Part shown: one piece after another, positions 1 to 64,000 of the stretch
Layout of the letters: every line of letters begins with the position of its first letter
How positions within the stretch are numbered: the first letter of the stretch is position 1
DNA from: Corynebacterium incognita
GTDB lineage: Bacteria > Actinomycetota > Actinomycetes > Mycobacteriales > Mycobacteriaceae
Assembly (NCBI RefSeq): GCF_014217255.1
Contig: NZ_CP059404.1
Span: 868,001-932,000, forward strand
DNA: 64,000 bases
Direction of reading: 5' to 3'
The notes under the pieces: generated by a model
What the model saw: only the letters and a program-made list of their open reading frames with translations
What the model was told of the DNA's origin: nothing
Databases searched by the model: none
Translations under genes and position numbers: made by a program

Positions 1-1170
1 GTGGTGCGCCGCGCCCGCGCCAAGGCGGAGGCGCTCGGCGATACCGCGGCGGTCAAGGAGATCGACGACAACCACCTCTACCCCGGCGTGCAGACCTGCG
101 CGGTGGATTCCATGTGCGCCACGGCGTGCCCGGTGAATATCGATACGGGTAAGTTCATCAAGTCCCTGCGCCGCACGGACGCCAGCCCAGCGGAACAGAA
201 GGTGTGGAACGCGGCGGCGAAGGCGTGGGCACCGGCGACCAAGGGCGCAGCCGCCGCGTTGACCGCGGCGAGTGCGCTGCCGCCCGCCCTGGTTCAGGGA
301 GTGACCGGCATCGGGCGTGTGGTCGTGGACCCGGACACGATTCCGCTGTATACCAAGGATCTCCCCCGCGGTGGCACCGCACGTGGCGGCACGGGTCGGG
401 GCCGCGGGGAGCGCGGAGGGCAGTTCGTCGGCGCGGCGGACGGCACGCTCGCCGGCATGTACCTGCCGGCATGCGTGAACACGATGTTCGGACCTGTCCG
501 CGGCGGCGACGGCGCCCCGCGGGCCTTCCAGGAACTGCTCGCCAAGGCGGGACTGAAGCTGTTCGTGTCGGACAACATCGACTCGCTGTGCTGCGGCACG
601 CCCTGGTCGTCGAAGGGCATGGCGGACGGCCACGCCACGATGTCCGGCAAGGTCGCAGCGAGTGTACGCCAGGCGCTCGAGAGCCACCCGGAGCTGCGCG
701 GGCTGCCGATCATCTCCGACGCGTCAAGCTGCACCGACGGATTTGCGGACATGCTCACCGGCGACGATAGCGTGAGCGGCGATGCCACAGTCATGGACGC
801 GGTGCGGTTCGTGGCGGAAGAGATCGTCGACAAGCTGGACGTGGCCAAGGCCTACGACTCGGTGACCCTGCACCCCACCTGTTCCTCGACGCAGATGGGC
901 ATCAACGGCCACCTCACCGCGCTGGCGGAAGCCTGCGCGCACGAGGTGCACGTGCCGCTGGACTGGCACTGCTGTGGCTTCGCGGGCGACCGCGGCATGC
1001 TCCACCCGGAGCTCACCGCGTCCTCGACGAAGGAAGAGGCGGCGGAGGCCCAGGCGCTCGACGCGGACGCGCACGCCTCCTGCAACCGCACGTGCGAGAT
1101 CGGGCTGACCCGCGCCACCGGCAAGCCCTACCGCCACGTGCTGGAGTTGCTCGCCGCCGCCGCGCGCTAG
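1..1170 (+). CDS. FAD/Fe-S oxidoreductase, D-lactate dehydrogenase type (3' part)
   Basis: This is the C-terminal part of a large flavin and iron-sulfur oxidoreductase; the frame is open at base 1, so the N-terminal FAD domains lie outside the window. About 389 residues are visible. Near residues 33-47 there is a ferredoxin-like cysteine cluster with C-A-V-D-S-M-C and then C-A-T-A-C-P-V. Two CCG-type cysteine-rich motifs follow, LCCGTPW near residue 198 and WHCCGFAGD near residue 323, as in GlcF, LldE and Fe-S D-lactate dehydrogenases. In the family the protein oxidises a 2-hydroxyacid (D-lactate or glycolate) at the membrane and passes electrons to the quinone pool. The substrate cannot be told from this fragment. 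The family is clear; the exact acid is inference. Confidence 0.8.
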   Translation: MVRRARAKAEALGDTAAVKEIDDNHLYPGVQTCAVDSMCATACPVNIDTGKFIKSLRRTDASPAEQKVWNAAAKAWAPATKGAAAALTAASALPPALVQGVTGIGRVVVDPDTIPLYTKDLPRGGTARGGTGRGRGERGGQFVGAADGTLAGMYLPACVNTMFGPVRGGDGAPRAFQELLAKAGLKLFVSDNIDSLCCGTPWSSKGMADGHATMSGKVAASVRQALESHPELRGLPIISDASSCTDGFADMLTGDDSVSGDATVMDAVRFVAEEIVDKLDVAKAYDSVTLHPTCSSTQMGINGHLTALAEACAHEVHVPLDWHCCGFAGDRGMLHPELTASSTKEEAAEAQALDADAHASCNRTCEIGLTRATGKPYRHVLELLAAAAR

Positions 1171-1185
1171 GGCGGAAAAGCCGAA

Positions 1186-1207
1186 GGTCGGATCTAGCGG
1201 GTCGGTG
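1186..1207. repeat. Repeat arm, left copy of GGTCGG-ATCTA element
   Basis: GGTCGGATCTAGCGGGTCGG resembles the reverse complement of 1606-1627 (AGGTCGGGATCTAAAGGTCG...) with one missing G and two changed bases. The two arms are about 400 bp apart and enclose the microprotein gene. The same family recurs as a compact hairpin at 21855-21921. Confidence 0.5.
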
Positions 1208-1363
1208 TCAAGGTTGCGAGGGCCTACGGCATTGTTGAGACTCTACGCAGCGGGATGGATGGGACTTGCTCCGGTAGTCACTCGAGTAACCTCAAATGAA
1301 GCTGATGAGTAGGAGTAGGCCGGGAACTGAGCTTGCATGACCACTAAACCTTAAGGAGGCTAC

Positions 1364-1477
1364 ATGTTAGAGTCCCTAACTATACTTGGCAGTTTCAGCA
1401 TCGCTATCCTCATTCCAGCTTTATTGATTGCCATAGTCGTTCTTCTTATCTTGTCTCTTAAGAACAAGAAGAAGTAG
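1364..1477 (+). CDS. 37-residue single-pass membrane microprotein
   Basis: The frame encodes 37 residues: a short polar start (MLESLT), one hydrophobic stretch of about 24 residues rich in Ile, Leu and Val, and a lysine-rich tail (SLKNKKK). A strong Shine-Dalgarno, AAGGAGG at 1353-1359, sits 4 nt before the ATG. The predicted topology is one membrane helix with a positive C-terminus in the cytoplasm. Its base composition is far lower in GC than the flanking genes, which suggests foreign origin or low constraint. It lies between two copies of a repeat (1186-1207 and 1606-1627). I do not recognise the family; the shape fits small hydrophobic type I toxins or regulatory membrane peptides, but no antitoxin RNA is demonstrated. 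The good ribosome binding site is the main support for a real gene. Confidence 0.55.
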   Translation: MLESLTILGSFSIAILIPALLIAIVVLLILSLKNKKK

Positions 1478-1605
1478 GCCTCAATTCATTTGCGAGATGT
1501 TGGGGGCACCGTTGCTTTCCCAGTTCAGGAATGTGGCGCCCTAAACAAACTAGCCATCGCGTGCCAACGGTAGGAGCAGTTTTCTCCAACCCCCAACGAG
1601 CTCTT

Positions 1606-1627
1606 CCCGACCTTTAGATCCCGACCT
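1606..1627. repeat. Repeat arm, right copy of CCCGACCTTTAGATCCCGACCT element
   Basis: CCCGACCTTTAGATCCCGAC here is nearly the same as CCCGACTTTTGGATCCCGGC at 21899-21921, and both are preceded by GCTCTT. Finding the same 25-30 bp in two unrelated intergenic regions marks a dispersed repeat. The 1171-1653 gap otherwise holds only the microprotein gene and a weak hairpin at 1635-1651 (AGCGGC/GCCGCT). Confidence 0.6.
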
Positions 1628-1653
1628 ACAGCGCAGCGGCCACAAGCCGCTCG

Positions 1654-3105
1654 CTAGGCGTCACCCGGTGCGACCGGCGCAGTCTCCTCTGCGTCGACGC
1701 GCACGCGCTTGACCAGCGGGGTCATCGCCGCGGCCACCACGGCCAGCGTGCCGCCGACCATGAACGCCCAGCTCGCGCCCTGCGCCGTGGCGGCGGCTTC
1801 GCCGAGGCCGGACTCTTCGCCCAGCTGGGTACCGCGGGTGAGCACCACGATAAGCAGCGCCGTGCCGGTCGCGCCGGCCAGCTGCTGCAGGGTGGTCAGG
1901 ATCGCGGAGCCGTGTGAGTAGAGCTCCTGCGGGAGCGATGCCAGGGACGTGGTCATCAGCGGGGTCATCATGAAGCCCACGCTCACCGCGAAGAGCATGT
2001 AGATTGCTACCACCTTCCACAGTGCAGCGTCCTCCCCCAGGAGGGACAACAGCCAGATGGAGACGGCCATAGCCAGGGCACCCGGGATCATCAGCGGACG
2101 CGGTCCCACGGAGTCGAAGATGCGGCCGATAATCGGCGAGAGCAGGCCCTGCAACAGGCCACCGGGCATCACCACGAGGCCGGCAGTCATGGCCGTCACG
2201 CCCAAGGAGGTTTGCAGGTAGATGGGCAGCACCGTCACGGAACCGAGCAGCAAGCCCATGGCCAGCAGCATAATGACTACCGCGATGGTGTAGTTGCGGA
2301 TGGTAAATGGCCGCAGGTCCAACAGCGCGCGGCTGTCCTTGGCCAGGGCCAGTTGGCGGCGCACGAAGAACACCAGCGACACCACGCCGACCACGGTCAC
2401 GACGACCGGGACGGTGGCGTTGCCCGCCAGCATCTGCTCAATCGACGACAGGCCATACACCAGGCCGCCGAAAGCGAACACGGACAGCACCACGGACGGC
2501 ACGTCCAGCGGGGTCTCGCGGGTCTCACCTACGTTGGGTAGCTTGGCCACTCCCAACGCCAGGATCAGCAGCCCCAGCGGCAGCATGAACCAAAAGATGA
2601 AGTGCCAGCTAAACCTATCCAGAATCAGTCCGCCAACTGTCGGTCCCAACGCCGGGGCCACGGAAATCACCACGGAGATAATGCCCATGATGGTGCCGCG
2701 CCGCTGCGGCGGCACCAGGGTCATGGTCACCGTCATCAGCAGCGGCATGGCCAGCGCCGTGCCGGACGCCTGAATGACGCGCCCGGCCAAGAGCACGAGG
2801 AACGTCGGCGCCAGCGCCGCCAGCGTCGTGCCCGCCATAAACAGCAGGACCGACGCCACGAAAATCTGGCGGGTGCTAAAGCGCTCAATAAGAAAGCCCG
2901 TGGTCGGGATAACCACTGCCATCGTCAGCATGAAGCCGGTGGTCAGCCACTGCGCGGACGTTGCCGGAATACCAAAGTCCGCCATGACGGCAGGCAGCGC
3001 CACAGACAGGGACGTCTCGTTCAAGATCATGACGGTGGCCGCCGCCACGAGCACCACCAGGCTCATGGTGACCTCTGGGGTCATCTTCTTTGTTTGCTCC
3101 GCCAT
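1654..3105 (-). CDS. MFS multidrug exporter, DHA2 (EmrB/QacA) family
   Basis: This 483-residue protein has the length and hydrophobic pattern of 14-helix DHA2 drug:proton antiporters. Residues near 20-90 hold the typical first-helix region (VMILNETSLSVALPAVMADF), then AQWLTTGFMLTMAVVIPTTGFL and a loop RFSTRQ of the MFS loop 2-3 type. A motif-C-like GP segment (SVAPALGPTVGGLIL) near residue 148 marks it as an antiporter. It should export cationic or amphipathic compounds at the cytoplasmic membrane using the proton gradient. The start codon is ATG with GAGGAAA upstream. It is a single gene, convergent with the microprotein gene and with no adjacent regulator, so the substrate cannot be inferred. 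Confidence 0.88.
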   Translation of the reverse strand: MAEQTKKMTPEVTMSLVVLVAAATVMILNETSLSVALPAVMADFGIPATSAQWLTTGFMLTMAVVIPTTGFLIERFSTRQIFVASVLLFMAGTTLAALAPTFLVLLAGRVIQASGTALAMPLLMTVTMTLVPPQRRGTIMGIISVVISVAPALGPTVGGLILDRFSWHFIFWFMLPLGLLILALGVAKLPNVGETRETPLDVPSVVLSVFAFGGLVYGLSSIEQMLAGNATVPVVVTVVGVVSLVFFVRRQLALAKDSRALLDLRPFTIRNYTIAVVIMLLAMGLLLGSVTVLPIYLQTSLGVTAMTAGLVVMPGGLLQGLLSPIIGRIFDSVGPRPLMIPGALAMAVSIWLLSLLGEDAALWKVVAIYMLFAVSVGFMMTPLMTTSLASLPQELYSHGSAILTTLQQLAGATGTALLIVVLTRGTQLGEESGLGEAAATAQGASWAFMVGGTLAVVAAAMTPLVKRVRVDAEETAPVAPGDA

Positions 3106-3297
3106 GGAGATTTCCTCATCTTTCGTTTCATTGCAGCCGTTTCTTTCAGCTGTCCAAACAACGCGATACTACGCCTGTTTTATTTCCCCACCTGCATCGC
3201 TGCAATGCACGTCACGCTGCCCCGGAAAGTGGTGTGCCGTTACACTGAGCACGCTGCCCCCGCACCTCCTCATCGACCCCAGTTCCCGCAACCAACA

Positions 3298-4095
3298 TCA
3301 GAGGTTGTGCAACAGGGCCTGGCCCCCGCTACTCCAGCACACCGTTCCGGCGTTAAGCTCCTGCGCCCGCATCACCGTTGGGGAGTTACAGGTCCAATCA
3401 TCAAAAGTCAGGTATAACGTGTTACCACCGCCTTCGCTCAGGTGGTTGGCATAGTAATCAAACGCCTTGTGGGCTTCAGCGCAATCGATGTCTCCGGAGA
3501 GAGTGACGTCGTAGCCATCGCTGGAGGTGCAGGAGCCATTCTCGCTTGCTGACGCCTCGTGCGCGGCGGGGTCGTAGTACTCATTCGGGTCGCACTGCGC
3601 CATGCGCTCCGCGATGCTGGTGGGCAGGCCGCGCTGCTTAAGAGCATCGACGTCGTAGCAAGCCATGGACATACCGTCGAGGTTCTCGCCGGCGGCGGGG
3701 ATTTGCTGCCAGGCGCCATCAACGAACTCGAAGTAGAGCACCATGTCCGTTTGCATGCGGCCGGCGTCGGCAAACTTACCGTTGCAAGTGGTCACGTGAT
3801 TGATGTGCGAATTGATGGCCTGGAACTCGGAGAGGTCGCAAGAGCCGGAGGCGGGCGCGGCGTCGGTGGCGGTGGTTGCGGCGGCCGTAGTCTTGGCGCT
3901 GGACGTGGCGGGTTTCGCGCTCATGGACGGCGCCGCTTTACTGGTGGTGGTCGGGGTGTCAGCCGTGACGGTGACCACGGTGGTGGGCGCGGCCTGGTCG
4001 TCGCTGCTGGAGCAGGCGGTCAGCATGGCCGCGGTGGTCAGGACCGCCGCGGCCGCGCCGAGGGTGCGGCGAGAGTAAGAGAGAGCAGTAAACAT
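3298..4095 (-). CDS. Putative lipoprotein of unknown function
   Basis: The 265-residue product starts with a basic n-region (SYSRR), a hydrophobic Ala/Leu core and a lipobox LTAC at about residues 25-28, so Cys28 should be lipidated after export. A Thr/Ala/Ser-rich linker covers about residues 30-90. The mature C-terminal domain has at least six cysteines (for example SGSCDLSEF, HVTTCNGKF, MACYDVD, AQCDPNEYY, GSCTSSDGY, DWTCNSPTV), which suggests disulfide bonds outside the membrane. I do not recognise an enzymatic motif. It is transcribed in the same direction as the MFS gene, with a gap of about 190 bp. It resembles small corynebacterial cell-envelope lipoproteins, but no function is claimed. 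Confidence 0.7.
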   Translation of the reverse strand: MFTALSYSRRTLGAAAAVLTTAAMLTACSSSDDQAAPTTVVTVTADTPTTTSKAAPSMSAKPATSSAKTTAAATTATDAAPASGSCDLSEFQAINSHINHVTTCNGKFADAGRMQTDMVLYFEFVDGAWQQIPAAGENLDGMSMACYDVDALKQRGLPTSIAERMAQCDPNEYYDPAAHEASASENGSCTSSDGYDVTLSGDIDCAEAHKAFDYYANHLSEGGGNTLYLTFDDWTCNSPTVMRAQELNAGTVCWSSGGQALLHNL

Positions 4096-4111
4096 AACTC
4101 TTACTATGCCG

Positions 4112-4136
4112 AAAAAGCCGCGCGGGCGCGCGGCTT
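4112..4136 (-). terminator. Rho-independent terminator after lysS
   Basis: On the minus strand the 9-bp stem AAGCCGCGC/GCGCGGCTT with a GCCC loop is followed by a T run (TTTTT), 22 nt past the lysS stop codon. The structure is a typical intrinsic terminator. Confidence 0.85.
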
Positions 4137-4157
4137 GTGGTGGCTGTTGTAGGGCGG

Positions 4158-5747
4158 TTAGGCCTTCGGCTCAGGCTTGACCATTGGGAAGAGGACGGTC
4201 TCCCGGATGCCGAGGCCGGTGAGCGCCATGAGGAGGCGGTCGATGCCCATGCCCACACCGGCGCTCGGGGGCATGCCCTGCTCCATGGCGGCGAGGAAGT
4301 CCTCATCAAGCACCATGGCCTCGTCGTCGCCGTTGGCGGCCAGGCGGGCCTGGTCCTCGAAGCGCTCGCGCTGGATGACGGGGTCAACGAGCTCCGAGTA
4401 GCCGGTGGCCAGCTCAAAGCCGCGGACGTAGAGGTCCCACTTCTCGGTCACGCCGGGCTTCTCGCGGTGGTCGCGGGTCAGCGGGGAGGTCTCCACGGGG
4501 AAGTTCTTGACAAAGATCGGGCCCTCGAGCTGGTCCTCGCAGAGCAGCTCCCAGATTTCCTCGACGAGCTTGCCGTGGCCCCAGCCGCCTTTCTCCGGGA
4601 CCTTGAGGCCGATGGCGTCGGCGATGCCCTTGAGCTCGTCCACGGTGGACTCGATGGTGACTTCCGGCTGGCCCGGGAACTTGCGCGCCAGGGCCTCGTT
4701 GAGGGACTCGTACATGTCGAGCTCCGGCCAGGAGTCGCCACCGAGGTCGTACTCGGTGCCGTCGGAAAGCGTGACCGTGGTGGAACCGAAGACCGCACGC
4801 GCCACGGACTGGATGAGCTCGCGGGTGGTGTCGGCGCCGGTGTTGTAGTCGCCCCAGGCCTCGTAGAACTCGAGCATGGCGAACTCCGGGGAGTGCGAGG
4901 AGTCCACGCCCTCGTTGCGGAAGTTGCGGTTGACCTCGAAGACCTTGTCAATGCCGCCGACGACGGCGCGCTTGAGGTACAGCTCCGGGGCGATGCGCAG
5001 GTAGAGATCGATGTCGAGCGCGTTGGAATGCGTGACAAACGGGCGCGCGGCGGCGCCGCCGTGCAGGGTCTGCAGCATCGGGGTCTCGATTTCCAGGAAG
5101 CCCCGGTCCTCGAGGTAGTGGCGCAGGGCGCGCATAACCTTGATGCGGGTCATGGCGTTCTTGCGGGCATCCTCGCGGACGATGAGGTCGTTGTAGCGCT
5201 GGCGCACGCGGGTGTCCTCCGCCAGGTCGGCGAAGGAGACGGGCAGCGGGCGGACAGCCTTAGACGCCATGGTCCAGCTCGTGGCCATGATGGACAGCTC
5301 ACCGCGGCGGGAGGAGATGACGCGGCCGGTCACGGAGATGAAGTCACCGAGGTCGACGTCCGACTTCCAGGCAGCCAGGGCGTCCTCGCCCACCTCAGCC
5401 AAGGACAGCATGGCCTGAACCTGGGTGCCGTCACCATCCTGGAGCGTCGCAAAGCAAAGCTTGCCGGTGTTGCGCATGAAGATAAGGCGCCCGGCGATGG
5501 ACTTGACGACGTCGGTTTCCTCGCCCGGGGTCAGGTAGGTGACACCGTCGACCTTCTCTCCGTCGTAGTCCTCCGGGACGGCCTGGAACTGCTCGCGCAG
5601 CTCGCGCAGGGAGAGATCGCGCGGGACGGCCACGGGGTAGGCGTCGGTGCCGGAAGCGATGAGGCGCTCGCGCTTGTCGCGGCGAATGCGCAGCTGCTCC
5701 GGGAGTTCGGCGGTGGGGTTGTTGTCAGTCGTCTTCTGCTCAGTCAC
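4158..5747 (-). CDS. lysS: Lysyl-tRNA synthetase, class II
   Basis: LysS attaches lysine to its tRNA. From the GTG at 5747 the product has 529 residues, normal for the family; a longer reading to 5936 would add 63 residues without family character. The N-terminal OB-fold anticodon domain (about residues 60-170) contains [20 protein letters not shown]. Class II motifs follow: motif 1 around FLEIETPML, motif 2 [22 protein letters not shown] and motif 3 [13 protein letters not shown] near the C-terminus. The GTG start is preceded by TACCCT ending 7 nt upstream, which fits a leaderless promoter. In mycobacteria lysS also sits near panC, but here phoX, gntP and gntK lie between them. The end is marked by a strong terminator. 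Confidence 0.96.
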
Positions 5748-5754
5748 GCCCTTA

Positions 5755-5760
5755 AGGGTA
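5755..5760 (-). promoter_or_regulatory. Candidate -10 (TACCCT) for leaderless lysS
   Basis: TACCCT on the minus strand ends 7 nt before the GTG at 5747. The position matches the leaderless pattern seen at many genes here; no clear -35 is visible. Confidence 0.4.
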
Positions 5761-5957
5761 GCGGATAAAGACGCAGGAGCGGGCACGGGATCCGGGTGCC
5801 GCTCAGTAGTACCCCCTCCGGACACCCTCCATTTAGGAAACATTATTGTTGCGTAATTGTTTGTGTTTGATTGCTGTTCCCATGCGCGGGATGAACAACC
5901 CCGATGGGGGTAAAATCCCCAGTTTTGTTGTGACAAATTTAGGCGAGTTTACGCAAC

Positions 5958-5979
5958 GTTCAACAACTTGTCACCTGGA
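5958..5979 (+). promoter_or_regulatory. PHO-box-like direct repeat upstream of phoX
   Basis: Two 11-nt units lie head to tail: GTTCAACAACT (5958-5968) and TGTCACCTGGA (5969-5979). Against the Streptomyces PHO-box unit as I recall it (G-G/T-TCA-YYY-R-G/C-G) they match at 8 and 9 of 11 positions. A possible -10, TATGCT, lies at 6007-6012. The 5748-6053 gap also holds TAAAAT between GGGG and CCCC (5907-5920) and a GTGACAA/TTGTCAC dyad (5930-5936, 5968-5974). Control by phosphate is inference from this match and from the product. Confidence 0.35.
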
Positions 5980-6053
5980 TCTAGCCGGGCGGCCACGTGG
6001 TGATTTTATGCTTGCGTAGTCCAACGAAATTTCTATCCATTTGGAGCATGACC

Positions 6054-8153
6054 ATGGCACTCAAGGGCCGTAACCTTCTCTCTAACCTGTTTGCTTCCTC
6101 CCGTTCCAAGCTGACCTGCACCTACAAGTGCGGTAACGGCTGCTTCGGTGACTGCGAGAACACCTCCGGCAACACCTACTTCGGTGACCTGATGTCCCGC
6201 CGCGCCGCTCTGCGCGCTGGCGGCCTGACCGTCGTCACCGTCGGCGGCGGCGCTGCACTGGCAGCCTGCTCCTCCGAGGGGTCCGACAACGCTGCTGGCT
6301 CCTCCTCTTCCGCCGGTTCTTCCCAGAAGACCTCCGAGGTCAAGACCGAGCACGTGTCCAACGAGGGCATGCAGTTCAAGCCGGTTGAGCCGAACACCAA
6401 GGACGAGGTCGTCATCCCTGAGGGCTACGAGCAGGCAGTGCTCATCGCCTGGGGCGACCCGGTCATCGAGGGTGCACCGGAATTCGACCCGGAGAACCAG
6501 AAGCCGGAGGACGCTGAGAAGCAGTTCGGCTTCAACAACGACTTCGCTGGTCTGCTGGAGCACCCGGACGATGAGAACCGCATGGTCTACGTCTGCTCCC
6601 ACGAGTACACCACCGAGCCGCAGATGTTCCCGGACTACGACGCCGAGAACCCGACCGAGGACCAGGTCAAGATCGGCTGGGCTGGCCACGGCCTCACCGT
6701 CCTCGAGGTGTCCAAGGTGGAGGGCTCCGGCGAGCTCAAGCGCGAGTTCGGCCCGCTGAACCGCCGCCTCACCGCGACCTCTGACTTCAAGCTCGTCGGC
6801 CCGGCTGCCGGTACCGACTTGGTGAAGACCGAGAAGGACAAGAAGGGCGAGCTCGTCAAGGGCACCCTGAACAACTGCTCCGGCGGCGTGACCCCGTGGG
6901 GCACCATCCTCTCCGGCGAGGAGAACTTCGACCAGTACTTCGGCAACGCCAAGGTGGACGACAAGAAGGCTCAGAAGTCCCTCGAGCGCTTCGGCTTCAA
7001 GGACGAGCCTTCCGCACGTAAGTGGGAGAAGTTCGACGACCGCTTCGACGTGTCCAAGACCCCGAACGAGCCGAACCGCTTCGGCTGGCTGGTAGAGCTG
7101 GATCCGTTCGACCCGGAGTCCACCCCGGTCAAGCACACCGCTAACGGCCGCTTCAAGCACGAGGCTGGCAACGTCCACGTCCTCGATGACAACACCGTGG
7201 TCTGCTACTCCGGCGATGACTCCCGCTTCGAGTACCTGTACAAGTTCGTCTCCTCCAAGAAGTACAAGGAAGGCGACAAGAAGCACAACATGACCATCCT
7301 GGACAACGGCACCCTCTACGTCGCTACCTTCGAGGGCAACTCCAAGGATGACGAGATCGACGGCTCCGGCGCTCTGCCGGAGGACGGCGCATTCGACGGC
7401 AAGGGTAAGTGGGTTAAGCTGCTGACCTCCAACACCGACGAGAACAAGTTCGAGTCCCACGTGGACGGCATGTCCGCCGAAGAGGTCGCAGTGTTCACCC
7501 GTGAGGCTGCCGACAAGGTTAAGGCCACCATGCTGGACCGCCCGGAGGACGTTGAGGTCTCCCCGACCAACAACAAGGTCTACATCGCGCTGACCAACAA
7601 CAAGTACCGCGGCGCTGCCGAGGGCGAGAACGGCCGCCTGGAGGACGTCAAGGAATACGCTCCAATCAAGGAGAACAAGAACGGCCTGGTCATGGAGATG
7701 GACGACGACCACGCTGGCGAGGAGTTCACCTGGAACCTCATGCTGGTCTGTGGTGACCCGAAGGAAGCGTCCACCTACTTCGGCGGCTTCGACAAGGAGA
7801 AGGTCTCCCCGATTTCCTGCCCGGACAACCTCGCGTTCGACAACCACGGCCTGCTGTGGGTCTCCACCGACGGCAACGCCCTGGACTCCAACGACGGCCT
7901 GTACGCCGTGACCACCGAGGGCGACAACCGCGGCGAGCTCAAGTGCTTCCTCACCGTTCCGGCTGGCGCTGAGACCTGTGGTCCTATCGTTGACGACGAC
8001 CGCGTGATGGTCAACGTTCAGCACCCAGGCGAGACCGACGAGGCCACCTACGAGAACCAGACCTCCCACTGGCCTGAGGGCGGCGACTCCATCCCGCGCC
8101 CAGCCTGCGTTGTGGTCTGGAAGAAGGACGGCAAGATCGGCATCGAGGGCTAA
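6054..8153 (+). CDS. phoX: PhoX-family (DUF839) alkaline phosphatase, Tat-exported lipoprotein
   Basis: The 699-residue product belongs to the PhoX/DUF839 family, calcium- and iron-dependent phosphatases that release phosphate from organic esters outside the cell. The start is ATG 6054, 7 nt after GGAG at 6043-6046. A cysteine array C22-x3-C26-x3-C30-x3-C34 precedes a twin-arginine signal (SRRAALRAGG, Arg49-Arg50), a hydrophobic stretch and a lipobox LAAC ending at Cys72, so a folded, cofactor-loaded lipoprotein is likely exported by Tat. PhoX landmarks include NNCSGGVTPWGTILSGEENF (around residue 270) and RPEDVEVSP further on. Codon use is strongly biased to GAG, AAG, CTG and GTC, as in highly expressed genes. 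A PHO-box-like site lies upstream and a terminator downstream. Confidence 0.9.
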   Translation: MALKGRNLLSNLFASSRSKLTCTYKCGNGCFGDCENTSGNTYFGDLMSRRAALRAGGLTVVTVGGGAALAACSSEGSDNAAGSSSSAGSSQKTSEVKTEHVSNEGMQFKPVEPNTKDEVVIPEGYEQAVLIAWGDPVIEGAPEFDPENQKPEDAEKQFGFNNDFAGLLEHPDDENRMVYVCSHEYTTEPQMFPDYDAENPTEDQVKIGWAGHGLTVLEVSKVEGSGELKREFGPLNRRLTATSDFKLVGPAAGTDLVKTEKDKKGELVKGTLNNCSGGVTPWGTILSGEENFDQYFGNAKVDDKKAQKSLERFGFKDEPSARKWEKFDDRFDVSKTPNEPNRFGWLVELDPFDPESTPVKHTANGRFKHEAGNVHVLDDNTVVCYSGDDSRFEYLYKFVSSKKYKEGDKKHNMTILDNGTLYVATFEGNSKDDEIDGSGALPEDGAFDGKGKWVKLLTSNTDENKFESHVDGMSAEEVAVFTREAADKVKATMLDRPEDVEVSPTNNKVYIALTNNKYRGAAEGENGRLEDVKEYAPIKENKNGLVMEMDDDHAGEEFTWNLMLVCGDPKEASTYFGGFDKEKVSPISCPDNLAFDNHGLLWVSTDGNALDSNDGLYAVTTEGDNRGELKCFLTVPAGAETCGPIVDDDRVMVNVQHPGETDEATYENQTSHWPEGGDSIPRPACVVVWKKDGKIGIEG

Positions 8154-8169
8154 GTAGTAACTACCCCCG

Positions 8170-8207
8170 AACCGGGCCCGCAGCGTCGCGGGCCCGGTTT
8201 CATTTTT
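8170..8207 (+). terminator. Rho-independent terminator after phoX
   Basis: A perfect 12-bp stem AACCGGGCCCGC/GCGGGCCCGGTT with a 6-nt loop (8170-8199) is followed by TCATTTTT. It starts 16 nt after the phoX stop codon. Confidence 0.9.
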
Positions 8208-8376
8208 CACCCCTTCCCCCTCCATCAAGCGCACCAATCACTATATGAACAGCAATTTCACTCAGTAGACTGACAAACTGTTCCGCCGCGTGTGAAACAT
8301 CACCCACCTACAATTCTTCTTCCGGAGTAGCGACTATGGCAGTCTAAGAATAATAACTTTCTTAGAAAGGAGTCCC

Positions 8377-9774
8377 ATGGATACTTGGGAACCAACTCTG
8401 TCCGCCGGACCTCTCCTCGCTATCGCGGCCTTGTCCATCGCTCTCATCCTCGCGATGGTCATCTTCTTTAAGGTTCATGCATTCGTCACCTTAACCACCG
8501 TGTCGGCGCTTACTGCTCTCATGGCAGGAATACCACTCGACAGCATTGTCCCTACAATGACAGAAGGTTTCGGTAAAACGCTCGGATCGGTGGCACTATT
8601 GGTCGGTCTTGGAGCGATGATCGGTCGGCTTGTCGAAACCTCCGGCGGTGCCAAGTCCCTTGCAGAGCTACTCGTTTCAACCTTCGGCGAGCAAAAGGCC
8701 CCTCTCGCACTCGGTGTGGCTTCACTAATCATGGGTTTCCCCATTTTCTTTGATGCGGGTCTCATCGTGATGCTGCCAGTTATTTTTGCCGTTGCACGAC
8801 GCCTCAAGGGGTCGGTGCTCACGTACGGCATCCCAGCTGCCGGCGCCTTTTCCGTCACCCACGTGTTCCTGCCACCACACCCCGGCCCAGTGGCAGCAGC
8901 CGAGTTCTTCCATGCGGATATTGGCCTCATCCTCCTTTTCGGCCTGCTGGTAGCCCTCCCTACCTGGTACCTTTCGGGTTACCGCCTCGGACTATTCCTC
9001 GGCAAGAAATTCCCTGACCGAATGGTCGACTCACTAACGGGCCCCATAGTCGATGATGGACAGCTGCCCACTTCTCCCGCGTCTCCACTAAAGGTTATCG
9101 GCATCCTGCTCATCCCTATGCTTCTCATCTTCGGTAACACCGGACTTTCCACTTTGCAGACAACTGGTGCGGCCGATGGAGACGCCACGTGGGTCCAGTT
9201 CCTGGTATTTCTCGGACAAACCCCCATTGCACTTCTCATCACCACAGCTGCTGCGATGCTACTCCTCGGCCTTCACCGTGGGATAGATAAAACCGCAATT
9301 GAAAAGACCATGGAATCGGCACTAGGACCAATTTGCTCAGTCGTTCTCATCACTGGTGCAGGTGGCATGTTTGGCGGGGTTCTCCGCGCCTCGGGCATTG
9401 GGGATGCGCTGGCAGACTCGATGGCTGGCTTAGGCATCCCCGTCATTATCGCCGCCTACATCATCGCCGTTGCACTGCGCCTCGCGCAGGGTTCTGCAAC
9501 GGTCGCGTTGACCACTGCTGCGGCACTCATGGTTCCGGCAGTCGAAGCTGGCGGCTTCACAGCTGTTCAATTGGCACTCATCGTCTTGGCCACAGCCGCG
9601 GGCTCGGTATTTGGCAGCCACGTCAACGACTCCGGTTTTTGGCTGGTCGGACGGCTGATGAACCTCGACGTCGCCACCACCCTGCGAACGTGGACGGTAA
9701 ATCAGGCGCTCATCTCGGTTATTGGTTTCACCTTTGTTGGCGCGCTCTACGGTGCGAGCCTAATGTTCCGATAG
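8377..9774 (+). CDS. gntP: Gluconate:H+ symporter, GntP family
   Basis: The 465-residue polytopic membrane protein matches GntP permeases in length and sequence: GFGKTLGSVALLVGLGAMIGRLVETSGGAKSLA near residues 60-100, the glycine-rich segment GMFGGVLRASGIGDALADS near 330, LRLAQGSATVALTTAAALM near 370 and GSVFGSHVNDSGFW near 410. It should import gluconate by proton symport. The start is ATG 8377 with AAAGGAG at 8366-8372. Its GC content by eye is clearly lower than that of lysS or the fol genes. The last 15 bp overlap the end of convergent gntK. In C. glutamicum gntP and gntK are repressed by GntR1/GntR2; I could not identify such an operator here with confidence. Confidence 0.93.
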   Translation: MDTWEPTLSAGPLLAIAALSIALILAMVIFFKVHAFVTLTTVSALTALMAGIPLDSIVPTMTEGFGKTLGSVALLVGLGAMIGRLVETSGGAKSLAELLVSTFGEQKAPLALGVASLIMGFPIFFDAGLIVMLPVIFAVARRLKGSVLTYGIPAAGAFSVTHVFLPPHPGPVAAAEFFHADIGLILLFGLLVALPTWYLSGYRLGLFLGKKFPDRMVDSLTGPIVDDGQLPTSPASPLKVIGILLIPMLLIFGNTGLSTLQTTGAADGDATWVQFLVFLGQTPIALLITTAAAMLLLGLHRGIDKTAIEKTMESALGPICSVVLITGAGGMFGGVLRASGIGDALADSMAGLGIPVIIAAYIIAVALRLAQGSATVALTTAAALMVPAVEAGGFTAVQLALIVLATAAGSVFGSHVNDSGFWLVGRLMNLDVATTLRTWTVNQALISVIGFTFVGALYGASLMFR

Positions 9775-10314
9775 CTGATCGCCAGTACGAATCCACCTTG
9801 CTGCCTTACCTACAATGGTCTCCAACGGCTCCGAGATATCGAATAACTTTCCTGACTCATCGGGGCCCAACGATTCCAAGGTCTCTACTTGGGAGTGCAG
9901 CAAAGACGCTGGCATAAAGTGCCCCGGCCGGTGGTTCATCCTCTCGAACAAAACAGAAAACTCACCATCAAGGTGCAAAAAGGCTACTTCCGGAACATAC
10001 TCCCTGATGAGGTCTCTGTACGAACGTTTCAAGGCACTGCACCCCACCATCGCCCCGTTATCGGCAGCCGCCAACCAGGCCCCGATTTCGCGCAACCATG
10101 GCCACCGATCCTCATCAGTTAGTGGAACACCGCGCGCCATCTTGGCGATATTTTCCTGCGGATGAAGATCATCGCCATCTCGATAAGCCAGTCCGACCAC
10201 TGGCGACAGCATCTCCCCCACAGTTGACTTACCAGATCCCGACACTCCCATGATAACGATGTGCCGGTAAGCAAAGTCGTTGCATTGAGGCGAAGGAAGC
10301 AAGGCGTTCATCAC
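9760..10314 (-). CDS. gntK: Gluconokinase
   Basis: The 184-residue protein phosphorylates gluconate to 6-phosphogluconate, feeding the pentose phosphate pathway. A P-loop GVSGSGKST lies at about residues 23-31, followed by the gluconokinase stretch YRDGDDLHPQENIAKMARG, then PLTDEDRWPWL and CSALKRSYRDLIR, and later HRPGHFMPASLLHSQVETLE, all diagnostic. The start is either of two consecutive ATG codons at 10314 or 10311. Its end overlaps gntP tail to tail by 15 bp, so uptake and phosphorylation genes form a compact convergent module. GC content is lower than in the neighbouring fol operon. Confidence 0.94.
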   Translation of the reverse strand: MMNALLPSPQCNDFAYRHIVIMGVSGSGKSTVGEMLSPVVGLAYRDGDDLHPQENIAKMARGVPLTDEDRWPWLREIGAWLAAADNGAMVGCSALKRSYRDLIREYVPEVAFLHLDGEFSVLFERMNHRPGHFMPASLLHSQVETLESLGPDESGKLFDISEPLETIVGKAARWIRTGDQLSEH

Positions 10315-10376
10315 CTCATTTTAGCACCGCAAAGCGTGCCTGCAGGACCAGCCTGTTATGAATATGACCACTATAG

Positions 10377-11231
10377 CTACACCCCTTCACCCATACCTCT
10401 CGCTGAGTTCCGACCGTCCTCGCCGATATTCTTAAACCCGATGCCCAATGGCAGGCCGACGTTGTCGAGCAGGCGCACGCCGCCGATGGTGGCGGCGACG
10501 AACAGCCGGGCGTCGCCTTGTTCGGGGGCGGGGCCGCCGTCGAGAGCGCGCAGCTGAACGTACTCCGGGGTAATACCCGCGGCCTGCAGCACGGCGTCCA
10601 CAACCTCGCGGACTGCCCTCTCCCCGCCCTCGGCGGCGTGCGCCCCTGCCGTCAGCGCCGCGGACAGGGCGCTGGCCTGTTCTCGGGCATCGGCAGGCAC
10701 CTGCGTGTTGCGCAAACTCATGGGCACGCCGTCGGCCATCCGCACAGTAGGCACGCCCTGCACGCGCACGCCGAGGTGGAAGTCCTTCACGGCGCGCTGC
10801 AGCCCCAGCAGCACCTCAAAGTCCTTCTCCCCCACCACGACGTCCGAGGGCTTGACCACGCCAAGCAACGCCAGGTGCCACGCCACCTCACGACCGATGA
10901 CAGCCGGCTCCTCCAGGCCGTGATCTACAGGCAACACCGTGGTGCGCAGGCCACGCGGCCACAGGGTGTCCTCGGAATAGGCAAACACCGCGTCCACCCC
11001 GGAGCGCGCGAAGACCGCGTAGTCGTCCTCGTCCGCGCCGGAATAGGCAACGATGACGACGGCACCGCGGATGCGCTTCGCGGCGGCGATAAGGCTCAGA
11101 TGCCCCGCGTGCACCCCGGCGCGCAGCGGCACGAGCGCTACTGGCTTGCCCTTCTTCTTGAAGGCGCTTGCCACCATGCCGATGTGGCGGGCGTCCTCCA
11201 CCCGAGTCGCCTGGCCAAGTTCGAAGCTCAT
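10377..11231 (-). CDS. PanC-like (pantoate-beta-alanine ligase family) protein, divergent
   Basis: The 284-residue product is a PanC homologue: a nucleotide-binding HAGH lies in VPLRAGVHAGHLSLI and the GEKDFEVLLGLQRAVKDF and SLRN segments align to PanC. Several active-site residues look altered. The usual PTMG before HxGH is PLRA, the NPxQF loop is replaced by SGADEDDYAVF, and GEKDxQQ has become GEKDFEV. In M. tuberculosis PanC the two glutamines at those places bind pantoate. The start is ATG 11231, in an ATGA overlap with the upstream DUF2520 gene, so translation is probably coupled. It is the last gene of the dacB-fol operon. Ligase activity with pantoate is doubtful; the role is unknown. 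Confidence 0.75.
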   Translation of the reverse strand: MSFELGQATRVEDARHIGMVASAFKKKGKPVALVPLRAGVHAGHLSLIAAAKRIRGAVVIVAYSGADEDDYAVFARSGVDAVFAYSEDTLWPRGLRTTVLPVDHGLEEPAVIGREVAWHLALLGVVKPSDVVVGEKDFEVLLGLQRAVKDFHLGVRVQGVPTVRMADGVPMSLRNTQVPADAREQASALSAALTAGAHAAEGGERAVREVVDAVLQAAGITPEYVQLRALDGGPAPEQGDARLFVAATIGGVRLLDNVGLPLGIGFKNIGEDGRNSARGMGEGV

Positions 11232-11980
11232 CGCGTTTCCTCCTGTAGTGCCCACATTTCAAGTTCTTCTGCTCCCGGCTCCCCGGTCTCCGCCGTGACC
11301 TCGGCGTAGCGACGGGTGACGTCCAGGTAGGCCCGGCGCATGCCCGGGTCCTCCAGCACGGCGTGGCCGGCGATGATATCGCTGGCGCTGGGCTCCACCA
11401 GGCCGGTGTCGAGGGCGGGTGCATCCTCTAGCAAACCTAGTTCGGCCATCGCGGCGTGCGCGTGGGCGGCGACGCGGGCGCTCATCCAGGCGTAGTTGAC
11501 GTACGCGGCCAGCACCGGCCGCTCGGCGTCGGTGCGGACCGTCACCATGCCACCCAGCTCACCGACGACCAGGCCCGCGATGGTCTCCCCAAGCTCGTCC
11601 AGCGCCGTCACCACCCAACGCTCGGGCACTGGCTCCTCGGAAACGGACATCCCCGGCACTAACCCGGTATTCATGCCGGTGACCGGGGCACCCGCGATGA
11701 CGACGGCGCCGCGCGTCTCGACGTCGTCAAGCGCCTGCGCACCTTTACCCAGCACGGTGTGCCAGACGATCTGGCTGCGCCGAATATGGGGCGCAAGCTG
11801 CTCCACGACGCGCGGGAGCTGGGGCGTGCTGACAGCGAGGATCACAAGTTCCACGCCGGCGGCATCGGCAAGGCTGCGCAGTGGCACGACGGTGTGTCCG
11901 GTAGCGGAAAGCCCGTCGGCCATCAGATGCCCGACGGGCTCGTTGCCCACCACCCCGACACGCATGCGGGGTGCTGTCAT
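11228..11980 (-). CDS. Rossmann-like and DUF2520 domain protein
   Basis: The 250-residue protein corresponds by position to M. tuberculosis Rv3603c. The N-terminal half has a beta-alpha-beta start, MRVGVVGNEPVGHLMADGL, and the C-terminal half (about residues 115-250) is alpha-helical like DUF2520. The dinucleotide motif GxGxxG reads GNEPVG, so the central glycine is a glutamate, which makes classical NAD(P) binding doubtful. The family is annotated as ketopantoate reductase-like because it sits beside panC, but no activity is established to my knowledge. The gene directly abuts the stop of the DUF6779 gene and overlaps the PanC-like start by ATGA. Confidence 0.7.
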   Translation of the reverse strand: MTAPRMRVGVVGNEPVGHLMADGLSATGHTVVPLRSLADAAGVELVILAVSTPQLPRVVEQLAPHIRRSQIVWHTVLGKGAQALDDVETRGAVVIAGAPVTGMNTGLVPGMSVSEEPVPERWVVTALDELGETIAGLVVGELGGMVTVRTDAERPVLAAYVNYAWMSARVAAHAHAAMAELGLLEDAPALDTGLVEPSASDIIAGHAVLEDPGMRRAYLDVTRRYAEVTAETGEPGAEELEMWALQEETR

Positions 11981-13042
11981 TTACTTGTCCTTCTTCATGG
12001 AAGCCAGCAGGTCCGCCACGGTCAAAGCGCCCTCGCGGTGGGCGTCGCTGCGGCGGCGGCCGCGGCGGGTCTCCTCAGTGGTGTCCGCCTCGGTGACCGG
12101 CGTGCCGTCCACTTGGGTCTCCAGGGTGGCGTTGGTGTCATCCTTCGCTGCGTCTCGCGTGGTGGCGTCGTGCTTCTTCACCGCGTCATCGCCGCCGGCG
12201 TCCCAGCGCACCGCCTGGAAGCTGCCGGTGTCAAAAGTGGAGGCCGGGGAAGCAGGCTGGGCCTTTTTCTCGGCCTTCTTCTCTGCCTTCTTCTCGGACT
12301 TCTTGTCCTTGGTCTTGGACTTCTCCTCCGCCGTGCTGGTCTCCGCACCAGATTCCTTAGCGGTTGTCTTATCGGCTTCCTTATCGCGGATGAGATCGGC
12401 CAGCGGATTGGCGTCGTCGTTGCGCGGCTGGGTGCCCAGGCGGCCGGCGATGGCGTCCGGGGACGGCGCACCGGAGGACTGCTGGGAGAAGCTGGTCTGC
12501 TCCTCCAGCTCCATGATGCGGCGGGCCTCTGCGCGCAAGGACGCCGGGACGTAGGTGTACTCGCGGCCGGCGAGCTCATCGAGTTGCTCCCGCAGTGCCT
12601 CAAGCTCCTTCTTGATGTCCTGCAGCAACTCCATGTCCGCGTCGCCGTCACCGGAACCCAACGCGACGCGAGAGGTGGCCCGCTCTGCCTTGCGCTCGGC
12701 CTCCAGCCGCTTGACCTCGGAGGCGTGCAGCTCCTCGCGTAGGCGCAGCTCCTCGCTCTTTTCCTCTGCCTTGCGGCGGTAGTGCGTCACCAGGAAGAAA
12801 CCGAGCACCGCGGCCCACAGCGCGGCCAAAAGTGCGATCTTCTGTGCCCCGGCGCTTCCGGTGACCAGCATGATGATGCTGGCGAGGACCGCGAGGACCA
12901 CCAGCGCGATGAGCCCAATCTGGCCTTTGTCCATACCCGCGGGTGCGTCGGCGGTGCCCGTCGTGTCGGCGGTCTGCGCAGCGTCGACCTTCTTGTCAGC
13001 GTCGCTTGAGTTATCAGCGGTGTTGTTCATCGCGGCATCCAT
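11981..13042 (-). CDS. DUF6779-like membrane protein with charged coiled coil
   Basis: The product has about 353 residues from ATG 13042, which has AAGG about 8 nt upstream. An N-terminal acidic region is followed by two membrane helices (IGLIALVVLAVLASIIMLV and IALLAALWAAVLGFFLVTHY) and a long charged helix rich in Glu, Arg and Lys, probably a coiled coil. Next comes LQDIKKELEALREQLDELAGREYTYVPASLRAEARRIMELEEQ in outline, then a low-complexity Lys/Glu/Ala linker and a C-terminal GRRRSDAHREGALTVADLLA segment. By position it corresponds to Rv3604c. The function is unknown; topology suggests a cytoplasmic scaffold anchored in the membrane. It lies between DUF3180 and DUF2520 in the fol operon. 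Confidence 0.7.
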   Translation of the reverse strand: MDAAMNNTADNSSDADKKVDAAQTADTTGTADAPAGMDKGQIGLIALVVLAVLASIIMLVTGSAGAQKIALLAALWAAVLGFFLVTHYRRKAEEKSEELRLREELHASEVKRLEAERKAERATSRVALGSGDGDADMELLQDIKKELEALREQLDELAGREYTYVPASLRAEARRIMELEEQTSFSQQSSGAPSPDAIAGRLGTQPRNDDANPLADLIRDKEADKTTAKESGAETSTAEEKSKTKDKKSEKKAEKKAEKKAQPASPASTFDTGSFQAVRWDAGGDDAVKKHDATTRDAAKDDTNATLETQVDGTPVTEADTTEETRRGRRRSDAHREGALTVADLLASMKKDK

Positions 13043-13052
13043 ATCCCCTACC

Positions 13053-13523
13053 TTAAACCACGCTGGCGGAAGAGCCGGGAGGTACTTCGCAGTTTCGCTC
13101 CAACACCACGCCGGCGACGGCCATGGCCAGCCCGCCAAGCACGCAGGCGATCACACCGGCGGTGTCATTGCCGGCCGCGACGAGGGTGCTGGCCTTAGGG
13201 ATCACGAACGTCGCCATGCCCGCGTAGCCGCCGCCAACGATGGCGCCCGTCCACGCCGACGCCTTGCCCACCAGCGCGAAGCGCGCGATAGTCATGGGGT
13301 TGAGCTGCGAGCGATCCAGGCCGATGCCATGCGCATCCTCATCCTTGGCACTGCGCACCTTCCATGTGCACCCGGCGCAGACCGCGGCCATGAGCCACAA
13401 GGTGGCCGACACGCTCACGGGGATCGCCACCAGGGAGCCGTAGAACCCCCAGGTCACAATCGCCATGGCGGCCGCGCAAAACAGCGCGGTGAACACCAGG
13501 GCGACTATCGACGTCCGCTTCAT
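13053..13523 (-). CDS. DUF3180 family membrane protein
   Basis: The 156-residue protein has four predicted membrane helices: residues near 6-28 (VALVFTALFCAAAMAIVTWG), 32-52, 85-108 and 122-145. The loop RSQLNPMTIARFALVGKASAWTGAIVGG is the part typical of DUF3180 proteins such as Rv3605c, which also follow folK. No catalytic motif is visible and the role is unknown; conservation of place after folK suggests an envelope function coexpressed with folate synthesis. Start and folK stop overlap as ATGA at 13520-13523. Confidence 0.78.
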   Translation of the reverse strand: MKRTSIVALVFTALFCAAAMAIVTWGFYGSLVAIPVSVSATLWLMAAVCAGCTWKVRSAKDEDAHGIGLDRSQLNPMTIARFALVGKASAWTGAIVGGGYAGMATFVIPKASTLVAAGNDTAGVIACVLGGLAMAVAGVVLERNCEVPPGSSASVV

Positions 13524-14050
13524 TCCGCGTCTCCTTCCAAGGCACCGACCTCACGGATGCTGTCCACCTCAGAATGCTTGAGGCCGGCGAGAAGGTCAAT
13601 GACCAACTGATCCCCCAGGCGCGCTTCCGGATCGATGCGCGACCACGGCAAGAGCACGAACGCGCGCTCGTGGGCGAACGGGTGCGGAAGGGTGAGCACG
13701 GGGTCGTCGGAAAGCACCTCCACGCCGCCGCGGTGGACCTGAATGAGGTCGACATCGAGGGTGCGCGGGCCCCACTTGCGCACGCGGACGCGATCGGCGG
13801 CCTGTTCTAGGCGCTGGGCGCGGGCGAGCAGCTCGTAAGGATCCTCGGCCACGTCCACGATGAGCACGGCGTTATAGAACTCGGCCTGGTCTTCCACGCC
13901 CCACGGCGGGGTGGCATACACCGGGGAGACGGCTACAAGCTCGGCGGCGAACTCGTCCACGACGGTGCGCAGCAGGGCCAGGCGATCGTCCATGTTCGAG
14001 CCGATGGATAACACCGCGCGCGTGCTGGCGGTGGCTGGCCTGCTAGTCAT
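13520..14050 (-). CDS. folK: 2-amino-4-hydroxy-6-hydroxymethyldihydropteridine diphosphokinase
   Basis: FolK transfers pyrophosphate from ATP to 6-hydroxymethyl-dihydropterin, the step before dihydropteroate synthase. The 176-residue product has the N-terminal GSNMDDR, SPVYATPPWGVEDQAEFYNAV near residues 50-70, the family signature WGPRTLDVDLI near 105 and LPHPFAHERAFVL near 130. The start ATG 14050 is fixed by an ATGA overlap with folB. Translation upstream to 14323 would only give low-complexity Arg-rich sequence. The gene is in the folE-folP-folB-folK order common in actinobacteria. Confidence 0.95.
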   Translation of the reverse strand: MTSRPATASTRAVLSIGSNMDDRLALLRTVVDEFAAELVAVSPVYATPPWGVEDQAEFYNAVLIVDVAEDPYELLARAQRLEQAADRVRVRKWGPRTLDVDLIQVHRGGVEVLSDDPVLTLPHPFAHERAFVLLPWSRIDPEARLGDQLVIDLLAGLKHSEVDSIREVGALEGDAE

Positions 14051-14424
14051 GAGCGCACCGCCTTCCGGGAGCGCCGTGCCACCACCGCGACGTCCGCGAA
14101 GGTGCGCGGGATGGGTGCTTGTGGTTTGTGCACGGTGACCTCGACGGCGAACAGTTCGGGGAACTGGGCCATGGCGGACTCGGCGATCTCGGTGGCGACG
14201 GTCTCGATGAGGTCCCGGGCGGGGCCCTCGACAACCGCGGCGGCAACCTCGGCGAGCTCGGCGTAGTTTACGGTCTTGGTGAGGTCGTCCTCCGCGGCGG
14301 CCGCGGAATAGTCCAGCCAGCACGTCAGATCCACAATGAAGGGCTGCCCCTCGCGCTTTTCCTCGGCGAAGACGCCGTGGTAGCCGTATAGCTCGAGGCC
14401 GGTGAGGTGGATGCGATCAGCCAT
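14047..14424 (-). CDS. folB: Dihydroneopterin aldolase
   Basis: FolB cleaves dihydroneopterin to 6-hydroxymethyl-dihydropterin and glycolaldehyde. The 125-residue length fits. Landmarks are LTGLELYGYHGVFAEEKREGQPF at the N-terminus, with the active-site region YHG-x-x-x-E-E, then LTKTVNYAEL near residue 50, IETVATEIAE near 75 and VEVTVHKPQAPIP near 97 with the conserved lysine. It begins 2 nt after the folP stop and overlaps folK by ATGA, so the three proteins should be made in coupled fashion. Confidence 0.95.
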   Translation of the reverse strand: MADRIHLTGLELYGYHGVFAEEKREGQPFIVDLTCWLDYSAAAAEDDLTKTVNYAELAEVAAAVVEGPARDLIETVATEIAESAMAQFPELFAVEVTVHKPQAPIPRTFADVAVVARRSRKAVRS

Positions 14425-14426
14425 GG

Positions 14427-15317
14427 TTAGTTAGCCTCTTCTTTTGCTTGTGCGCTGTCATGAGCACTCATGTAGTCCGCGCCCAACGCGGTGGCGGCCG
14501 CAACGTCGACGGCGTCGCGGGACACGGCGACGTCGTGCACGCGCACGCCCCACGCGCCCTGCTGCGCGGACAAAGCGGTCACCGCGGCGGTGGCCGGATC
14601 AGCGAACTGCGGGCCAGCTTCCAAGCCGCGGTCCGCCCGGATGCCCGCGAGGAAGCGCTTACGGGAAGCACCGACGAGCACGGGGAATTCACCCGCGATG
14701 AACTCCGGCAGCGCCTTGAGCAGCGCCCAGTTGTCCTGCGGGGTTTTGGCGAAGCCGAGGCCGGGGTCGAGCACGATGTTGTCTGTGACGACGCCGGCGG
14801 CCAACGCGTTGTCTACCAGGCGGCCGAGGGTCTCATGCACGTCGCGGACGACGTCGCCGCCGTGGTCGGCCGCGCCGGCGGCATCGCCGAAGCGGACGGT
14901 GCGCCAATGCATGAGGCACACGGGCAGCTCGGCTTCCGCCATGACGCGATACATGTCCGGATCGGCCAGGCCGCCGGAGACGTCGTTGATGAGATCCACG
15001 CCGGCTTCCGCGGCGGCGCGGGCGGTGGCGGCACGCATCGTGTCCACGGAGGTACGGATGCCTTCCTCATGCAAAGCCGCGATGACGGGCGCGACGCGCT
15101 GCGCCTCGACGTCGGCAGGCACACGGGTGGCGCCGGGGCGGGTGGACTCCCCGCCCACGTCGATCATGTCGGCGCCGAGCCGCACGAGCTCGCGCGCGTG
15201 CTCGATGGCGGCGTCGGTGGCTAACCACTTCCCGCCGTCGGAGAAGGAATCCTCAGTGACGTTCACGATGCCCATCACCAGGGTGCGGCCGGGAGTGGAA
15301 AGCTCAGAAACTCGCAT
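14427..15317 (-). CDS. folP: Dihydropteroate synthase
   Basis: FolP joins hydroxymethyl-dihydropterin diphosphate and p-aminobenzoate to dihydropteroate, the sulfonamide target. The 296-residue product has VMGIVNVTEDSFSDGG near residue 14 (pterin site), GADMIDVGGESTRPGA near 48, the DPGLGFAKT segment near 180 and VGASRKRF near 215. The start ATG 15317 is 12 nt after the folE stop codon. TAGTAT at 15324-15329 ends 6 nt before the ATG, so an extra leaderless start inside the operon is possible. Confidence 0.96.
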   Translation of the reverse strand: MRVSELSTPGRTLVMGIVNVTEDSFSDGGKWLATDAAIEHARELVRLGADMIDVGGESTRPGATRVPADVEAQRVAPVIAALHEEGIRTSVDTMRAATARAAAEAGVDLINDVSGGLADPDMYRVMAEAELPVCLMHWRTVRFGDAAGAADHGGDVVRDVHETLGRLVDNALAAGVVTDNIVLDPGLGFAKTPQDNWALLKALPEFIAGEFPVLVGASRKRFLAGIRADRGLEAGPQFADPATAAVTALSAQQGAWGVRVHDVAVSRDAVDVAAATALGADYMSAHDSAQAKEEAN

Positions 15318-15323
15318 GCCTCG

Positions 15324-15329
15324 ATACTA
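15324..15329 (-). promoter_or_regulatory. Candidate internal -10 (TAGTAT) for leaderless folP
   Basis: TAGTAT on the minus strand lies in the 12-nt folE-folP gap and ends 6 nt before the folP ATG. The fit to the leaderless pattern in this window is good, but the spot is so short that chance cannot be excluded. Confidence 0.35.
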
Positions 15330-15926
15330 CTAGCCGCGGATGAGGCTCAAGACCTCCGCGCGGGAGGCGGCGCTGTTTTTAAACCCGCCGCGCACGGCAG
15401 ACGTCGTGGTGGTGGCGCCCGGCTTGCGGATGCCGCGCATGGCCATGCACAGGTGCTCGCACTCAATGACCACGATGACGGACTGCGCGCCAAGAACCTC
15501 CACGAGCGCGTCCGCGATCTGGGTAGTGAGACGCTCTTGGACCTGGGGGCGCTTGGCGTACATACCAGCCAGGCGCGCGAGCTTGGACAGGCCGGTGACG
15601 TGCCCGTCCTTGCCGGGGATGTAGCCGATGTGCGCGGTGCCGTAGAACGGCACGAGGTGATGCTCGCACGTGGAATAAATCGGGATGTCGCGCACGAGGA
15701 CGAGCTCCTGGTGCTCCTCCGCGAAGGTCTTATGCAGCACCTCGCGCGGGTCCACGTGTAGCCCGGCGAAGACCTCGGCATACGCCTTGGCCACGCGGGC
15801 CGGGGTATCCTTGAGACCCTCGCGGTCCGGGTCTTCGCCGACGGCCAGCAGCAGCTCGCGGACCGCGGCCTCGGCGCGCTCCTGGTCAAACTCCCGGCGG
15901 GCTACCGCGCCCTTGCTATCGGTCAT
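15330..15926 (-). CDS. folE: GTP cyclohydrolase I
   Basis: FolE opens the folate pathway by turning GTP into dihydroneopterin triphosphate. The 198-residue product has the zinc site motif [13 protein letters not shown] near residue 84 and a second cysteine in [13 protein letters not shown] near 153, both in the expected order, plus [21 protein letters not shown] near 115. The start ATG 15926 overlaps the ftsH stop as ATGA. Length and motifs are typical, so the call is firm. Confidence 0.97.
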
Positions 15927-18307
15927 TCGTTGTCTCCGTAGTTCTTCCAGCCCGGGTGCTGGCCGCCGTCGTCGCCCTGCTCGGGCTGCTGTGGCTGCGC
16001 AGGCTGCTCGGGGGCCTTGTCCGGCTTGGGCGCGTAGGGGTTATTCAGCTCCTGCTTGCCATTCCAGTTGTCCGGGGCAGGCTGCTGCGGAGCGGGCTGC
16101 GCGTGGCGGCCGCCGGACTCGCGCACGCGCGGGATCTGCGCGGTGTCGTCCTCGCTCGGACGCGGCGCGTCCCAGGGGCTGACGTTGTCCCCGGCATGCT
16201 TTTCCAGGCTGAACCCGTGCTCCTCGCGCTGGCTCGGCTGGCTTGGTTGGCCGGGCTGCTTCGACTCCTTCGAGTCGGTGTCGAGCTTGTCCTGCTCCAG
16301 CGCCTTCTCCGCCAAGCGACGCTCGCGGGCCTCCTTCGAGGCGTCGAGAAGCGTGCGACGCTTCGGCGGCTCCTCGCCACGCTCAATGGCAAGCTCGGTC
16401 GGGGTCTTGATAGGCTCCCGGCCGGCCTGCTTGGGGAAGCGCACGTTTTCGTTCGGGAACACATCGTCCGGCTCCGCCGGGTCGATGCCCTCGAAGATGA
16501 CCTCCAGATCCGGGCGGCGCAGGGTCTCCTTCTCCAGGAGCTGCTCAGCCAGGGTGTCCAGGTAATCACGGTGGGACTCCAGGATCTTGTAGGCCTGCTC
16601 GTGCGCGCGGTCCAACAGGTACGCCATCTGCTCGTCGATGGTGGCGGCCACCTTGTCCGAATACTCGATGCTGCCACCACCGCCGCCGTAGCCTGCGAAC
16701 GGATCGCCCTGCTCCTTGCCGTACTTCACCGTGCCCAGCTCCGGAGAGAAGCCGTACTCGGTCAGCATGGCGCGCGCGATCTTGGTGGCCTGCTCAATAT
16801 CGGAGGACGCGCCCGTGGTCGGCGAACCGAACACCAGCTCCTCCGCTGCGCGGCCGCCCATGGCGAAGACCAGCTGGGCGTACATCTCATCGCGGGTGTA
16901 CATGCCCTTATCGTCTTCCTGCGCCGTCATGGCGTGGCCGCCGGTGCGGCCGCGGGCCAGGATCGTCACCTTGTACACGCGCTCAATGTGCTTCTGTGCC
17001 CAGGCGGCCAAGGTGTGGCCGCCCTCGTGGTACGCGGTAATCTTCTTCTCCAGCTCGGAGATCAACTTGGAGGAGCGGCGCGGGCCGCCGATGACGCGGT
17101 CCGTGGCCTCTTCCAACGCATCCGCGGTAATCACGGTGCCGCCGATACGGGCGGTGAGCAGTGCGGCCTCGTTGAGCACGTTGGCCAAATCCGCGCCGGA
17201 CATGCCGGCGGTGCGCTTGGCCAGCATAGACAGGTCCGCGTCGGGGCCCAACGGCTTGCCCTTGGCATGCACCTTGAGGATCTGCTCGCGGCCCTTGAGA
17301 TCCGGGTTGGTCACCGGGATCTGGCGGTCGAAGCGGCCCGGGCGCAACAACGCCGGGTCCAGGATGTCCGGGCGGTTGGTGGCCGCCATCAAGATGACGC
17401 CCTCGCGGTCACCAAAGCCGTCCATCTCCACGAGGAGCTGGTTCAGCGTCTGCTCGCGCTCGTCGTGGCCGCCGCCCATGCCGGAGCCGCGCTGGCGGCC
17501 CACGGCGTCAATCTCGTCCACGAAGATGATGCACGGCGAGTTTTCCTTCGCCTGCTTAAACAGGTCGCGCACGCGGGAGGCGCCCACACCCACGAACATC
17601 TCCACGAAGTCCGAACCGGAGATACTGAAGAACGGCACACCGGCCTCGCCAGCCACGGCGCGGGCCAGCAGCGTCTTACCGGTACCCGGAGGGCCGTACA
17701 GCAGCACGCCGCGCGGAATCTTCGCGCCCAGCTCGTGGTAGCGAGTGGGGTCTTCCAAGAAGTCCTTGATTTCCTGCAGCTCGTCCACGGCCTCGTCCGC
17801 ACCAGCCACGTCCGCGAACGTGTTGGTGGGCATGTCCTTGGTCAGCTCCTTGGCCTTGTTGCCGCCGAAGCCGAACATCCCGCCAGTCTGCATGCGCGAC
17901 ATCAGCCAGAACAGCAAGCCGAACATGATGAGCATGGGCAGCATGAAGCTCAGCATGGAGCCTAAGAAGGAATCCTGGCTCACGTGCGTGGTGTACTTCT
18001 CCGGCTTCGACTTCTTCACCGCGTCGAAGATCTCCGGGGAGGTCCGGGCCGGGTACTGCGCGATGACCTCTTCGATGCCGTCGCGCTCTTCCACCGTGAT
18101 GGGTTCCTTGAGCTTCAGGCGCACCTGCTGCTCGCGGTCGTCGATCTGGGCTTCCTTGATGTTCTTCTTAGACAGCTGCTCCATGGCCACCGAGGTGTCC
18201 ACGCGCATCATCCCGCGGGTGTCATCAAGCAGGAAGGTGATGGCAAACAGCGTCACCAAAACAACGGCCGCCGCGCCACCCCATTGAAGGATTTTCTTGT
18301 TGTTCAT
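15923..18307 (-). CDS. ftsH: ATP-dependent zinc metalloprotease FtsH
   Basis: FtsH is a membrane-bound AAA+ protease that degrades unassembled or damaged membrane proteins. The 794-residue product has two N-terminal membrane helices (about residues 8-27 and 114-137), Walker A GPPGTGKT near 207, Walker [12 protein letters not shown] near 263, the SRH segment [17 protein letters not shown] near 312-330 and the zinc site HEGGH near 426. The C-terminal 180 residues or so form a low-complexity tail rich in Gln, Pro, Glu and Lys, longer than in E. coli FtsH but usual in corynebacteria. It lies 12 nt after hpt and overlaps folE. Confidence 0.97.
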
Positions 18308-18319
18308 TAGGAGGTAACT

Positions 18320-18919
18320 CTAGTTGTTGCCGTAGACATTAGGGTGCAGGGTACCCACGTACGGCAAATCGCGGTAGCGCTCCGCGTAGTCCAGACCGTA
18401 GCCGATAACGAATTCGTTGGGGATGTCAAAGCCCACGTCCAGCAGATCAATATCAGCGGTGACAACCTCCGGCTTCCGCAGCAAGGTCACCACCTCCAGC
18501 GAACGCGGGTGGCGGTTCTTCAGGTTGCGCAGCAGCCAGGACAGGGTCAGGCCGGAGTCGATGATGTCCTCGACGATGAGCACGTCGCGCCCCTCCACAT
18601 CGCGGTCCAGGTCCTTCAAAATGCGCACGACGCCGGACGACGTCGTGGCGTTGCCGTAGGAGGACACCGCCATGAACTCCAGCTGCGCCGGGATGGACAG
18701 CTTGCGTGCGAAATCAGTAAGGAAGAAGACCGCGCCCTTGAGCACGCAGACCAACACGAGGTCCTCGTCCGCATCCTTATACTTCTCCGACACCATGTCC
18801 GCCAGCTCTTGGATGCGGTTTTGCAAGGTCACCTCATCAATGAGGACCGCCTCGACGTCACCGTCGTCGTAGCAGTGTGCGGGGACGTCTGTGTTCTTCT
18901 TGTCGTACATCTCGGTCAT
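18320..18919 (-). CDS. hpt: Hypoxanthine phosphoribosyltransferase
   Basis: Hpt salvages hypoxanthine and guanine to IMP and GMP with PRPP. The product has about 199 residues from ATG 18919; a TTG at 18931 is also possible, but the purine-rich AGAAAGG lies only 1 nt before it. Key motifs are [17 protein letters not shown] near residue 50, the PRPP-binding [18 protein letters not shown] near 110 and the C-terminal [20 protein letters not shown]. It stands between tilS and ftsH, the same order as in mycobacteria. Confidence 0.94.
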
Positions 18920-18968
18920 GGTCGCGGCCAAGCCTTTCTTCGGTGTTTGTGCTGCTTCTAGCTGCCCG

Positions 18969-19889
18969 CTAGCTCACATTCTGTACAGACAGTGTGCCAC
19001 CAACGCGGACAACTTCCAACCTTCTGCCGATTGTAACGGCACCTTGTCCCCGCCAGTGCGTACAGAGGGCCTCGATCTCTCTCAGCGCTTCTTTAGTCAC
19101 CGGGGCGTCGTGTGCGTGCAGGAGCGCTCGGATGGCCCGGCGCCGCCGCGGGGCCGGCAGCGCAGCCAGCTCCGCGCAGTTCGCGGTCAGTGTCTCCGGC
19201 TCGAGCTCAGCGTTGTCCTCCGCGACCGCGTCGGCCGCCTGCGCCAGCGGCGCCACGGCATCGCCGCCGATGATTTCCCCGAGCCGCGGAATAATATCCT
19301 TACGCAGCGCCACCCTCCGAAAATCTTCCCGGTCGTTGTGCGGGTCCTGCCAGGGCTCCACCCCGAGCTCCGCGCAGGCGCCTGCGGTGTCCTCGCGGCG
19401 CACCTGCAACAGCGGCCGCACCACGGACCCCGAACGCGGCAGCATCGCCGTGGCGTGCCCGCGCAACAACCCCAGCAGCAACGTCTCCGCCTGGTCCTCC
19501 GCGGTGTGCGCCACCCACGTTTCGTCGCCGTGTTCTGCCAGCGCGGCGTAGCGCACCCGGCGCGCGGCGGCCTCCAGGGACTCCCCCGGGTGCTTATCGA
19601 CGTCCACATCCACCACCGTCGCCTGTAACCCCCAGGCCCGGGCGTGGGTGGCGGCGCGCTCCGCGACGACGCGGGAACCGGGCTGGAGCTGGTGGTTGAC
19701 ACACACGACGGTGAGGAAGCTCGAGTCCTTTCCGCGCAGCTCCGCGGCCAGCGCGGCCACGAGCGCCAGCGAATCCGCGCCGCCGGACAGCCCCACCGCG
19801 ACCGCGCCGCGACGCTCGCGCAGGGCGACGGCCACGGGGCGTCGACAAGCAAGAAAGTGCGGGGAGACGCGCGGCCAGAATGGTTCCAC
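18969..19889 (-). CDS. tilS: tRNA(Ile)-lysidine synthase
   Basis: TilS puts lysine on C34 of the CAU-anticodon isoleucine tRNA so it reads AUA. The 306-residue product carries the PP-loop [15 protein letters not shown] near residues 33-47, [11 protein letters not shown] near 65, the [23 protein letters not shown] segment near 115-140 and [13 protein letters not shown] near 155. It is the short form without the C-terminal tRNA-binding domain, normal in actinobacteria. The start is GTG 19889 with GGAG 9 nt upstream, 14 nt after the dacB stop. Confidence 0.93.
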
Positions 19890-19903
19890 GAGGTTGCTCC
19901 GGC

Positions 19904-21208
19904 CTAGAACTCGCGCAGGGCACTGGCCAGATCGTCGAGGCCGGCCCGGGCGGCGAGGACGTCGGAATCGTTGCTGACCATGCCGAAGGAATACACGCGG
20001 CCCGACTTTCCGACCGCGGTGCCCGTGAGCGCGGACGTGCCGGTCAGGGTGCCGGTCTTAGCGCGGACATACCCCAGCCCGGCGCGATCGTCGTAGCGTT
20101 CCGCGAGCGTGCCCTCCCCGCCGGCCACGGGCAGGTAGCCCAGCAGGGGGCGCAGCTCGGGCTGCTCGACGGCGGCCGCGACGACGGCGTCCAGCGTGGC
20201 GGCGGGGATGCGGTTGTTCTTGGACAGGCCGCAGTTGTCGGTCAGCCGCACGCCGTCGGTGGGGATACCGTGCTCCTCGAGCACCGCGAGCGTGGCGGCG
20301 GTGGCACCCTCGAAGCTCGCGTCCTCGCCACGGGTGGTGGCCAGCTCGCGGGCGATGGCCTCGGCGGCGATGTTGTCGGAGTGCTTCACCATGTCCTGGG
20401 TCCGCTCGTCCAGGCGCGCGGAACGGGTACTGGCCAGGACCTTCGCGTCCGCAGACGCGGGGGCGAAGCCGGAGGACTCCGCGCCCAGACGCTGGGCGAG
20501 GCGCTGCGCGACGTCCAGGGCCGGGGTGTGACTACGCGGCATGTCGCCGGTCAGCTCGCCGGAGCGGCCCGGCTCGCCGAGGCGGGCGCCGAAGCGCATG
20601 ACCGGCTGCATCGGGGCGATAAAGCCGCCGTCGATGTCCGCGCGCTCCCAGCCGGGGTTGAAGTCCTTGCCGCCCCACGCGCTGGTGTCCACGAAGACGC
20701 CGTCGACCTGCTGGCCTTCCAGCTCCTTGGCCAGGTCCTCGATTTGCTTATCGGTCAGCCAGACGTCACCGGCGGCCTTGATGACCACGTTGCCCTCGAC
20801 CTTCCCAGCGACCACCTCGGTAGTGATGCGGTGGTCCTCCCCCAGCTCTAGCGTGGCGGCGGCGGTGGTGAGCACCTTCGTGGCGCTGGCGGGCAGCAGG
20901 GCGCGGTCGGCGGCGTGGTCCCAGACTACGTCGCCGGTGGTCGTGTCGGTGACCCGCGCGCTGAACTCGCCAAGGTCGGCGTCGGCGAGCACGCCATCCA
21001 GGCGCGCGGCGATGGCGGCGGCGTCCGCCTCACCCTCGGGCGCCTGCAGCGGGGCAAGCGGGGCGGTGGGCTCGGCTACGGTCAGCGGCTCGCCATGGCT
21101 TAAGTCCTTGTACTCGTTGTGTACAGCCACGCCGACACCGGCCGTCGCCGCCACCGCGCCCGCGGTCAGCAACGCGGCCACGGACCACCACACATGCTTC
21201 GCTTTCAT
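19904..21208 (-). CDS. dacB: D-alanyl-D-alanine carboxypeptidase/endopeptidase (PBP4/DacB type)
   Basis: The 434-residue envelope enzyme trims or cleaves peptidoglycan stem peptides. An N-terminal membrane anchor or signal (residues about 7-30, [21 protein letters not shown]) is followed by the PBP4 fold. The three serine-peptidase motifs are SATK in [12 protein letters not shown] near residue 103, SDN in [12 protein letters not shown] near 285 and KTG in [16 protein letters not shown] near 385. It diverges from ppa, exactly as Rv3627c does from Rv3628. TAGGGT ends 8 nt before its ATG, a likely leaderless start of the long operon. Confidence 0.93.
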
Positions 21209-21216
21209 CGCCTCAT

Positions 21217-21222
21217 ACCCTA
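21217..21222 (-). promoter_or_regulatory. Candidate -10 (TAGGGT) for leaderless dacB operon
   Basis: TAGGGT on the minus strand ends 8 nt before the dacB ATG. It would start the 12-gene dacB-to-PanC-like operon. Confidence 0.4.
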
Positions 21223-21306
21223 GTCGGTTGCCACCGGGCGGGGTGCAAGCCCCCGCCCGCTAAGATGGGAGGCGGTAAAAATTTCGCGCACCCAACTGGA
21301 GGCAAC

Positions 21307-21783
21307 ATGAGCATCGAAGTGACCATCGAGATCCCAAAGGGCTCCCGTAACAAGTACGAGGTGGACCACGAGACCGGCAAGGTCTTCCTGGACCGCTACC
21401 TGTTCACCCCGATGGCCTACCCGGCTGACTACGGCTTCATCGACCACACCCTCGGCGAGGACGGCGACCCGCTGGACGCGCTGGTCATCCTGCCGGAGCC
21501 GGTCTTCCCGGGCGTCATCGTCAACGCGCGCCCGCTCGGCGTGTTCAAGATGACCGACGAGGCCGGCGGCGACGACAAGCTGCTCTGCATCGTCGACGAC
21601 GTTCGCTGGGAGCGCTACCAGGACATCGCGGACGTGGAGCAGCACGTCAAGGACGAGATCGAGCACTTCTTCACCCGCTACAAGGACCTCGAGCCAAACA
21701 AGGAAGTCACCGGCTCTGGCTGGGGCGACAAGGCTGAGGCGCAGCGCATCCTCGACGAGGCCATCGCGCGCTACAAGGCCTAA
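21307..21783 (+). CDS. ppa: Inorganic pyrophosphatase
   Basis: Ppa hydrolyses pyrophosphate to phosphate in the cytoplasm and pulls biosynthetic reactions forward. The 158-residue family I enzyme has [18 protein letters not shown] at residues 7-24, [22 protein letters not shown] near 39-60 with the metal-binding aspartates, and KPxE-like [15 protein letters not shown] near 90. The start ATG 21307 follows GGAGG at 21298-21302 with 4 nt spacing; a -10-like TAAGAT lies at 21260-21265. The gene diverges from dacB. Confidence 0.97.
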
Positions 21784-21798
21784 CCCGGGCGCTTCCCG

Positions 21799-21822
21799 CG
21801 GCCCGCTGTCGGCTGCGGGCCG
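21799..21822 (+). terminator. GC-rich hairpin after ppa
   Basis: CGGCCCGC and GCGGGCCG form an 8-bp stem with an 8-nt loop, 15 nt after the ppa stop. The following TT is short, so termination is probable but weak. Confidence 0.5.
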
Positions 21823-21854
21823 TTCCGCGGCCTGATCCTCGGCCGTTGTACTTA

Positions 21855-21921
21855 AGGTCGGGATCCAAAGGTCGGATACACCCCTTCGAGAAGCTCTTCC
21901 CGACTTTTGGATCCCGGCCTT
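21855..21921. repeat. Compact inverted repeat of the GGTCGGGATCCAAA family
   Basis: The left arm (21855-21875, AGGTCGGGATCCAAAGGTCG) and the right arm (21899-21921, CCCGACTTTTGGATCCCGGC) pair over about 21 bp with 3 mismatches around a 23-nt loop. The right arm with its GCTCTT lead is nearly the same as 1606-1627. It lies between the convergent ppa and DUF559 genes, where it could end transcription from both sides. Confidence 0.65.
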
Positions 21922-21933
21922 TGGCTTTTCACA

Positions 21934-22905
21934 CTAAAGGTCGCGTAGCTCTCGACGCACCCACTCAGCAAGCTGGCTTGACCGCGGCCCTCCCACCGTC
22001 AGGTCCTCCGCCCGCACGCGCAGCACCCGATAGCCCGCGCCGCGGATCGCGTACTCACGCCCATGTTCCTCGCGCACCACCGCGTTGACATCCTCTCCAT
22101 ACGACTGCCCGTCGTATTTCACGCGACCGTCTACCTCAACCACGAGCCGACCGTTGACCAGAAAGTCCACGCGAAATCGGCGCTCCACGTCCCCCTTCCG
22201 CACAACCAGCAACGTCTGTGGCACCAACGATTGCAGCTCACCCTCCGCCAGCATCGCCTCCAGGATGACGCGCGCTTTCGTCTCCAGCGGCGAGTCCGCG
22301 CAATCCACCGACCGCATAATCACCTTGCGGAGACGTCCTTTCCCCCTGAACCGCGGCATCGCTTCCACCTGGGCCAACAGTGAGTCGCGGGAGCAGGAAG
22401 GCCAGCGGCGTCGCATAGCATCACAGACCACTAGCGCCTCCAGCTCATCGCCGTACGCCACGATGTCACGCATCGCGCGGAGCGGGTGAACAACTCGAGC
22501 TCCCTCAACGATGCGGATTTCAGGACTATCTACCGCGAGCTTGGCTGCACGGAACACCGCCCCGGGTGGGGTTTTGGTAGCTCCGGACACCTTGGTTCCA
22601 GGCATGAGCAGTTCAACTGTTGGGTCCTGAGTCAAGACGGGCAGGCGCCAAATCCGCGCGGCGGCAACACCTGTGACCACCGCTTTTCGCGCAGACCGCC
22701 CGCGCGCCACAGCGTGCGCCCGGGCCTTCTCCCACGGCGGGAGATTCTCATACAGTTCGCGGGGCACGGCCCACCAACCTGCCAGCTTGAGGTAGTCGCG
22801 CTCCCACACATGCAGAGCATCGTGGCCCAAGCGGTTGAGGTGGACAAGTCCGTATTCATTGTCAGCGGTCATAGTCGTGTTCATGCCCTTATCGTGCACA
22901 GTCAC
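21934..22905 (-). CDS. DUF559-type protein with PD-(D/E)XK-like nuclease domain
   Basis: The product is up to 323 residues (GTG 22905; ATG 22884 also possible). The N-terminal 160 residues resemble the winged-helix and linker region of actinobacterial AbiEi-like/DUF559 proteins. The C-terminal domain has a nuclease-like core RVDFLVNGRLVVEVDGRVKYD at about residues 240-260, with Asp followed by E-V-D-G, and then HGREYAIRGAGYRVLRVRAEDL, as in Vsr and DUF559 folds. Such proteins are often annotated as antitoxin-like, but no toxin gene lies beside it. It stands alone, divergent from the rhodanese gene. Nuclease activity is inference from the fold. Confidence 0.65.
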   Translation of the reverse strand: MTVHDKGMNTTMTADNEYGLVHLNRLGHDALHVWERDYLKLAGWWAVPRELYENLPPWEKARAHAVARGRSARKAVVTGVAAARIWRLPVLTQDPTVELLMPGTKVSGATKTPPGAVFRAAKLAVDSPEIRIVEGARVVHPLRAMRDIVAYGDELEALVVCDAMRRRWPSCSRDSLLAQVEAMPRFRGKGRLRKVIMRSVDCADSPLETKARVILEAMLAEGELQSLVPQTLLVVRKGDVERRFRVDFLVNGRLVVEVDGRVKYDGQSYGEDVNAVVREEHGREYAIRGAGYRVLRVRAEDLTVGGPRSSQLAEWVRRELRDL

Positions 22906-23035
22906 GCGAAAGGCACCCAGGCGCAGTGAACCGGGCTGTGGAGAACCCGCTCCACCGCGGAAGGTTTATCCACAGATTCGGCGGCGAGGCGCCGGACCCC
23001 TTGCCAACTGCGCACGACGCTGCTAGCCGCATGCG

Positions 23036-23041
23036 TACACT
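23036..23041 (+). promoter_or_regulatory. -10 (TACACT) for leaderless rhodanese gene
   Basis: TACACT ends 7 nt before ATG 23049 and no Shine-Dalgarno is present. The same TACACT hexamer precedes the GT87 and def genes at the same distance. Confidence 0.5.
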
Positions 23042-23048
23042 GGCGGCC

Positions 23049-23351
23049 ATGAAAGAAGTCAACGTTTCTGAAGTTCCATCCGACGCTCAACTGATTGACG
23101 TGCGCGAGCCCGAGGAGTGGGCCGCGGACCACGCCGCGGGCGCCGTGCACATCCCGCTGGGCGAGGTCCCGGAGCGCGCGGGCGAGATTGCCCCGGACCG
23201 CGACATTTACATCATCTGCAAGTCCGGCGGGCGCAGCGCGCGTGCCGCGCAGTACCTGGAGCAGGCGCGCGGCTGGGAGGCCATCAACGTCGCGGGCGGT
23301 ACCGACGCGTGGCGCGAAGCGGGCCTGCCGATGGAGACGCCCGAAAACTAG
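23049..23351 (+). CDS. Single-domain rhodanese-like protein
   Basis: The 100-residue protein is one rhodanese domain: LIDVREPEEWAADHAAGAVHIPLGE at residues 16-40, the active-site loop CKSGGRSARAAQYL at about 59-72 with catalytic Cys, and GGTDAWREAGLPME at the end. It may carry sulfur as a persulfide in the cytoplasm. The start ATG 23049 is chosen because the reading upstream has no homology and TACACT sits 7 nt before it. It is a monocistronic gene, divergent from the DUF559 gene and followed by a long inverted repeat. The sulfur donor and acceptor are unknown. Confidence 0.88.
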   Translation: MKEVNVSEVPSDAQLIDVREPEEWAADHAAGAVHIPLGEVPERAGEIAPDRDIYIICKSGGRSARAAQYLEQARGWEAINVAGGTDAWREAGLPMETPEN

Positions 23352-23365
23352 CGCCACCCCACAAG

Positions 23366-23436
23366 CCGAGCGACAAACCTCTGGTTGACCCGCCGCTAGG
23401 GCCCGCATCAGGGCCAAGCAGAGGTTTGTCTCTCGG
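23366..23436. repeat. Long inverted repeat between rhodanese and marR genes
   Basis: Arms CCGAGCGACAAACCTCTGG.. (23366-23387) and 23415-23436 pair at 20 of 22 positions, with an unbroken 12-bp core GACAAACCTCTG/CAGAGGTTTGTC (23372-23383, 23419-23430). The 27-nt loop contains GGGCCCGCATCAGGGCC. It could end rhodanese transcription, but no T run follows directly (GGGTTTTGCC), so a regulatory or mobile origin is also possible. Confidence 0.7.
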
Positions 23437-23505
23437 GTTTTGCCACGGACCCGCCCCACACCCCGGCCCGCACACACCAACAAATAGTGGGCTTCAGCCC
23501 ATCAT

Positions 23506-23544
23506 TTGAGTTTGTAACCGTAGGAGGCATACTATGGTGGTATG
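23506..23544 (+). promoter_or_regulatory. Promoter and dyad operator of marR-pls operon
   Basis: A -35-like TTGAGT (23506-23511), 18-nt spacer and -10 TACTAT (23530-23535) lie just before ATG 23542, leaving 6 nt, so the message should be leaderless. A CATAC-N7-GTATG dyad (23528-23544) covers the -10 and the start codon, a natural site for autorepression by the MarR product. GTAGGAGG at 23520-23527 is 14 nt from the ATG, too far to act as Shine-Dalgarno. Confidence 0.55.
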
Positions 23545-24024
23545 TCTCTGAGCAATAACTCCGCTATCCCCACCGAACTGCTGGAATCCCCGTCATTCCA
23601 GCTGGAGCGCCTCCGCCGCCGCACCCGCGACGGCGTCGAAGCCGCACTCGCCACCCAAAAGACCACCCTGCGCGAATTCTGGGTCCTGACCTGCCTCGTA
23701 CACGCCGACGCCGCGTCCCAGTCTTACCTCTCCGAAATCCTGGCCATCGACGCCTCCGACATGGTGCGCCTCATCGACGCCCTCGAGGAGCGCAACTGGG
23801 CCAAGCGCGAGCGCGATCCCAAGGATCGCCGCCGTCAAATCGTGGCTGCCACCAAGCGTGGTGCCAAGACACAAAAGGAACTGGCCACCCTCGTCCTGGA
23901 CGCCGAGAACGAGGCCCTGGATCCGTCCACTGACAAGCAGCTCAAGCACCTGCGCAAGCTGGCCAAGTCCATCATCGCCGCCGACGTCGAACCCGATGCC
24001 GACGGCACGGAGAAGGAGTCTTAA
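23542..24024 (+). CDS. MarR family transcriptional regulator
   Basis: The 160-residue protein has the MarR winged helix-turn-helix: TLREFWVLTCLVHADAASQSYLSEIL (about residues 39-65), recognition helix around ASDMVRLIDALEERNWAKRERDPKDRRRQIVAATKRG (about 72-108) with the wing motif RDPKDRRRQ, and a C-terminal dimer helix. It likely represses its own operon; a CATAC-N7-GTATG dyad overlaps its promoter and start. The stop TAA abuts the ATG of the downstream synthetase with zero gap, so the regulator and the polymer synthetase are cotranscribed. The ligand is unknown. Confidence 0.88.
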   Translation: MSLSNNSAIPTELLESPSFQLERLRRRTRDGVEAALATQKTTLREFWVLTCLVHADAASQSYLSEILAIDASDMVRLIDALEERNWAKRERDPKDRRRQIVAATKRGAKTQKELATLVLDAENEALDPSTDKQLKHLRKLAKSIIAADVEPDADGTEKES

Positions 24025-27000
24025 ATGCCCCACGAGTTGGATTCTGACCAGCCAGACAGTCTTCGCGCGCAGGCCCCACAGCCTGCGCGCAGCGCATTAG
24101 AGACCGTTCCCCCGCAGTACCTCGCGGGCAACCTCGCCCCGCGCACCCGCACGCTCTACGACGTCCTGCGTACCACCGCGGAGCTCTACCCGGAGGCCGC
24201 CGCCATCGATGACGGCGAGGTGCTGACGTACTCCGAGTTGCTTGCCGACGTCGAGAGTTGGGCCGCCGAGCTCCGTCGCGGCGGCGTGCGCCGCGGCGAC
24301 CGCATTGGCGTGCGCATGTCGTCGGGTTCCCGCGATTTGTACCTGGCCATCCTAGCTACCATCGCCGCCGGCGCGGCGTACGTGCCCGTGGACGCGGATG
24401 ACCCTGACGAGCGCGCCGAAATGGTTTTCGGCGAGGCCGACATCGACGGCCTTTTCACCGACGAGGGCTTCCGCATGCTGCGCGAGACCACCGGCCGCCG
24501 GGCCGCCGGGCCGCCGCCGGATGAGTTTTACCCGCGCCCGGAGGACGACGCCTGGATCATCTTCACCTCCGGTTCCACCGGCAAGCCGAAGGGCGTGGCC
24601 GTCAGTCACCGTTCCGCGGCCGCTTTCGTGGACGCGGAGGCCGCTTTGTTCCTGGTCAACCACCCTGGCGGTCCGCTCGGCCCGGACGACCGCGTGCTCG
24701 CGGGCCTGTCCGTCGCCTTCGACGCCTCCTGCGAGGAGATGTGGCTGGCGTGGGGCCACGGCGCCTGCCTGGTGCCCGCGCCGCGTTCGCTGGTGCGCTC
24801 CGGCATGGACCTGGGCCCGTGGCTGATCCGCCGGGACATCACCGTGGTCTCCACGGTGCCGACCTTGGCCGGCCTGTGGCCCGCCGAGGCGCTGGATAAT
24901 ATCCGTCTGCTCATCGTCGGCGGCGAGGCCTGCTCCCAGGAGCTCGTCGATCGCCTGGCCACCCCTGAGCGCGAAATGTGGAACACGTACGGCCCCACCG
25001 AGGCGACCGTCGTGGCGTGTGCCGATCAGCTGCACCCGGGCCGCCCGGTGTCCATCGGCCTGCCGCTCAACGGCTGGGACCTGGTGGTCGTGGACGGCCA
25101 GGGCCAGCCGGTTGGTCTCGGCGAGGTGGGCGAACTGGTCATCGGCGGCGTTGGTTTGGCCCGCTACCTGGACCCGGCCAAGGACGCCGAGAAGTATGCG
25201 CCGTTGGAGTCCGTGGGCTGGGATCACGCTTACCGCACCGGCGACCACGTGCGCTTGGAGGAAGACGGCCTGTACTTCGTGGGCCGCGTGGACGATCAGG
25301 TGAAGATCGGCGGCCGCCGCATCGAGCTCGGTGAGGTCGAGGCGAACGTCGCCGCGCTGGATAACGTGTACAACTCCGCCGTGGCGGTGCAGTCCACCGC
25401 GGGCGGCGAGAAGGTGCTCGTTGGCTACGTGTCCTTGGAGGACCCGGACCGCGGCTTCGACCACGAGGCCGCGCACCAGCGCATGGCGGAGACCATGCCC
25501 GCGGCGCTCGTGCCGCGCATCTGCGTCATGGACGAGCTGCCCGTGCGTACCTCCGGCAAGGTGGACAAGAAGGCGCTGCCGTGGCCGCTGCCCGGCGTCG
25601 GCGTGGAGGCACAGGGTCTGACCCCGACCGAGTCCTGGCTCGCCGAGCTGTGGGTCGACGTCTTGGGCGTGTCCGTGGAGGACGAGAACGCCGACTTCTT
25701 CTCCTTGGGCGGCACCTCGCTGGCCGCGGCCACGTTGGTGGGCCGCATCCGCGAGCGCTTCCCGACGGTCGCGGTGCGCGACCTCTACGATCACCCCCGC
25801 CTTGGCTCCCTGGCCGAGCAGTTGGCGGGTGCGGAGGAGCGCCCACGGGACGTCGAGAAGCGCGTGGTGAAGCCGGTGGGCGCCGGGGTGCGCCTGGCGC
25901 AATTTATGTGGCAGCTCCCGGCCATGACGCTGTCCGGCACGTCCGTGCTGACCTGGCTGCTGCTGGGCTCCAACGCTGCACATCTTGCGGGCGTGGAGTG
26001 GGCGCCGCTGACCAACTGGTGGATCGTCCTGGCGATGTTCCTGGTGTTCCTGACCCCGCTGGGTCGCATCCCCATTGGCGGCTTCGGCGCGCGACTGCTC
26101 ACCGCCGGTATCACGCCGGGTGACTACCCGCGCGGCGGCTCGGTGCACCTGCGTATCTGGGCCGCGGAGCGCTGGGCAGATGCTTCTGGTTCGCGCTCGA
26201 TTGCTGGCGCTACCTGGGTGAACAACTACGCCCGCGCGTTGGGCGTGAAGGTGGGCCGCGGAGTGGACTTGCACTCCCTGCCGCCGGTCACCGGCCTGCT
26301 CACACTGGGCGACCACGCCGCCGTGGAGCCCGAGGTGGATCTGACGGGCTACTGGCTCGACGGCGACATCCTGCACCTGGGCGCCATTCAGATCGGCCCG
26401 AACGCGCGCATCGGCGCCCGCACCACGCTGCTTCCGGGCACCGTGGTGGGCAACGACGCGCACGTGGAGGCCGGCTCCACCGTCACGGGCGAGAAGAAGA
26501 TCAAAAAGGGTTCGCGCTGGTCCGGCTCCCCCGCCAAGAAGGTGGGTCGCTCCAAGCACCGCTTCCCGGACGAGCACCCGAAGCGCCGCCCGTGGTGGGT
26601 TCCCATCTACGGCCTGAGCTCCCTGGCGCTCGCGCTGCAGCCGGCCGTAGCCATCGGCCTGGGCGCGGTCGTGGTGGTCGCGCTGGTCGAGCTCCTGGGC
26701 GGCAATGCCTTCGCGGGCGGACTGTTCTTCGCCCCGCTCGGCGCCCTGGTGGCGTTCGCGGCCTACATGGCTATGACCTGGGTGGGCGTGCGCCTGCTCT
26801 CGCTGGGCCTGAAGCCGGGCGTGACCCCGGTCCGCTCCCTGAACGGCTGGCGCGTGTGGTTCATTGAACGCCTCATGGATGATGCGCGCACGCAGCTCTT
26901 CCCGCTGTACGCCTCGCAGCTGACCCCGTGGTGGTTCCGCTCGCTGGGCGCCAAGGTGGGCGCGGATGCGGAGATCTCCACGGCCGTGATGATCCCGAAG

Positions 27001-27993
27001 TTCGCGGACATCAAGGAAGGCTCCTTCCTGGCCGACGACACCATGATCGGCGGCTACGAGCTCGGCGGCGGCTGGGTGCTCACCGGCGAGTCCAAGGTGG
27101 GCAAGCGCTCCTTCGTGGGCAACTCCGGCATCACCGGCCCCGGCCGCAAGCTGGGCAAGAACTCGCTGGTGGCCGTACTGTCTTCCACTCCGAAGAAGTC
27201 CAAGGCCGGCTCGAACTGGTGGGGCTCCCCGCCGGAGCGCATGCGCCGCGTCGAGGCCACGTTTGCTGCCACCGACGGCGATGACGCCACCAACGCCGAG
27301 GCCCTTACCTACGCCCCGCCGCTGCGCTTGAAGGTGCTGCGCGCGATCGTCGAGACGCTGCGCCTGCTGGCTCCCATGACGTCCGCGATCCTGCTCGCGC
27401 TGGTGGCAGGCACCCTCCTGGTGCTGTACAAGGACTACGGCCTAGCCGTCGCGTGGGCATTGTCCGGTGTGGTTCTCATGGCGGCGGGCGCGCTGGCCAT
27501 GGGCATCACGGTGGCGGTGAAGTGGATTTGTGTGGGCCGCCACCGCGCGGCCGACCACCCGCTGTGGAGCTCCTTCGTGTGGCTCAATGAGCTGCAGGAC
27601 GCCTTCGTCGAGTCCGTGGCGGGGCCCTGGTTCTTCCAGCACACCATGGGTACCGGCGCGCTGAACATGGGTCTGCGCGCCCTGGGCGTGCACATCGGCC
27701 GCGGCGCATGGATCGAGTCCTACTGGTTCCCAGAGACAGACCTGTGCTTCGTGGGCCGCGGCGCCACGGTGGGCCCGGGCACGGTGGTGCAAACCCACCT
27801 GTTCCAGGACCGCGTCATGTCCCTAGACACGGTGACGCTTGCCGACGGCGCGACCCTCGCCCCGCACTCCGTCGCACTGCCGGCCTCCCGCATCGGCGAC
27901 GCCGCCACCGTCGGCCCCGGCTCGCTGGTCATGCGCGGCGACCAAGTGCCCGCCCAGTCCTACTGGCAGGGCAACCCCATCGAGCCGCGTTAG
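24025..27993 (+). CDS. Pls/PosA-type NRPS: amino-acid homopolymer synthetase
   Basis: This 1322-residue protein has the plan of Streptomyces albulus epsilon-poly-L-lysine synthetase Pls (about 1319 residues). An adenylation domain (residues about 45-520) has IIFTSGSTGKPKG at 178-190, NTYGPTE at 320-326, YRTGDHVRLEEDG and GRVDDQVKIGG near 405-430 and SGKVDKKALP near 512. A carrier domain follows with LGGTS, Ser565 being the phosphopantetheine site. Then come three modules, each with two membrane helices (about 630-690, 860-925, 1110-1165) and a hexapeptide-repeat segment (about 785-830, 985-1050, 1220-1315). There is no condensation or thioesterase domain. The pocket reads D233, A234, E237, then S, I, G, T, V, V and Lys, close to a lysine code. 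A basic amino-acid polymer is the likely product; this is inference. Confidence 0.9.
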   Translation: MPHELDSDQPDSLRAQAPQPARSALETVPPQYLAGNLAPRTRTLYDVLRTTAELYPEAAAIDDGEVLTYSELLADVESWAAELRRGGVRRGDRIGVRMSSGSRDLYLAILATIAAGAAYVPVDADDPDERAEMVFGEADIDGLFTDEGFRMLRETTGRRAAGPPPDEFYPRPEDDAWIIFTSGSTGKPKGVAVSHRSAAAFVDAEAALFLVNHPGGPLGPDDRVLAGLSVAFDASCEEMWLAWGHGACLVPAPRSLVRSGMDLGPWLIRRDITVVSTVPTLAGLWPAEALDNIRLLIVGGEACSQELVDRLATPEREMWNTYGPTEATVVACADQLHPGRPVSIGLPLNGWDLVVVDGQGQPVGLGEVGELVIGGVGLARYLDPAKDAEKYAPLESVGWDHAYRTGDHVRLEEDGLYFVGRVDDQVKIGGRRIELGEVEANVAALDNVYNSAVAVQSTAGGEKVLVGYVSLEDPDRGFDHEAAHQRMAETMPAALVPRICVMDELPVRTSGKVDKKALPWPLPGVGVEAQGLTPTESWLAELWVDVLGVSVEDENADFFSLGGTSLAAATLVGRIRERFPTVAVRDLYDHPRLGSLAEQLAGAEERPRDVEKRVVKPVGAGVRLAQFMWQLPAMTLSGTSVLTWLLLGSNAAHLAGVEWAPLTNWWIVLAMFLVFLTPLGRIPIGGFGARLLTAGITPGDYPRGGSVHLRIWAAERWADASGSRSIAGATWVNNYARALGVKVGRGVDLHSLPPVTGLLTLGDHAAVEPEVDLTGYWLDGDILHLGAIQIGPNARIGARTTLLPGTVVGNDAHVEAGSTVTGEKKIKKGSRWSGSPAKKVGRSKHRFPDEHPKRRPWWVPIYGLSSLALALQPAVAIGLGAVVVVALVELLGGNAFAGGLFFAPLGALVAFAAYMAMTWVGVRLLSLGLKPGVTPVRSLNGWRVWFIERLMDDARTQLFPLYASQLTPWWFRSLGAKVGADAEISTAVMIPKFADIKEGSFLADDTMIGGYELGGGWVLTGESKVGKRSFVGNSGITGPGRKLGKNSLVAVLSSTPKKSKAGSNWWGSPPERMRRVEATFAATDGDDATNAEALTYAPPLRLKVLRAIVETLRLLAPMTSAILLALVAGTLLVLYKDYGLAVAWALSGVVLMAAGALAMGITVAVKWICVGRHRAADHPLWSSFVWLNELQDAFVESVAGPWFFQHTMGTGALNMGLRALGVHIGRGAWIESYWFPETDLCFVGRGATVGPGTVVQTHLFQDRVMSLDTVTLADGATLAPHSVALPASRIGDAATVGPGSLVMRGDQVPAQSYWQGNPIEPR

Positions 27994-29627
27994 CGCGCGA
28001 AGTCCTGGTACTTGATCATCTCGTTCTTGCGGAAGTCCCAGGCCTCTACGCGGACGCGGTCCGAGTAGGTCTTCACGCGCAAGCCCGTGATCGATCCCTC
28101 GTCCACGATGGTCTCATCGTGGTCGCCGCCCGGGCGGTACTCGTTGGTGATGGCGCCGGTGTTGACCACCGGGAAGCCCTTCTTGCCGGCTTCACCGGTG
28201 CCGTCGTAGCGGCGCATCCCCCACCAGTCGTTCTGCTGCAGGCTGGAATGAGTGTGGCTGGTAAACGCCACGATGTTGTTGTACTTGTTCAGTACGTTGG
28301 ATAGCGCCTCAAGATCCTCAAAGTCGTTTTGGTACCACGCCGAGTGCGTCATGGACACCGTCTGTGGCAGCACCGGGTGAGTAAACACCAGCGGGGTCAC
28401 GCCGCGGGACGTCCAGTAGCCGACGCGCTCGTCCAACCAGTTGAGCTGCTCCTCGGAAAGGCGCTGGAAGGGCTCCTTGCCGTCGCGGTCCACGTCAGAG
28501 TAGTACTCGGTGTTAATAGAGATGAGCGGAACGCCGCCAGCCATCTTCTCCGTGTACGGCTTGTCCTGGCCGGAGTACTTGAGGAAGCGCTCCAGGTTCT
28601 TCTCCGAGCCGTCCGGCCCGTACATTTCATGATTACCGATGGTCCACAGTTCCGCCTCGGCATCATGCGGCTCAGCACGGTGCGCAGCCAGGAACTCGTC
28701 CCACAAGTGCTGCTCGCCCGTGTTCACCAAGTCGCCGTTGAGCACCAGTGCGTCGGCCTTGTCTTCCATGGCGTTGAGATGGCGAATCGCCTGCTGGTAT
28801 TCCTTGGTATCGCCCTGAATATCGGACAGCACGTCCACGATTGATTCTGGCTCGCCCGGGAGCTCGCCCAACGGCTCGGAAACGGCAACGTTATCGATGG
28901 CCCACCACCAGTCGTCGTTCCCACCCAGATAGTCAAAGCGCACCTTCATGTCCTGCGCCCCAGCGGGGACCTCCACGTTGAGGTTCTCGTGGGCGGAGAA
29001 TTCATCAGCGGTGTACTGCTTGACGACGTCCCCTTCCCCACCGTCGAAGGACACCGTCACGGTGGCCTTCTGGTCCGGGGAGCCTTGGCGGTAGTGGTGG
29101 TCAAATGTCAGCGCCACGCGGTCTTGCGCGGCCACGGGAATGTCGGGGGTGATGAGTCCGGCGTCCATGGAGTCGGTGGCGTTGAGTCGCTGCTGCTTGG
29201 AGTCGATGACCGCGATCTGGTCGTGCGCCCCGGTGAACCAGTGCCGCATGTCCGTGCCAGCGGCCCACGTCCAGTGGCGAATGTCCGTGAGAGTCCACCC
29301 CTTCCACCGCGCTTCACCGGAGGTCACGCCGGTATCCTCGCTGGCCCAGCCTTCTGGAACCTTGTGGGTGAAATGCACCGGGTTAGGCACCTCATCAAAC
29401 GACTCGGACCACAGCGTCTCGCCCGCATCACCGGTACCTGCTGGAGCGTCGTCACCAGGACGCGAAGACCCGGACGAGTTCGAGGAACCGCTAGAGGAAC
29501 CAAGAAGCGACGTTGGCAGAGAAGAGGACAGCGACGACTGCGCGCCGGCCGTCGGGGCAACAGCAGTGGTGACAACAAGGGCAGAGGCGAGCAGCGCAAA
29601 CGAGCGCGAATTAGGGATATGTTTCAT
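27990..29627 (-). CDS. Secreted calcineurin-like metallophosphoesterase
   Basis: The 545-residue protein starts at ATG 29627 with a signal peptide (FALLASALVVTTAVAPTAGA) and a Ser-rich segment. The first half (about residues 80-250) resembles a beta-sandwich carbohydrate or MAM-like domain (LTFDHHYRQGS, DMKVRFDYLGGND). The metallophosphoesterase half has VDVLSDIQG near 265, LVLNGDLVNTG near 290, WTIGNHEMYG near 325, FTHPVLPQT near 415 and AFTSHTHSS near 455, covering the metal-binding Asp, Asn and His residues. It should hydrolyse a phosphoester outside the membrane. Its stop overlaps the stop of the convergent synthetase gene by 4 bp; no functional link is shown. Confidence 0.85.
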   Translation of the reverse strand: MKHIPNSRSFALLASALVVTTAVAPTAGAQSSLSSSLPTSLLGSSSGSSNSSGSSRPGDDAPAGTGDAGETLWSESFDEVPNPVHFTHKVPEGWASEDTGVTSGEARWKGWTLTDIRHWTWAAGTDMRHWFTGAHDQIAVIDSKQQRLNATDSMDAGLITPDIPVAAQDRVALTFDHHYRQGSPDQKATVTVSFDGGEGDVVKQYTADEFSAHENLNVEVPAGAQDMKVRFDYLGGNDDWWWAIDNVAVSEPLGELPGEPESIVDVLSDIQGDTKEYQQAIRHLNAMEDKADALVLNGDLVNTGEQHLWDEFLAAHRAEPHDAEAELWTIGNHEMYGPDGSEKNLERFLKYSGQDKPYTEKMAGGVPLISINTEYYSDVDRDGKEPFQRLSEEQLNWLDERVGYWTSRGVTPLVFTHPVLPQTVSMTHSAWYQNDFEDLEALSNVLNKYNNIVAFTSHTHSSLQQNDWWGMRRYDGTGEAGKKGFPVVNTGAITNEYRPGGDHDETIVDEGSITGLRVKTYSDRVRVEAWDFRKNEMIKYQDFAR

Positions 29628-29710
29628 GGGTTTTACTTTGCCCACTAAGGGGAAAACCCAAATCAACGTTAAATTAAGATTTGTTTAACAATTAGCGTTT
29701 GGGGACAGCA

Positions 29711-29746
29711 GAAGCCCCCCCCGCTGCTTCACGCAACGAGGGCTTC
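29711..29746 (-). terminator. Weak hairpin after ppk2
   Basis: GAAGCCC (29711-29717) and GGGCTTC (29740-29746) form a 7-bp stem with a 22-nt loop, between the convergent-facing end of ppk2 and the phosphoesterase promoter region. No T run follows, so the terminator call is weak. Confidence 0.35.
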
Positions 29747-29786
29747 GCGCAGTGTTTAGTACGGAAGCTAGGAGCTAAACCTGCAA

Positions 29787-30686
29787 CTAGTCGCCGATTT
29801 GGTCGCGGCCGCGCATGACGATCTTGTCATCCGGCTCGCCAACGACGTCGTGGTCCTTGTTGGTGTATTCAAACTTGGACAGGACGTAGCGCATCGCGTT
29901 GATACGGGCGCGCTTCTTGTCATTGGATTTGATGGTGATCCACGGGGACTCTTCGGTGTCCGTGTAGCGGAACTGCTCTTCCTTGGCACGGGTGTAGTCA
30001 TCCCACTTGTCCAGGGAGGCCAAGTCCATCGGAGAAAGCTTCCACTGGCGCACGGGATCGATCTGGCGGATGGCGAAGCGGGTGCGCTGCTCCTTGCGGG
30101 TCACGGAGAACCACAGCTTGGTCAAAGAAATACCGGAGCCCAGGATCATGTTCTCCAGCATGGGAACCTCACGGAGGAACTCGGCGTGCTGGGATTCGGT
30201 GCAGAAGCCCATGACGCGTTCGACGCCGGAGCGGTTGTACCAGGAGCGGTCGAAGAACACGATCTCGCCGCCGGCCGGGAAGTGCTGGATGTAGCGCTGG
30301 AAGTACCAGGAGGTGGACTCGCGCGGGGAGGGCTTCTCCAACGCCACGGTGCGGGCACCACGCGGGTTGAGGTGCTCGTTGAAGCGCTTGATGGTGCCGC
30401 CCTTACCTGCGGCGTCGCGGCCCTCGAACAAGATGATGTGGCGCTGGCCGGTTTCCTTGGTCCAGTTCTGCCACTTCAGCAGCTCAATCTGCAGGGAGCG
30501 CTTGGTCTTTTCGTACTCGTCGCGCGTCATGCGTTCCTCGTACGGGTAGTTCTCACGCCACGTTTCGATAGGGGAACCGTCCGGCTTGAGCAGGGCGGGA
30601 TCGTCCTCATCAGAGTCGTCGACTACGTAGCCGTCGGTTTGCGCCAGGTCAATCTCCGGCAGTTCGTCGTCTTTTTTGTCAGCCAT
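29787..30686 (-). CDS. ppk2: Polyphosphate kinase 2 (PPK2)
   Basis: PPK2 transfers phosphate between polyphosphate and nucleoside diphosphates. The 299-residue product from ATG 30686 has Walker A FEGRDAAGKGGTIKR near residues 104-118, the lid region EKPSPRESTSWYFQRYIQHFP near 135-155 and Walker B VFFDRSWYNRSGVERVMGF near 163-181, all of a single-domain class I-like PPK2. An acidic N-terminal tail (DDSDEDDPALL) precedes the domain. The gene lies downstream of porA, as cg3007 does in C. glutamicum, but a perfect hairpin separates them, so it probably has its own promoter. Confidence 0.93.
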   Translation of the reverse strand: MADKKDDELPEIDLAQTDGYVVDDSDEDDPALLKPDGSPIETWRENYPYEERMTRDEYEKTKRSLQIELLKWQNWTKETGQRHIILFEGRDAAGKGGTIKRFNEHLNPRGARTVALEKPSPRESTSWYFQRYIQHFPAGGEIVFFDRSWYNRSGVERVMGFCTESQHAEFLREVPMLENMILGSGISLTKLWFSVTRKEQRTRFAIRQIDPVRQWKLSPMDLASLDKWDDYTRAKEEQFRYTDTEESPWITIKSNDKKRARINAMRYVLSKFEYTNKDHDVVGEPDDKIVMRGRDQIGD

Positions 30687-30776
30687 AACTACAAGTTTAG
30701 CCCCTACCGGGAACTCGGGCGCGGTGAACAGCCATATCACTTCCGGGCCATGGAACGGACCTACCCCAGGCATGCA

Positions 30777-30806
30777 AAAGGCCCCAACCAGAAGGTTGGG
30801 GCCTTT
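30777..30806 (-). terminator. Rho-independent terminator after porA
   Basis: A perfect 13-bp stem AAAGGCCCCAACC/GGTTGGGGCCTTT closes a 4-nt loop. On the minus strand the stem is followed by TTTTGC. It lies 35 nt after porA and upstream of ppk2. Confidence 0.85.
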
Positions 30807-30841
30807 CAAGAAAGCTAGCTACTTGCGTAGCAGGGCTTTAC

Positions 30842-31003
30842 TTAAGCAATCAGACCGATCAGGTCGGAAGCGCCGCCAGCAGCCTTAGCCAGTGGCTTCA
30901 TCAGCTCGAAGAGCGGGGTAACGAAAGCACCGATGGTGGTGATGAACTCAAAGCCCTCGAGCTTTGCAGCGAACTCGGAAGAACCGGTCAGGAACTCAGA
31001 CAT
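30842..31003 (-). CDS. porA: PorA-like small outer-membrane (mycomembrane) porin subunit
   Basis: The 53-residue protein has no signal peptide. It is one amphipathic helix, and its end (GGASDLIGLIA) resembles the end of C. glutamicum PorA (ADLIGLLG). PorA joins PorH in hetero-oligomeric channels of the mycolic acid outer membrane; in C. glutamicum both are O-mycoloylated on serine. Ser8 and Ser9 (LTGSSEF) are candidate acceptors here. The start ATG 31003 has AGGAGA 4-5 nt upstream. Position downstream of porH and of groEL matches the cg3008-cg3009-cg3011 order. The call rests on size, order and the C-terminal motif. Confidence 0.85.
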   Translation of the reverse strand: MSEFLTGSSEFAAKLEGFEFITTIGAFVTPLFELMKPLAKAAGGASDLIGLIA

Positions 31004-31064
31004 GTTATCTCCTATGAAGTGAAAGATGTAGATGGATTGAGTCAGGCCGAAGCCCGAAACAGGT

Positions 31065-31235
31065 TTACTTGGAGGAACCTGCGAAAGCCTCGACAAGCTT
31101 GCCAACGCCGCCGTTGGTCTCGTCGTTGCCAGCCAGGCCGTCGAAGAAGGAGTTCAGGCCGAAGAATACGTCAGCCCAGCCCTCCCAGGTGGTCTTGAAG
31201 TTGTCGAGGTGCAGCTGGATTACGGAAAGATCCAT
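31065..31235 (-). CDS. porH: PorH-like small mycomembrane porin subunit
   Basis: The 56-residue protein begins MDLSVIQLHLDNFKTTWEGW, like C. glutamicum PorH (MDLSLLKETLGNYETFGG), and ends in FAGSSK with serines near the C-terminus, where PorH carries its mycoloyl ester. There is no signal sequence, as is usual for these porins. The start ATG 31235 follows GAAGGAGA with 6-7 nt spacing, a strong site that suits an abundant protein. It is the first gene of the porH-porA pair; a 709-bp gap lies upstream. Confidence 0.87.
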   Translation of the reverse strand: MDLSVIQLHLDNFKTTWEGWADVFFGLNSFFDGLAGNDETNGGVGKLVEAFAGSSK

Positions 31236-31861
31236 TGTGATTCTCCTTCGAGAAGTCCGCGGGTAATTTCTTACGCCGTCGGAGTGTGTACAGTTTGCAG
31301 ACACCCGAGGGCGTCACAGGAGACTATTTTGTCACAGATTCCCCACCCGTCAACCCGGATGCTCAAAAAATGTTGTGTGGCCTTGCCGCCTTCGCAGCAC
31401 TTAATATTCTGTGATCGAAGTCACTAAATTTTTCCCGCAATTCGGTTTATGGCGATAACCTGCCCGTTTCTTTACAAATGCATAAAGTGAAAACTAATTT
31501 TCACTCTAGTCACTCGCGTCAATTTGCATTTTCGGGCCACACCCAGATCCGATGCAGGAAAATTTGAGGGTGCTTTTTACCCCAATCCGGGGGCGTTCGC
31601 ACGCCCCAGCAGTTCGACCGCGGCGCCACGAGGCGCGTCATGCGGTTGATTACATTCCGATAACTTCACACCATTATGGTGCACATGGTCTGTAACGCTT
31701 TGTACACTTCCGGCAATAAGATACAAACTCAAGTGCCACTACTCGCAATTTCAAGGCGACGATGGGCGTGTCTTGAACCCAAAGAAGGCTCTCAGGATGC
31801 TATAAGGGTTTGAGCCGCGGAAAGCTTACACCGTGCTTCCGAATTTGCATCACTAATACAT
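31236..31861. other. Long AT-rich intergenic region upstream of porH
   Basis: No protein gene is visible. The part next to porH holds a candidate minus-strand promoter (TTGACG with CAAAAT about 16 nt later, near 31330-31355), two TGTGAC direct repeats (minus strand, around 31310-31340) and a GlxR-like site at 31410-31425. Further out there are a small dyad ACCAT-T-ATGGT (31670-31680) and a foldable stretch around 31750-31840 (CTTGAACCC with GGGTTTGAG). The region likely carries porin regulation and possibly a small RNA. Confidence 0.5.
31410..31425. promoter_or_regulatory. GlxR (CRP-family) site candidate upstream of porH
   Basis: TGTGATCGAAGTCACT matches the GlxR consensus TGTGA-N6-TCACA at 9 of 10 fixed positions with the right spacing. 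It lies 175 bp before the porH start. cAMP-GlxR control of the porins is inference. Confidence 0.5.
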
Positions 31862-31906
31862 AAGGCCGTGGGCCCACCAGATAAGTTCTGGTGGGCCCAC
31901 GGCCTT
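31862..31906 (-). terminator. Strong hairpin terminator after groEL
   Basis: A perfect 19-bp stem AAGGCCGTGGGCCCACCAG/CTGGTGGGCCCACGGCCTT with a 7-nt loop lies 38 nt after the groEL stop. The flank on the minus strand (ATGTATT) is not a full T run, but the stem is unusually stable. Confidence 0.75.
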
Positions 31907-31944
31907 GAGATTGCGGTTCGGGGAACCACGAGGGTGGGGCGAGC

Positions 31945-33639
<1,695 letters not shown>

Positions 33640-33717
33640 TCACCGACAATCGTGGGCGCCCGCGACGGCACGGCTGGCGAGTGTAAACCAACCTCACCCA
33701 CGACACTGATCGTTTAT

Positions 33718-33744
33718 CTAGCACTCGGGTTGTGAAAGTGCTAG
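33718..33744. promoter_or_regulatory. CIRCE element 1 (HrcA operator)
   Basis: CTAGCACTC-N9-AAGTGCTAG on the plus strand matches the CIRCE plan TTAGCACTC-N9-GAGTGCTAA with three changes, two of them at the outer first base pair and one in the right arm. It lies about 120 bp upstream of groEL in the transcript leader. Confidence 0.85.
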
Positions 33745-33749
33745 GCACC

Positions 33750-33777
33750 ATTCTGGCACTCGACGCCCGCGAGTGCA
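33750..33777 (-). promoter_or_regulatory. Candidate heat-shock promoter of groEL
   Basis: On the minus strand TTGCAC (33777-33772) and CAGAAT (33755-33750) are 16 nt apart and can serve as -35 and -10. The -35 lies inside CIRCE element 2, so bound HrcA would block the polymerase. Confidence 0.5.
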
Positions 33778-33779
33778 AG
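33753..33779. promoter_or_regulatory. CIRCE element 2 (HrcA operator)
   Basis: CTGGCACTC-N9-GAGTGCAAG has perfect GCACTC/GAGTGC half-sites with the standard 9-nt spacing. It lies 8 bp from element 1 and overlaps the candidate -35. Confidence 0.85.
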
Positions 33780-33793
33780 AAGTGACGCGAAAG

Positions 33794-33842
33794 CCCCGCT
33801 CGCACCACCCTCAGCGTTGTGAGGACGGGCGCACGGGGCGTC
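33794..33842 (-). terminator. Nested hairpin between the OPT gene and groEL
   Basis: GCCCCG/CGGGGC outer arms enclose an inner CCTCA-CAACGC-TGAGG hairpin. On the minus strand it is followed by TTTCGCG. It would end OPT transcription before the groEL promoter. Confidence 0.5.
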
Positions 33843-33884
33843 GTTGGCGTCGAAAAGCCTTTAAAGGACTATGGAGCCACCTTA

Positions 33885-35900
33885 TTATTTGGCGTCGGTG
33901 ACCGTGGCGGGTTCGGCCGGATCCAGAGCTGCCTTCTTTGCCACGGACTTCACCCAGGTGTACAGACCTGCCACCACAGCCACGACCAGGATGATGCCCA
34001 GGATGTTGGCGGTGATGCCGCCCTCGAAGATCTCCAGCGGGGAGTCGCCGCCGGAGGCCGCGATGATGGCGGCGTTGAGCACGCCGAACAGGGACTCGCC
34101 CACGATGAGGCCGGTGGACAGGAGGACACCAAGGCGCTTCTTCGCTTCGCCGTTGGCCTGCTTTTCTGCCCACTTGTCGTAGAACAAACCCAGGCAGCCA
34201 CCAATCGAAATGATGATGGTGAGGGTCGACGGCAGGTACATGCCCATACCCACGGCCAGCGGCGGGAGCGACAGCTTCTTCGTCGTGGCTTTGAGGACCT
34301 CGTCCACGATGATGACTGCCACACCAATGCCAGCGCCAAGCCAAATGAGGGACCAATCAAGGGTGCTGTCGAAGATGCCGGTAGCCACCGAGGACATCAG
34401 TGCAGCCTGCGGAGCGGCCAGCGCGTCCGGGCCGGCGCCCTCCATACCCTGGAAGCCGAAGGCGGTGAGCATCAGCTGCAGGATTGGCGGGATGACGATC
34501 GAACCGAAGATAACACCGATAACCAGCGCCACCTGCTGCTTCCACGGGGTCGCGCCCACAAGCTGACCGGTCTTAAGATCCTGCAGGTTGTCGTTGGAAA
34601 TCGTCGCAATACCGAAGACGATGGCGGTGGTAAACAGCGTGTAGGCGATCAGCGAGGCCGGGTCCGCGTCCGTGGAGGCGGTCAGCGCCGCGATCAACAG
34701 AGAGGCGGAGATGATGGCGATGATGCCCACAGAGGAAATCGGCGAGTTCGACGCGCCAATCAGACCCGCCATGTAACCACAGACGGACGCGATGACCAGG
34801 CCGACGACGAGGATGAACACCACGGAGACGGTAATCAGCAGCACCATGTGCTCGTGGATGGTGGACTGCGAGAGGAAGGAGTACAGCAGCAGGCCCACTG
34901 GCAGCATCAGCGCCACGATGACGCCGGCCACCACGTTGAACGGGATGTCCTGCTCGGTGACGTCCATGGTCTCGCCGGACTTGCGCTTACGGGAAGCAGC
35001 GAGGGACTCTGCGACGCCCTTGATCACGGGGCCGATGATCTTGACCAAGGTCCACAGTGCAGCGACGGACATGGCACCCACACCGATGAAGCGGATCTCG
35101 TCGGAGAAGGTGGTCTGCACAATCTCTGAGATGTCGGCCAAGCCGTCCAGCTGCCCCGCGGTGCGCATCGGCAACAGGACGATGAAGGAGATGAACACGC
35201 CCACGAGCATCGCGATGCCCACCGAGATGCCCACCAAGTGGCCCACGCCGATGAGCGCAGCGGACAGGGAGGTGCCCAGCATGGTGCCGCCGGCACCCAA
35301 GCGGAACGTGGTGGACACGGACGAGGCAATACCCTTCGTGGCGGCCAGCAGTGCCAGGCCGGCAGAGCTCAGCGCGCCACCTACGATCACGCGCAAGCCC
35401 TTGGAGTTTTCCTCATGGCCCGCGGCGTCCTTGTTATCGTCGCCTACCTTGAGCACCTCGGCGGCAGCGACGCCCTCCGGGTACGGCAGGTCAGAGCCGG
35501 TGATCAGCGCACGGCGCAGCGGGATGGAGTACATCACGCCGAGGATGCCGCCGATGGCGGTGACGGCCGTGGTGGTCCAGAACGGGAAGCCGGACCAGTA
35601 GCCCACCATGACCAGACCAGGCAGAACGAAGATGATGGCGGACAACGTACCCGCAGCAGACGCGATGGTCTGCACGATGTTGTTTTCCTTAATGTTGTGG
35701 CCTGCGAAGCGGCGCAGCACGGCCATCGAGATGACAGCAGCAGGAATAGAGGTGGCAAAGGTCAGGCCCACTTTGAGACCGAGGTAGACGTTTGCTGCGG
35801 TGAAGATCAGGGTGATAAGGCCACCGATGATGATGCCGCGAAGCGTGAGCTCGCGCAACGGGGTGGCGGAACCTGTGGCGCGGGTCGTTGTGTCCGCCAT
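33885..35900 (-). CDS. OPT family oligopeptide transporter
   Basis: The 671-residue protein is a polytopic OPT permease with about 14-16 membrane helices. It starts at ATG 35900 with AAAGGA 7-8 nt upstream. Recognisable segments are LRGIIIGGLITLIFTAANVYLGLKVGLTFATSIPAAV near residues 20-55, YPEGVAAAEVL near 140 and NDNLQDLKTGQLVGATPWKQQ near 440, all typical of bacterial OPT proteins. It should import peptides or metal-chelate complexes by proton symport. It diverges from two M20 peptidase genes, which suggests peptide uptake followed by hydrolysis, although that link is inference from position. Confidence 0.92.
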   Translation of the reverse strand: MADTTTRATGSATPLRELTLRGIIIGGLITLIFTAANVYLGLKVGLTFATSIPAAVISMAVLRRFAGHNIKENNIVQTIASAAGTLSAIIFVLPGLVMVGYWSGFPFWTTTAVTAIGGILGVMYSIPLRRALITGSDLPYPEGVAAAEVLKVGDDNKDAAGHEENSKGLRVIVGGALSSAGLALLAATKGIASSVSTTFRLGAGGTMLGTSLSAALIGVGHLVGISVGIAMLVGVFISFIVLLPMRTAGQLDGLADISEIVQTTFSDEIRFIGVGAMSVAALWTLVKIIGPVIKGVAESLAASRKRKSGETMDVTEQDIPFNVVAGVIVALMLPVGLLLYSFLSQSTIHEHMVLLITVSVVFILVVGLVIASVCGYMAGLIGASNSPISSVGIIAIISASLLIAALTASTDADPASLIAYTLFTTAIVFGIATISNDNLQDLKTGQLVGATPWKQQVALVIGVIFGSIVIPPILQLMLTAFGFQGMEGAGPDALAAPQAALMSSVATGIFDSTLDWSLIWLGAGIGVAVIIVDEVLKATTKKLSLPPLAVGMGMYLPSTLTIIISIGGCLGLFYDKWAEKQANGEAKKRLGVLLSTGLIVGESLFGVLNAAIIAASGGDSPLEIFEGGITANILGIILVVAVVAGLYTWVKSVAKKAALDPAEPATVTDAK

Positions 35901-36013
35901 GTCAGGTCCTTTCTTAAAAAATGTCAGTAATATGGGCAGATTGTTTTTAAATTCTAAACCTCCCGTGTGCATGAGACATAATGGCGCTAAAAATATCCAG
36001 GCCACAACCCGAG

Positions 36014-36019
36014 TAGATT
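36014..36019 (+). promoter_or_regulatory. -10 (TAGATT) for leaderless M20 gene
   Basis: TAGATT ends 7 nt before ATG 36027. There is no Shine-Dalgarno in front of the ATG. Confidence 0.4.
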
Positions 36020-36026
36020 GGTAAGC

Positions 36027-37370
36027 ATGACCACAATTTCTGACTTCATCTCCAACGATCGTGACCGCATCTTCTCCCAGCTGAGCGAACTCGTTGCTTT
36101 CAACTCCGTACACAACGAGCCCGGCTTGGAAGAAGAACCGAAGAAGGCCGCCCAGTGGGTGCAGGCCGCGTTTACCGAAGCGGGCTTCGACATCAAGGCC
36201 ATCGAGACCGCGGACGGCTCCACCGCGATTGTGGGCAGCAAGCCTGGCGACGCCGCGAAGCCCACCGTTCTGCTGTACTCCCACTATGACGTGGTTCCCG
36301 TGGGCAACGTTGAAGCATGGGAGTCCGACCCACTGACCCTGACCGAGCGCAACGGCCGCTGGTACGGCCGCGGCGCCGCGGACTGCAAGGGCAACGTGGT
36401 GATGCACCTGGCCGCCCTGCGCGCCCTGGAGCAGGCCGGCGGTACCGACCTCAACCTCAAGGTGCTCATCGAGGGCTCCGAGGAGCGCGGCGGCAACGGC
36501 CTGTCCCAGCTCATCGAGGACCGCCCGGAGCTCTTCGCGGCGGACGCCATCCTCATCGCCGATGGCGGAAACACCAAGGTGGGCCAGCCCACGCTGCTGA
36601 CCTCACTGCGCGGCGGCGCGCAAATCAACGTCCAGGTGGACACCCTGGCTGCAGGCGTGCACTCCGGCAGCTTCGGCGGCGCCGCCCCGGACGCGGCGAA
36701 GGCGCTCATGCGCACCCTGGATTCCCTTACCGATGAGTACGGCCGCACCGTGATCGACGGCGTGGACTGCGCCCGCACGTGGGACGGCGCACCGTACCCA
36801 CGCGAGGACTTCCGCGGCGATGCTTTGCTTCTCGACGGCGTGGACATCATGGGCACCGAGGACGACGCCATCGCGGACATGGTGTGGTCCCGCCCAGCCG
36901 TGTCCGTCACCGGTTTCACCTCGACCCCAGTGGCCGAGGCCGTCAATGCCGTGGCGCACACCGCGCAGGCCAACCTGAACGTCCGCGTCCCTGCGGACAT
37001 GGACTCCGCCGAGGTCGCGGAGGCCGTCAAGGCGCACCTGGAGAACCACGTGCCGTGGAACGCCCATATCAAGGTGACCATCTTGGAGGTCAACCGCGGC
37101 TTCTCCACCGATCCGAACAAGCCGGCCGCCAAGACTCTGGGCGACTGCCTGGCCGAGGCCTACGGTAAGGAGACTATCCAGTCCGGCATGGGCGGATCCA
37201 TCCCGCTGACCGTGGAGCTGCAGGAGGCACACCCGAACGCCGAGATCGCACTGTTCGGCGTGGAAGAACCGCTGTGCACCATCCACTCCGCCAACGAGTC
37301 CGTGGATCCTACAGAGATCGAGCACATCGCCATCGCGGAGGCCCTGTTCCTCCAGCGCTACACCAAGTAG
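36027..37370 (+). CDS. M20 family metallopeptidase (dipeptidase type), copy 1
   Basis: The 447-residue enzyme belongs to M20 carboxypeptidase/dipeptidases. Metal ligands are visible in order: His in LLYSHYDVVPVG near residue 87, Asp in GRGAADCKGN near 118, the catalytic Glu pair in EGSEERGGNGL near 152, Asp in LIADGGN near 177 and His in TIHSANESVDP near 422. The dimerisation domain lies at about 200-320 with HSGSFGGAAPDAAKAL. It likely cleaves dipeptides in the cytoplasm. The start is ATG 36027, with TAGATT 7 nt before it. The next gene is a paralogue 30 bp downstream. Confidence 0.9.
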   Translation: MTTISDFISNDRDRIFSQLSELVAFNSVHNEPGLEEEPKKAAQWVQAAFTEAGFDIKAIETADGSTAIVGSKPGDAAKPTVLLYSHYDVVPVGNVEAWESDPLTLTERNGRWYGRGAADCKGNVVMHLAALRALEQAGGTDLNLKVLIEGSEERGGNGLSQLIEDRPELFAADAILIADGGNTKVGQPTLLTSLRGGAQINVQVDTLAAGVHSGSFGGAAPDAAKALMRTLDSLTDEYGRTVIDGVDCARTWDGAPYPREDFRGDALLLDGVDIMGTEDDAIADMVWSRPAVSVTGFTSTPVAEAVNAVAHTAQANLNVRVPADMDSAEVAEAVKAHLENHVPWNAHIKVTILEVNRGFSTDPNKPAAKTLGDCLAEAYGKETIQSGMGGSIPLTVELQEAHPNAEIALFGVEEPLCTIHSANESVDPTEIEHIAIAEALFLQRYTK

Positions 37371-37387
37371 CACCGCCTACCCCACGC

Positions 37388-37393
37388 TAAGGT
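37388..37393 (+). promoter_or_regulatory. -10-like TAAGGT before second M20 gene
   Basis: TAAGGT ends 7 nt before ATG 37401 and overlaps a purine-rich AAGGTGGGG that could serve as Shine-Dalgarno instead. Either reading supports this start. Confidence 0.3.
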
Positions 37394-37400
37394 GGGGCGC

Positions 37401-38852
37401 ATGGAATCCATGCGCCCCGCCTTTTCTGTTTCTCCCGACTCCCTCGCCGCTCGCTGCGCCGCGGCGGTGCACGCGCAGCGCGAGCAGATCTTCGCCGACC
37501 TCAGCGAGCTGGTCTCCTTCCGCTCCGTACACGCGGAGGTGCTCGCCAAGACCCAAGAGGGTCACGCTGCGCACCCGAAGCACAAGGAGTACGTGGAGTC
37601 TTACGACGCCGCGGCGGCGTGGGTGGAAGGAAAGCTCACCGAGCTCGGGTTTGACGCCAAGACCATCCACTGCGCGGACAAATCCCAGGCGGTGTTCGCG
37701 GAAAAGCTCGGCGCTACTGGCGCGCCCACAGTGCTGCTCTATAGCCACTTCGACGTCGTCTCGCCCGGCGACGAGACCGAGTGGGATCACCCGCCCTTCC
37801 AGCTCACCGAGGTAGACGGGCGCTGGGCGGCGCGCGGCGCCGCGGACTGCAAAGGCGCGGTGGTCATGCACCTGGCGGCCCTGCGGGCGCTGAGGGACCT
37901 GGGGACGTCGGAAAGCGAGCATGCCTGCGGCATCAAAGTGATCGTGGAAGGTTCGGAGGAAAACGGGGGCGCCGGCCTGCGGGAACTGGTGCGCGAACAG
38001 CCGGACCTGCTGGAGGCAGACGCCATCTTCATCGCGGATACGGGCAACGCCGAGGTGGGCCAGCCCTCCCTGATCACCATGCTGCGCGGCTCGGCGCAGG
38101 TGCGCGTGCGGGTGGAGACCCTGCACTCCCCGGCCCACTCCGGAAAGTTCGGCGGCGCCGCCCCGGACGCGGTGGCCGCGCTCATCCGGGCGCTGGACTC
38201 CCTGCGTGATGAGGAAGGGCGCACCACTATCGACGGCCTGGACTGCCGCGCGCAATGGACAGGCCAGCCCTACCCCAAGGAGCGCTTCCGTGCCGACGCC
38301 GGGGTACTCGGGGGCGTCGAAACGCTTGGCGGGGACGAGGACTCCGTGGCAGATCTGGTGTGGGCGCGCCCCGCGGTGACTGTGACGGGGTTTAGCTCCG
38401 CACCAGTGGAGCGGGCCGTCAACGCCGTGCCCGCGCACGCAGAAGCACAACTTAATCTCCGGGTGCCCCCAGAACTTGGCCTTAATACCAGGGAAGCCGC
38501 AGAAGTGCTGGTACGACACATCGAAAATCACGTACCCTGGGGAGCACGTGTGACAGCGGACATCCTCAGCGCGAGCCAGTTCTTCACCGCGGACGTTCAT
38601 GGTGACGCCCTGACCTTGCTTGAGGAAACGCTGACTAATTCCTATGGCAGAGAGACCGGGCTGGTAGGCACGGGCGGTTCCATCCCGCTCACGGTGGAAC
38701 TGAGCCAGGCTTATCCGGGAGCGGACATTGCTTTGTTTGGTGTCCAAGACGCGGCGGCGGATATTCATTCCCCCACCGAGTCCGTGGATCCATCGGAGAT
38801 CGTGCACATCGCCGCAGCAGAAGCGGAGTTCTTGGCGCGGTTCGGGCGCTAG
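37401..38852 (+). CDS. M20 family metallopeptidase, copy 2
   Basis: The 483-residue paralogue of the preceding gene keeps all M20 ligands: LLYSHFDVVSPG, ARGAADCKGAVVMHL, EGSEENGGAG, FIADTGN and DIHSPTESVDP. It differs by an insertion of about 30 residues after the first helix (AKTQEGHAAHPKHKEYVESY), as in larger dipeptidases of the DapE/ArgE group. The two genes arose by duplication and lie 30 bp apart. The second half shows a base composition slightly poorer in GC than the first. Substrate is unknown; dipeptide hydrolysis is the family role. Confidence 0.88.
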   Translation: MESMRPAFSVSPDSLAARCAAAVHAQREQIFADLSELVSFRSVHAEVLAKTQEGHAAHPKHKEYVESYDAAAAWVEGKLTELGFDAKTIHCADKSQAVFAEKLGATGAPTVLLYSHFDVVSPGDETEWDHPPFQLTEVDGRWAARGAADCKGAVVMHLAALRALRDLGTSESEHACGIKVIVEGSEENGGAGLRELVREQPDLLEADAIFIADTGNAEVGQPSLITMLRGSAQVRVRVETLHSPAHSGKFGGAAPDAVAALIRALDSLRDEEGRTTIDGLDCRAQWTGQPYPKERFRADAGVLGGVETLGGDEDSVADLVWARPAVTVTGFSSAPVERAVNAVPAHAEAQLNLRVPPELGLNTREAAEVLVRHIENHVPWGARVTADILSASQFFTADVHGDALTLLEETLTNSYGRETGLVGTGGSIPLTVELSQAYPGADIALFGVQDAAADIHSPTESVDPSEIVHIAAAEAEFLARFGR

Positions 38853-38898
38853 TTGGCGAATAGTTGTCCACACCACTGTGAGTGAGTCGCTAAAATAG

Positions 38899-38914
38899 CC
38901 ACGAATACACGTGG
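38899..38914. promoter_or_regulatory. Promoter region and CCACG-N6-CGTGG dyad upstream of mnhA
   Basis: TAAAAT at 38891-38896 is a good -10; the dyad CCACG-AATACA-CGTGG follows directly, around the expected transcription start. It could be an operator of the Mrp operon. No family of regulator is assigned. Confidence 0.35.
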
Positions 38915-38962
38915 TTGAAAACGGTATATGGCCAAGACCTTAAGGAGTGTGCTTCCTAGCTC

Positions 38963-41900
38963 GTGCTGATCCTGCTCGGTGTGCTTATTGCTGCCACCTG
39001 CCTCGCCCCACTACTCATTAAGGTCCTGGGCAGACCCGCCTTCGGCGCGTTGGCCATCCCCAACGCAGTGGGGTTCTTCTGGGTGCTGCAGCTGTTTACC
39101 ACCGGAGCATTTAAGGACGGCCAGTACCTGTCCGAGAAGATTGAATGGATGCCGTCTGCACACCTGGCCCTCAACTTCCGCCTGGATCCACTCGCGGGCC
39201 TGTTCAGCCTCATCATCCTAGGTATCGGCACGCTGGTGATGGTGTACTGCTGGGGCTACTTCTCCTCCCTGCGCAACCGATCCGGTGCCTTCGCCGCGGA
39301 GATGGCGGGATTTGCCACCGCCATGTACGGCCTGGTGATTTCCGACAACCTCCTGCTCATGTACGTGTTCTGGGAGATCACCTCAGTACTGTCTTTCTTG
39401 TTGGTGAGCTACTACGGTGAGCGCGCCTCTTCTCGCCGCTCTGCCGGGCAGGCGCTCATGGTCACCACCCTGGGTGGCCTGGCCATGCTGCTGGGTATCA
39501 TCTTGTTCGGCCGGCAATCGGGCATCTGGGATTTCTCCCAGGTGGACTCGTTTACCAACGTGGCGCAGACCCCGTACGTCACCATCGCCATCATCCTTAT
39601 CCTGGCGGGCGCGCTGTCCAAGTCCGCCATCGCACCGGCGCACTTCTGGCTGCCGGGTGCGATGGCCGCGCCCACCCCGGTGTCCGCATACCTGCACTCC
39701 GCCGCCATGGTTAAAGCTGGCATCTTCCTCGTCGCCGTGCTGGCGCCGTACTTCCAGGTGGTCACCAGCTGGCACCTCGTGGTCATTCCGCTGGGTCTGT
39801 TCACGATGCTGCTGGGTGGCTGGATGGCGCTCAAGCAAAAGGACCTCAAGCTCATCCTCGCCTACGGCACGGTGTCCCAGCTGGGTTTCATTACTTCCGT
39901 CATGGCCATCGGCTCCCGGGAGGCGATGCAGGCGGGGCTAGCCATGACCTTCGCGCACGCGCTGTTTAAGTCCGCGCTGTTCATGGTCACCGGCGCCATC
40001 GACCACTCGACTGGCACCCGCGACATCGACAAGCTCTCTGGTCTGCGCCGGAAGGAGCCATTGCTGTTTATCATCGCCGCACTGTCCACCGCATCGATGG
40101 CCGGCGTGCCGCCACTGTTTGGCTTCGTGTCCAAGGAGGCGGTGCTGGAAGCGGTGCTGCACGAGGACCTGCTGGTGGGCATGCCGCGTGCCATGATGAC
40201 GGTGGCCATCGTGGTGGGCTCTATCCTCACCATGGCCTATTCCCTGCGCTTCATGTGGGGCGCGTTTTCCGTGAAGAAGCCTGAGCACGTCTCCGGCGGC
40301 GGGGTCTCCCCCGCCGTGCAAGCCATGCACCGCGTGAGCCCGCTGCTCTGGCTCCCGCCGGGCGTGGCCACCGCACTGACGGTGTTCTTCGGCATCTTCC
40401 CCGAATTACTGTCCGCCGGGATTACCCAGCACCTCAACGCCACATTCCCTTTGGCTCGCGGCGTCGACGGCGCGGGGCAGGATGCTTCCGAGAAGGTCGC
40501 CGAACTCGCACTCTGGCACGGTTTCACCATTCCACTGGGGCTCAGCGCCATCATCATCGCCGCCGGTGTCCTCATGCACTGGCAGCGCCACCTGGTATAC
40601 AAGGCGCAGTTCGACTACCCAGCGCTCGGCTCCGCGGACGATGCCTACGACGCGGTGCTCATGCACCTGCGCAACCTGTCGCTGCGCATCACCGCGTCGA
40701 CGCAGCGCGGTTCGCTGCAGGTCAACCTGGCCATCATCTTCGGCGTGCTCATCCTGCTGCCGACGATCGCGCTCATCTCCGGGCAGCGCAATGACATCCG
40801 CATGATCCTGGCGGACAACCCCTGGCAGGCCATCGCGGCCCTGGTCATCATCGCCGCCGCGATCGCCTCCACGGTGCTGGATAACCGCCTGTCCGCCGTC
40901 ATCGTGGTGGGCATCACCGGCTACAGCCTGGCCTTCATCTTCGCGCTGTACGGTGCCACGGATCTCGCGCTGACGCAGCTACTGGTGGAGACCATCATCA
41001 TGGTGCTGTTCATGCTCGTGCTCCGCAAAATGCCGGCGAATACCGAATGGCGCCAAGACCCGAAGCTCAAGCGGCTCCGCGCCTGGCTCAGCATCGGCGT
41101 GGGGTTGTCGGTCACCACGGTGGCGATGTTCGCGATGAACGCGCGCTCGGCCTCCCCTATCTCTGAGCACATGCCGGAGCTGGCCAAGAACATCGGCCAC
41201 GGCGACAACGCCGTCAACGTGTTACTCGTGGACCTGCGCGCCTGGGATACCCTCGGCGAGATTTCCGTGCTCGTCATCGCCGCCACCGGCATCGCGTCGC
41301 TCATCTACCGCACCCAGTCCTTCAGCCGGTCCTCGCGCCGCCCGACCCTCCGGGTCACGGGCCGCCGCTGGCTGGCCACCGGCGTGGAATCAGAGACGGC
41401 GCAGAACCGCTCCCTCATGGTGGACGTGGCCACCCGACTGCTCTTCCCCTGCATGATGGCGCTGAGCGCCTACTTCTTCTTCGCCGGGCACAACGCCCCC
41501 GGCGGCGGCTTCGCGGGCGGACTCGTAGCCTCCCTGGCGTTTACCCTGCGCTACCTGGCGGGCGGACGCGCGGAGCTGGAGGAGGCATTGCCTATCGACG
41601 CCTCGCGGATCCTCGGCGCCGGGCTGTTCATCTCCACGTCCATGGCGGTCATCCCGCTGTTCTTCGAACGCCCCGTGTTGTCGACGGCCTACGAGAAGGT
41701 TTCTGTGCCACTCATCGGCGACGTCTCGTTGCCGTCGGCGTTGGTCTTTGACCTGGGCGTCTACCTCATCGTCGTGGGCCTGACGTTGTTGATTCTTACG
41801 TCCTTGGGCGGCCAGTTGGACCGCGAGGAGGAGATGCGTAAGCAGCGCGCTCGCGACCGCGCCCGCAACCTGGCGCGCCAGAAGAAGCGCCGCGACGCCC

Positions 41901-41992
41901 TGCGCAGGAGCAAGGCTGCGGCGACCAGCACGTCCACCGCAGCCAGCACGACGAGCACAGCCAACACCGCCAGCAAGGGAGGCGAGAAATAG
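38963..41992 (+). CDS. mnhA: Mrp-type Na+/H+ antiporter subunit A fused to subunit B
   Basis: The 1009-residue membrane protein combines MrpA, a Complex I NuoL-like proton channel (about residues 1-760, with SDNLLLMYVFWEITSVLSFLLVSYYG near 115 and HSAAMVKAGIFLVAVLAPYF near 240), with an MnhB domain (about 810-950, LFPCMMALSAYFFFAGHNAPGGGFAGG). A basic tail and then a Ser/Thr/Ala-rich tail close the protein. It is the largest subunit of the heteromeric sodium-proton exchanger for pH and salt tolerance. GTG 38963 is the first start after an in-frame stop, but AAGGAG (38942-38947) lies 15 nt away, an unusually long spacing. Confidence 0.92.
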   Translation: MLILLGVLIAATCLAPLLIKVLGRPAFGALAIPNAVGFFWVLQLFTTGAFKDGQYLSEKIEWMPSAHLALNFRLDPLAGLFSLIILGIGTLVMVYCWGYFSSLRNRSGAFAAEMAGFATAMYGLVISDNLLLMYVFWEITSVLSFLLVSYYGERASSRRSAGQALMVTTLGGLAMLLGIILFGRQSGIWDFSQVDSFTNVAQTPYVTIAIILILAGALSKSAIAPAHFWLPGAMAAPTPVSAYLHSAAMVKAGIFLVAVLAPYFQVVTSWHLVVIPLGLFTMLLGGWMALKQKDLKLILAYGTVSQLGFITSVMAIGSREAMQAGLAMTFAHALFKSALFMVTGAIDHSTGTRDIDKLSGLRRKEPLLFIIAALSTASMAGVPPLFGFVSKEAVLEAVLHEDLLVGMPRAMMTVAIVVGSILTMAYSLRFMWGAFSVKKPEHVSGGGVSPAVQAMHRVSPLLWLPPGVATALTVFFGIFPELLSAGITQHLNATFPLARGVDGAGQDASEKVAELALWHGFTIPLGLSAIIIAAGVLMHWQRHLVYKAQFDYPALGSADDAYDAVLMHLRNLSLRITASTQRGSLQVNLAIIFGVLILLPTIALISGQRNDIRMILADNPWQAIAALVIIAAAIASTVLDNRLSAVIVVGITGYSLAFIFALYGATDLALTQLLVETIIMVLFMLVLRKMPANTEWRQDPKLKRLRAWLSIGVGLSVTTVAMFAMNARSASPISEHMPELAKNIGHGDNAVNVLLVDLRAWDTLGEISVLVIAATGIASLIYRTQSFSRSSRRPTLRVTGRRWLATGVESETAQNRSLMVDVATRLLFPCMMALSAYFFFAGHNAPGGGFAGGLVASLAFTLRYLAGGRAELEEALPIDASRILGAGLFISTSMAVIPLFFERPVLSTAYEKVSVPLIGDVSLPSALVFDLGVYLIVVGLTLLILTSLGGQLDREEEMRKQRARDRARNLARQKKRRDALRRSKAAATSTSTAASTTSTANTASKGGEK

Positions 41993-41994
41993 TC

Positions 41995-42486
41995 ATGGAA
42001 GCCAACCTCTTCCTCCTCTTAGCCGCCGGCACGCTCATCGCCGCGGGCGTGTACCTCATGCTGGACCGCGCGATGACCAAGATCCTGCTGGGCACGCTGC
42101 TGTTGGGCAACGGCGCGAACCTGCTCATCCTCCTGTCCGGCGGGCGCTCCGGCTCACCGCCGATTGACGGCCGTGAGTCGCAGCAATACGGCGAACAAAT
42201 AGCGGACCCGCTCTCCCAGGGCATGATCCTCACTGCCATCGTGATTTCGATGGCCATGACCGGTTTCATCCTCACCCTGGCGTACCGGCAGTACCGCTAC
42301 CGCACCGATGACGTCATCGAGGACGACATCGAGGACGCAGCAGTGGCGGCGCGCCCGACCACCGCGTCGGCGCAGCCGGACCACGACGCCTCCGATGACC
42401 CGGACACCGGTCGGGCCACGCCGAAGGGTGACGCCTTCGGCCCAGAATCTTTCGAGGAACCAGTGAAGGGAGCAGCCAATGAGTGA
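41995..42486 (+). CDS. mnhC: Mrp antiporter subunit C
   Basis: MnhC is the NuoK-like subunit with three membrane helices. The 163-residue product has GTLIAAGVYLMLDRAMTKILLGTLLLGNGANLLIL at residues 11-45, a short loop, and SQGMILTAIVISMAMTGFILTLAYRQYRY at 74-102. The last 55 residues or so are an acidic cytoplasmic tail (DDVIEDDIEDAA) beyond the family core. It begins 2 nt after mnhA and overlaps mnhD by 8 bp. Confidence 0.93.
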   Translation: MEANLFLLLAAGTLIAAGVYLMLDRAMTKILLGTLLLGNGANLLILLSGGRSGSPPIDGRESQQYGEQIADPLSQGMILTAIVISMAMTGFILTLAYRQYRYRTDDVIEDDIEDAAVAARPTTASAQPDHDASDDPDTGRATPKGDAFGPESFEEPVKGAANE

Positions 42487-44284
42487 GTTCTTTGGCCCAC
42501 TGTCCGCAGCGCTGCTCCCGTACATCAACTACCTCATTGCACTGCCTGTGCTCATCCCGGCTATCGGCGCGGCGTCGTCGCTGCTGTTCGCCCGGCGCCC
42601 GGAGATGCAGCGCCTCCTGGCCATCACGTCGCTGCTGCTGGTGGCGCTTGTCGACGCCTGCTTGGTTATCGTCGCCGACATCGAGGGCATTCAGACCCTC
42701 CAGGTCGGCGGTTGGGACGCCCCGGTGGGCATCACTCTGGTGGCCGACCGGCTATCCACAGTCATGCTCTTCACTTCCTCCGTGGTGTTGTTCTGCGTGA
42801 TGTGGTACGCCATCTCGCAGGGCGTACGCGACGGCTCGAAGGACGAACCGGTGGCGGTGTTCTCCCCGAACTACATGCTGCTGACCATGGGCGTGAACGT
42901 CTCCTTCTTGGCCGGCGACCTGTTTAACCTCTACGTGGGCTTTGAGATCTTCCTCGTGGCCTCCTACGTGCTGTTGACCCTGGGAGCATCCCCGGCGCGT
43001 GTGCGCGCAGGCGTGGGCTACGTCATGGTGTCCATGGCCTCGTCCATGGTGTTCCTCTTTGGCTTGGCCATGGTGTACGCCTCGGTGGGCACAATGAATA
43101 TGGCGCACATCGGCATCCGCATGGCCGACGTGCCCGAGGGCACCCGAACCGCGATTTTTGGCACGCTGCTGGTGGCCTTCGGCATCAAGGCGGCCGTGGT
43201 GCCGCTGGACGCCTGGCTGCCAGACTCCTACCCCACCGCGCCGTCGCTGGTCACTGCCGTGTTCGCGGGCTTGCTTACCAAGGTGGGCGTGTACTCCATC
43301 ATCCGCATGCGCACCTCGGTGTTCACTGATGGCTCACTCGACGGGATGCTCATGTGGGTGGCGTTGGCCACGATGCTCGTGGGTATTTTGGGAGCGATGG
43401 CGCAGTCGGACATCAAGCGTCTGCTGTCCTTTACTCTGGTCAGCCACATCGGCTACATGATCTTTGGCGTGGCGTTGGGTACGTCCCAGGGCTTGAGCGG
43501 CGCCATCTTCTACGCGGTGCACCACATTCTGGTGCAGACCGCACTGTTCCTTGTGGTCGGCCTCATCGAACGCCAGGCGGGCACGTCCTCGCTGCGCCGC
43601 CTGGGTTCGCTGCTGTACACCGCGCCGGTCATCGCGCTGCTGTACTTCATCCCCGCCATCAACCTGGGCGGCATCCCGCCGTTCTCCGGGTTCCTGGGCA
43701 AGATCATCTTGCTGGAGGCCGCGGCCAATGAGGATTCCTGGCTCAGCTGGGTCTTGGCCGGCGGCGCGGTGATCACTTCACTGCTCACCCTCTATGTCAT
43801 GGTTCTGGTGTGGTCTAAGGGCTTCCTGCGCGACCGTAAGGACGCCCCGGAGGGGCACGTGGCCATGGCTCGCCCGGCGCCGCTCACGGAGGTTACGGAC
43901 ACCGTTGAATTCTCCGAACGCGAGGACGTGGGCCGTTTGCCCTTCGGCATGGTGGCCTCCACCGCTGCTCTGGTCGCAGCCTCGGTTTCCATCACTTTCC
44001 TGGCTGGCCCTATCTCGGGTGTGACCAGCCGCGCGGCGGAGTCCGCCCAGGATAATTCCATTTACCAGTATGCGGTGCTGGGCATCCATTCGGACAACCC
44101 CACCCGCCACCTGGATCAGAAGTTGCGCTACCACGGCGGCGCCGACTCCCGCGAGGTGCGTGACGACGCCCCGGCGACCTCCGCCCCGGCGACAACTGCA
44201 CCGGAGACGACTGCGCCGGAGACGACTGCGCCGCAGTACGCGTCGGAGCCGTCGGGGACGTCGGAGAGGAGCAGCGATGAGTAA
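42479..44284 (+). CDS. mnhD: Mrp antiporter subunit D
   Basis: MnhD is a NuoM/NuoN-like proton-translocating subunit. The 601-residue protein has about 14 helices with LYVGFEIFLVASYVLLTLGAS near residue 148, the lysine-bearing GIKAAVVPLDAWLPDSYPTAPS near 235 and AQSDIKRLLSFTLVSHIGYMIFG near 305-327, all characteristic. The C-terminal 60 residues are soluble and end in Thr-Ala-Pro-Glu repeats (TTAPETTAPETTAPQ) encoded by a 15-nt tandem repeat. It overlaps mnhC by 8 bp and mnhE by 8 bp. Confidence 0.94.
   Translation: MSEFFGPLSAALLPYINYLIALPVLIPAIGAASSLLFARRPEMQRLLAITSLLLVALVDACLVIVADIEGIQTLQVGGWDAPVGITLVADRLSTVMLFTSSVVLFCVMWYAISQGVRDGSKDEPVAVFSPNYMLLTMGVNVSFLAGDLFNLYVGFEIFLVASYVLLTLGASPARVRAGVGYVMVSMASSMVFLFGLAMVYASVGTMNMAHIGIRMADVPEGTRTAIFGTLLVAFGIKAAVVPLDAWLPDSYPTAPSLVTAVFAGLLTKVGVYSIIRMRTSVFTDGSLDGMLMWVALATMLVGILGAMAQSDIKRLLSFTLVSHIGYMIFGVALGTSQGLSGAIFYAVHHILVQTALFLVVGLIERQAGTSSLRRLGSLLYTAPVIALLYFIPAINLGGIPPFSGFLGKIILLEAAANEDSWLSWVLAGGAVITSLLTLYVMVLVWSKGFLRDRKDAPEGHVAMARPAPLTEVTDTVEFSEREDVGRLPFGMVASTAALVAASVSITFLAGPISGVTSRAAESAQDNSIYQYAVLGIHSDNPTRHLDQKLRYHGGADSREVRDDAPATSAPATTAPETTAPETTAPQYASEPSGTSERSSDE
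44195..44236 (+). repeat. 15-nt tandem repeat in mnhD
   Basis: ACTGCRCCGGAGACG occurs at 44195-44209 and 44210-44224, with a third partial copy at 44225-44236. It encodes the T-A-P-E-T repeats of the MnhD tail, so copy changes keep the frame. Confidence 0.8.
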
Positions 44285-44819
44285 CAGCCACATCGGGCGC
44301 CGCATCGACGGCGCGCGTAACCGCCTGCACCCGAGCTTCGTCGTGTGGATCACCCTGCTTTGGTTATTGCTCATGGGCGAGATCTCCGTGGCGAACGTCG
44401 TCGGCGGCCTCGCGGTGGCGCTGGCTATCGTGCTGTTCTTGCCCCTGCCCGCCATGCCGGTGACCGAAACCCACATCAGTTGGGGCAAGCTGGTTCTGCA
44501 CCAGGTGGTGTGGGTGGTCGAGCTGCTGCAGGCCTCCGTCAAGGTGGCGTGGCTGGCGCTGCGCCCGGAGGCACCGCCGAAGACCGCCATCCTGGCCGTG
44601 CCGATGCGCGTGGAAAGCGAGCTGGTGCTCAGCTACGCGGTCTTGTTGTACAACCTCCAGCCCGGAGGCTCGGTCACAGACATCGACATCGCCAACCGCA
44701 TGCTTACCATCCACGTGCTTGATGCCCCCAACGAGGACGCCATCGAGCGCGAGATCGCGGCCGTCGCCACGCTGGAGCGCCGCATGATCGAGATCTTTGA
44801 AAGGAAGCGTGGAGTATGA
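44277..44819 (+). CDS. mnhE: Mrp antiporter subunit E
   Basis: The 180-residue MnhE has two or three N-terminal helices (FVVWITLLWLLLMGEISVANVVGGLAVALAIVLFLPLP, residues 20-57; LHQVVWVVELLQASVKVAWLAL near 70-91) and a cytoplasmic domain with LSYAVLLYNLQPGGSVTDID, the usual SLTPGT-like region altered to LQPGGS. MnhE is needed for antiport assembly. The start ATG 44277 overlaps the mnhD end. The next gene overlaps by ATGA. Confidence 0.92.
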   Translation: MSNSHIGRRIDGARNRLHPSFVVWITLLWLLLMGEISVANVVGGLAVALAIVLFLPLPAMPVTETHISWGKLVLHQVVWVVELLQASVKVAWLALRPEAPPKTAILAVPMRVESELVLSYAVLLYNLQPGGSVTDIDIANRMLTIHVLDAPNEDAIEREIAAVATLERRMIEIFERKRGV

Positions 44820-45091
44820 ACCCGGACATCTACAACCTGGGGCTGACGATTGCCGCGGCGCTCATCACCATCTCCATCTTTGTGATGGCGTGGCGCATCA
44901 TCGTGGGCCCCAACTCGCTGGATCGCATGGTGGGCATGGACGGTTTCGTGGCCATCTTCCAGTGTGCCCTGGCCACCTATATCTGCTGGACGCTGGAGAC
45001 CACGGTGGTCAACGCCATGCTGGTGGTGGCCCTGCTGGGATTTATCTCCACCGTCTCCGTCACTCGCTTCCGCAGGAGGGATAACCAGTGA
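44816..45091 (+). CDS. mnhF: Mrp antiporter subunit F
   Basis: The 91-residue MnhF has three membrane helices. Landmarks are LTIAAALITISIFVMAWRIIVGPNSLDRMVGMD at residues 8-40, with the family motif GPNSLDRMVGMD, then ALATYICWTLETTVVNAMLVVALLGFISTVSVTRF. ATG 44816 overlaps the mnhE stop as ATGA, and GTG of mnhG overlaps its stop. Confidence 0.94.
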   Translation: MNPDIYNLGLTIAAALITISIFVMAWRIIVGPNSLDRMVGMDGFVAIFQCALATYICWTLETTVVNAMLVVALLGFISTVSVTRFRRRDNQ

Positions 45092-45477
45092 ACTGGAACC
45101 TCATCGCAGACATCACCTCGCTGACCTTGATCCTGGTGGGCTCGCTGTTGATCTTCTCCGCGGCGGTTGGCGTGGTGCGTTTCAAAGACACCATGTCGCG
45201 CGTCCACGCGGTCACCAAGCCACAGACCACCGGCCTGCTGCTGACCCTCGTCGGCTCCTTCATCCGCGTCGTGGGGTCACCAGAATTCGAGGTCTCCCAC
45301 CGCAGCGACCTAGGAATTCTGGTGGTCTTGGGCATCTTCGCGGCCATGACCACGCCAGTGACGGCGCAACGCCTGTCCCGTATTGCCCGCCGCGAGGGTC
45401 TCTACGCCGCAGATGAGAACATGAGCCGCAACGACCGCCCGGCGGGCAAGTCTATGCGCAGGGGTAATTCTCGATAA
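45088..45477 (+). CDS. mnhG: Mrp antiporter subunit G
   Basis: The 129-residue MnhG completes the complex. It has three helices and the signature SAAVGVVRFKDTMSRVHAVTKPQTTGLLL at residues 24-52, close to the MnhG consensus GxxRFxDxxxRxHAxTK. The last 25 residues or so are polar and basic. GTG 45088 overlaps mnhF (GTGA). With it the Mrp operon is complete: A-B, C, D, E, F, G. Confidence 0.94.
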   Translation: MNWNLIADITSLTLILVGSLLIFSAAVGVVRFKDTMSRVHAVTKPQTTGLLLTLVGSFIRVVGSPEFEVSHRSDLGILVVLGIFAAMTTPVTAQRLSRIARREGLYAADENMSRNDRPAGKSMRRGNSR

Positions 45478-45494
45478 TTTTAAGGCACTGGGCG

Positions 45495-45500
45495 TACACT
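45495..45500 (+). promoter_or_regulatory. -10 (TACACT) for leaderless GT87 gene
   Basis: TACACT ends 8 nt before GTG 45509. The same GCGTACACT context precedes the rhodanese gene. Confidence 0.5.
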
Positions 45501-45508
45501 TTAGCCTC

Positions 45509-46750
45509 GTGAAGAAACTAGCCGGCACGCCTACAATCCTGGTGCTGCTGTGCGCCTTCCTGGTCGTCGTGTTCTACCGCTTCTCCATCTTCGACGGCCA
45601 CAGCGCCCTAGGCTGGCGGGTCCCCATCGATTTAAAGATCTACCAACTCGGCGGGGCAGAGGTGCGCCGCGGCGAAGCCTTATACGATGACTCGCTCTAC
45701 GGTCGTCTGCCGTTTACTTACCCGCCGTTCGCCGGCGCGGTATTCCAGGGGCTGACCTACTTGAGCAAGAACTGGCTCATCGTCGTGTGGCAGTGCGGCA
45801 TGGCCGTGGCGCTGTGGGCGGTGCTGCTCATGGTGGCCCGCGAGCACGGCCTCCGCGGCGTCGGCTCCGTCCTGCTCACTGCCCTGTTCACTGTGGCCAT
45901 GCTGGCCACCGAACCCGCCCACGGCACCTTGTACTTCGGGCAAATTAATGTCTTCCTCATGCTGCTGGTAGCCCTGGACTTCCTGCCGGCCAAGCGGCGC
46001 CTGCCCGGCATCGGCGTCGGTGTGGCCGCTGGGTTAAAGCTGACCCCGGCGTACCTGGGGCTCGCTTTTCTCGCTGAGCGCCGGTGGTCCGCGGTACTTG
46101 GCGCAGCCCTCACCTTCGCGGTGACGGTGGGCATCGGCTTCCTCGTGGTCAAAGACGCCAGCAGCTTTTGGACTGACGCGATTTTCAATTCCTCCCGCGT
46201 GGGCGAACACACCAATCCCGGCGCGCAGGACCTCCGCTCCGTGCTGGAGCGCGTTCTCGGTATCACGTCCGGCCCCGTGTGGATTGTGTGCGCGGGCGTC
46301 GTGGTGGTGCTGACGGTCCTGGCGGTGTACGTGGCGCAGCGCCGCGGCAACCGTTCGCTGGCCATGGCGCTGACGGGCATTTCATCCTGCTTGATCTCGC
46401 CGTTTTCCTGGTACCACCACTGGGTGTGGGTCATGCCTCTGGCGCTCGTGGTGCTCATCGAGCTCAACCGAAGGCTCGGCGCCCGTCTGCACGGTGTCTT
46501 GGGCAGCCAGGTGGCGGGAGCACTCTCGCTGCTGGCATCGGCCGCGGTGCTGTTCCCCTTCGTCTCCGAGCCGGTGTTTGAGAGCCTGTCTTATTCAGAA
46601 CTGCACAAAATTGATGCCCTCGCTCCATGGGGCGAGTTGCTGTTTACAGGCGCTGGTGTGGCATTTATCGCCGCCTATGGCCTCGGCGGCGGGTTGTCGT
46701 ACCTCACCACATCCCGGAAGCGGCGAGCTGCCGGGACGTCGGCAAGCTAG
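45509..46750 (+). CDS. GT87 (DUF2029) polyprenyl-phosphate-dependent glycosyltransferase
   Basis: The 413-residue polytopic protein is a GT-C glycosyltransferase of the GT87/DUF2029 group, which includes mannosyl- and arabinosyltransferases that build lipomannan or arabinogalactan from polyprenyl-phosphate sugars. Family features are the first periplasmic loop with DLKIYQLGGAEVRRGEALYDD (residues about 34-56, where the catalytic Asp lies), LPFTYPPFAGAVFQ near 65, GTLYFGQINVFLMLLVALDF near 136 and a later FSWYHHWVWVMPL near 300. About ten helices are predicted. The start is GTG 45509 with TACACT 8 nt upstream. The acceptor cannot be assigned. Confidence 0.85.
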   Translation: MKKLAGTPTILVLLCAFLVVVFYRFSIFDGHSALGWRVPIDLKIYQLGGAEVRRGEALYDDSLYGRLPFTYPPFAGAVFQGLTYLSKNWLIVVWQCGMAVALWAVLLMVAREHGLRGVGSVLLTALFTVAMLATEPAHGTLYFGQINVFLMLLVALDFLPAKRRLPGIGVGVAAGLKLTPAYLGLAFLAERRWSAVLGAALTFAVTVGIGFLVVKDASSFWTDAIFNSSRVGEHTNPGAQDLRSVLERVLGITSGPVWIVCAGVVVVLTVLAVYVAQRRGNRSLAMALTGISSCLISPFSWYHHWVWVMPLALVVLIELNRRLGARLHGVLGSQVAGALSLLASAAVLFPFVSEPVFESLSYSELHKIDALAPWGELLFTGAGVAFIAAYGLGGGLSYLTTSRKRRAAGTSAS

Positions 46751-46783
46751 GCACTAGCTGCAGGCCGCCGCGGACGCGCCCCG

Positions 46784-47932
46784 TTATTCGGCGTCCAGCG
46801 GGCGCAGCTCGTCCATCTCGGCAGCGGTACGCGCCACAACGTCGCACCAATCCCCACCGTTGTCTGCGAACCACTCGCGCTGCCGTTGGTAGCTGGCGCC
46901 GCGGTCGAGGATTTCCTCCACGAGCGCGAGCTCGCGCGCACAACCGATGTCCCCCGCGACGTCGGCAAGCGTGGCCACCAGATCCCGAATCTCGTCGGTC
47001 ACCCACCGTTCCTCGGTGTCGCGGGTGGTGATGATCAGCGCATCCAGACCGTAGCGCGCGGCCCGCCACTTGTTTTCCGCCACGTGCCACTGCTGCAGAA
47101 TAGGGAGCTCCTCGCCGGCGTCCACCATGCGGTCGAAATACACCACCAGGCAGTGCACCAAGGCGACGAGCGCGGAGATTTCCCGCAAGTTCGAACTGGA
47201 ATCGCATACGCGCACCTCGATGGTGCCTAATGTGGCCGCCGGGCGGATGTCCAAGTGCATCGAGCCAGTGTGGTTGATGACTCCGGAGGTGGCTTGATCT
47301 TTCAAAAACCCCTGCCACTGCTCCCACGTCTCAAACTGGTACGGCATGCCCGCGGTGGGCAGCTGTTGGTAGAGCATCGTGCGTTGCGACGCATAGCCGG
47401 TGTCCATCCCATCCCAGCCCGGCGAACTCGCGGACAGTGCCAGTAGGTGCGGGAATTTGGTCATCAGGGCGTTGATGATGGGCCAGACCCGATCCTCGTG
47501 GCTGATGCCGACGTGGACATGGGTGCCCCAGATCAGCATGTGCTTGCCCCAGATCTGGGTGCGTTCAATGATTTCGCGGTAGCTTTCCTTGTCCGCCACC
47601 AGGTCCTCGCGGAAGTCCGCGAACGGGTGCGCCCCTGCGGACCACAAGCGCATCCCCTTTTCCTCCGCGACCTCCTTGATCGCGTGGTGGGCGACCTCCA
47701 GTTGGGAAATGGCTTCCGGAACTGTGGTGCAGACGTCGGTGACCATCTCCACGGTGTTGCGCAGGAATTCTTTGTCCACGTGGATTTCGGGGTGCCGCGT
47801 TCGGACCTCGTCGATGACCTCCTCTGCGCGCGACACCAAGTTCCAGTTTTCAGGATCTACTAGGGCGACCTCCCATTCCACCCCGAGGGTGGGCTCAGGG
47901 GAACGGTCAAAGTCGAGGTCTACTGATTTCAC
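46784..47932 (-). CDS. YbdK-type glutamate-cysteine ligase family protein
   Basis: The 382-residue protein is a carboxylate-amine ligase of the YbdK/GCS2 family, annotated as glutamate-cysteine ligase. Landmarks are [25 protein letters not shown] near residue 15, [18 protein letters not shown] near 50, [24 protein letters not shown] near 134-157 and [25 protein letters not shown] near 220-245. Family members have weak gamma-glutamyl ligase activity; corynebacteria use mycothiol, so the true substrate is unclear. The start is GTG 47932; TAGACT ends 6 nt upstream. It is convergent with the GT87 gene. Confidence 0.87.
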
Positions 47933-47938
47933 AAGGAA

Positions 47939-47944
47939 AGTCTA
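47939..47944 (-). promoter_or_regulatory. -10 (TAGACT) for leaderless ybdK-type gene
   Basis: TAGACT on the minus strand ends 6 nt before GTG 47932. No other ribosome binding site is present. Confidence 0.45.
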
Positions 47945-48036
47945 TTGCGTGCACGCTGCAAAAATAAAGGGAAAATGCATAGAATTACCTAGCAAAGCGA
48001 GCTGAGCTTGAATCCCCGGGCACGTTGTCACTGAAT

Positions 48037-48083
48037 AAAAAAGGAGCGGAAAGCCCAGGGGTTCCTTCCCTGAAGCTTTCCGC
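48037..48083 (-). terminator. Rho-independent terminator after LytR_C gene
   Basis: Paired GCGGAAAGC/GCTTTCCGC with an inner CAGGG/CCCTG stem is followed on the minus strand by TCC and six Ts. It lies 36 nt beyond the LytR_C stop codon. Confidence 0.9.
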
Positions 48084-48118
48084 CCGTCGTGGTCGAGCTA
48101 CAGCGTCGAGCTACGGCT

Positions 48119-48901
48119 CTACTGCGCGGTGAGTACGACAATGAGGCCGTCGGTCTCCTCCACTCCTTCTGGCAGCTCGTCAGCGGTGGAGCGCGCGACG
48201 CCGGACACCTCGGAAGCCAAGGTCTTGGCCGCGGACTCTGCGGCGGAGTCACCCTCGGGGAAGAACACGGTGGTCTCCGGCAGGATGGTGTCGGCTAGGT
48301 TGCCCACCTCGGTGACCTTGTAGCCCTTATCCATGAACTCATCGGCTTTCTTGGCCGCCAGCCCCTTGACGGTGGAGTTGTTCAACACGATGAGCTTGTA
48401 ATCGGCCACGGACGCAGCGTCCGCGCCCGCCACACCTGCAGCTGCACTGCCGGCACCGGCAGAAGCACCACCGGACTCGCCCGGCGCGGCCTCTGGGGCG
48501 CCGGCCTCCGCCGGGGCGGCGGCAGCGTCGGCGCCGCCTGAGGCCTTGGCACCGCCGTTCGCGCCGGATGCCGCGCCGTCGGCACCACTGCCCTGAGCGT
48601 CATCGCCCTGGCCGGCGGCATCGTTGGCCGGCGCGCCGTCGCTACCGTTGGCGGCGTCCTGCGCCTGGGCCTGCTCGGAAGAGTTATTAGCGGCGTTAAT
48701 AGCGTCGTTGCCCGCCTTGTCGCCCTGGGTAAAGGAATACAGGGCCCAGAGACCGAAGCCCACCGCGACGGCAAGCAGGACCAGGGCAAAACCGCGCAAC
48801 GGGAGGCCGGAGGCACCGGCGGCGCCGGAGCCCCGGACGGCGTGGGCGCCGGAGCCCGAGGACGAGGTACGGTTCGGTTTATCAGGATTCACATTAGTCA
48901 C
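48119..48901 (-). CDS. LytR C-terminal (LytR_C) domain envelope protein
   Basis: The 260-residue product corresponds by place to Rv0431. A short cytoplasmic N-terminus is followed by one membrane helix (FALVLLAVAVGFGLWALYSF), then about 100 residues of Ala/Gly/Asp low-complexity linker, and a LytR_C domain beginning DYKLIVLNNSTVKGLAAKKADEFMDKGYKVTEVGNL near residue 165. The domain occurs on cell-wall ligases but stands alone here. TAGAGT ends 7 nt before GTG 48901, so I prefer that start to GTG 48910. It is encoded 22 nt downstream of the DUF3263 gene. Confidence 0.82.
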   Translation of the reverse strand: MTNVNPDKPNRTSSSGSGAHAVRGSGAAGASGLPLRGFALVLLAVAVGFGLWALYSFTQGDKAGNDAINAANNSSEQAQAQDAANGSDGAPANDAAGQGDDAQGSGADGAASGANGGAKASGGADAAAAPAEAGAPEAAPGESGGASAGAGSAAAGVAGADAASVADYKLIVLNNSTVKGLAAKKADEFMDKGYKVTEVGNLADTILPETTVFFPEGDSAAESAAKTLASEVSGVARSTADELPEGVEETDGLIVVLTAQ

Positions 48902-48908
48902 AACGGTC

Positions 48909-48914
48909 ACTCTA
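48909..48914 (-). promoter_or_regulatory. -10 (TAGAGT) for leaderless LytR_C gene
   Basis: TAGAGT on the minus strand sits in the 22-nt gap after the DUF3263 stop and ends 7 nt before GTG 48901. Confidence 0.4.
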
Positions 48915-48923
48915 ATGTGTCCG

Positions 48924-49181
48924 CTACTCGGATCGGCGCAGCGCCCTCCCGGCGTGGCGTTCCGCCTCGCGCGAATCCCGAATCCGCCGCAGGCGCCCCA
49001 CCAGAACCGGATAGGCTGCCTGGGCCGCCGGAACGTCCAGAAGCTGATTGAGGCGCTGGTAATAACGCACCGGAGTCATTTGCAACCGCGCCCTAATGAG
49101 CTCCTCCTTCGCCGCCACCGAGCGCACCGGGGTGGATTCCACATCCAAAATGCGGGCATCTTCTTCACTCAGCTCGGACAT
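48924..49181 (-). CDS. DUF3263 family small protein
   Basis: The 85-residue protein (ATG 49181) has LSEEDARILDVESTPVRSVAAKEELIRARLQMTPVRYYQRLNQLLD, the helix-turn-helix-like core of DUF3263, then a basic tail RRIRDSREAERHAGRALRRSE. Rv0430 is the mycobacterial counterpart, also divergent from def. The fold suggests a DNA-binding protein (sigma region 4-like), but no target is known to me. TACAGT ends 6 nt before the ATG, so the message is probably leaderless. Reading further upstream to 49370 would run antisense through def and is not supported. Confidence 0.85.
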   Translation of the reverse strand: MSELSEEDARILDVESTPVRSVAAKEELIRARLQMTPVRYYQRLNQLLDVPAAQAAYPVLVGRLRRIRDSREAERHAGRALRRSE

Positions 49182-49197
49182 AACTACACTGTAGGCC
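49182..49197. promoter_or_regulatory. Divergent overlapping leaderless promoters (DUF3263 and def)
   Basis: Only 16 nt separate the two start codons. TACACT on the plus strand (49185-49190) ends 7 nt before the def ATG; TACAGT on the minus strand (49193-49188) ends 6 nt before the DUF3263 ATG. The two -10 hexamers share 3 bp inside CTACACTGTAG, so polymerase can occupy only one at a time. Confidence 0.65.
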
Positions 49198-49827
49198 ATG
49201 ACCATTCGCCCCATCGTGATCCACGGCGACCCCGTGCTGCACAACCCCACCGACGTCGTCACCGAGCCCATCGACTCCCACGAGCTGCACACGCTCATCG
49301 CGGATATGTACGAGACGATGGAGGCCGCCCACGGCGTCGGCCTCGCCGCCAACCAGGTAGGAGTGAGCAAACGACTCTTCGTCTACCACTGCCCCGACAC
49401 CGACGGCCCCGGCGGCACCGACAAGGAAGACGGCGGCATGCGTCGCGGCTGCGTCATCAACCCGGTACTGGAGACCAGTGAGATCCCGGAAACCATGCCG
49501 GCGGACGACGGCACCGAGGACGAGGGCTGCCTCTCTGTACCGGGCGAGGGCTTCCCCACCGGCCGCGCCGACTGGGCGCGCGTGACCGGCCTGGACGAAG
49601 AGGGCAACGAGATCACCATCGAAGGCTACGGCTTCTTCGCCCGTATGCTCCAGCACGAGGTGGGCCACCTCGACGGCTTCGTCTACACCGACACGCTCAT
49701 CGGCCGCTACAAGCGCCAGGCCAAGAAGACCATCAAAGCCAACGGGTGGACCGAGGCAGGCCTGACCTGGTTACCGGGCGACACCGCCGATCCCTTCGGC
49801 CACGACGACGCCTCCGCCGCCGAATAG
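49198..49827 (+). CDS. def: Peptide deformylase
   Basis: Def removes the formyl group from nascent N-terminal methionine. The 209-residue product has the three motifs in order: [10 protein letters not shown] near residue 47, [11 protein letters not shown] near 103 with the metal-binding Cys, and [14 protein letters not shown] near 151 with HExxH. An insertion [17 protein letters not shown] near 68-84 lengthens the first half compared with E. coli Def. The start has no Shine-Dalgarno; TACACT lies 7 nt upstream. A CG3035-like gene and xthA follow. Confidence 0.96.
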
Positions 49828-49836
49828 CGTCGCACC

Positions 49837-50622
49837 ATGAGCCGCATTTTCCGCTCCGACGAGGTGGCCATCGGCGACCGCGTGGTGTGCCGCCGCAGCT
49901 TCGGCGCCCCACCCAACGTCACGCATTCCGACGTCATCGGCCACGTCACCGCGCTCGCGCCACTGACCATCCGTCCGCAGGAAGTCGGCGGCTACCCCTC
50001 CGCACTCGAGGAGGTGGCCATCCCCGCCGAGCAGGTGCAGATCATCAAAAAGCTCAGCCCGCGCATGATCCGCAACTCCGATATCCGACGTGTGGAGCAG
50101 GCGCTTGCCGACGCCGCCGTGCGGGAGTCCGGCGTGCCCGCCGCGGCCGATGGTGTGGACGCGGCGGAGTGGACCGCCAACGGCCAATGGCTGCTCGGCC
50201 CGCACGCCGCGGTTCCGCTCGGCCGGGCCGCGGGCTTCGAGCCCGTGCCCGAGGACGAAATCATCGCCCACTACGTAGCACAGGGCCTCACGCCGGCGCT
50301 CGTCATGCCGGAGCGCATCGGCAAGCCCGCCGAGCGGCTGCTAAACTCCGGGCGCTGGCAAGCCGGAAGAGAACAGCTGGTCTTCGTCCCCGCAGACCAC
50401 GTGGGCGAGCGCGCCGCACCCCACGCGGCGCCCGACAGCGGTGAAGCAGAGCCGGAGGCCCGGGTCGTCGACAAGCATGACGCAACACCCGAGCTGCTCA
50501 CCGGAGCGCTCGCCGACTTCCTCGAGCACCACCGCCGGGTTATCTTAACCTTTGTCGGCGCCGTGCCCGAGGCCGGACACAGCGACGCCGCAGGTGACAA
50601 CCCGAACGCGAGTGGAAAGTAG
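49837..50622 (+). CDS. Rv0428c/CG3035-like protein with SH3-like N-terminus
   Basis: The 261-residue product sits between def and xthA like Rv0428c and C. glutamicum Cg3035, which is reported as a novel N-acetylglutamate synthase in arginine synthesis. Residues 1-60 form the SH3-like part (IGDRVVCRRSFGAPPNVTHSD... VIGHVTALAPLTIRP). The middle part has NGQWLLGPHAAVPLGRAAGFEPVPEDEIIAHYVAQGLTPALVMPERIG and QLVFVPADHV. I do not see a GNAT acetyl-CoA loop (Q/RxxGxG/A) in the C-terminal part, so a short form lacking catalysis, or a family with a different end, is possible. It is 9 nt downstream of def. Confidence 0.65.
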   Translation: MSRIFRSDEVAIGDRVVCRRSFGAPPNVTHSDVIGHVTALAPLTIRPQEVGGYPSALEEVAIPAEQVQIIKKLSPRMIRNSDIRRVEQALADAAVRESGVPAAADGVDAAEWTANGQWLLGPHAAVPLGRAAGFEPVPEDEIIAHYVAQGLTPALVMPERIGKPAERLLNSGRWQAGREQLVFVPADHVGERAAPHAAPDSGEAEPEARVVDKHDATPELLTGALADFLEHHRRVILTFVGAVPEAGHSDAAGDNPNASGK

Positions 50623-50628
50623 TACTGT
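50623..50628 (+). promoter_or_regulatory. -10 (TACTGT) for leaderless xthA
   Basis: TACTGT ends 7 nt before ATG 50636 and overlaps the TAG-containing end region of the preceding gene. It could give xthA an own start inside the def operon. Confidence 0.4.
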
Positions 50629-50635
50629 ATTGCCC

Positions 50636-51445
50636 ATGCGCATCGCCTGCTGGAACATCAACTCCGTACGCACCCGCGTCCACCGCGTCATCGACCTGCT
50701 CAAGGCCCACGACATCGACGTACTGTGCCTGCAGGAAACCAAAACCGCCGACGCGAAGTTCCCCTACGCCGAGTTTGAGGCGGCCGGCTACCACGTGGCG
50801 CACAACGGCACGAACCAGTGGAACGGCGTGGCCATCGTGTCCACAGTGGAGCCGGACAACGTGCGGACGTCCTTCCCGGAACAGCCCGGCTTTGCCAAAG
50901 ACCCCGAGGCAGAGCAGGCGTTGGAATCCCGCGCCATCGGTGCTGAGATCTCCGGCGTGGAAATCTGGTCACTCTACATCCCCAACGGCCGCGAGATCAC
51001 CGACCGCCACTACGACTACAAGTTGCAGTACCTCTACGCCCTGGCGCGCTATGCCGAGACCCGCGCGCAGGACAAATTCCTCATCACCGGCGATTTCAAC
51101 ATCGCACCGCGCGACGAGGACGTGTGGGACCGTGGCTTCTTCGAGGGCAAGACGCACGTCACCGAGCCAGAGCGCGCGGCATTCCAGATGCTGGAGGAGT
51201 CCGGATTGCGGGAGGTCACGCGGCAATTCACCGCCGACCAGCAATACACCTACTTCGACTACAAAGGCTTCCGCTTCAACAAGGGCCAGGGCATGCGCAT
51301 TGACTTCCAGCTCGCCTCCGCACCACTGGCAGCGCAGGCGACGGGGGCGTTCATCGATCTCACCGAACGCGGCGGCGAGAAAACCTCGGACCATGCTCCC
51401 CTGGTGGCTGACTACAACGTCTTTGACTTCGACTCCGTGCGGTAG
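50636..51445 (+). CDS. xthA: Exodeoxyribonuclease III / AP endonuclease
   Basis: XthA cuts DNA at abasic sites and degrades 3' ends in base-excision repair. The 269-residue product has RIACWNINSVRTRV at the start with the metal-binding Asn, LCLQETKTAD near residue 31 with the catalytic Glu, LYIPNGREITDRHYDYKLQYL near 114, LITGDFNIAPRDEDVWD near 147 and the end motif EKTSDHAPLVADY with the catalytic Asp-His pair near 250. The start ATG 50636 is supported by the domain beginning and by a -10 7 nt upstream. cls follows after 6 nt. Confidence 0.95.
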   Translation: MRIACWNINSVRTRVHRVIDLLKAHDIDVLCLQETKTADAKFPYAEFEAAGYHVAHNGTNQWNGVAIVSTVEPDNVRTSFPEQPGFAKDPEAEQALESRAIGAEISGVEIWSLYIPNGREITDRHYDYKLQYLYALARYAETRAQDKFLITGDFNIAPRDEDVWDRGFFEGKTHVTEPERAAFQMLEESGLREVTRQFTADQQYTYFDYKGFRFNKGQGMRIDFQLASAPLAAQATGAFIDLTERGGEKTSDHAPLVADYNVFDFDSVR

Positions 51446-51451
51446 GACCCC

Positions 51452-52924
51452 ATGATCTTCTCGGTGGATGTCACATGGTGGCAGTTCTTCCTCGGCGCGC
51501 TGGACTTTTTGATCAAGGTCATCGCCGTGGGCTTCGTGCCGGAAGGCCGCCGCCCCTCCAGCTCCACCGCGTGGCTGCTGGCCATTCTCTTGCTCCCGTT
51601 CGTGGGCCTGCCGCTCTTCCTGCTCATGGGCTCGCCGTATATCAACCAGCGACGCCACCGCATCCAGCAGCAAGCGGACGCAATGATCGAGGACGTCCAG
51701 GCCGACGTTCCAGACGCCCCCGACCCAGCGTTGGCCCCGGAACTGCTCTCCATCGTGCGGCTTAACCGGCGACTGACGGGCTTTCCCGCAGTGGTGGGGC
51801 ATAACCGCGGCATCCACGCCGACTATGACGAGACCATCCGGCGCATGGCCGAGGTCATCGACACCGCGGAAGAGTATGTGTACGTGGAGATCTACATCGT
51901 AGCCTGGGACGAGACGACCGACGTGTTGTTCCAGGCCCTGGCCCGCGCCCGCCAGCGCGGCGTGGCGGTCAAGGTGCTGCTGGACCAGATCGGCTCGTAC
52001 AAGTACCCGCTGTACCGCAAGCTGGGCACACGCCTGACGGAGATCGACGTGGACTGGCGACTCATGCTGCCCATCCAGCCGTGGAACTACCGCTTCCGCC
52101 GCCCGGACCTGCGCAACCACCGCAAGCTGGTCAGCGTGGACGGCGAGACCGCCTTCGTCGGCTCCATCAACCTCGTCGAGCGCGGCTACCGCAAGGCGTG
52201 GAAGAGCACCTCAGCACTGCAGTGGATCGACTACATGGTGGAGCTGACAGGCCCCATCGTCTCGTCGGTGGAGGCGGTGTTCGCGGTGGACTGGTACATC
52301 GAGTCCGACGAGCAACTAGACGTCACCGCCCACGTGGACGACCCGGAGGACGAAGACGACGTCAACTACCTGCAGATGGTCCCGTCCGGCCCGGGCTACA
52401 ACACGGAGCCGGTGTTGCGCGCCTACAACTCGCTGGTGCACCACGCGAAGAAGCGCCTGGTGCTGTGCTCGCCGTACTTCGTGCCCGATGAGTCACTGCT
52501 GGACGCGGTCACCTCCGCGAGCTACCGCGGCGTGGAAGTGGAGCTCTACGTTTCACAGAAGGCGGACCAATTCATGGTCCACCACGCGCAGTCCTCGTAC
52601 TACCAGGCGCTTCTGGAGGCGGGCATCCGTATCTTCCAGTTCCCGGAACCTTTCGTGCTGCACTCGAAGTTCGCGCTGGCGGACCCCGGTGAAGACGTCC
52701 CGCTGGGCATGTTCGGCTCCTCGAACATGGACATGCGTTCTTTTGGCCTCAACTATGAGACCACGCTGCTGGTCGCCAAGGGCGACATCATCGATGGCCT
52801 CGACGATCTGGCGGAGAACTACCGCCGCGTCAGCCACGAGCTCACCTTGGAGGAATGGAACCAGCGCGGTTTTATCCGCCGCTACGTGGACAACGCCATG
52901 CGCCTGACCTCGGCGTTGCAGTAG
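51452..52924 (+). CDS. cls: Cardiolipin synthase
   Basis: Cls makes cardiolipin from phosphatidylglycerol at the membrane. The 490-residue phospholipase D family enzyme has two N-terminal membrane helices (WQFFLGALDFLIKVIAVGFVP and STAWLLAILLLPFVGLPLFLLMG, residues 9-56) and both HKD motifs: NHRKLVSVDGETAFVGSIN near residue 222 and LHSKFALADPGEDVPLGMFGSSN near 405. The start is 6 nt past xthA, so the two may be cotranscribed. It ends before a structured intergenic region. Confidence 0.94.
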   Translation: MIFSVDVTWWQFFLGALDFLIKVIAVGFVPEGRRPSSSTAWLLAILLLPFVGLPLFLLMGSPYINQRRHRIQQQADAMIEDVQADVPDAPDPALAPELLSIVRLNRRLTGFPAVVGHNRGIHADYDETIRRMAEVIDTAEEYVYVEIYIVAWDETTDVLFQALARARQRGVAVKVLLDQIGSYKYPLYRKLGTRLTEIDVDWRLMLPIQPWNYRFRRPDLRNHRKLVSVDGETAFVGSINLVERGYRKAWKSTSALQWIDYMVELTGPIVSSVEAVFAVDWYIESDEQLDVTAHVDDPEDEDDVNYLQMVPSGPGYNTEPVLRAYNSLVHHAKKRLVLCSPYFVPDESLLDAVTSASYRGVEVELYVSQKADQFMVHHAQSSYYQALLEAGIRIFQFPEPFVLHSKFALADPGEDVPLGMFGSSNMDMRSFGLNYETTLLVAKGDIIDGLDDLAENYRRVSHELTLEEWNQRGFIRRYVDNAMRLTSALQ

Positions 52925-52942
52925 ACAACGATGACGGGGCCG

Positions 52943-53010
52943 CTTGTATAAAACTGCGAGATTTCGACATTTCTGGCGATCTTTTTCGACTTCTGGCGGT
53001 TTTGTACAAG
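52943..53010. repeat. Inverted repeat enclosing a direct repeat (cls/ABC intergenic)
   Basis: CTTGTATAAAACTGC (52943-52957) and GCGGTTTTGTACAAG (52996-53010) pair at 13 of 15 positions, the other two being G-U in RNA. The 38-nt loop has tandem copies of TTTCGACATTTCTGGCG and TTTCGACTTCTGGCG (52962-52978, 52984-52998). It lies between the convergent cls and ABC permease genes, is AT-richer than its surroundings and may end both transcripts or be a small mobile remnant. Confidence 0.65.
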
Positions 53011-53098
53011 GCACGGTCTGCCCGGCCACTGAGTTGGCCGCTGGGCCGGGCGCTTTCCGACGCCCGCGTGGGGCGCCGCGGTGTGAGTACTCGTGGTC

Positions 53099-53881
53099 TT
53101 AGACGTCGCGGCGCTCGAGCATGAACAGGCCCAGCAGCCACAGGGCCACGGCCCAGACGGCAAAGACCACCAGGTTGCCGGTCACGCCCCACGGCGCGCT
53201 TTCTACGTCGACCTCCATGATGAAGTTGTTCAGGGAGGTAAACGGCGCAAAGTTCACGATCTTCTCGCCCACCTTGGGAATCATCTGCAGCAGACCGTCA
53301 ATGCCCATGTAGAGGATGAGCGACAGCGCGATGGCTCCGGCGGTCTGGCGCAGCAGCCAGCCCATGCCCTGGGCGAATACGACGATGAGGGCGGTGGCCA
53401 GGGGGAAGGTCCACAGGGCGCGCTTGGCCATCTCATCAAAGGGGTCGTAGAGGTCCGCGACTTCAGGCTTGGCCAATAGCTCGCCCAAGCCAAAGGAGAT
53501 GAGCAAAGCCAACTCCACGAAAATCACGGCGAGAACCACGTACAGCAGCAGCTTAACCAACGCTACTTTCCAACGCACCGGGGTGGCAGTCATAGTGATG
53601 GTGTGCGTCTTGTGGCGGTATTCCGTGGTCACCATCATGATGGCCTGAATAAGCAAGACGGGCAAACCCATCATCCAAATGATGGCCGTGAAGGTATCCG
53701 AGGTGAGCGGCGGGCCGGTCTGCTGGAACTCCGGCGGGAGGTTCGGGTCCGGCTCGGGGATCGTGGCGGTCTTCGCCATGAGGACCGCCCATGCGATCGC
53801 GAAGATGAAGAACAGTGCCGTGGTCCACCAGAAGGTCTTGGTGGTGCGGAGCTTGGTCCACTCCGAAAGTAGTAGATTCAT
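53099..53881 (-). CDS. ABC-2 type transporter permease
   Basis: The 260-residue protein has six predicted helices and the start MNLLLSEWTKLRTTKTFWWTT, typical of ABC-2 permeases (LxxEWxKLRTxR). The loop VTTEYRHKTHTITMTATPVRWKVALVKLLLY near residues 84-115 holds the E-Y-R-x-x-T coupling-helix motif. It partners the ATPase encoded 3 nt upstream and should export a drug, lipid or peptide. The substrate is unknown. Confidence 0.88.
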   Translation of the reverse strand: MNLLLSEWTKLRTTKTFWWTTALFFIFAIAWAVLMAKTATIPEPDPNLPPEFQQTGPPLTSDTFTAIIWMMGLPVLLIQAIMMVTTEYRHKTHTITMTATPVRWKVALVKLLLYVVLAVIFVELALLISFGLGELLAKPEVADLYDPFDEMAKRALWTFPLATALIVVFAQGMGWLLRQTAGAIALSLILYMGIDGLLQMIPKVGEKIVNFAPFTSLNNFIMEVDVESAPWGVTGNLVVFAVWAVALWLLGLFMLERRDV

Positions 53882-53884
53882 GGC

Positions 53885-55045
53885 TTAGTTCCCCTTTCCC
53901 TTGGACGCCTTGTGCTGTGCGAGCAGCTGTTCCACCGTATAGGTCTCGCCGCCACCTTCGGCACCGTTGCGACCGCGGTGCTGGCCGCGCGACTCAGCGG
54001 GCGCGTCCGTCGCTGGCTGTGCCGGTTGACCTGACTGGGAAGCTTGTGCAGGCTGCGCCTGTGGGTTCGCGGCCTGCGCGGAGGCGGGCTGGTTGCCTGC
54101 CTGCGGGACGTCAGCTCGAGCGGTGGCGGGGGCATCCGCGCGGTATTCCACGGCGTCCTCGGTCATCTTCATGAACGCGTCCTCCAGGGAGGCGCGGTGC
54201 AGGCTCAACTCCTGCAGCGGCACGCCGAGCTCGTGAGCCAGGTGGCCGATCTCATCGGTGGAGCGCTCCGGGATCACCAGGGTGTCCCGGCCTTCCTGGT
54301 CCTTCTCCGGTTGGAAGGCCACGTTGCGCGACCGCAGCGCGTTCGCCAGCTCACGCAGATTCTCTGCACGGACAATGACGTTGGCCGCGGAGTGCGCTTT
54401 GATGAAATCATAGGTTGGCATGTTGGCCACCAGCTTGCCCTTACCAATCACGATGAGGTGATCGGCAGTCAGCGCCATCTCCGAGAGCAGGTGGGAGGAC
54501 ACCAGCACGGAACGCCCCTCCGCGGCCAGGCCGCGGACCAGGGAACGCACCCACCGGATGCCTTCGGGATCGAGGCCGTTGACGGGCTCGTCGAGAAGCA
54601 GGGTGCCCGGATCACCCAGCAGCGCCGCCGCCAGGCCCAGGCGCTGGCCCATGCCCAAGGAGAAGCCGCCGGCCTTCTTGCCCGCGACGTTGCTCAAGCC
54701 CACCAGGCCCAAGACCTCGTCCACGCGCTTGGTGGGGATGCCGTTGGCCTGCGCCATCCACTTGAGGTGATTCGCCGCCGTGCGGTTGGGGTGCACAGCC
54801 TTGGCGTCGAGAAGACCGCCGACCTCACGCAGGGGGTTCTTGAGCTCCCGGTAGCGCTTGCCATTGATGGTGGCGGTTCCCGCCGTGGGCTTGTCTAGGC
54901 CCAGGATCATCCGCATGGTCGTGGACTTACCCGCGCCGTTCGGCCCCAGGAAACCGGTAACGTGACCGGGTTCCACGGTGAAGTCCAGGTGGTCAACGGC
55001 GCGGACAGCTTTGTACTGCTTAGTCAGGCCTTCTACTTGAATCAT
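53885..55045 (-). CDS. ABC transporter ATP-binding protein
   Basis: The 386-residue ATPase has Walker A FLGPNGAGKST near residue 34, a signature in GGFSLGMGQRLGLAAALLG near 135 (LGMGQ in place of LSGGQ, common in ABC-2 exporters), Walker B LLLDEPVNGLDPEGI near 157 and the H-loop SSHLL near 188. After about residue 310 there is a tail of about 75 residues rich in Ala, Gln and Pro, absent from ordinary family members. It precedes the permease gene by 3 nt. A Nudix gene lies 24 nt upstream in the same direction. Confidence 0.92.
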   Translation of the reverse strand: MIQVEGLTKQYKAVRAVDHLDFTVEPGHVTGFLGPNGAGKSTTMRMILGLDKPTAGTATINGKRYRELKNPLREVGGLLDAKAVHPNRTAANHLKWMAQANGIPTKRVDEVLGLVGLSNVAGKKAGGFSLGMGQRLGLAAALLGDPGTLLLDEPVNGLDPEGIRWVRSLVRGLAAEGRSVLVSSHLLSEMALTADHLIVIGKGKLVANMPTYDFIKAHSAANVIVRAENLRELANALRSRNVAFQPEKDQEGRDTLVIPERSTDEIGHLAHELGVPLQELSLHRASLEDAFMKMTEDAVEYRADAPATARADVPQAGNQPASAQAANPQAQPAQASQSGQPAQPATDAPAESRGQHRGRNGAEGGGETYTVEQLLAQHKASKGKGN

Positions 55046-55069
55046 GGCTACCAGGTTGCCACAAACCTT

Positions 55070-55657
55070 CTAATTTCTCCCGTGCAGTTCCCCGGCGTGC
55101 CTGCGCAATTCCGGGAATGCGCTGCGGAAAGCGGGCAGTAAATCAAGAGCCTCCACCGCGTCGAATCCCACCCAGCGCAACTCGTAGGACTCCTCGTTCG
55201 CCACAGTGGGGATGCGGTTGCCGCTGGTAGTGCGCGCGATGACGGTGGTGTAGGTCCAGTCGCCGGGAAGCTCCGGGCGCGCGGGGTCCGCCGCGAATGG
55301 CCCGGCCGTGACCACCACATCGAGGACCTCCACGAGTTCCGGATCGATGCTGCATTCCTCGATGCTTTCGCGGATGGCGGCCTCCGCCGCGGTCTCCCCC
55401 ATGTCGCGCGCGCCGCCCGGGATGCCCCAGGTGTTGCCTGCGCTCGTCCACGCGGCGCGGTGCTGCAGGAGCACCTCGTCGTGCTCGGTGGCAATGAGGA
55501 AGAGGCCGGCGGCGCCGCAGCGGCCCCACACCGTAGAGCCGTTCGGCCCGGCGGACCAGCCGTCGCCGGACCCCGGGATGACGCGGGGCGCACCGACGCC
55601 GTGGACGTCGCCGCTGCCGGACTCAGGTATCGCGGACATGTCGGGCATCTCAGTCAT
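55070..55657 (-). CDS. Nudix hydrolase
   Basis: The product has about 195 residues from ATG 55657, which is 7 nt after AAAGG. The Nudix box is GGARDMGETAAEAAIRESIEEC near residues 80-101, matching G-x5-E-x7-REU-x-EE with Cys-Ser in place of the final Gly. Upstream sequence FLIATEHDEVLLQHRAAW and GNTWGIPGG fit a MutT-like fold. It should hydrolyse a nucleoside diphosphate derivative. A substrate cannot be named; the position before the ABC genes gives no clue. Confidence 0.88.
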   Translation of the reverse strand: MTEMPDMSAIPESGSGDVHGVGAPRVIPGSGDGWSAGPNGSTVWGRCGAAGLFLIATEHDEVLLQHRAAWTSAGNTWGIPGGARDMGETAAEAAIRESIEECSIDPELVEVLDVVVTAGPFAADPARPELPGDWTYTTVIARTTSGNRIPTVANEESYELRWVGFDAVEALDLLPAFRSAFPELRRHAGELHGRN

Positions 55658-55750
55658 CACAAGACCTTTCTTTTTCTACCTCTTTCCACCCTAATGCGAA
55701 CTGCCAACCCAGGGAGTGGCGCACTCCACAAATCGGGGTGTGGCGTGCGC

Positions 55751-55756
55751 TAAACT
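55751..55756 (+). promoter_or_regulatory. -10 (TAAACT) for leaderless glnX-glnH-pknG operon
   Basis: TAAACT ends 7 nt before ATG 55764 (GTGGGGA between). No better start site is visible upstream. Confidence 0.5.
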
Positions 55757-55763
55757 GTGGGGA

Positions 55764-57248
55764 ATGAAGCGGTCAGCCGACGCGCCAGCCGATGCGCCCC
55801 AGCGAATCCGCGGTGACGAGGATCCCGGCCGGGAGACCACCGCGGAACTTGACGATCGTTGGCTTGACGACGCCCTGACACCCACCACCCCGGTCTACGG
55901 GCGCACCACCCGCCTGCTGTTGGGCACGCTCGCTCCCCCGGCGCGCGCCATCCGCCGCATCCTTTCCTTCGCGCTCACCACCCCGGGCAAGCTGTTCAGC
56001 GTCACGGTGCTGCTAACCCTGGCCATCGGCGCGGCCGGGTTCTCCCTGTCGCAGTCCTCGGCGGACCGCAAGGCGGACTTGGACGTGCTGTTGTCCACCA
56101 CGGAGCCGATGTCGAATGCGTCGCACAACCTATACACGTCGCTGTCGTTGGCGGATACGGTGGCGTCGACAGGCTTTGTGCAGGGCGGCGTGGAGTCCCG
56201 CCAGACGCGGGAGAAATACACCAAGGCCATGGACACGGCGGCCGTGGCCAATTCCGAGGCGTTGTTGGGCAGCTCGCGGGAAGACGAGCGGATCCGGGAG
56301 CTGACCATCGAAATCTCCCGCAAGCTCCCCACCTATACCGGCCTGGTGGAGTCCGCGCGCACTAACAACCGGCAGGGCCACGCGGTGGCCGCGGCGTATA
56401 TGTCTAATGCCTCCATGACCATGCGCACGGACATCCTCCCTGCCGCTGCGGAGCTGTTCGGCCTGACCGGCGCCAAGGTGGCGTACCAACAAGATCGCCT
56501 CACGGATCCGCAATGGGTGCCGCTGTCGGGCTTGCTGGCCGCACTCGCCTTGCTGCTTGGCGCGCAGTGGTGGCTGTGGCGACTGACCCGCCGCAAGCTC
56601 AACCGCGGATTCGTCACCGCCACGTGCCTGCTGCTCGTCGCACTATCGTGGGTGGGTTTGTCCAACGTGGTGGCCTGGGTCAGCTCGTCGCGCGGTTTTG
56701 ATTCCGCGGCGCAGCCCTGGGACATGCTCACCAATTCCCGCATTGAGGCGCAGCAGGCCCGTACTTCCGAGACCCTGGCGCTCGTCAACCGCGAGTCCGC
56801 GAACCAGTCTGCGGACTCTTTCTCCGAGGTGTCGGAGAATGTGCGCGCGGCCTTGGAGGCGTACGAGTCTTCCTCCGCCATTGACGTCGCCGCACACCCA
56901 GAGAAGCAGGTTCCTATTACCAAGGCGCATCACGCGATCGATGATTGGGACACCGCGCACCAAAACTTCCTCGCGGCGTTGGAGCGCGGTGATTACAAGG
57001 AAGCGACGCGGATTACCTCCACCACTGCGCAGCCCCCGGGCACGGATCCCACTGCCGCCGCGTCCTTTGCCAAACTGGACTCCGCGATGGCTGATCTCAT
57101 CGGCGATTCGCGCACAACAATGCGTGATTTCATTGGCCGCGGCATCCAAGCCATGTCGCTGGTGTCAGTCGCAGTGATGGTGCTGTCCGTGCTCGCCATC
57201 CTCGCGGTGTGGTTGGGCATCCGTCCCCGACTCCAGGAGTACCTCTGA
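55764..57248 (+). CDS. glnX: GlnX-like membrane sensor protein
   Basis: The 494-residue protein matches corynebacterial GlnX in place and topology. A cytoplasmic N-terminus of about 70 residues leads into helix 1 (SVTVLLTLAIGAAGFSL), an all-helical extracytoplasmic domain of about 150 residues (ADRKADLDVLLSTTEPMSNASHN... to PAAAELFGLTG), helices 2 and 3 (LSGLLAALALLLGAQWWLW; GFVTATCLLLVALSWVGLSNVVAWV), a second extracytoplasmic helical region and helix 4 (MSLVSVAVMVLSVLAILAVWLGI). In C. glutamicum GlnX works with GlnH to pass extracellular glutamate/aspartate signals to PknG. Its stop overlaps the glnH start (TGATG). Confidence 0.9.
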   Translation: MKRSADAPADAPQRIRGDEDPGRETTAELDDRWLDDALTPTTPVYGRTTRLLLGTLAPPARAIRRILSFALTTPGKLFSVTVLLTLAIGAAGFSLSQSSADRKADLDVLLSTTEPMSNASHNLYTSLSLADTVASTGFVQGGVESRQTREKYTKAMDTAAVANSEALLGSSREDERIRELTIEISRKLPTYTGLVESARTNNRQGHAVAAAYMSNASMTMRTDILPAAAELFGLTGAKVAYQQDRLTDPQWVPLSGLLAALALLLGAQWWLWRLTRRKLNRGFVTATCLLLVALSWVGLSNVVAWVSSSRGFDSAAQPWDMLTNSRIEAQQARTSETLALVNRESANQSADSFSEVSENVRAALEAYESSSAIDVAAHPEKQVPITKAHHAIDDWDTAHQNFLAALERGDYKEATRITSTTAQPPGTDPTAAASFAKLDSAMADLIGDSRTTMRDFIGRGIQAMSLVSVAVMVLSVLAILAVWLGIRPRLQEYL

Positions 57249-58315
57249 TGTTTAGGCACTTGCGCTTCACGACGCCCCGCGCCCCACTCGCAGTGGGCTC
57301 CCTCCTGGTTGCCACGAGCCTGACGCTGGGGTCGTGTGCGGCGCCATGGCAGGACGACGCGGCGCAAGAGGAACGCACGGAGAAAGAGGTGCCGCTGGAT
57401 AGCGTCGCCCGCCCTTACCGGCCGCACAATCAGCTGCCCGCGGGTACTCGTCTGGAGGCGGCCGGGGTGGAGGCTCCGGAAGAGATTAAGACCCAGAGCG
57501 TCACCGGTTCACTCCGCCCGGACAACAAGAAGCCCAAAGAACGTGTCCCGCACATCGTCGAGCGTGGGCGCCTGGTGGTCGGCGTAGACCAGTCCCAGAA
57601 CCTCTTGTCTTATCGCGACTCCGTCTCCGGTCAGCTCAAGGGCTTCGAGGTGGATTTGGCCCATGAGATCGCCGCGGATATCTTCGGCGACCGCAACAAG
57701 GTGGACTTCCGTTTCATCCAATCCGCCGAACGCGAAGAAGCGCTGAGTTCGGGCAAGGTGGACATCATTATTCGCACCATGACCATCACGGAGGACCGCC
57801 AAAAGAATGTGCTGTTCTCTACGCCGTACTTGACCACGCGGACGCGCCTGTTGGTCCTCAACAACTCGCACATCACCGAGCCTCGCCACGTGGCCGGCCG
57901 CCGGGTGTGTGTCACGGATGCCTCCACCGCGCAACAGCTAGCGCGCAAGCACGCCAAACACGCCAATATCCTGCTCACCGACTCCTGGAGTGATTGCCTC
58001 ATGGCCCTGCAACTCGGGCAGACGGATGCCGTGCTCAGCGATGACACGATTCTTTCCGGCATGGCGCAGCAAGACCCCTACGCCCGTATCGTGGGCCAGT
58101 CCCTGGCCACCGACGACTACGGCGTGGGCGTGGCCAAACCTAACGGCGCCAACCACGCTCGGGGAACAGTCCGCCAGGTCAACTCGACGCTCGAGCGCCT
58201 GCGGCGCGACGGCACGTGGAACGAGCTTTACACCAAGTGGTTCGGCGAGTTCCTACCCGCCGAGGCGATGCCCGCGGCGCACTACAAGGACACAGACGCG
58301 AAGGAGGAAAAGTGA
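57248..58315 (+). CDS. glnH: GlnH amino-acid-binding lipoprotein of the PknG system
   Basis: The 355-residue protein starts with a basic n-region, a hydrophobic core and the lipobox LGSC (residues about 24-27), so it is anchored outside the membrane. The mature part is a periplasmic amino-acid-binding domain (SBP_bac_3): RGRLVVGVDQSQNLLSYRDSVSGQLKGFEVDLAHEIAADIFGD near residues 108-150 and KVDIIIRTMTITEDRQKNVLFSTPYL near 172-197. In C. glutamicum GlnH binds aspartate and glutamate and signals through GlnX to PknG. It overlaps pknG as GTGA. Confidence 0.92.
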   Translation: MFRHLRFTTPRAPLAVGSLLVATSLTLGSCAAPWQDDAAQEERTEKEVPLDSVARPYRPHNQLPAGTRLEAAGVEAPEEIKTQSVTGSLRPDNKKPKERVPHIVERGRLVVGVDQSQNLLSYRDSVSGQLKGFEVDLAHEIAADIFGDRNKVDFRFIQSAEREEALSSGKVDIIIRTMTITEDRQKNVLFSTPYLTTRTRLLVLNNSHITEPRHVAGRRVCVTDASTAQQLARKHAKHANILLTDSWSDCLMALQLGQTDAVLSDDTILSGMAQQDPYARIVGQSLATDDYGVGVAKPNGANHARGTVRQVNSTLERLRRDGTWNELYTKWFGEFLPAEAMPAAHYKDTDAKEEK

Positions 58316-60741
58316 GCACGCCCCACGACGGCAACCCGGCGGATCCTGCCGACCGCACTGCAGCGACGTCGCCAAGCGAACCGGCGGCCGAGGACTCCAG
58401 CACGGGCACCGAGGCGGTGTTATTCGACCCTTTCGCCGATGACGATGACCCGGTGACCGCGCCCACGGGCATCCAGACTAAGGACCCGGACAACCTTGCG
58501 GCGCTGCTGGAGGATCTGGGCAAGCTGCGCGATCAGTCGCTGCAGGAGACGTCGCAGAACGACCTGGCCGGGCAGGAAGACACCTCCACCCGGGCGCGCC
58601 GCGCCGCGCTGGATACGTTCCGCAAGCGGCGCCGCCACCGCCGCCAGGGTCGCTTCGTGGCCGACGGCATGGTCAACCTCCCCTACCTCGTGCCCAAAGA
58701 GCCCGAGGATGCGCTTATCGACGCCGCGAAGGTGGCGCAGGACAAACACATCTCGCCACCGCAATTGACGCAGGGCGACGTGGTGGCGGGCCAATACGAG
58801 ATCATGGGCGTACTCGCCCACGGCGGCATGGGCTGGATCTACCTGGCCGAGGACAAGTTTGTGTCCAACCGCGTGGTGGTACTCAAGGGAATGCAGGCCC
58901 AAACCAACAAGGACGAACAAGCCGCCGCGGAGGCGGAGCGGGAGTTTCTGGCGGACATCACGCACCCGGGTATCGTCAAGATTTTCAACTTCATCGACGA
59001 CCCCCGGGTGCCCGGCGGGTTCATTGTGATGGAGTACGTTGGCGGGCCGTCGCTACGCCACCGCCGCAACGAGGAAGCCAACCGTTTGCTTCCGATCGAC
59101 ATCGCCATCGGCTACGTCCTGGAGATCCTCCCGGCCCTGGACTATCTGCACTCGCGCGGGGTGGTCTACAACGACCTCAAGCCGGACAACATCATCGTGA
59201 CCGAGGACCAGGTCAAGCTCATTGACCTGGGCGCGGTCTCGGGCATCGATGCCTTCGGTTTCATTTACGGCACCCGCGGCTACCAGGCCCCCGAGGTTTC
59301 CTCCGACGGGCCTTCAGTGGCCAGTGATATCTACACGGTCGGCCGCACGTTGGCGGCGCTGACACTGCGGCTGCCCACCGTCGATGGCGCGTACGCCCCC
59401 GGCCTCCCCAACCCTTCGCAAGAACCAGACCTGCGCCGTCACCTGTCGTTTTACCGGCTGCTGCTGCGCTGCACCCACCCGGACAGAGACAAGCGCTTTA
59501 AGTCAGTGGCGGAGCTGCGCACCCAGTTGTACGGAGTGCTCCGTGAGGTCATTGCGGAACGCGACGGGCGGCAGTTCCCGGCGCAGCACTCACTATTTTC
59601 CCCGCAGCGCACCACCTTTGGCACCAAGCACCTGGTGTTCCGCACGGACCAGCTAATCGACGGCATCCACCGCACGGTGCGCATCACCGCGCCGGAGGTG
59701 GTCTCCGCGCTGCCCATCCCACTGCTCGATCACGACGACGTGGGCGCCCCACTCATGCAGGGCGCCTCCTACGCCGAGCCGCAGGAAGCCCTGGAAACCT
59801 TCCGCCAGGCGATGACCACGCCGAAGTACGCCGAAAGCGCCGAAATCCCCTTCGGCGTGGTGCGCACGATGCTGGATCTCGGTTATACGGGACAGGCCCG
59901 GGAATGGTTGGACTCGTTGACCACCAAGCTGGGCAATGATTGGCGATACCATTGGTATTCCGGACTCGCCGAGCTCATGCGCGATAACTACGCGCAGGCG
60001 CAGAAGGATTTCGCGGTGACACTGTCACTGCTCCCGGGCGAGCCTGCCCCAAAGTTGGCGCTTGCGGCGGTGAACGAACTGCTGCTGCAGCAACTTTCCC
60101 TCAACGAGGCTGAGTTGATCTCCCTGCGGTTGGCGCGCGCCACCTCCGGTCTGGCGGAGAACCTGGCGGATCTGGATAACTCGGACTTCGATGACGATGA
60201 GTCCTTCTGGAACCACGTCACGACGGACCCGGAGCGTTTGCGTTTTAACTCGATGCGGCTTTACGGCCTGGTGTGGTTGGCCAATCCAAGCACGGTGTCC
60301 TCGGCCTTCGGCTTGGCGCGGCAGCTGCGCGCGGAGCAGCAACTGGAGCTGGCGGTGATGACGTTGGATAAGGTTCCCAATGCTTCGCGGCATTACCGCA
60401 TGGCGCGTCTGACCAGCATCCTGCAGCTGATTAGTCAGGACCTCACGGAGTCCCGGATTCGCCGCGCGGCCCGCCGCTTGGAGGAGATTCCTACGAACGA
60501 GCCGCGCTTCCTGCAGATCAAGATCGCGGTGCTGTCCGCGGGGCTGAACTTCCTGCGCGACGCCAGCGTGGACGCGGCGGCGAGCCCCAACGATCTGTTT
60601 GAGTACGCGTTCACCCAGGACGGGATCCGTTACGGCCTGGCGGACACGCTGCGCGATCTCGCCCGTCAGGCCCCCTTCAGCCGTCACCGCTACGAGCTGG
60701 TGGACCTAGCCAACAAGGTCCGCCCAGTTACGCTCTACTAG
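58312..60741 (+). CDS. pknG: Serine/threonine protein kinase G
   Basis: PknG phosphorylates OdhI (GarA in mycobacteria), which then stops inhibiting 2-oxoglutarate dehydrogenase. The 809-residue product starts at GTG 58312. The kinase domain (about residues 160-420) has YEIMGVLAHGGMGWIYLAED from Tyr162, VLKGM with the ATP lysine, the catalytic VVYNDLKPDNIIV and LIDLGAVSG. The C-terminal half is TPR-like (YTGQAREWLDSLTTKLGNDW... NYAQAQKDFAVTLSL). The N-terminal rubredoxin-type CxxCG motifs of M. tuberculosis PknG are absent, as in C. glutamicum. It is the last gene of the glnX operon. Confidence 0.95.
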   Translation: MSTPHDGNPADPADRTAATSPSEPAAEDSSTGTEAVLFDPFADDDDPVTAPTGIQTKDPDNLAALLEDLGKLRDQSLQETSQNDLAGQEDTSTRARRAALDTFRKRRRHRRQGRFVADGMVNLPYLVPKEPEDALIDAAKVAQDKHISPPQLTQGDVVAGQYEIMGVLAHGGMGWIYLAEDKFVSNRVVVLKGMQAQTNKDEQAAAEAEREFLADITHPGIVKIFNFIDDPRVPGGFIVMEYVGGPSLRHRRNEEANRLLPIDIAIGYVLEILPALDYLHSRGVVYNDLKPDNIIVTEDQVKLIDLGAVSGIDAFGFIYGTRGYQAPEVSSDGPSVASDIYTVGRTLAALTLRLPTVDGAYAPGLPNPSQEPDLRRHLSFYRLLLRCTHPDRDKRFKSVAELRTQLYGVLREVIAERDGRQFPAQHSLFSPQRTTFGTKHLVFRTDQLIDGIHRTVRITAPEVVSALPIPLLDHDDVGAPLMQGASYAEPQEALETFRQAMTTPKYAESAEIPFGVVRTMLDLGYTGQAREWLDSLTTKLGNDWRYHWYSGLAELMRDNYAQAQKDFAVTLSLLPGEPAPKLALAAVNELLLQQLSLNEAELISLRLARATSGLAENLADLDNSDFDDDESFWNHVTTDPERLRFNSMRLYGLVWLANPSTVSSAFGLARQLRAEQQLELAVMTLDKVPNASRHYRMARLTSILQLISQDLTESRIRRAARRLEEIPTNEPRFLQIKIAVLSAGLNFLRDASVDAAASPNDLFEYAFTQDGIRYGLADTLRDLARQAPFSRHRYELVDLANKVRPVTLY

Positions 60742-60824
60742 GCGGTTTTCCTTCCAGCTGGCTGTTTTTCCTTACGGGTGGTTGTTTTTCCTTACGGGTA
60801 GTTGTTTAAATTTAGTTAAACAAC
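60741..60824. repeat. 20-nt tandem repeat and palindrome between pknG and ackA
   Basis: Three adjacent 20-nt units (60741-60760, 60761-60780, 60781-60800) share TGTTTTTCCTTACGGGTG with decay in the first, and a fourth starts with GTTGTTT. GTTGTTTAA-ATTTAG-TTAAACAAC (60801-60824) is a perfect 9-bp hairpin that covers the ackA stop codon (60812-60814). It is the whole spacer between two convergent genes and may end transcription on both sides. Confidence 0.75.
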
Positions 60825-62035
60825 CCTGCTTCGCGGGCCATGTCGCCAATAACGGTGGCCTTCTGGGCGATGGCGAGCTCCTCGTTGGTGGGGACCACAA
60901 ATACCTTGACCGGGGAGTCCGCAGTGGAGATCATGCGGGGCTCCTTGGAGCGCACTAGGTTAGCTTCCTTGTCGAAGTGGATGCCGTACATGTCCAGGTT
61001 GTACAGGGAGTCCTGGCGCACCTCGGTGTCGTTTTCACCAACGCCGGCGGTGAACGTGATGGCGTCCACGCGCCCCAGAGCGATCATGTAGGAACCGATG
61101 AAGCGACGCAATTGGTGAATGTAGATGTTGTACGCCAGCCACGCGTCCTGGTCTTCCTCATCAATCATGCGGCGCAACTCACGGAAGTCGTTGACCCCGG
61201 AGAGGCCCTTCACACCGGACTCACGGTTGAGCAGGTTGTCGATCTCATCGATGGACATGCCTGCCTCGCGGACGAGATGGAAGATGATGCCCGGGTCAAT
61301 GTCACCGGAACGGGTGCCCATGGCCAGGCCTGCCAGCGGGGTCAGGCCCATCGAAGTGTCGATGGCGCGGCCGTTGGCAATCGCCGCTGCCGACGCACCG
61401 TTGCCCAGGTGCAGTGTGATCTGCCGGGTATGGTTCGGGTCGCGGCCTAGCAGGCCGGGGACCTGTTGCGACACGAACTCGTGGGAGGTGCCGTGGAAGC
61501 CATAGCGTCGGATGTCGTATTCCGAGGCCACTTCCCTATTGATGGCATATAGCGCAGCCGCCGGCGGCATCTGGTTAAAGAACGCAGTGTCGAACACCGC
61601 GACGTGCGGGATGTCCGGCAACAGAGCGCGGGCCACGCGGATACCGTCCAGGTTCGCCGGATTGTGCAGCGGGGCCAGCGGGATGAGGTCCTCAATCATG
61701 GACTCGATTTGGTCCATGATGAGCTGCGGTTCGCTGAACAGGCGGCCACCGTGCACGACGCGGTGACCCACCGCGGTGACCTCCACGTCGGTGGGGCCCA
61801 CGCCATGGTCGTGCATGATGCCGAACGCGCGCTCTAAGCCGTCCGCGTGCGTGGGAATGGGGAGCTCCTCGCGGATTTCCTCGCCGCGCACCTTCACGGT
61901 GATGGCGCCTAGCGGTTCCCCTACCTGCTCCACCAGGCCGGAGACCTCCGGCTTGTCAGTGGCGCTTTGATTCGGGTCTACCAGTTGGAATTTGATGGAA
62001 GACGATCCGGAATTGAGGACGAGAACGAAAGCCAT
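60812..62035 (-). CDS. ackA: Acetate kinase
   Basis: AckA interconverts acetate and acetyl phosphate with ATP. The 407-residue product begins [15 protein letters not shown], has VGHRVVHGG near residue 108, [16 protein letters not shown] near 150, [11 protein letters not shown] near 180, [12 protein letters not shown] near 209 and [24 protein letters not shown] near 226, all diagnostic ASKHA motifs. The ATG at 62035 directly follows the pta stop with zero gap. In C. glutamicum pta-ackA is controlled by RamA, RamB and GlxR; no site is claimed here. Confidence 0.97.
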
Positions 62036-63421
62036 TTATGAAACACCGCCAGCCTGGATAGCGGTAATGGCCACAGTGTTGACGATGTCTGCAATGGTGG
62101 CGCCGCGGGAGAGGTCGTTGACCGGCTTGTTCAGTCCCTGCAGGATAGGGCCCACGGCCAGGGCGCCGCCGGTGCGCTGCGCGGTCTTGTAGCCGATGTT
62201 GCCTGCCTCCAGATCCGGGAAAATGAACACGGTAGCCTGGCCCGCGACCTCGGATTCCGGCATCTTCTTCGCAGCGACGCCCGCGTCCACGGCGGCGTCG
62301 AACTGCAGCGGGCCGTCGACCTTGAGCTCCGGGTCCAGCTCGCGGGCCTTGGCCAGGGCGGCCACCGCGCGGTCCACGTCCGGGCCGGTTCCGGAGGTGC
62401 CGGTGGAATAGGACAGCATGGCCACACGCGGGTCGATGCCGAACTGGGACGCGGTCTTGGCGGAAACGGCGGCGATTTCGCCGAGCTGCTCAGCGGTCGG
62501 GTTCGGGTTCACCGCGCAGTCGCCGAAAGCCCACAGGCGCCCCGGCATGACCATGAGGAAGATGGAGGACACGACCGACGAACCCGGCGCGGTTTTGATG
62601 ATCTGGAAGGAGGGCTTGATGGTGTGTGCGGTGGTGTGCGCGGCGCCAGACACCATGCCGTCGGCGATGCCCTTGTGCACCATCATGGTGCCGAAGTAGG
62701 AGATGTCCTGCATGGTCTCGCGGGCCTGCTCGATGGTCACGCCCTTCTTCTTGCGCAGTTCAGCGAAGTCCGCGGCGAATTCCTCGGTGTACTTCGAGTC
62801 CAGATGGTTGATGATCGTGGCCTTGGACAGATCCAAGCCGAGCTCGGCGGCGCGGGCGTTGATGGATTCCGGCTCGCCCAGGATGGTGAGCTTGACGACG
62901 TCGTCTGCCAACAGCTGGTGTGCGGCCTGCAGGATGCGATCGTCATCGCCTTCCGGCAAAACGATATGGGAGCCGGCGGCCTTGGCCTGCGCCAGCAGCT
63001 GGTGCTCGAAGACCGGCGCGGACATCACGGGCGCCAGCTCGGCAGCAGCGGATTCGAGCGCCGCCTTAAACTCTGGTGCCTTGTCCACCAGCCCGGAGCC
63101 GGTGGCAGTGCCCAGCACGGTCGCCTGCAGCGCCTCAGACTCTTCGACGGCGAGAGCGACGGCATCGCCGACGGTGTCCTCCGGGGTGACGATAATGAGC
63201 CCCGCGCCGAGCGCGGCGGCAATCTCAGCGTCGCGGTGGAGATTGCCCGAACCCACAAACAGCTCCGCAGAAGCATCTGCGGAGCTGTTAAGAATGGCGG
63301 CGATGTCGGTGGAGTCCAGGCGACGAACACCCAGGTTGAGGGCGGAGGCGAGGGCCTCTACGTCGACGCCTTCGAAGCTACGATTGGCTACGGTGAGGAC
63401 GATGGACGGAGTATCGGTCAT
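62036..63421 (-). CDS. pta: Phosphate acetyltransferase
   Basis: Pta interconverts acetyl-CoA and acetyl phosphate. The 461-residue product from ATG 63421 has an N-terminal DRTGG-type domain (about residues 1-130) and the PTA_PTB catalytic domain (about 140-461) with HIVLPEGDDDRILQAAHQLL near 150, KGIADGMVSGAAHTTAHTIKPSFQIIKTAPG near 245 and MLSYSTGTSGTGPDVDRAVAAL near 340. It is shorter than E. coli Pta, as is usual in actinobacteria. It is the first gene of the pta-ackA operon and diverges from the reductase gene. Confidence 0.96.
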   Translation of the reverse strand: MTDTPSIVLTVANRSFEGVDVEALASALNLGVRRLDSTDIAAILNSSADASAELFVGSGNLHRDAEIAAALGAGLIIVTPEDTVGDAVALAVEESEALQATVLGTATGSGLVDKAPEFKAALESAAAELAPVMSAPVFEHQLLAQAKAAGSHIVLPEGDDDRILQAAHQLLADDVVKLTILGEPESINARAAELGLDLSKATIINHLDSKYTEEFAADFAELRKKKGVTIEQARETMQDISYFGTMMVHKGIADGMVSGAAHTTAHTIKPSFQIIKTAPGSSVVSSIFLMVMPGRLWAFGDCAVNPNPTAEQLGEIAAVSAKTASQFGIDPRVAMLSYSTGTSGTGPDVDRAVAALAKARELDPELKVDGPLQFDAAVDAGVAAKKMPESEVAGQATVFIFPDLEAGNIGYKTAQRTGGALAVGPILQGLNKPVNDLSRGATIADIVNTVAITAIQAGGVS

Positions 63422-63621
63422 GGCGGGTAGACCTTCCTGTTGTGGCCGATGGAAACACCTCCACTTTAGCGCGACTTTCATGCTATTCGCTGAGGGTTTT
63501 TGTCCCTGCGTAGAATGAAAATCGACACTGTCTACATTTTCCCACTATATTTACGGGCTTAATTGCCTTTTAATTTTTGACACTGCCCCCGATCTTCAAG
63601 TTGTAAAGGACTTATTCTTCT

Positions 63622-64000
63622 ATGAATGCACCGTTGCGCGTTGCAGTTGTTGGATCCGGTCCGGCCGGTATTTATGCCTCCGATCTCCTGGTCAAGTCTG
63701 ACGTCGATGTTCAGATTGACCTGTTTGAGAAGATGCCGACCCCCTTCGGCCTCATCCGCTACGGCGTCGCACCGGATCACCCACGCATCAAGGGTATCGT
63801 GCAGTCCCTGCATAACGTGATGGAGAAGGAAGAGATCCGCTTCCTGGGCAACATCGAGATCGGCCGCGACATCACCGTGGAAGAGATGAAGGAGTACTAC
63901 GACGCCATTATCTTCGCCACCGGCTCCACCGCGGATAAGGTACTGGACCTGCCGGGGTCGGATCTGTACGGCAACTTCGGCGCCGCAGAGTTCGTGGGCT
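63622..64000 (+). CDS. fpr: Ferredoxin/adrenodoxin-type NADP reductase (5' part)
   Basis: The frame is open to the end of the window, showing 126 residues. The start MNAPLRVAVVGSGPAGIYASDLL contains the FAD dinucleotide motif GSGPAG, followed by VQIDLFEKMPTPFGLIRYGVAPDHPRIKGIV, the hallmark of adrenodoxin reductase-like FprA, and YYDAIIFATGSTADK. The enzyme moves electrons between NADPH and ferredoxin. ATG 63622 has AAAGGA 11 nt upstream. It diverges from pta-ackA with a 200-bp gap that is relatively AT-rich. Confidence 0.92.
   Translation, partial: MNAPLRVAVVGSGPAGIYASDLLVKSDVDVQIDLFEKMPTPFGLIRYGVAPDHPRIKGIVQSLHNVMEKEEIRFLGNIEIGRDITVEEMKEYYDAIIFATGSTADKVLDLPGSDLYGNFGAAEFVG

Follow-up and report, generated by a model that had tools for sequence, protein, structure and literature searches.

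Epsilon-polylysine (ePL) is a natural antimicrobial that serves as a food preservative. In Streptomyces albulus, the pls gene for the ePL synthetase is translationally coupled to pldII, which is needed for self-protection against ePL, according to the available portion of the source (PMC9223678). Within the genus Corynebacterium, the accessible part of a study of C. variabile (PMC8117764) describes an ePL synthetase the cloned gene of which, driven by the S. albulus pls promoter, yielded ePL in culture extracts of S. coelicolor M145; C. variabile itself produced no detectable ePL in culture, and in C. glutamicum the protein was expressed and no ePL was made, an unknown trigger being supposed for production in C. 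variabile. The same part reports that, among isolates from cheese and skin, pls homologs are present in 10 of the 12 assigned to Corynebacterium and 14 of the 15 assigned to Brevibacterium, so that both this kind of enzyme and its presence in the genus are already known. PosA of Acinetobacter baumannii (PDB 8G95-8G98) makes delta-poly-L-ornithine, yet its pocket code, DMEHNGTVSK, is nearest to that of a bacitracin synthetase lysine domain, which indicates that pocket codes can mislead, and poly-diaminopropionate (PDAP) synthetases follow the rule of a phenylalanine at the second pocket position (PMC10522769).

The window analyzed here, a 64,000-nt stretch of the Corynebacterium incognita genome (GCF_014217255.1, NZ_CP059404.1, 868,001-932,000, forward strand), contains a gene that is well supported, by sequence and structural model, as coding for an ePL synthetase; enzymes of this kind, and their presence in the genus, were known before. 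New in this case are the native corynebacterial clade to which the enzyme belongs, the pairing of pls with a marR gene and a palindrome, an unlinked, co-inherited PldII-like peptidase, and a motif present in a single repeat. Taken as a whole, the locus is, in our assessment, quite probably best explained by an ePL synthetase encoded in a MarR-repressed gene pair, with protection by the unlinked PldII-like enzyme.

Domain architecture and substrate of the synthetase

An initial annotation of the window had described a 1322-residue frame with one adenylation domain, one carrier domain with Ser565 and no condensation or thioesterase domain, on the plan of the S. albulus synthetase, and the analysis agrees with it on each of these points (Table 1). 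Pfam searches matched four families in all at E ≤ 1e-3, including an AMP-binding domain (residues 49-380, 2.3e-59), the carrier domain (6.4e-15) and a single hexapeptide stretch (788-822), which was detected in just one of the three C-terminal repeats; no condensation or thioesterase domain was matched at this threshold. Ser565 is a serine in all 81 aligned proteins, the window protein included. The C-terminal domain scores 773.9 bits against a cut-off of 423.1 for the NCBIfam family TIGR02353 ('Pls/PosA family non-ribosomal peptide synthetase') and is the sole match above the cut-off in the 2.35-Mb genome. The closest named relative comes from C. minutissimum (79%), which fits a Corynebacterium origin. 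The S. albulus enzyme is alike in architecture, pocket code and fold, the two adenylation domains agreeing at 305 of 480 aligned residues, and the C. variabile synthetase, as described in the accessible part of PMC8117764, has the same architecture and pocket code.

Table 1. Features of the marR-pls locus (positions within the window)
Feature	Position	Strand	Basis
Imperfect palindrome CAAATAGTGGGCTTCAGCCCATCATTTG, candidate operator/promoter element	23481..23508	+	28 bp; 13-nt arms, 85% complementary
marR, MarR-family regulator, 160 aa	23542..24024	+	Pfam MarR 1.6e-11
pls, Pls/PosA-type synthetase, 1322 aa	24025..27993	+	ATG start, no internal stops; best solved relative 7wew
Adenylation domain, residues 33-524, pocket DAESIGTVVK	24121..25596	+	pocket alignment
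Carrier (thiolation) domain, residues 538-599, Ser565	25636..25821	+	Pfam; Ser565 in 81/81
C-terminal polymerization/membrane domain, residues 625-1319, three repeats	25897..27981	+	TIGR02353; AlphaFold2 model
QTHLFQDR motif, residues 1256-1263, putative catalytic site	27790..27813	+	conservation

The pocket residues are 233, 234, 237, 276, 297, 299, 321, 329, 330 and 512; the resulting ten-residue code is the one previously read by eye and is identical at all ten positions to that of the solved Streptomyces ePL synthetase (7wew). The second position is occupied by Ala234, not by the Met of the PosA type or the Phe of PDAP synthetases. The enzyme could still polymerize ornithine, diaminobutyrate, diaminopropionate, beta-lysine or a mixture of these, given that related synthetases for such substrates exist (PMC8117764, accessible part; PMC10522769) and that PosA combines a code closest to a lysine domain with ornithine as the substrate. 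However, the codes of the other types all differ from that of the window protein (PosA as given above, DGESISVVNK for the beta-lysine type, DFEYLGTVTK for PDAP-like paralogs), which equals 7wew throughout and is placed by the tree among ePL-type synthetases, and we regard a different polymer as very improbable. Lysine, the substrate originally proposed, is thus favored on computational grounds throughout (sequence, model and phylogeny), and the product is very probably ePL. The cytosolic adenylation domain would activate L-lysine with ATP and load it onto the phosphopantetheine arm carried by Ser565. The C-terminal domain, embedded in the membrane, would join the lysines via their epsilon-amino groups and, very likely, pass the polymer chain out of the cell.

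The C-terminal domain and a candidate polymerization site

Six helices and three repeated modules had also been predicted for the C-terminal half. Hydropathy alone is less clear on this point, with five strong peaks, a weaker one (631-649) and one further weak one (915-933), but the AlphaFold2 model (mean pLDDT 90.9, pTM 0.90; model residue n is protein residue 600+n) bears the prediction out. It contains three pairs of long helices (620-654/665-692, 858-891/895-926 and 1115-1138/1140-1170; helix 665-692 has a break at residue 677), with beta-helix turns after each pair, so that six membrane helices in three pairs separate three soluble repeats in the model. As modeled, the C-terminal domain would thus place three beta-helices of the hexapeptide-acyltransferase type on six membrane helices, all within one chain, as a pseudo-trimer; fold comparison pertains mainly to the first beta-helix (model residues 121-246) and barely covers the membrane helices and the other two repeats.

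The motif QTHLFxDR occurs once in the protein, in the third repeat, and is among the features of the C-terminal family that the window enzyme has in common with PDAP-type synthetases. His1258 is retained in all 47 rows that have a residue at this position, four PDAP-like paralogs among them, and is the only histidine of residues 601-1322 that is conserved across every row. The location of the sole invariant C-terminal histidine in the third repeat suggests one polymerization site; a complete catalytic site, putatively His1258, Asp1262 and Arg1263, would be found only in this repeat. The PDAP-like paralogs (L240, L241, L242 and L247), 32-34% identical to the window protein, owe their name to the Phe rule (PMC10522769) and not to comparison with a characterized sequence; they are found beside an ePL-type copy in three genomes from other genera of the family.

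Distribution and phylogeny

Presence of the gene across the genus, a comparison to which the initial annotation had pointed, was surveyed in 201 Corynebacterium genomes (the C. incognita genome and 200 drawn), and the Pls/PosA family exceeds the cut-off in 152 of these. The window class recurs at the same location (ppa, rhodanese, marR, pls, ppk2, groEL), and ppa, marR, ppk2 and groEL remain in two genomes lacking pls (L118 and L120), as would be expected if pls was gained or lost at a single site. Two neighbors considered as energy partners of the synthetase, inorganic pyrophosphatase (21265-21783) and polyphosphate kinase 2 (29787-30809), were rejected because both persist in these two genomes. 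Between ppa and the rhodanese gene, there is a 323-aa open reading frame (21934-22905, minus strand) with no Pfam or NCBIfam match at E ≤ 1e-3. A calcineurin-like phosphoesterase gene (27990-29666, minus strand) is convergent to pls, the ends of the two genes overlapping by four bases; it is also found in L003, L004, L010 and L122 and not in the other corynebacterial loci compared.

In a phylogeny computed over 1150 residues from 45 proteins (quick method; support by SH-aLRT only; rooted at the midpoint), a set that leaves outside the full-length S. albulus Pls and the characterized non-lysine enzymes, the window protein groups with ePL-type synthetases, the confirmed C. variabile type being represented by G160. 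It belongs to a marR-linked corynebacterial clade of 13 rows (support 100), the nearest row to which is from Dietzia (94, below the 95 mark); one of the 13 (L010) is titled as a Mycobacteriaceae MAG and has the corynebacterial gene order. A pldII-linked corynebacterial clade (4 rows, 100) is located beside Compostimonas (99), and a divergent corynebacterial clade consists of 7 rows (100). A Streptomyces protein annotated as Pls (L256) falls outside the fork of 33 rows, at an unresolved fork with the divergent class. Members of this class (L225, L226, L227, L228 and L243-L246) are about 43-45% identical to the window protein, with the code DAESIGTVIK or DAESIGTIIK, and in G003, G030 and G161 the class occurs without a PldII-like peptidase. 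Pls relatives are encoded on plasmids as well: among 72,556 records, 45 give a match at E ≤ 1e-60, and in 18 of these the match spans at least 80% of the query. Examples are NZ_CP059000.1 and NZ_AP012556.1 (Mycobacterium avium), the identity for M. avium being 54%.

G160 is about 52% identical to the window protein, groups with Compostimonas and is encoded beside a pldII-like gene, not marR. It starts with CLTDVVKL and ends with AYQSTT, the ends encoded by the published C. variabile primers (PMC8117764, accessible part). Together with the pldII linkage, this match indicates that the enzyme tested in 2021 belongs to the pldII-linked class; in the literature examined, including that part of PMC8117764, no test of the marR-linked majority class was found.

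An unlinked PldII-like peptidase

In contrast to S. albulus, where pls and pldII are coupled (PMC9223678, available portion), the window gene follows marR, and the operon with a PldII peptidase, which is typical of ePL synthetases without defining them, is absent here. The PldII-like homolog, a 449-aa M1 peptidase with an HELSH motif, is encoded 567 kb from pls (G000:C1:1462766-1464115); the label 'PldII-like' reflects membership of peptidase family M1, protein length and a location next to pls. An M1 peptidase of about 445 aa adjoins or closely follows pls in 69 of the 70 loci from outside the corynebacterial group (the contig of the 70th ends at pls), and none was found in the flanks (about 6 kb) of 10 loci of the corynebacterial group. 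A reverse search with the peptidase gave one strong match in each of 67 non-Corynebacterium pls genomes, five of which have a second, far weaker one. In 64 of these 67 genomes of the family, the peptidase gene is on the same strand within 3 kb downstream of pls; in the other three it lies 4 kb away (G211), 8.7 kb away (G251) or on a different contig (G236). No relatives of the peptidase were detected in the viral contigs scanned.

Among the 201 Corynebacterium genomes, 147 encode both Pls and the peptidase, 4 Pls only, 2 the peptidase only and 48 neither (Fisher p 5e-39, with relatedness ignored); the count uses our own E-value split, under which 151 genomes are Pls-positive versus 152 by the family cut-off. 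Among the six exceptions, the divergent Pls class (about 45%) is the only one present in G003, G030 and G161, and the others are G091 (77% complete), G129, with a Pls piece of 67% identity, and G077 (77% complete). Two genomes scored as having neither (G099 and G176) contain pieces of the divergent class, and one scored as having both (G100) has a fragmented Pls. The two genes are kept or lost together even though they are unlinked here, which argues for a real protective partnership, whereby the peptidase would confer self-protection.

The marR gene and the upstream palindrome

The stop codon of marR directly abuts the start codon of pls, and marR immediately precedes pls in 111 of the 117 Corynebacterium genomes that are among the matches listed for both genes; of the remaining six, five are pldII-linked and one has a wider gap between marR and pls. 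The pair probably forms a co-transcribed two-gene unit, with pls second. No publication on the marR-pls pair or on MarR control of pls was found in a search conducted mostly by title and abstract start, and at the same level the literature on pls and CHPA synthetases of Corynebacterium, Mycobacterium and Rhodococcus contains no such pair.

The strict core of the palindrome upstream of marR is present in 13 of 41 regions preceding marR (that of the window plus 40 chosen from the marR matches), compared to 1.1 expected from mononucleotide shuffles, and its arms change together (TGGG/CCCA, TTGG/CCAA); because the genomes are related, these occurrences are not independent. A weight matrix derived from the 13 sites (leave-one-out) identifies the element in 29 of the 41 regions at P ≤ 0.01 by shuffles and fails in 12. 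The consensus core has one exact match in the genome, the next best having two mismatches, and within three mismatches there are 18 matches, near the control (15). No sigma-70 consensus was found in 23300-24100. The palindrome is read as a candidate operator or promoter element, through which MarR most likely represses the marR-pls pair.

Alternatively, the palindrome could be the terminator of the upstream rhodanese gene. It was found in seven of the nine loci examined, and in four of these seven it is located 1-5 nt after the rhodanese stop; moreover, it scores as terminator-like on both strands, and pairing-preserving changes in the arms suit an RNA hairpin equally well. The spacing to marR, however, is steady across the seven loci (37-55 nt), whereas the distance to the rhodanese stop varies from 1 to 649 nt, and in the window no tight T run follows the palindrome. 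A terminator is, accordingly, possible but doubtful, and we prefer the operator reading.

MarR has matches at E ≤ 1e-5 in 186 of the 201 Corynebacterium genomes, many of them without pls; the weaker matches may be paralogs. The main function of the regulator may therefore be a different one, the more so as three of seven sampled genomes that lack an ePL-type pls still keep the palindrome. A regulon shared by pls and pldII was rejected: the matrix identifies 0 of 21 regions before pldII at P ≤ 0.01, and the core occurs in 1 of 21 versus 0.5 expected. A second inverted repeat, with 32-nt arms that are 84% complementary and 19 nt apart, is located at 23360-23442, between the rhodanese gene and the marR palindrome.

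Role of the polymer

Since ePL was obtained neither from C. variabile nor from its gene in C. glutamicum, the window gene may likewise not be active under laboratory conditions. In another reading, polylysine would be retained within the mycolate envelope or on its surface, serving as a cationic coat or store rather than as an excreted antimicrobial: pls belongs to a conserved housekeeping neighborhood (ppa, dacB, ppk2, groEL), the prevalence of the family in the genus (152/201) looks more like that of a core trait than of a sporadic antibiotic, and excreted ePL was not seen from C. variabile (PMC8117764, accessible part). Nevertheless, the PldII partner serves for self-protection against ePL in S. 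albulus (PMC9223678, available portion), and the C. variabile enzyme gave ePL in culture extracts when expressed in S. coelicolor, which leaves retention in the envelope rather unlikely in our estimate.

A joint scenario can be offered, tentatively and with more doubt than confidence. Under it, MarR would be the switch that has been missing, silencing ePL production in corynebacteria via a dedicated palindrome that matches the genome exactly once; the majority enzyme would be an anciently inherited core trait and not an acquired antibiotic; and Pls would have one polymerization site (His1258/Asp1262/Arg1263), located in the third beta-helix of an acyltransferase-like pseudo-trimer fused into one chain and common to the diaminopropionate-type enzymes. 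The invariant motif in one of the three repeats provides a concrete target for the question of how Pls links lysines without a condensation domain, and with a conserved regulator-synthetase pair and a candidate operator, the question of the ePL trigger becomes testable in the majority class of these enzymes.
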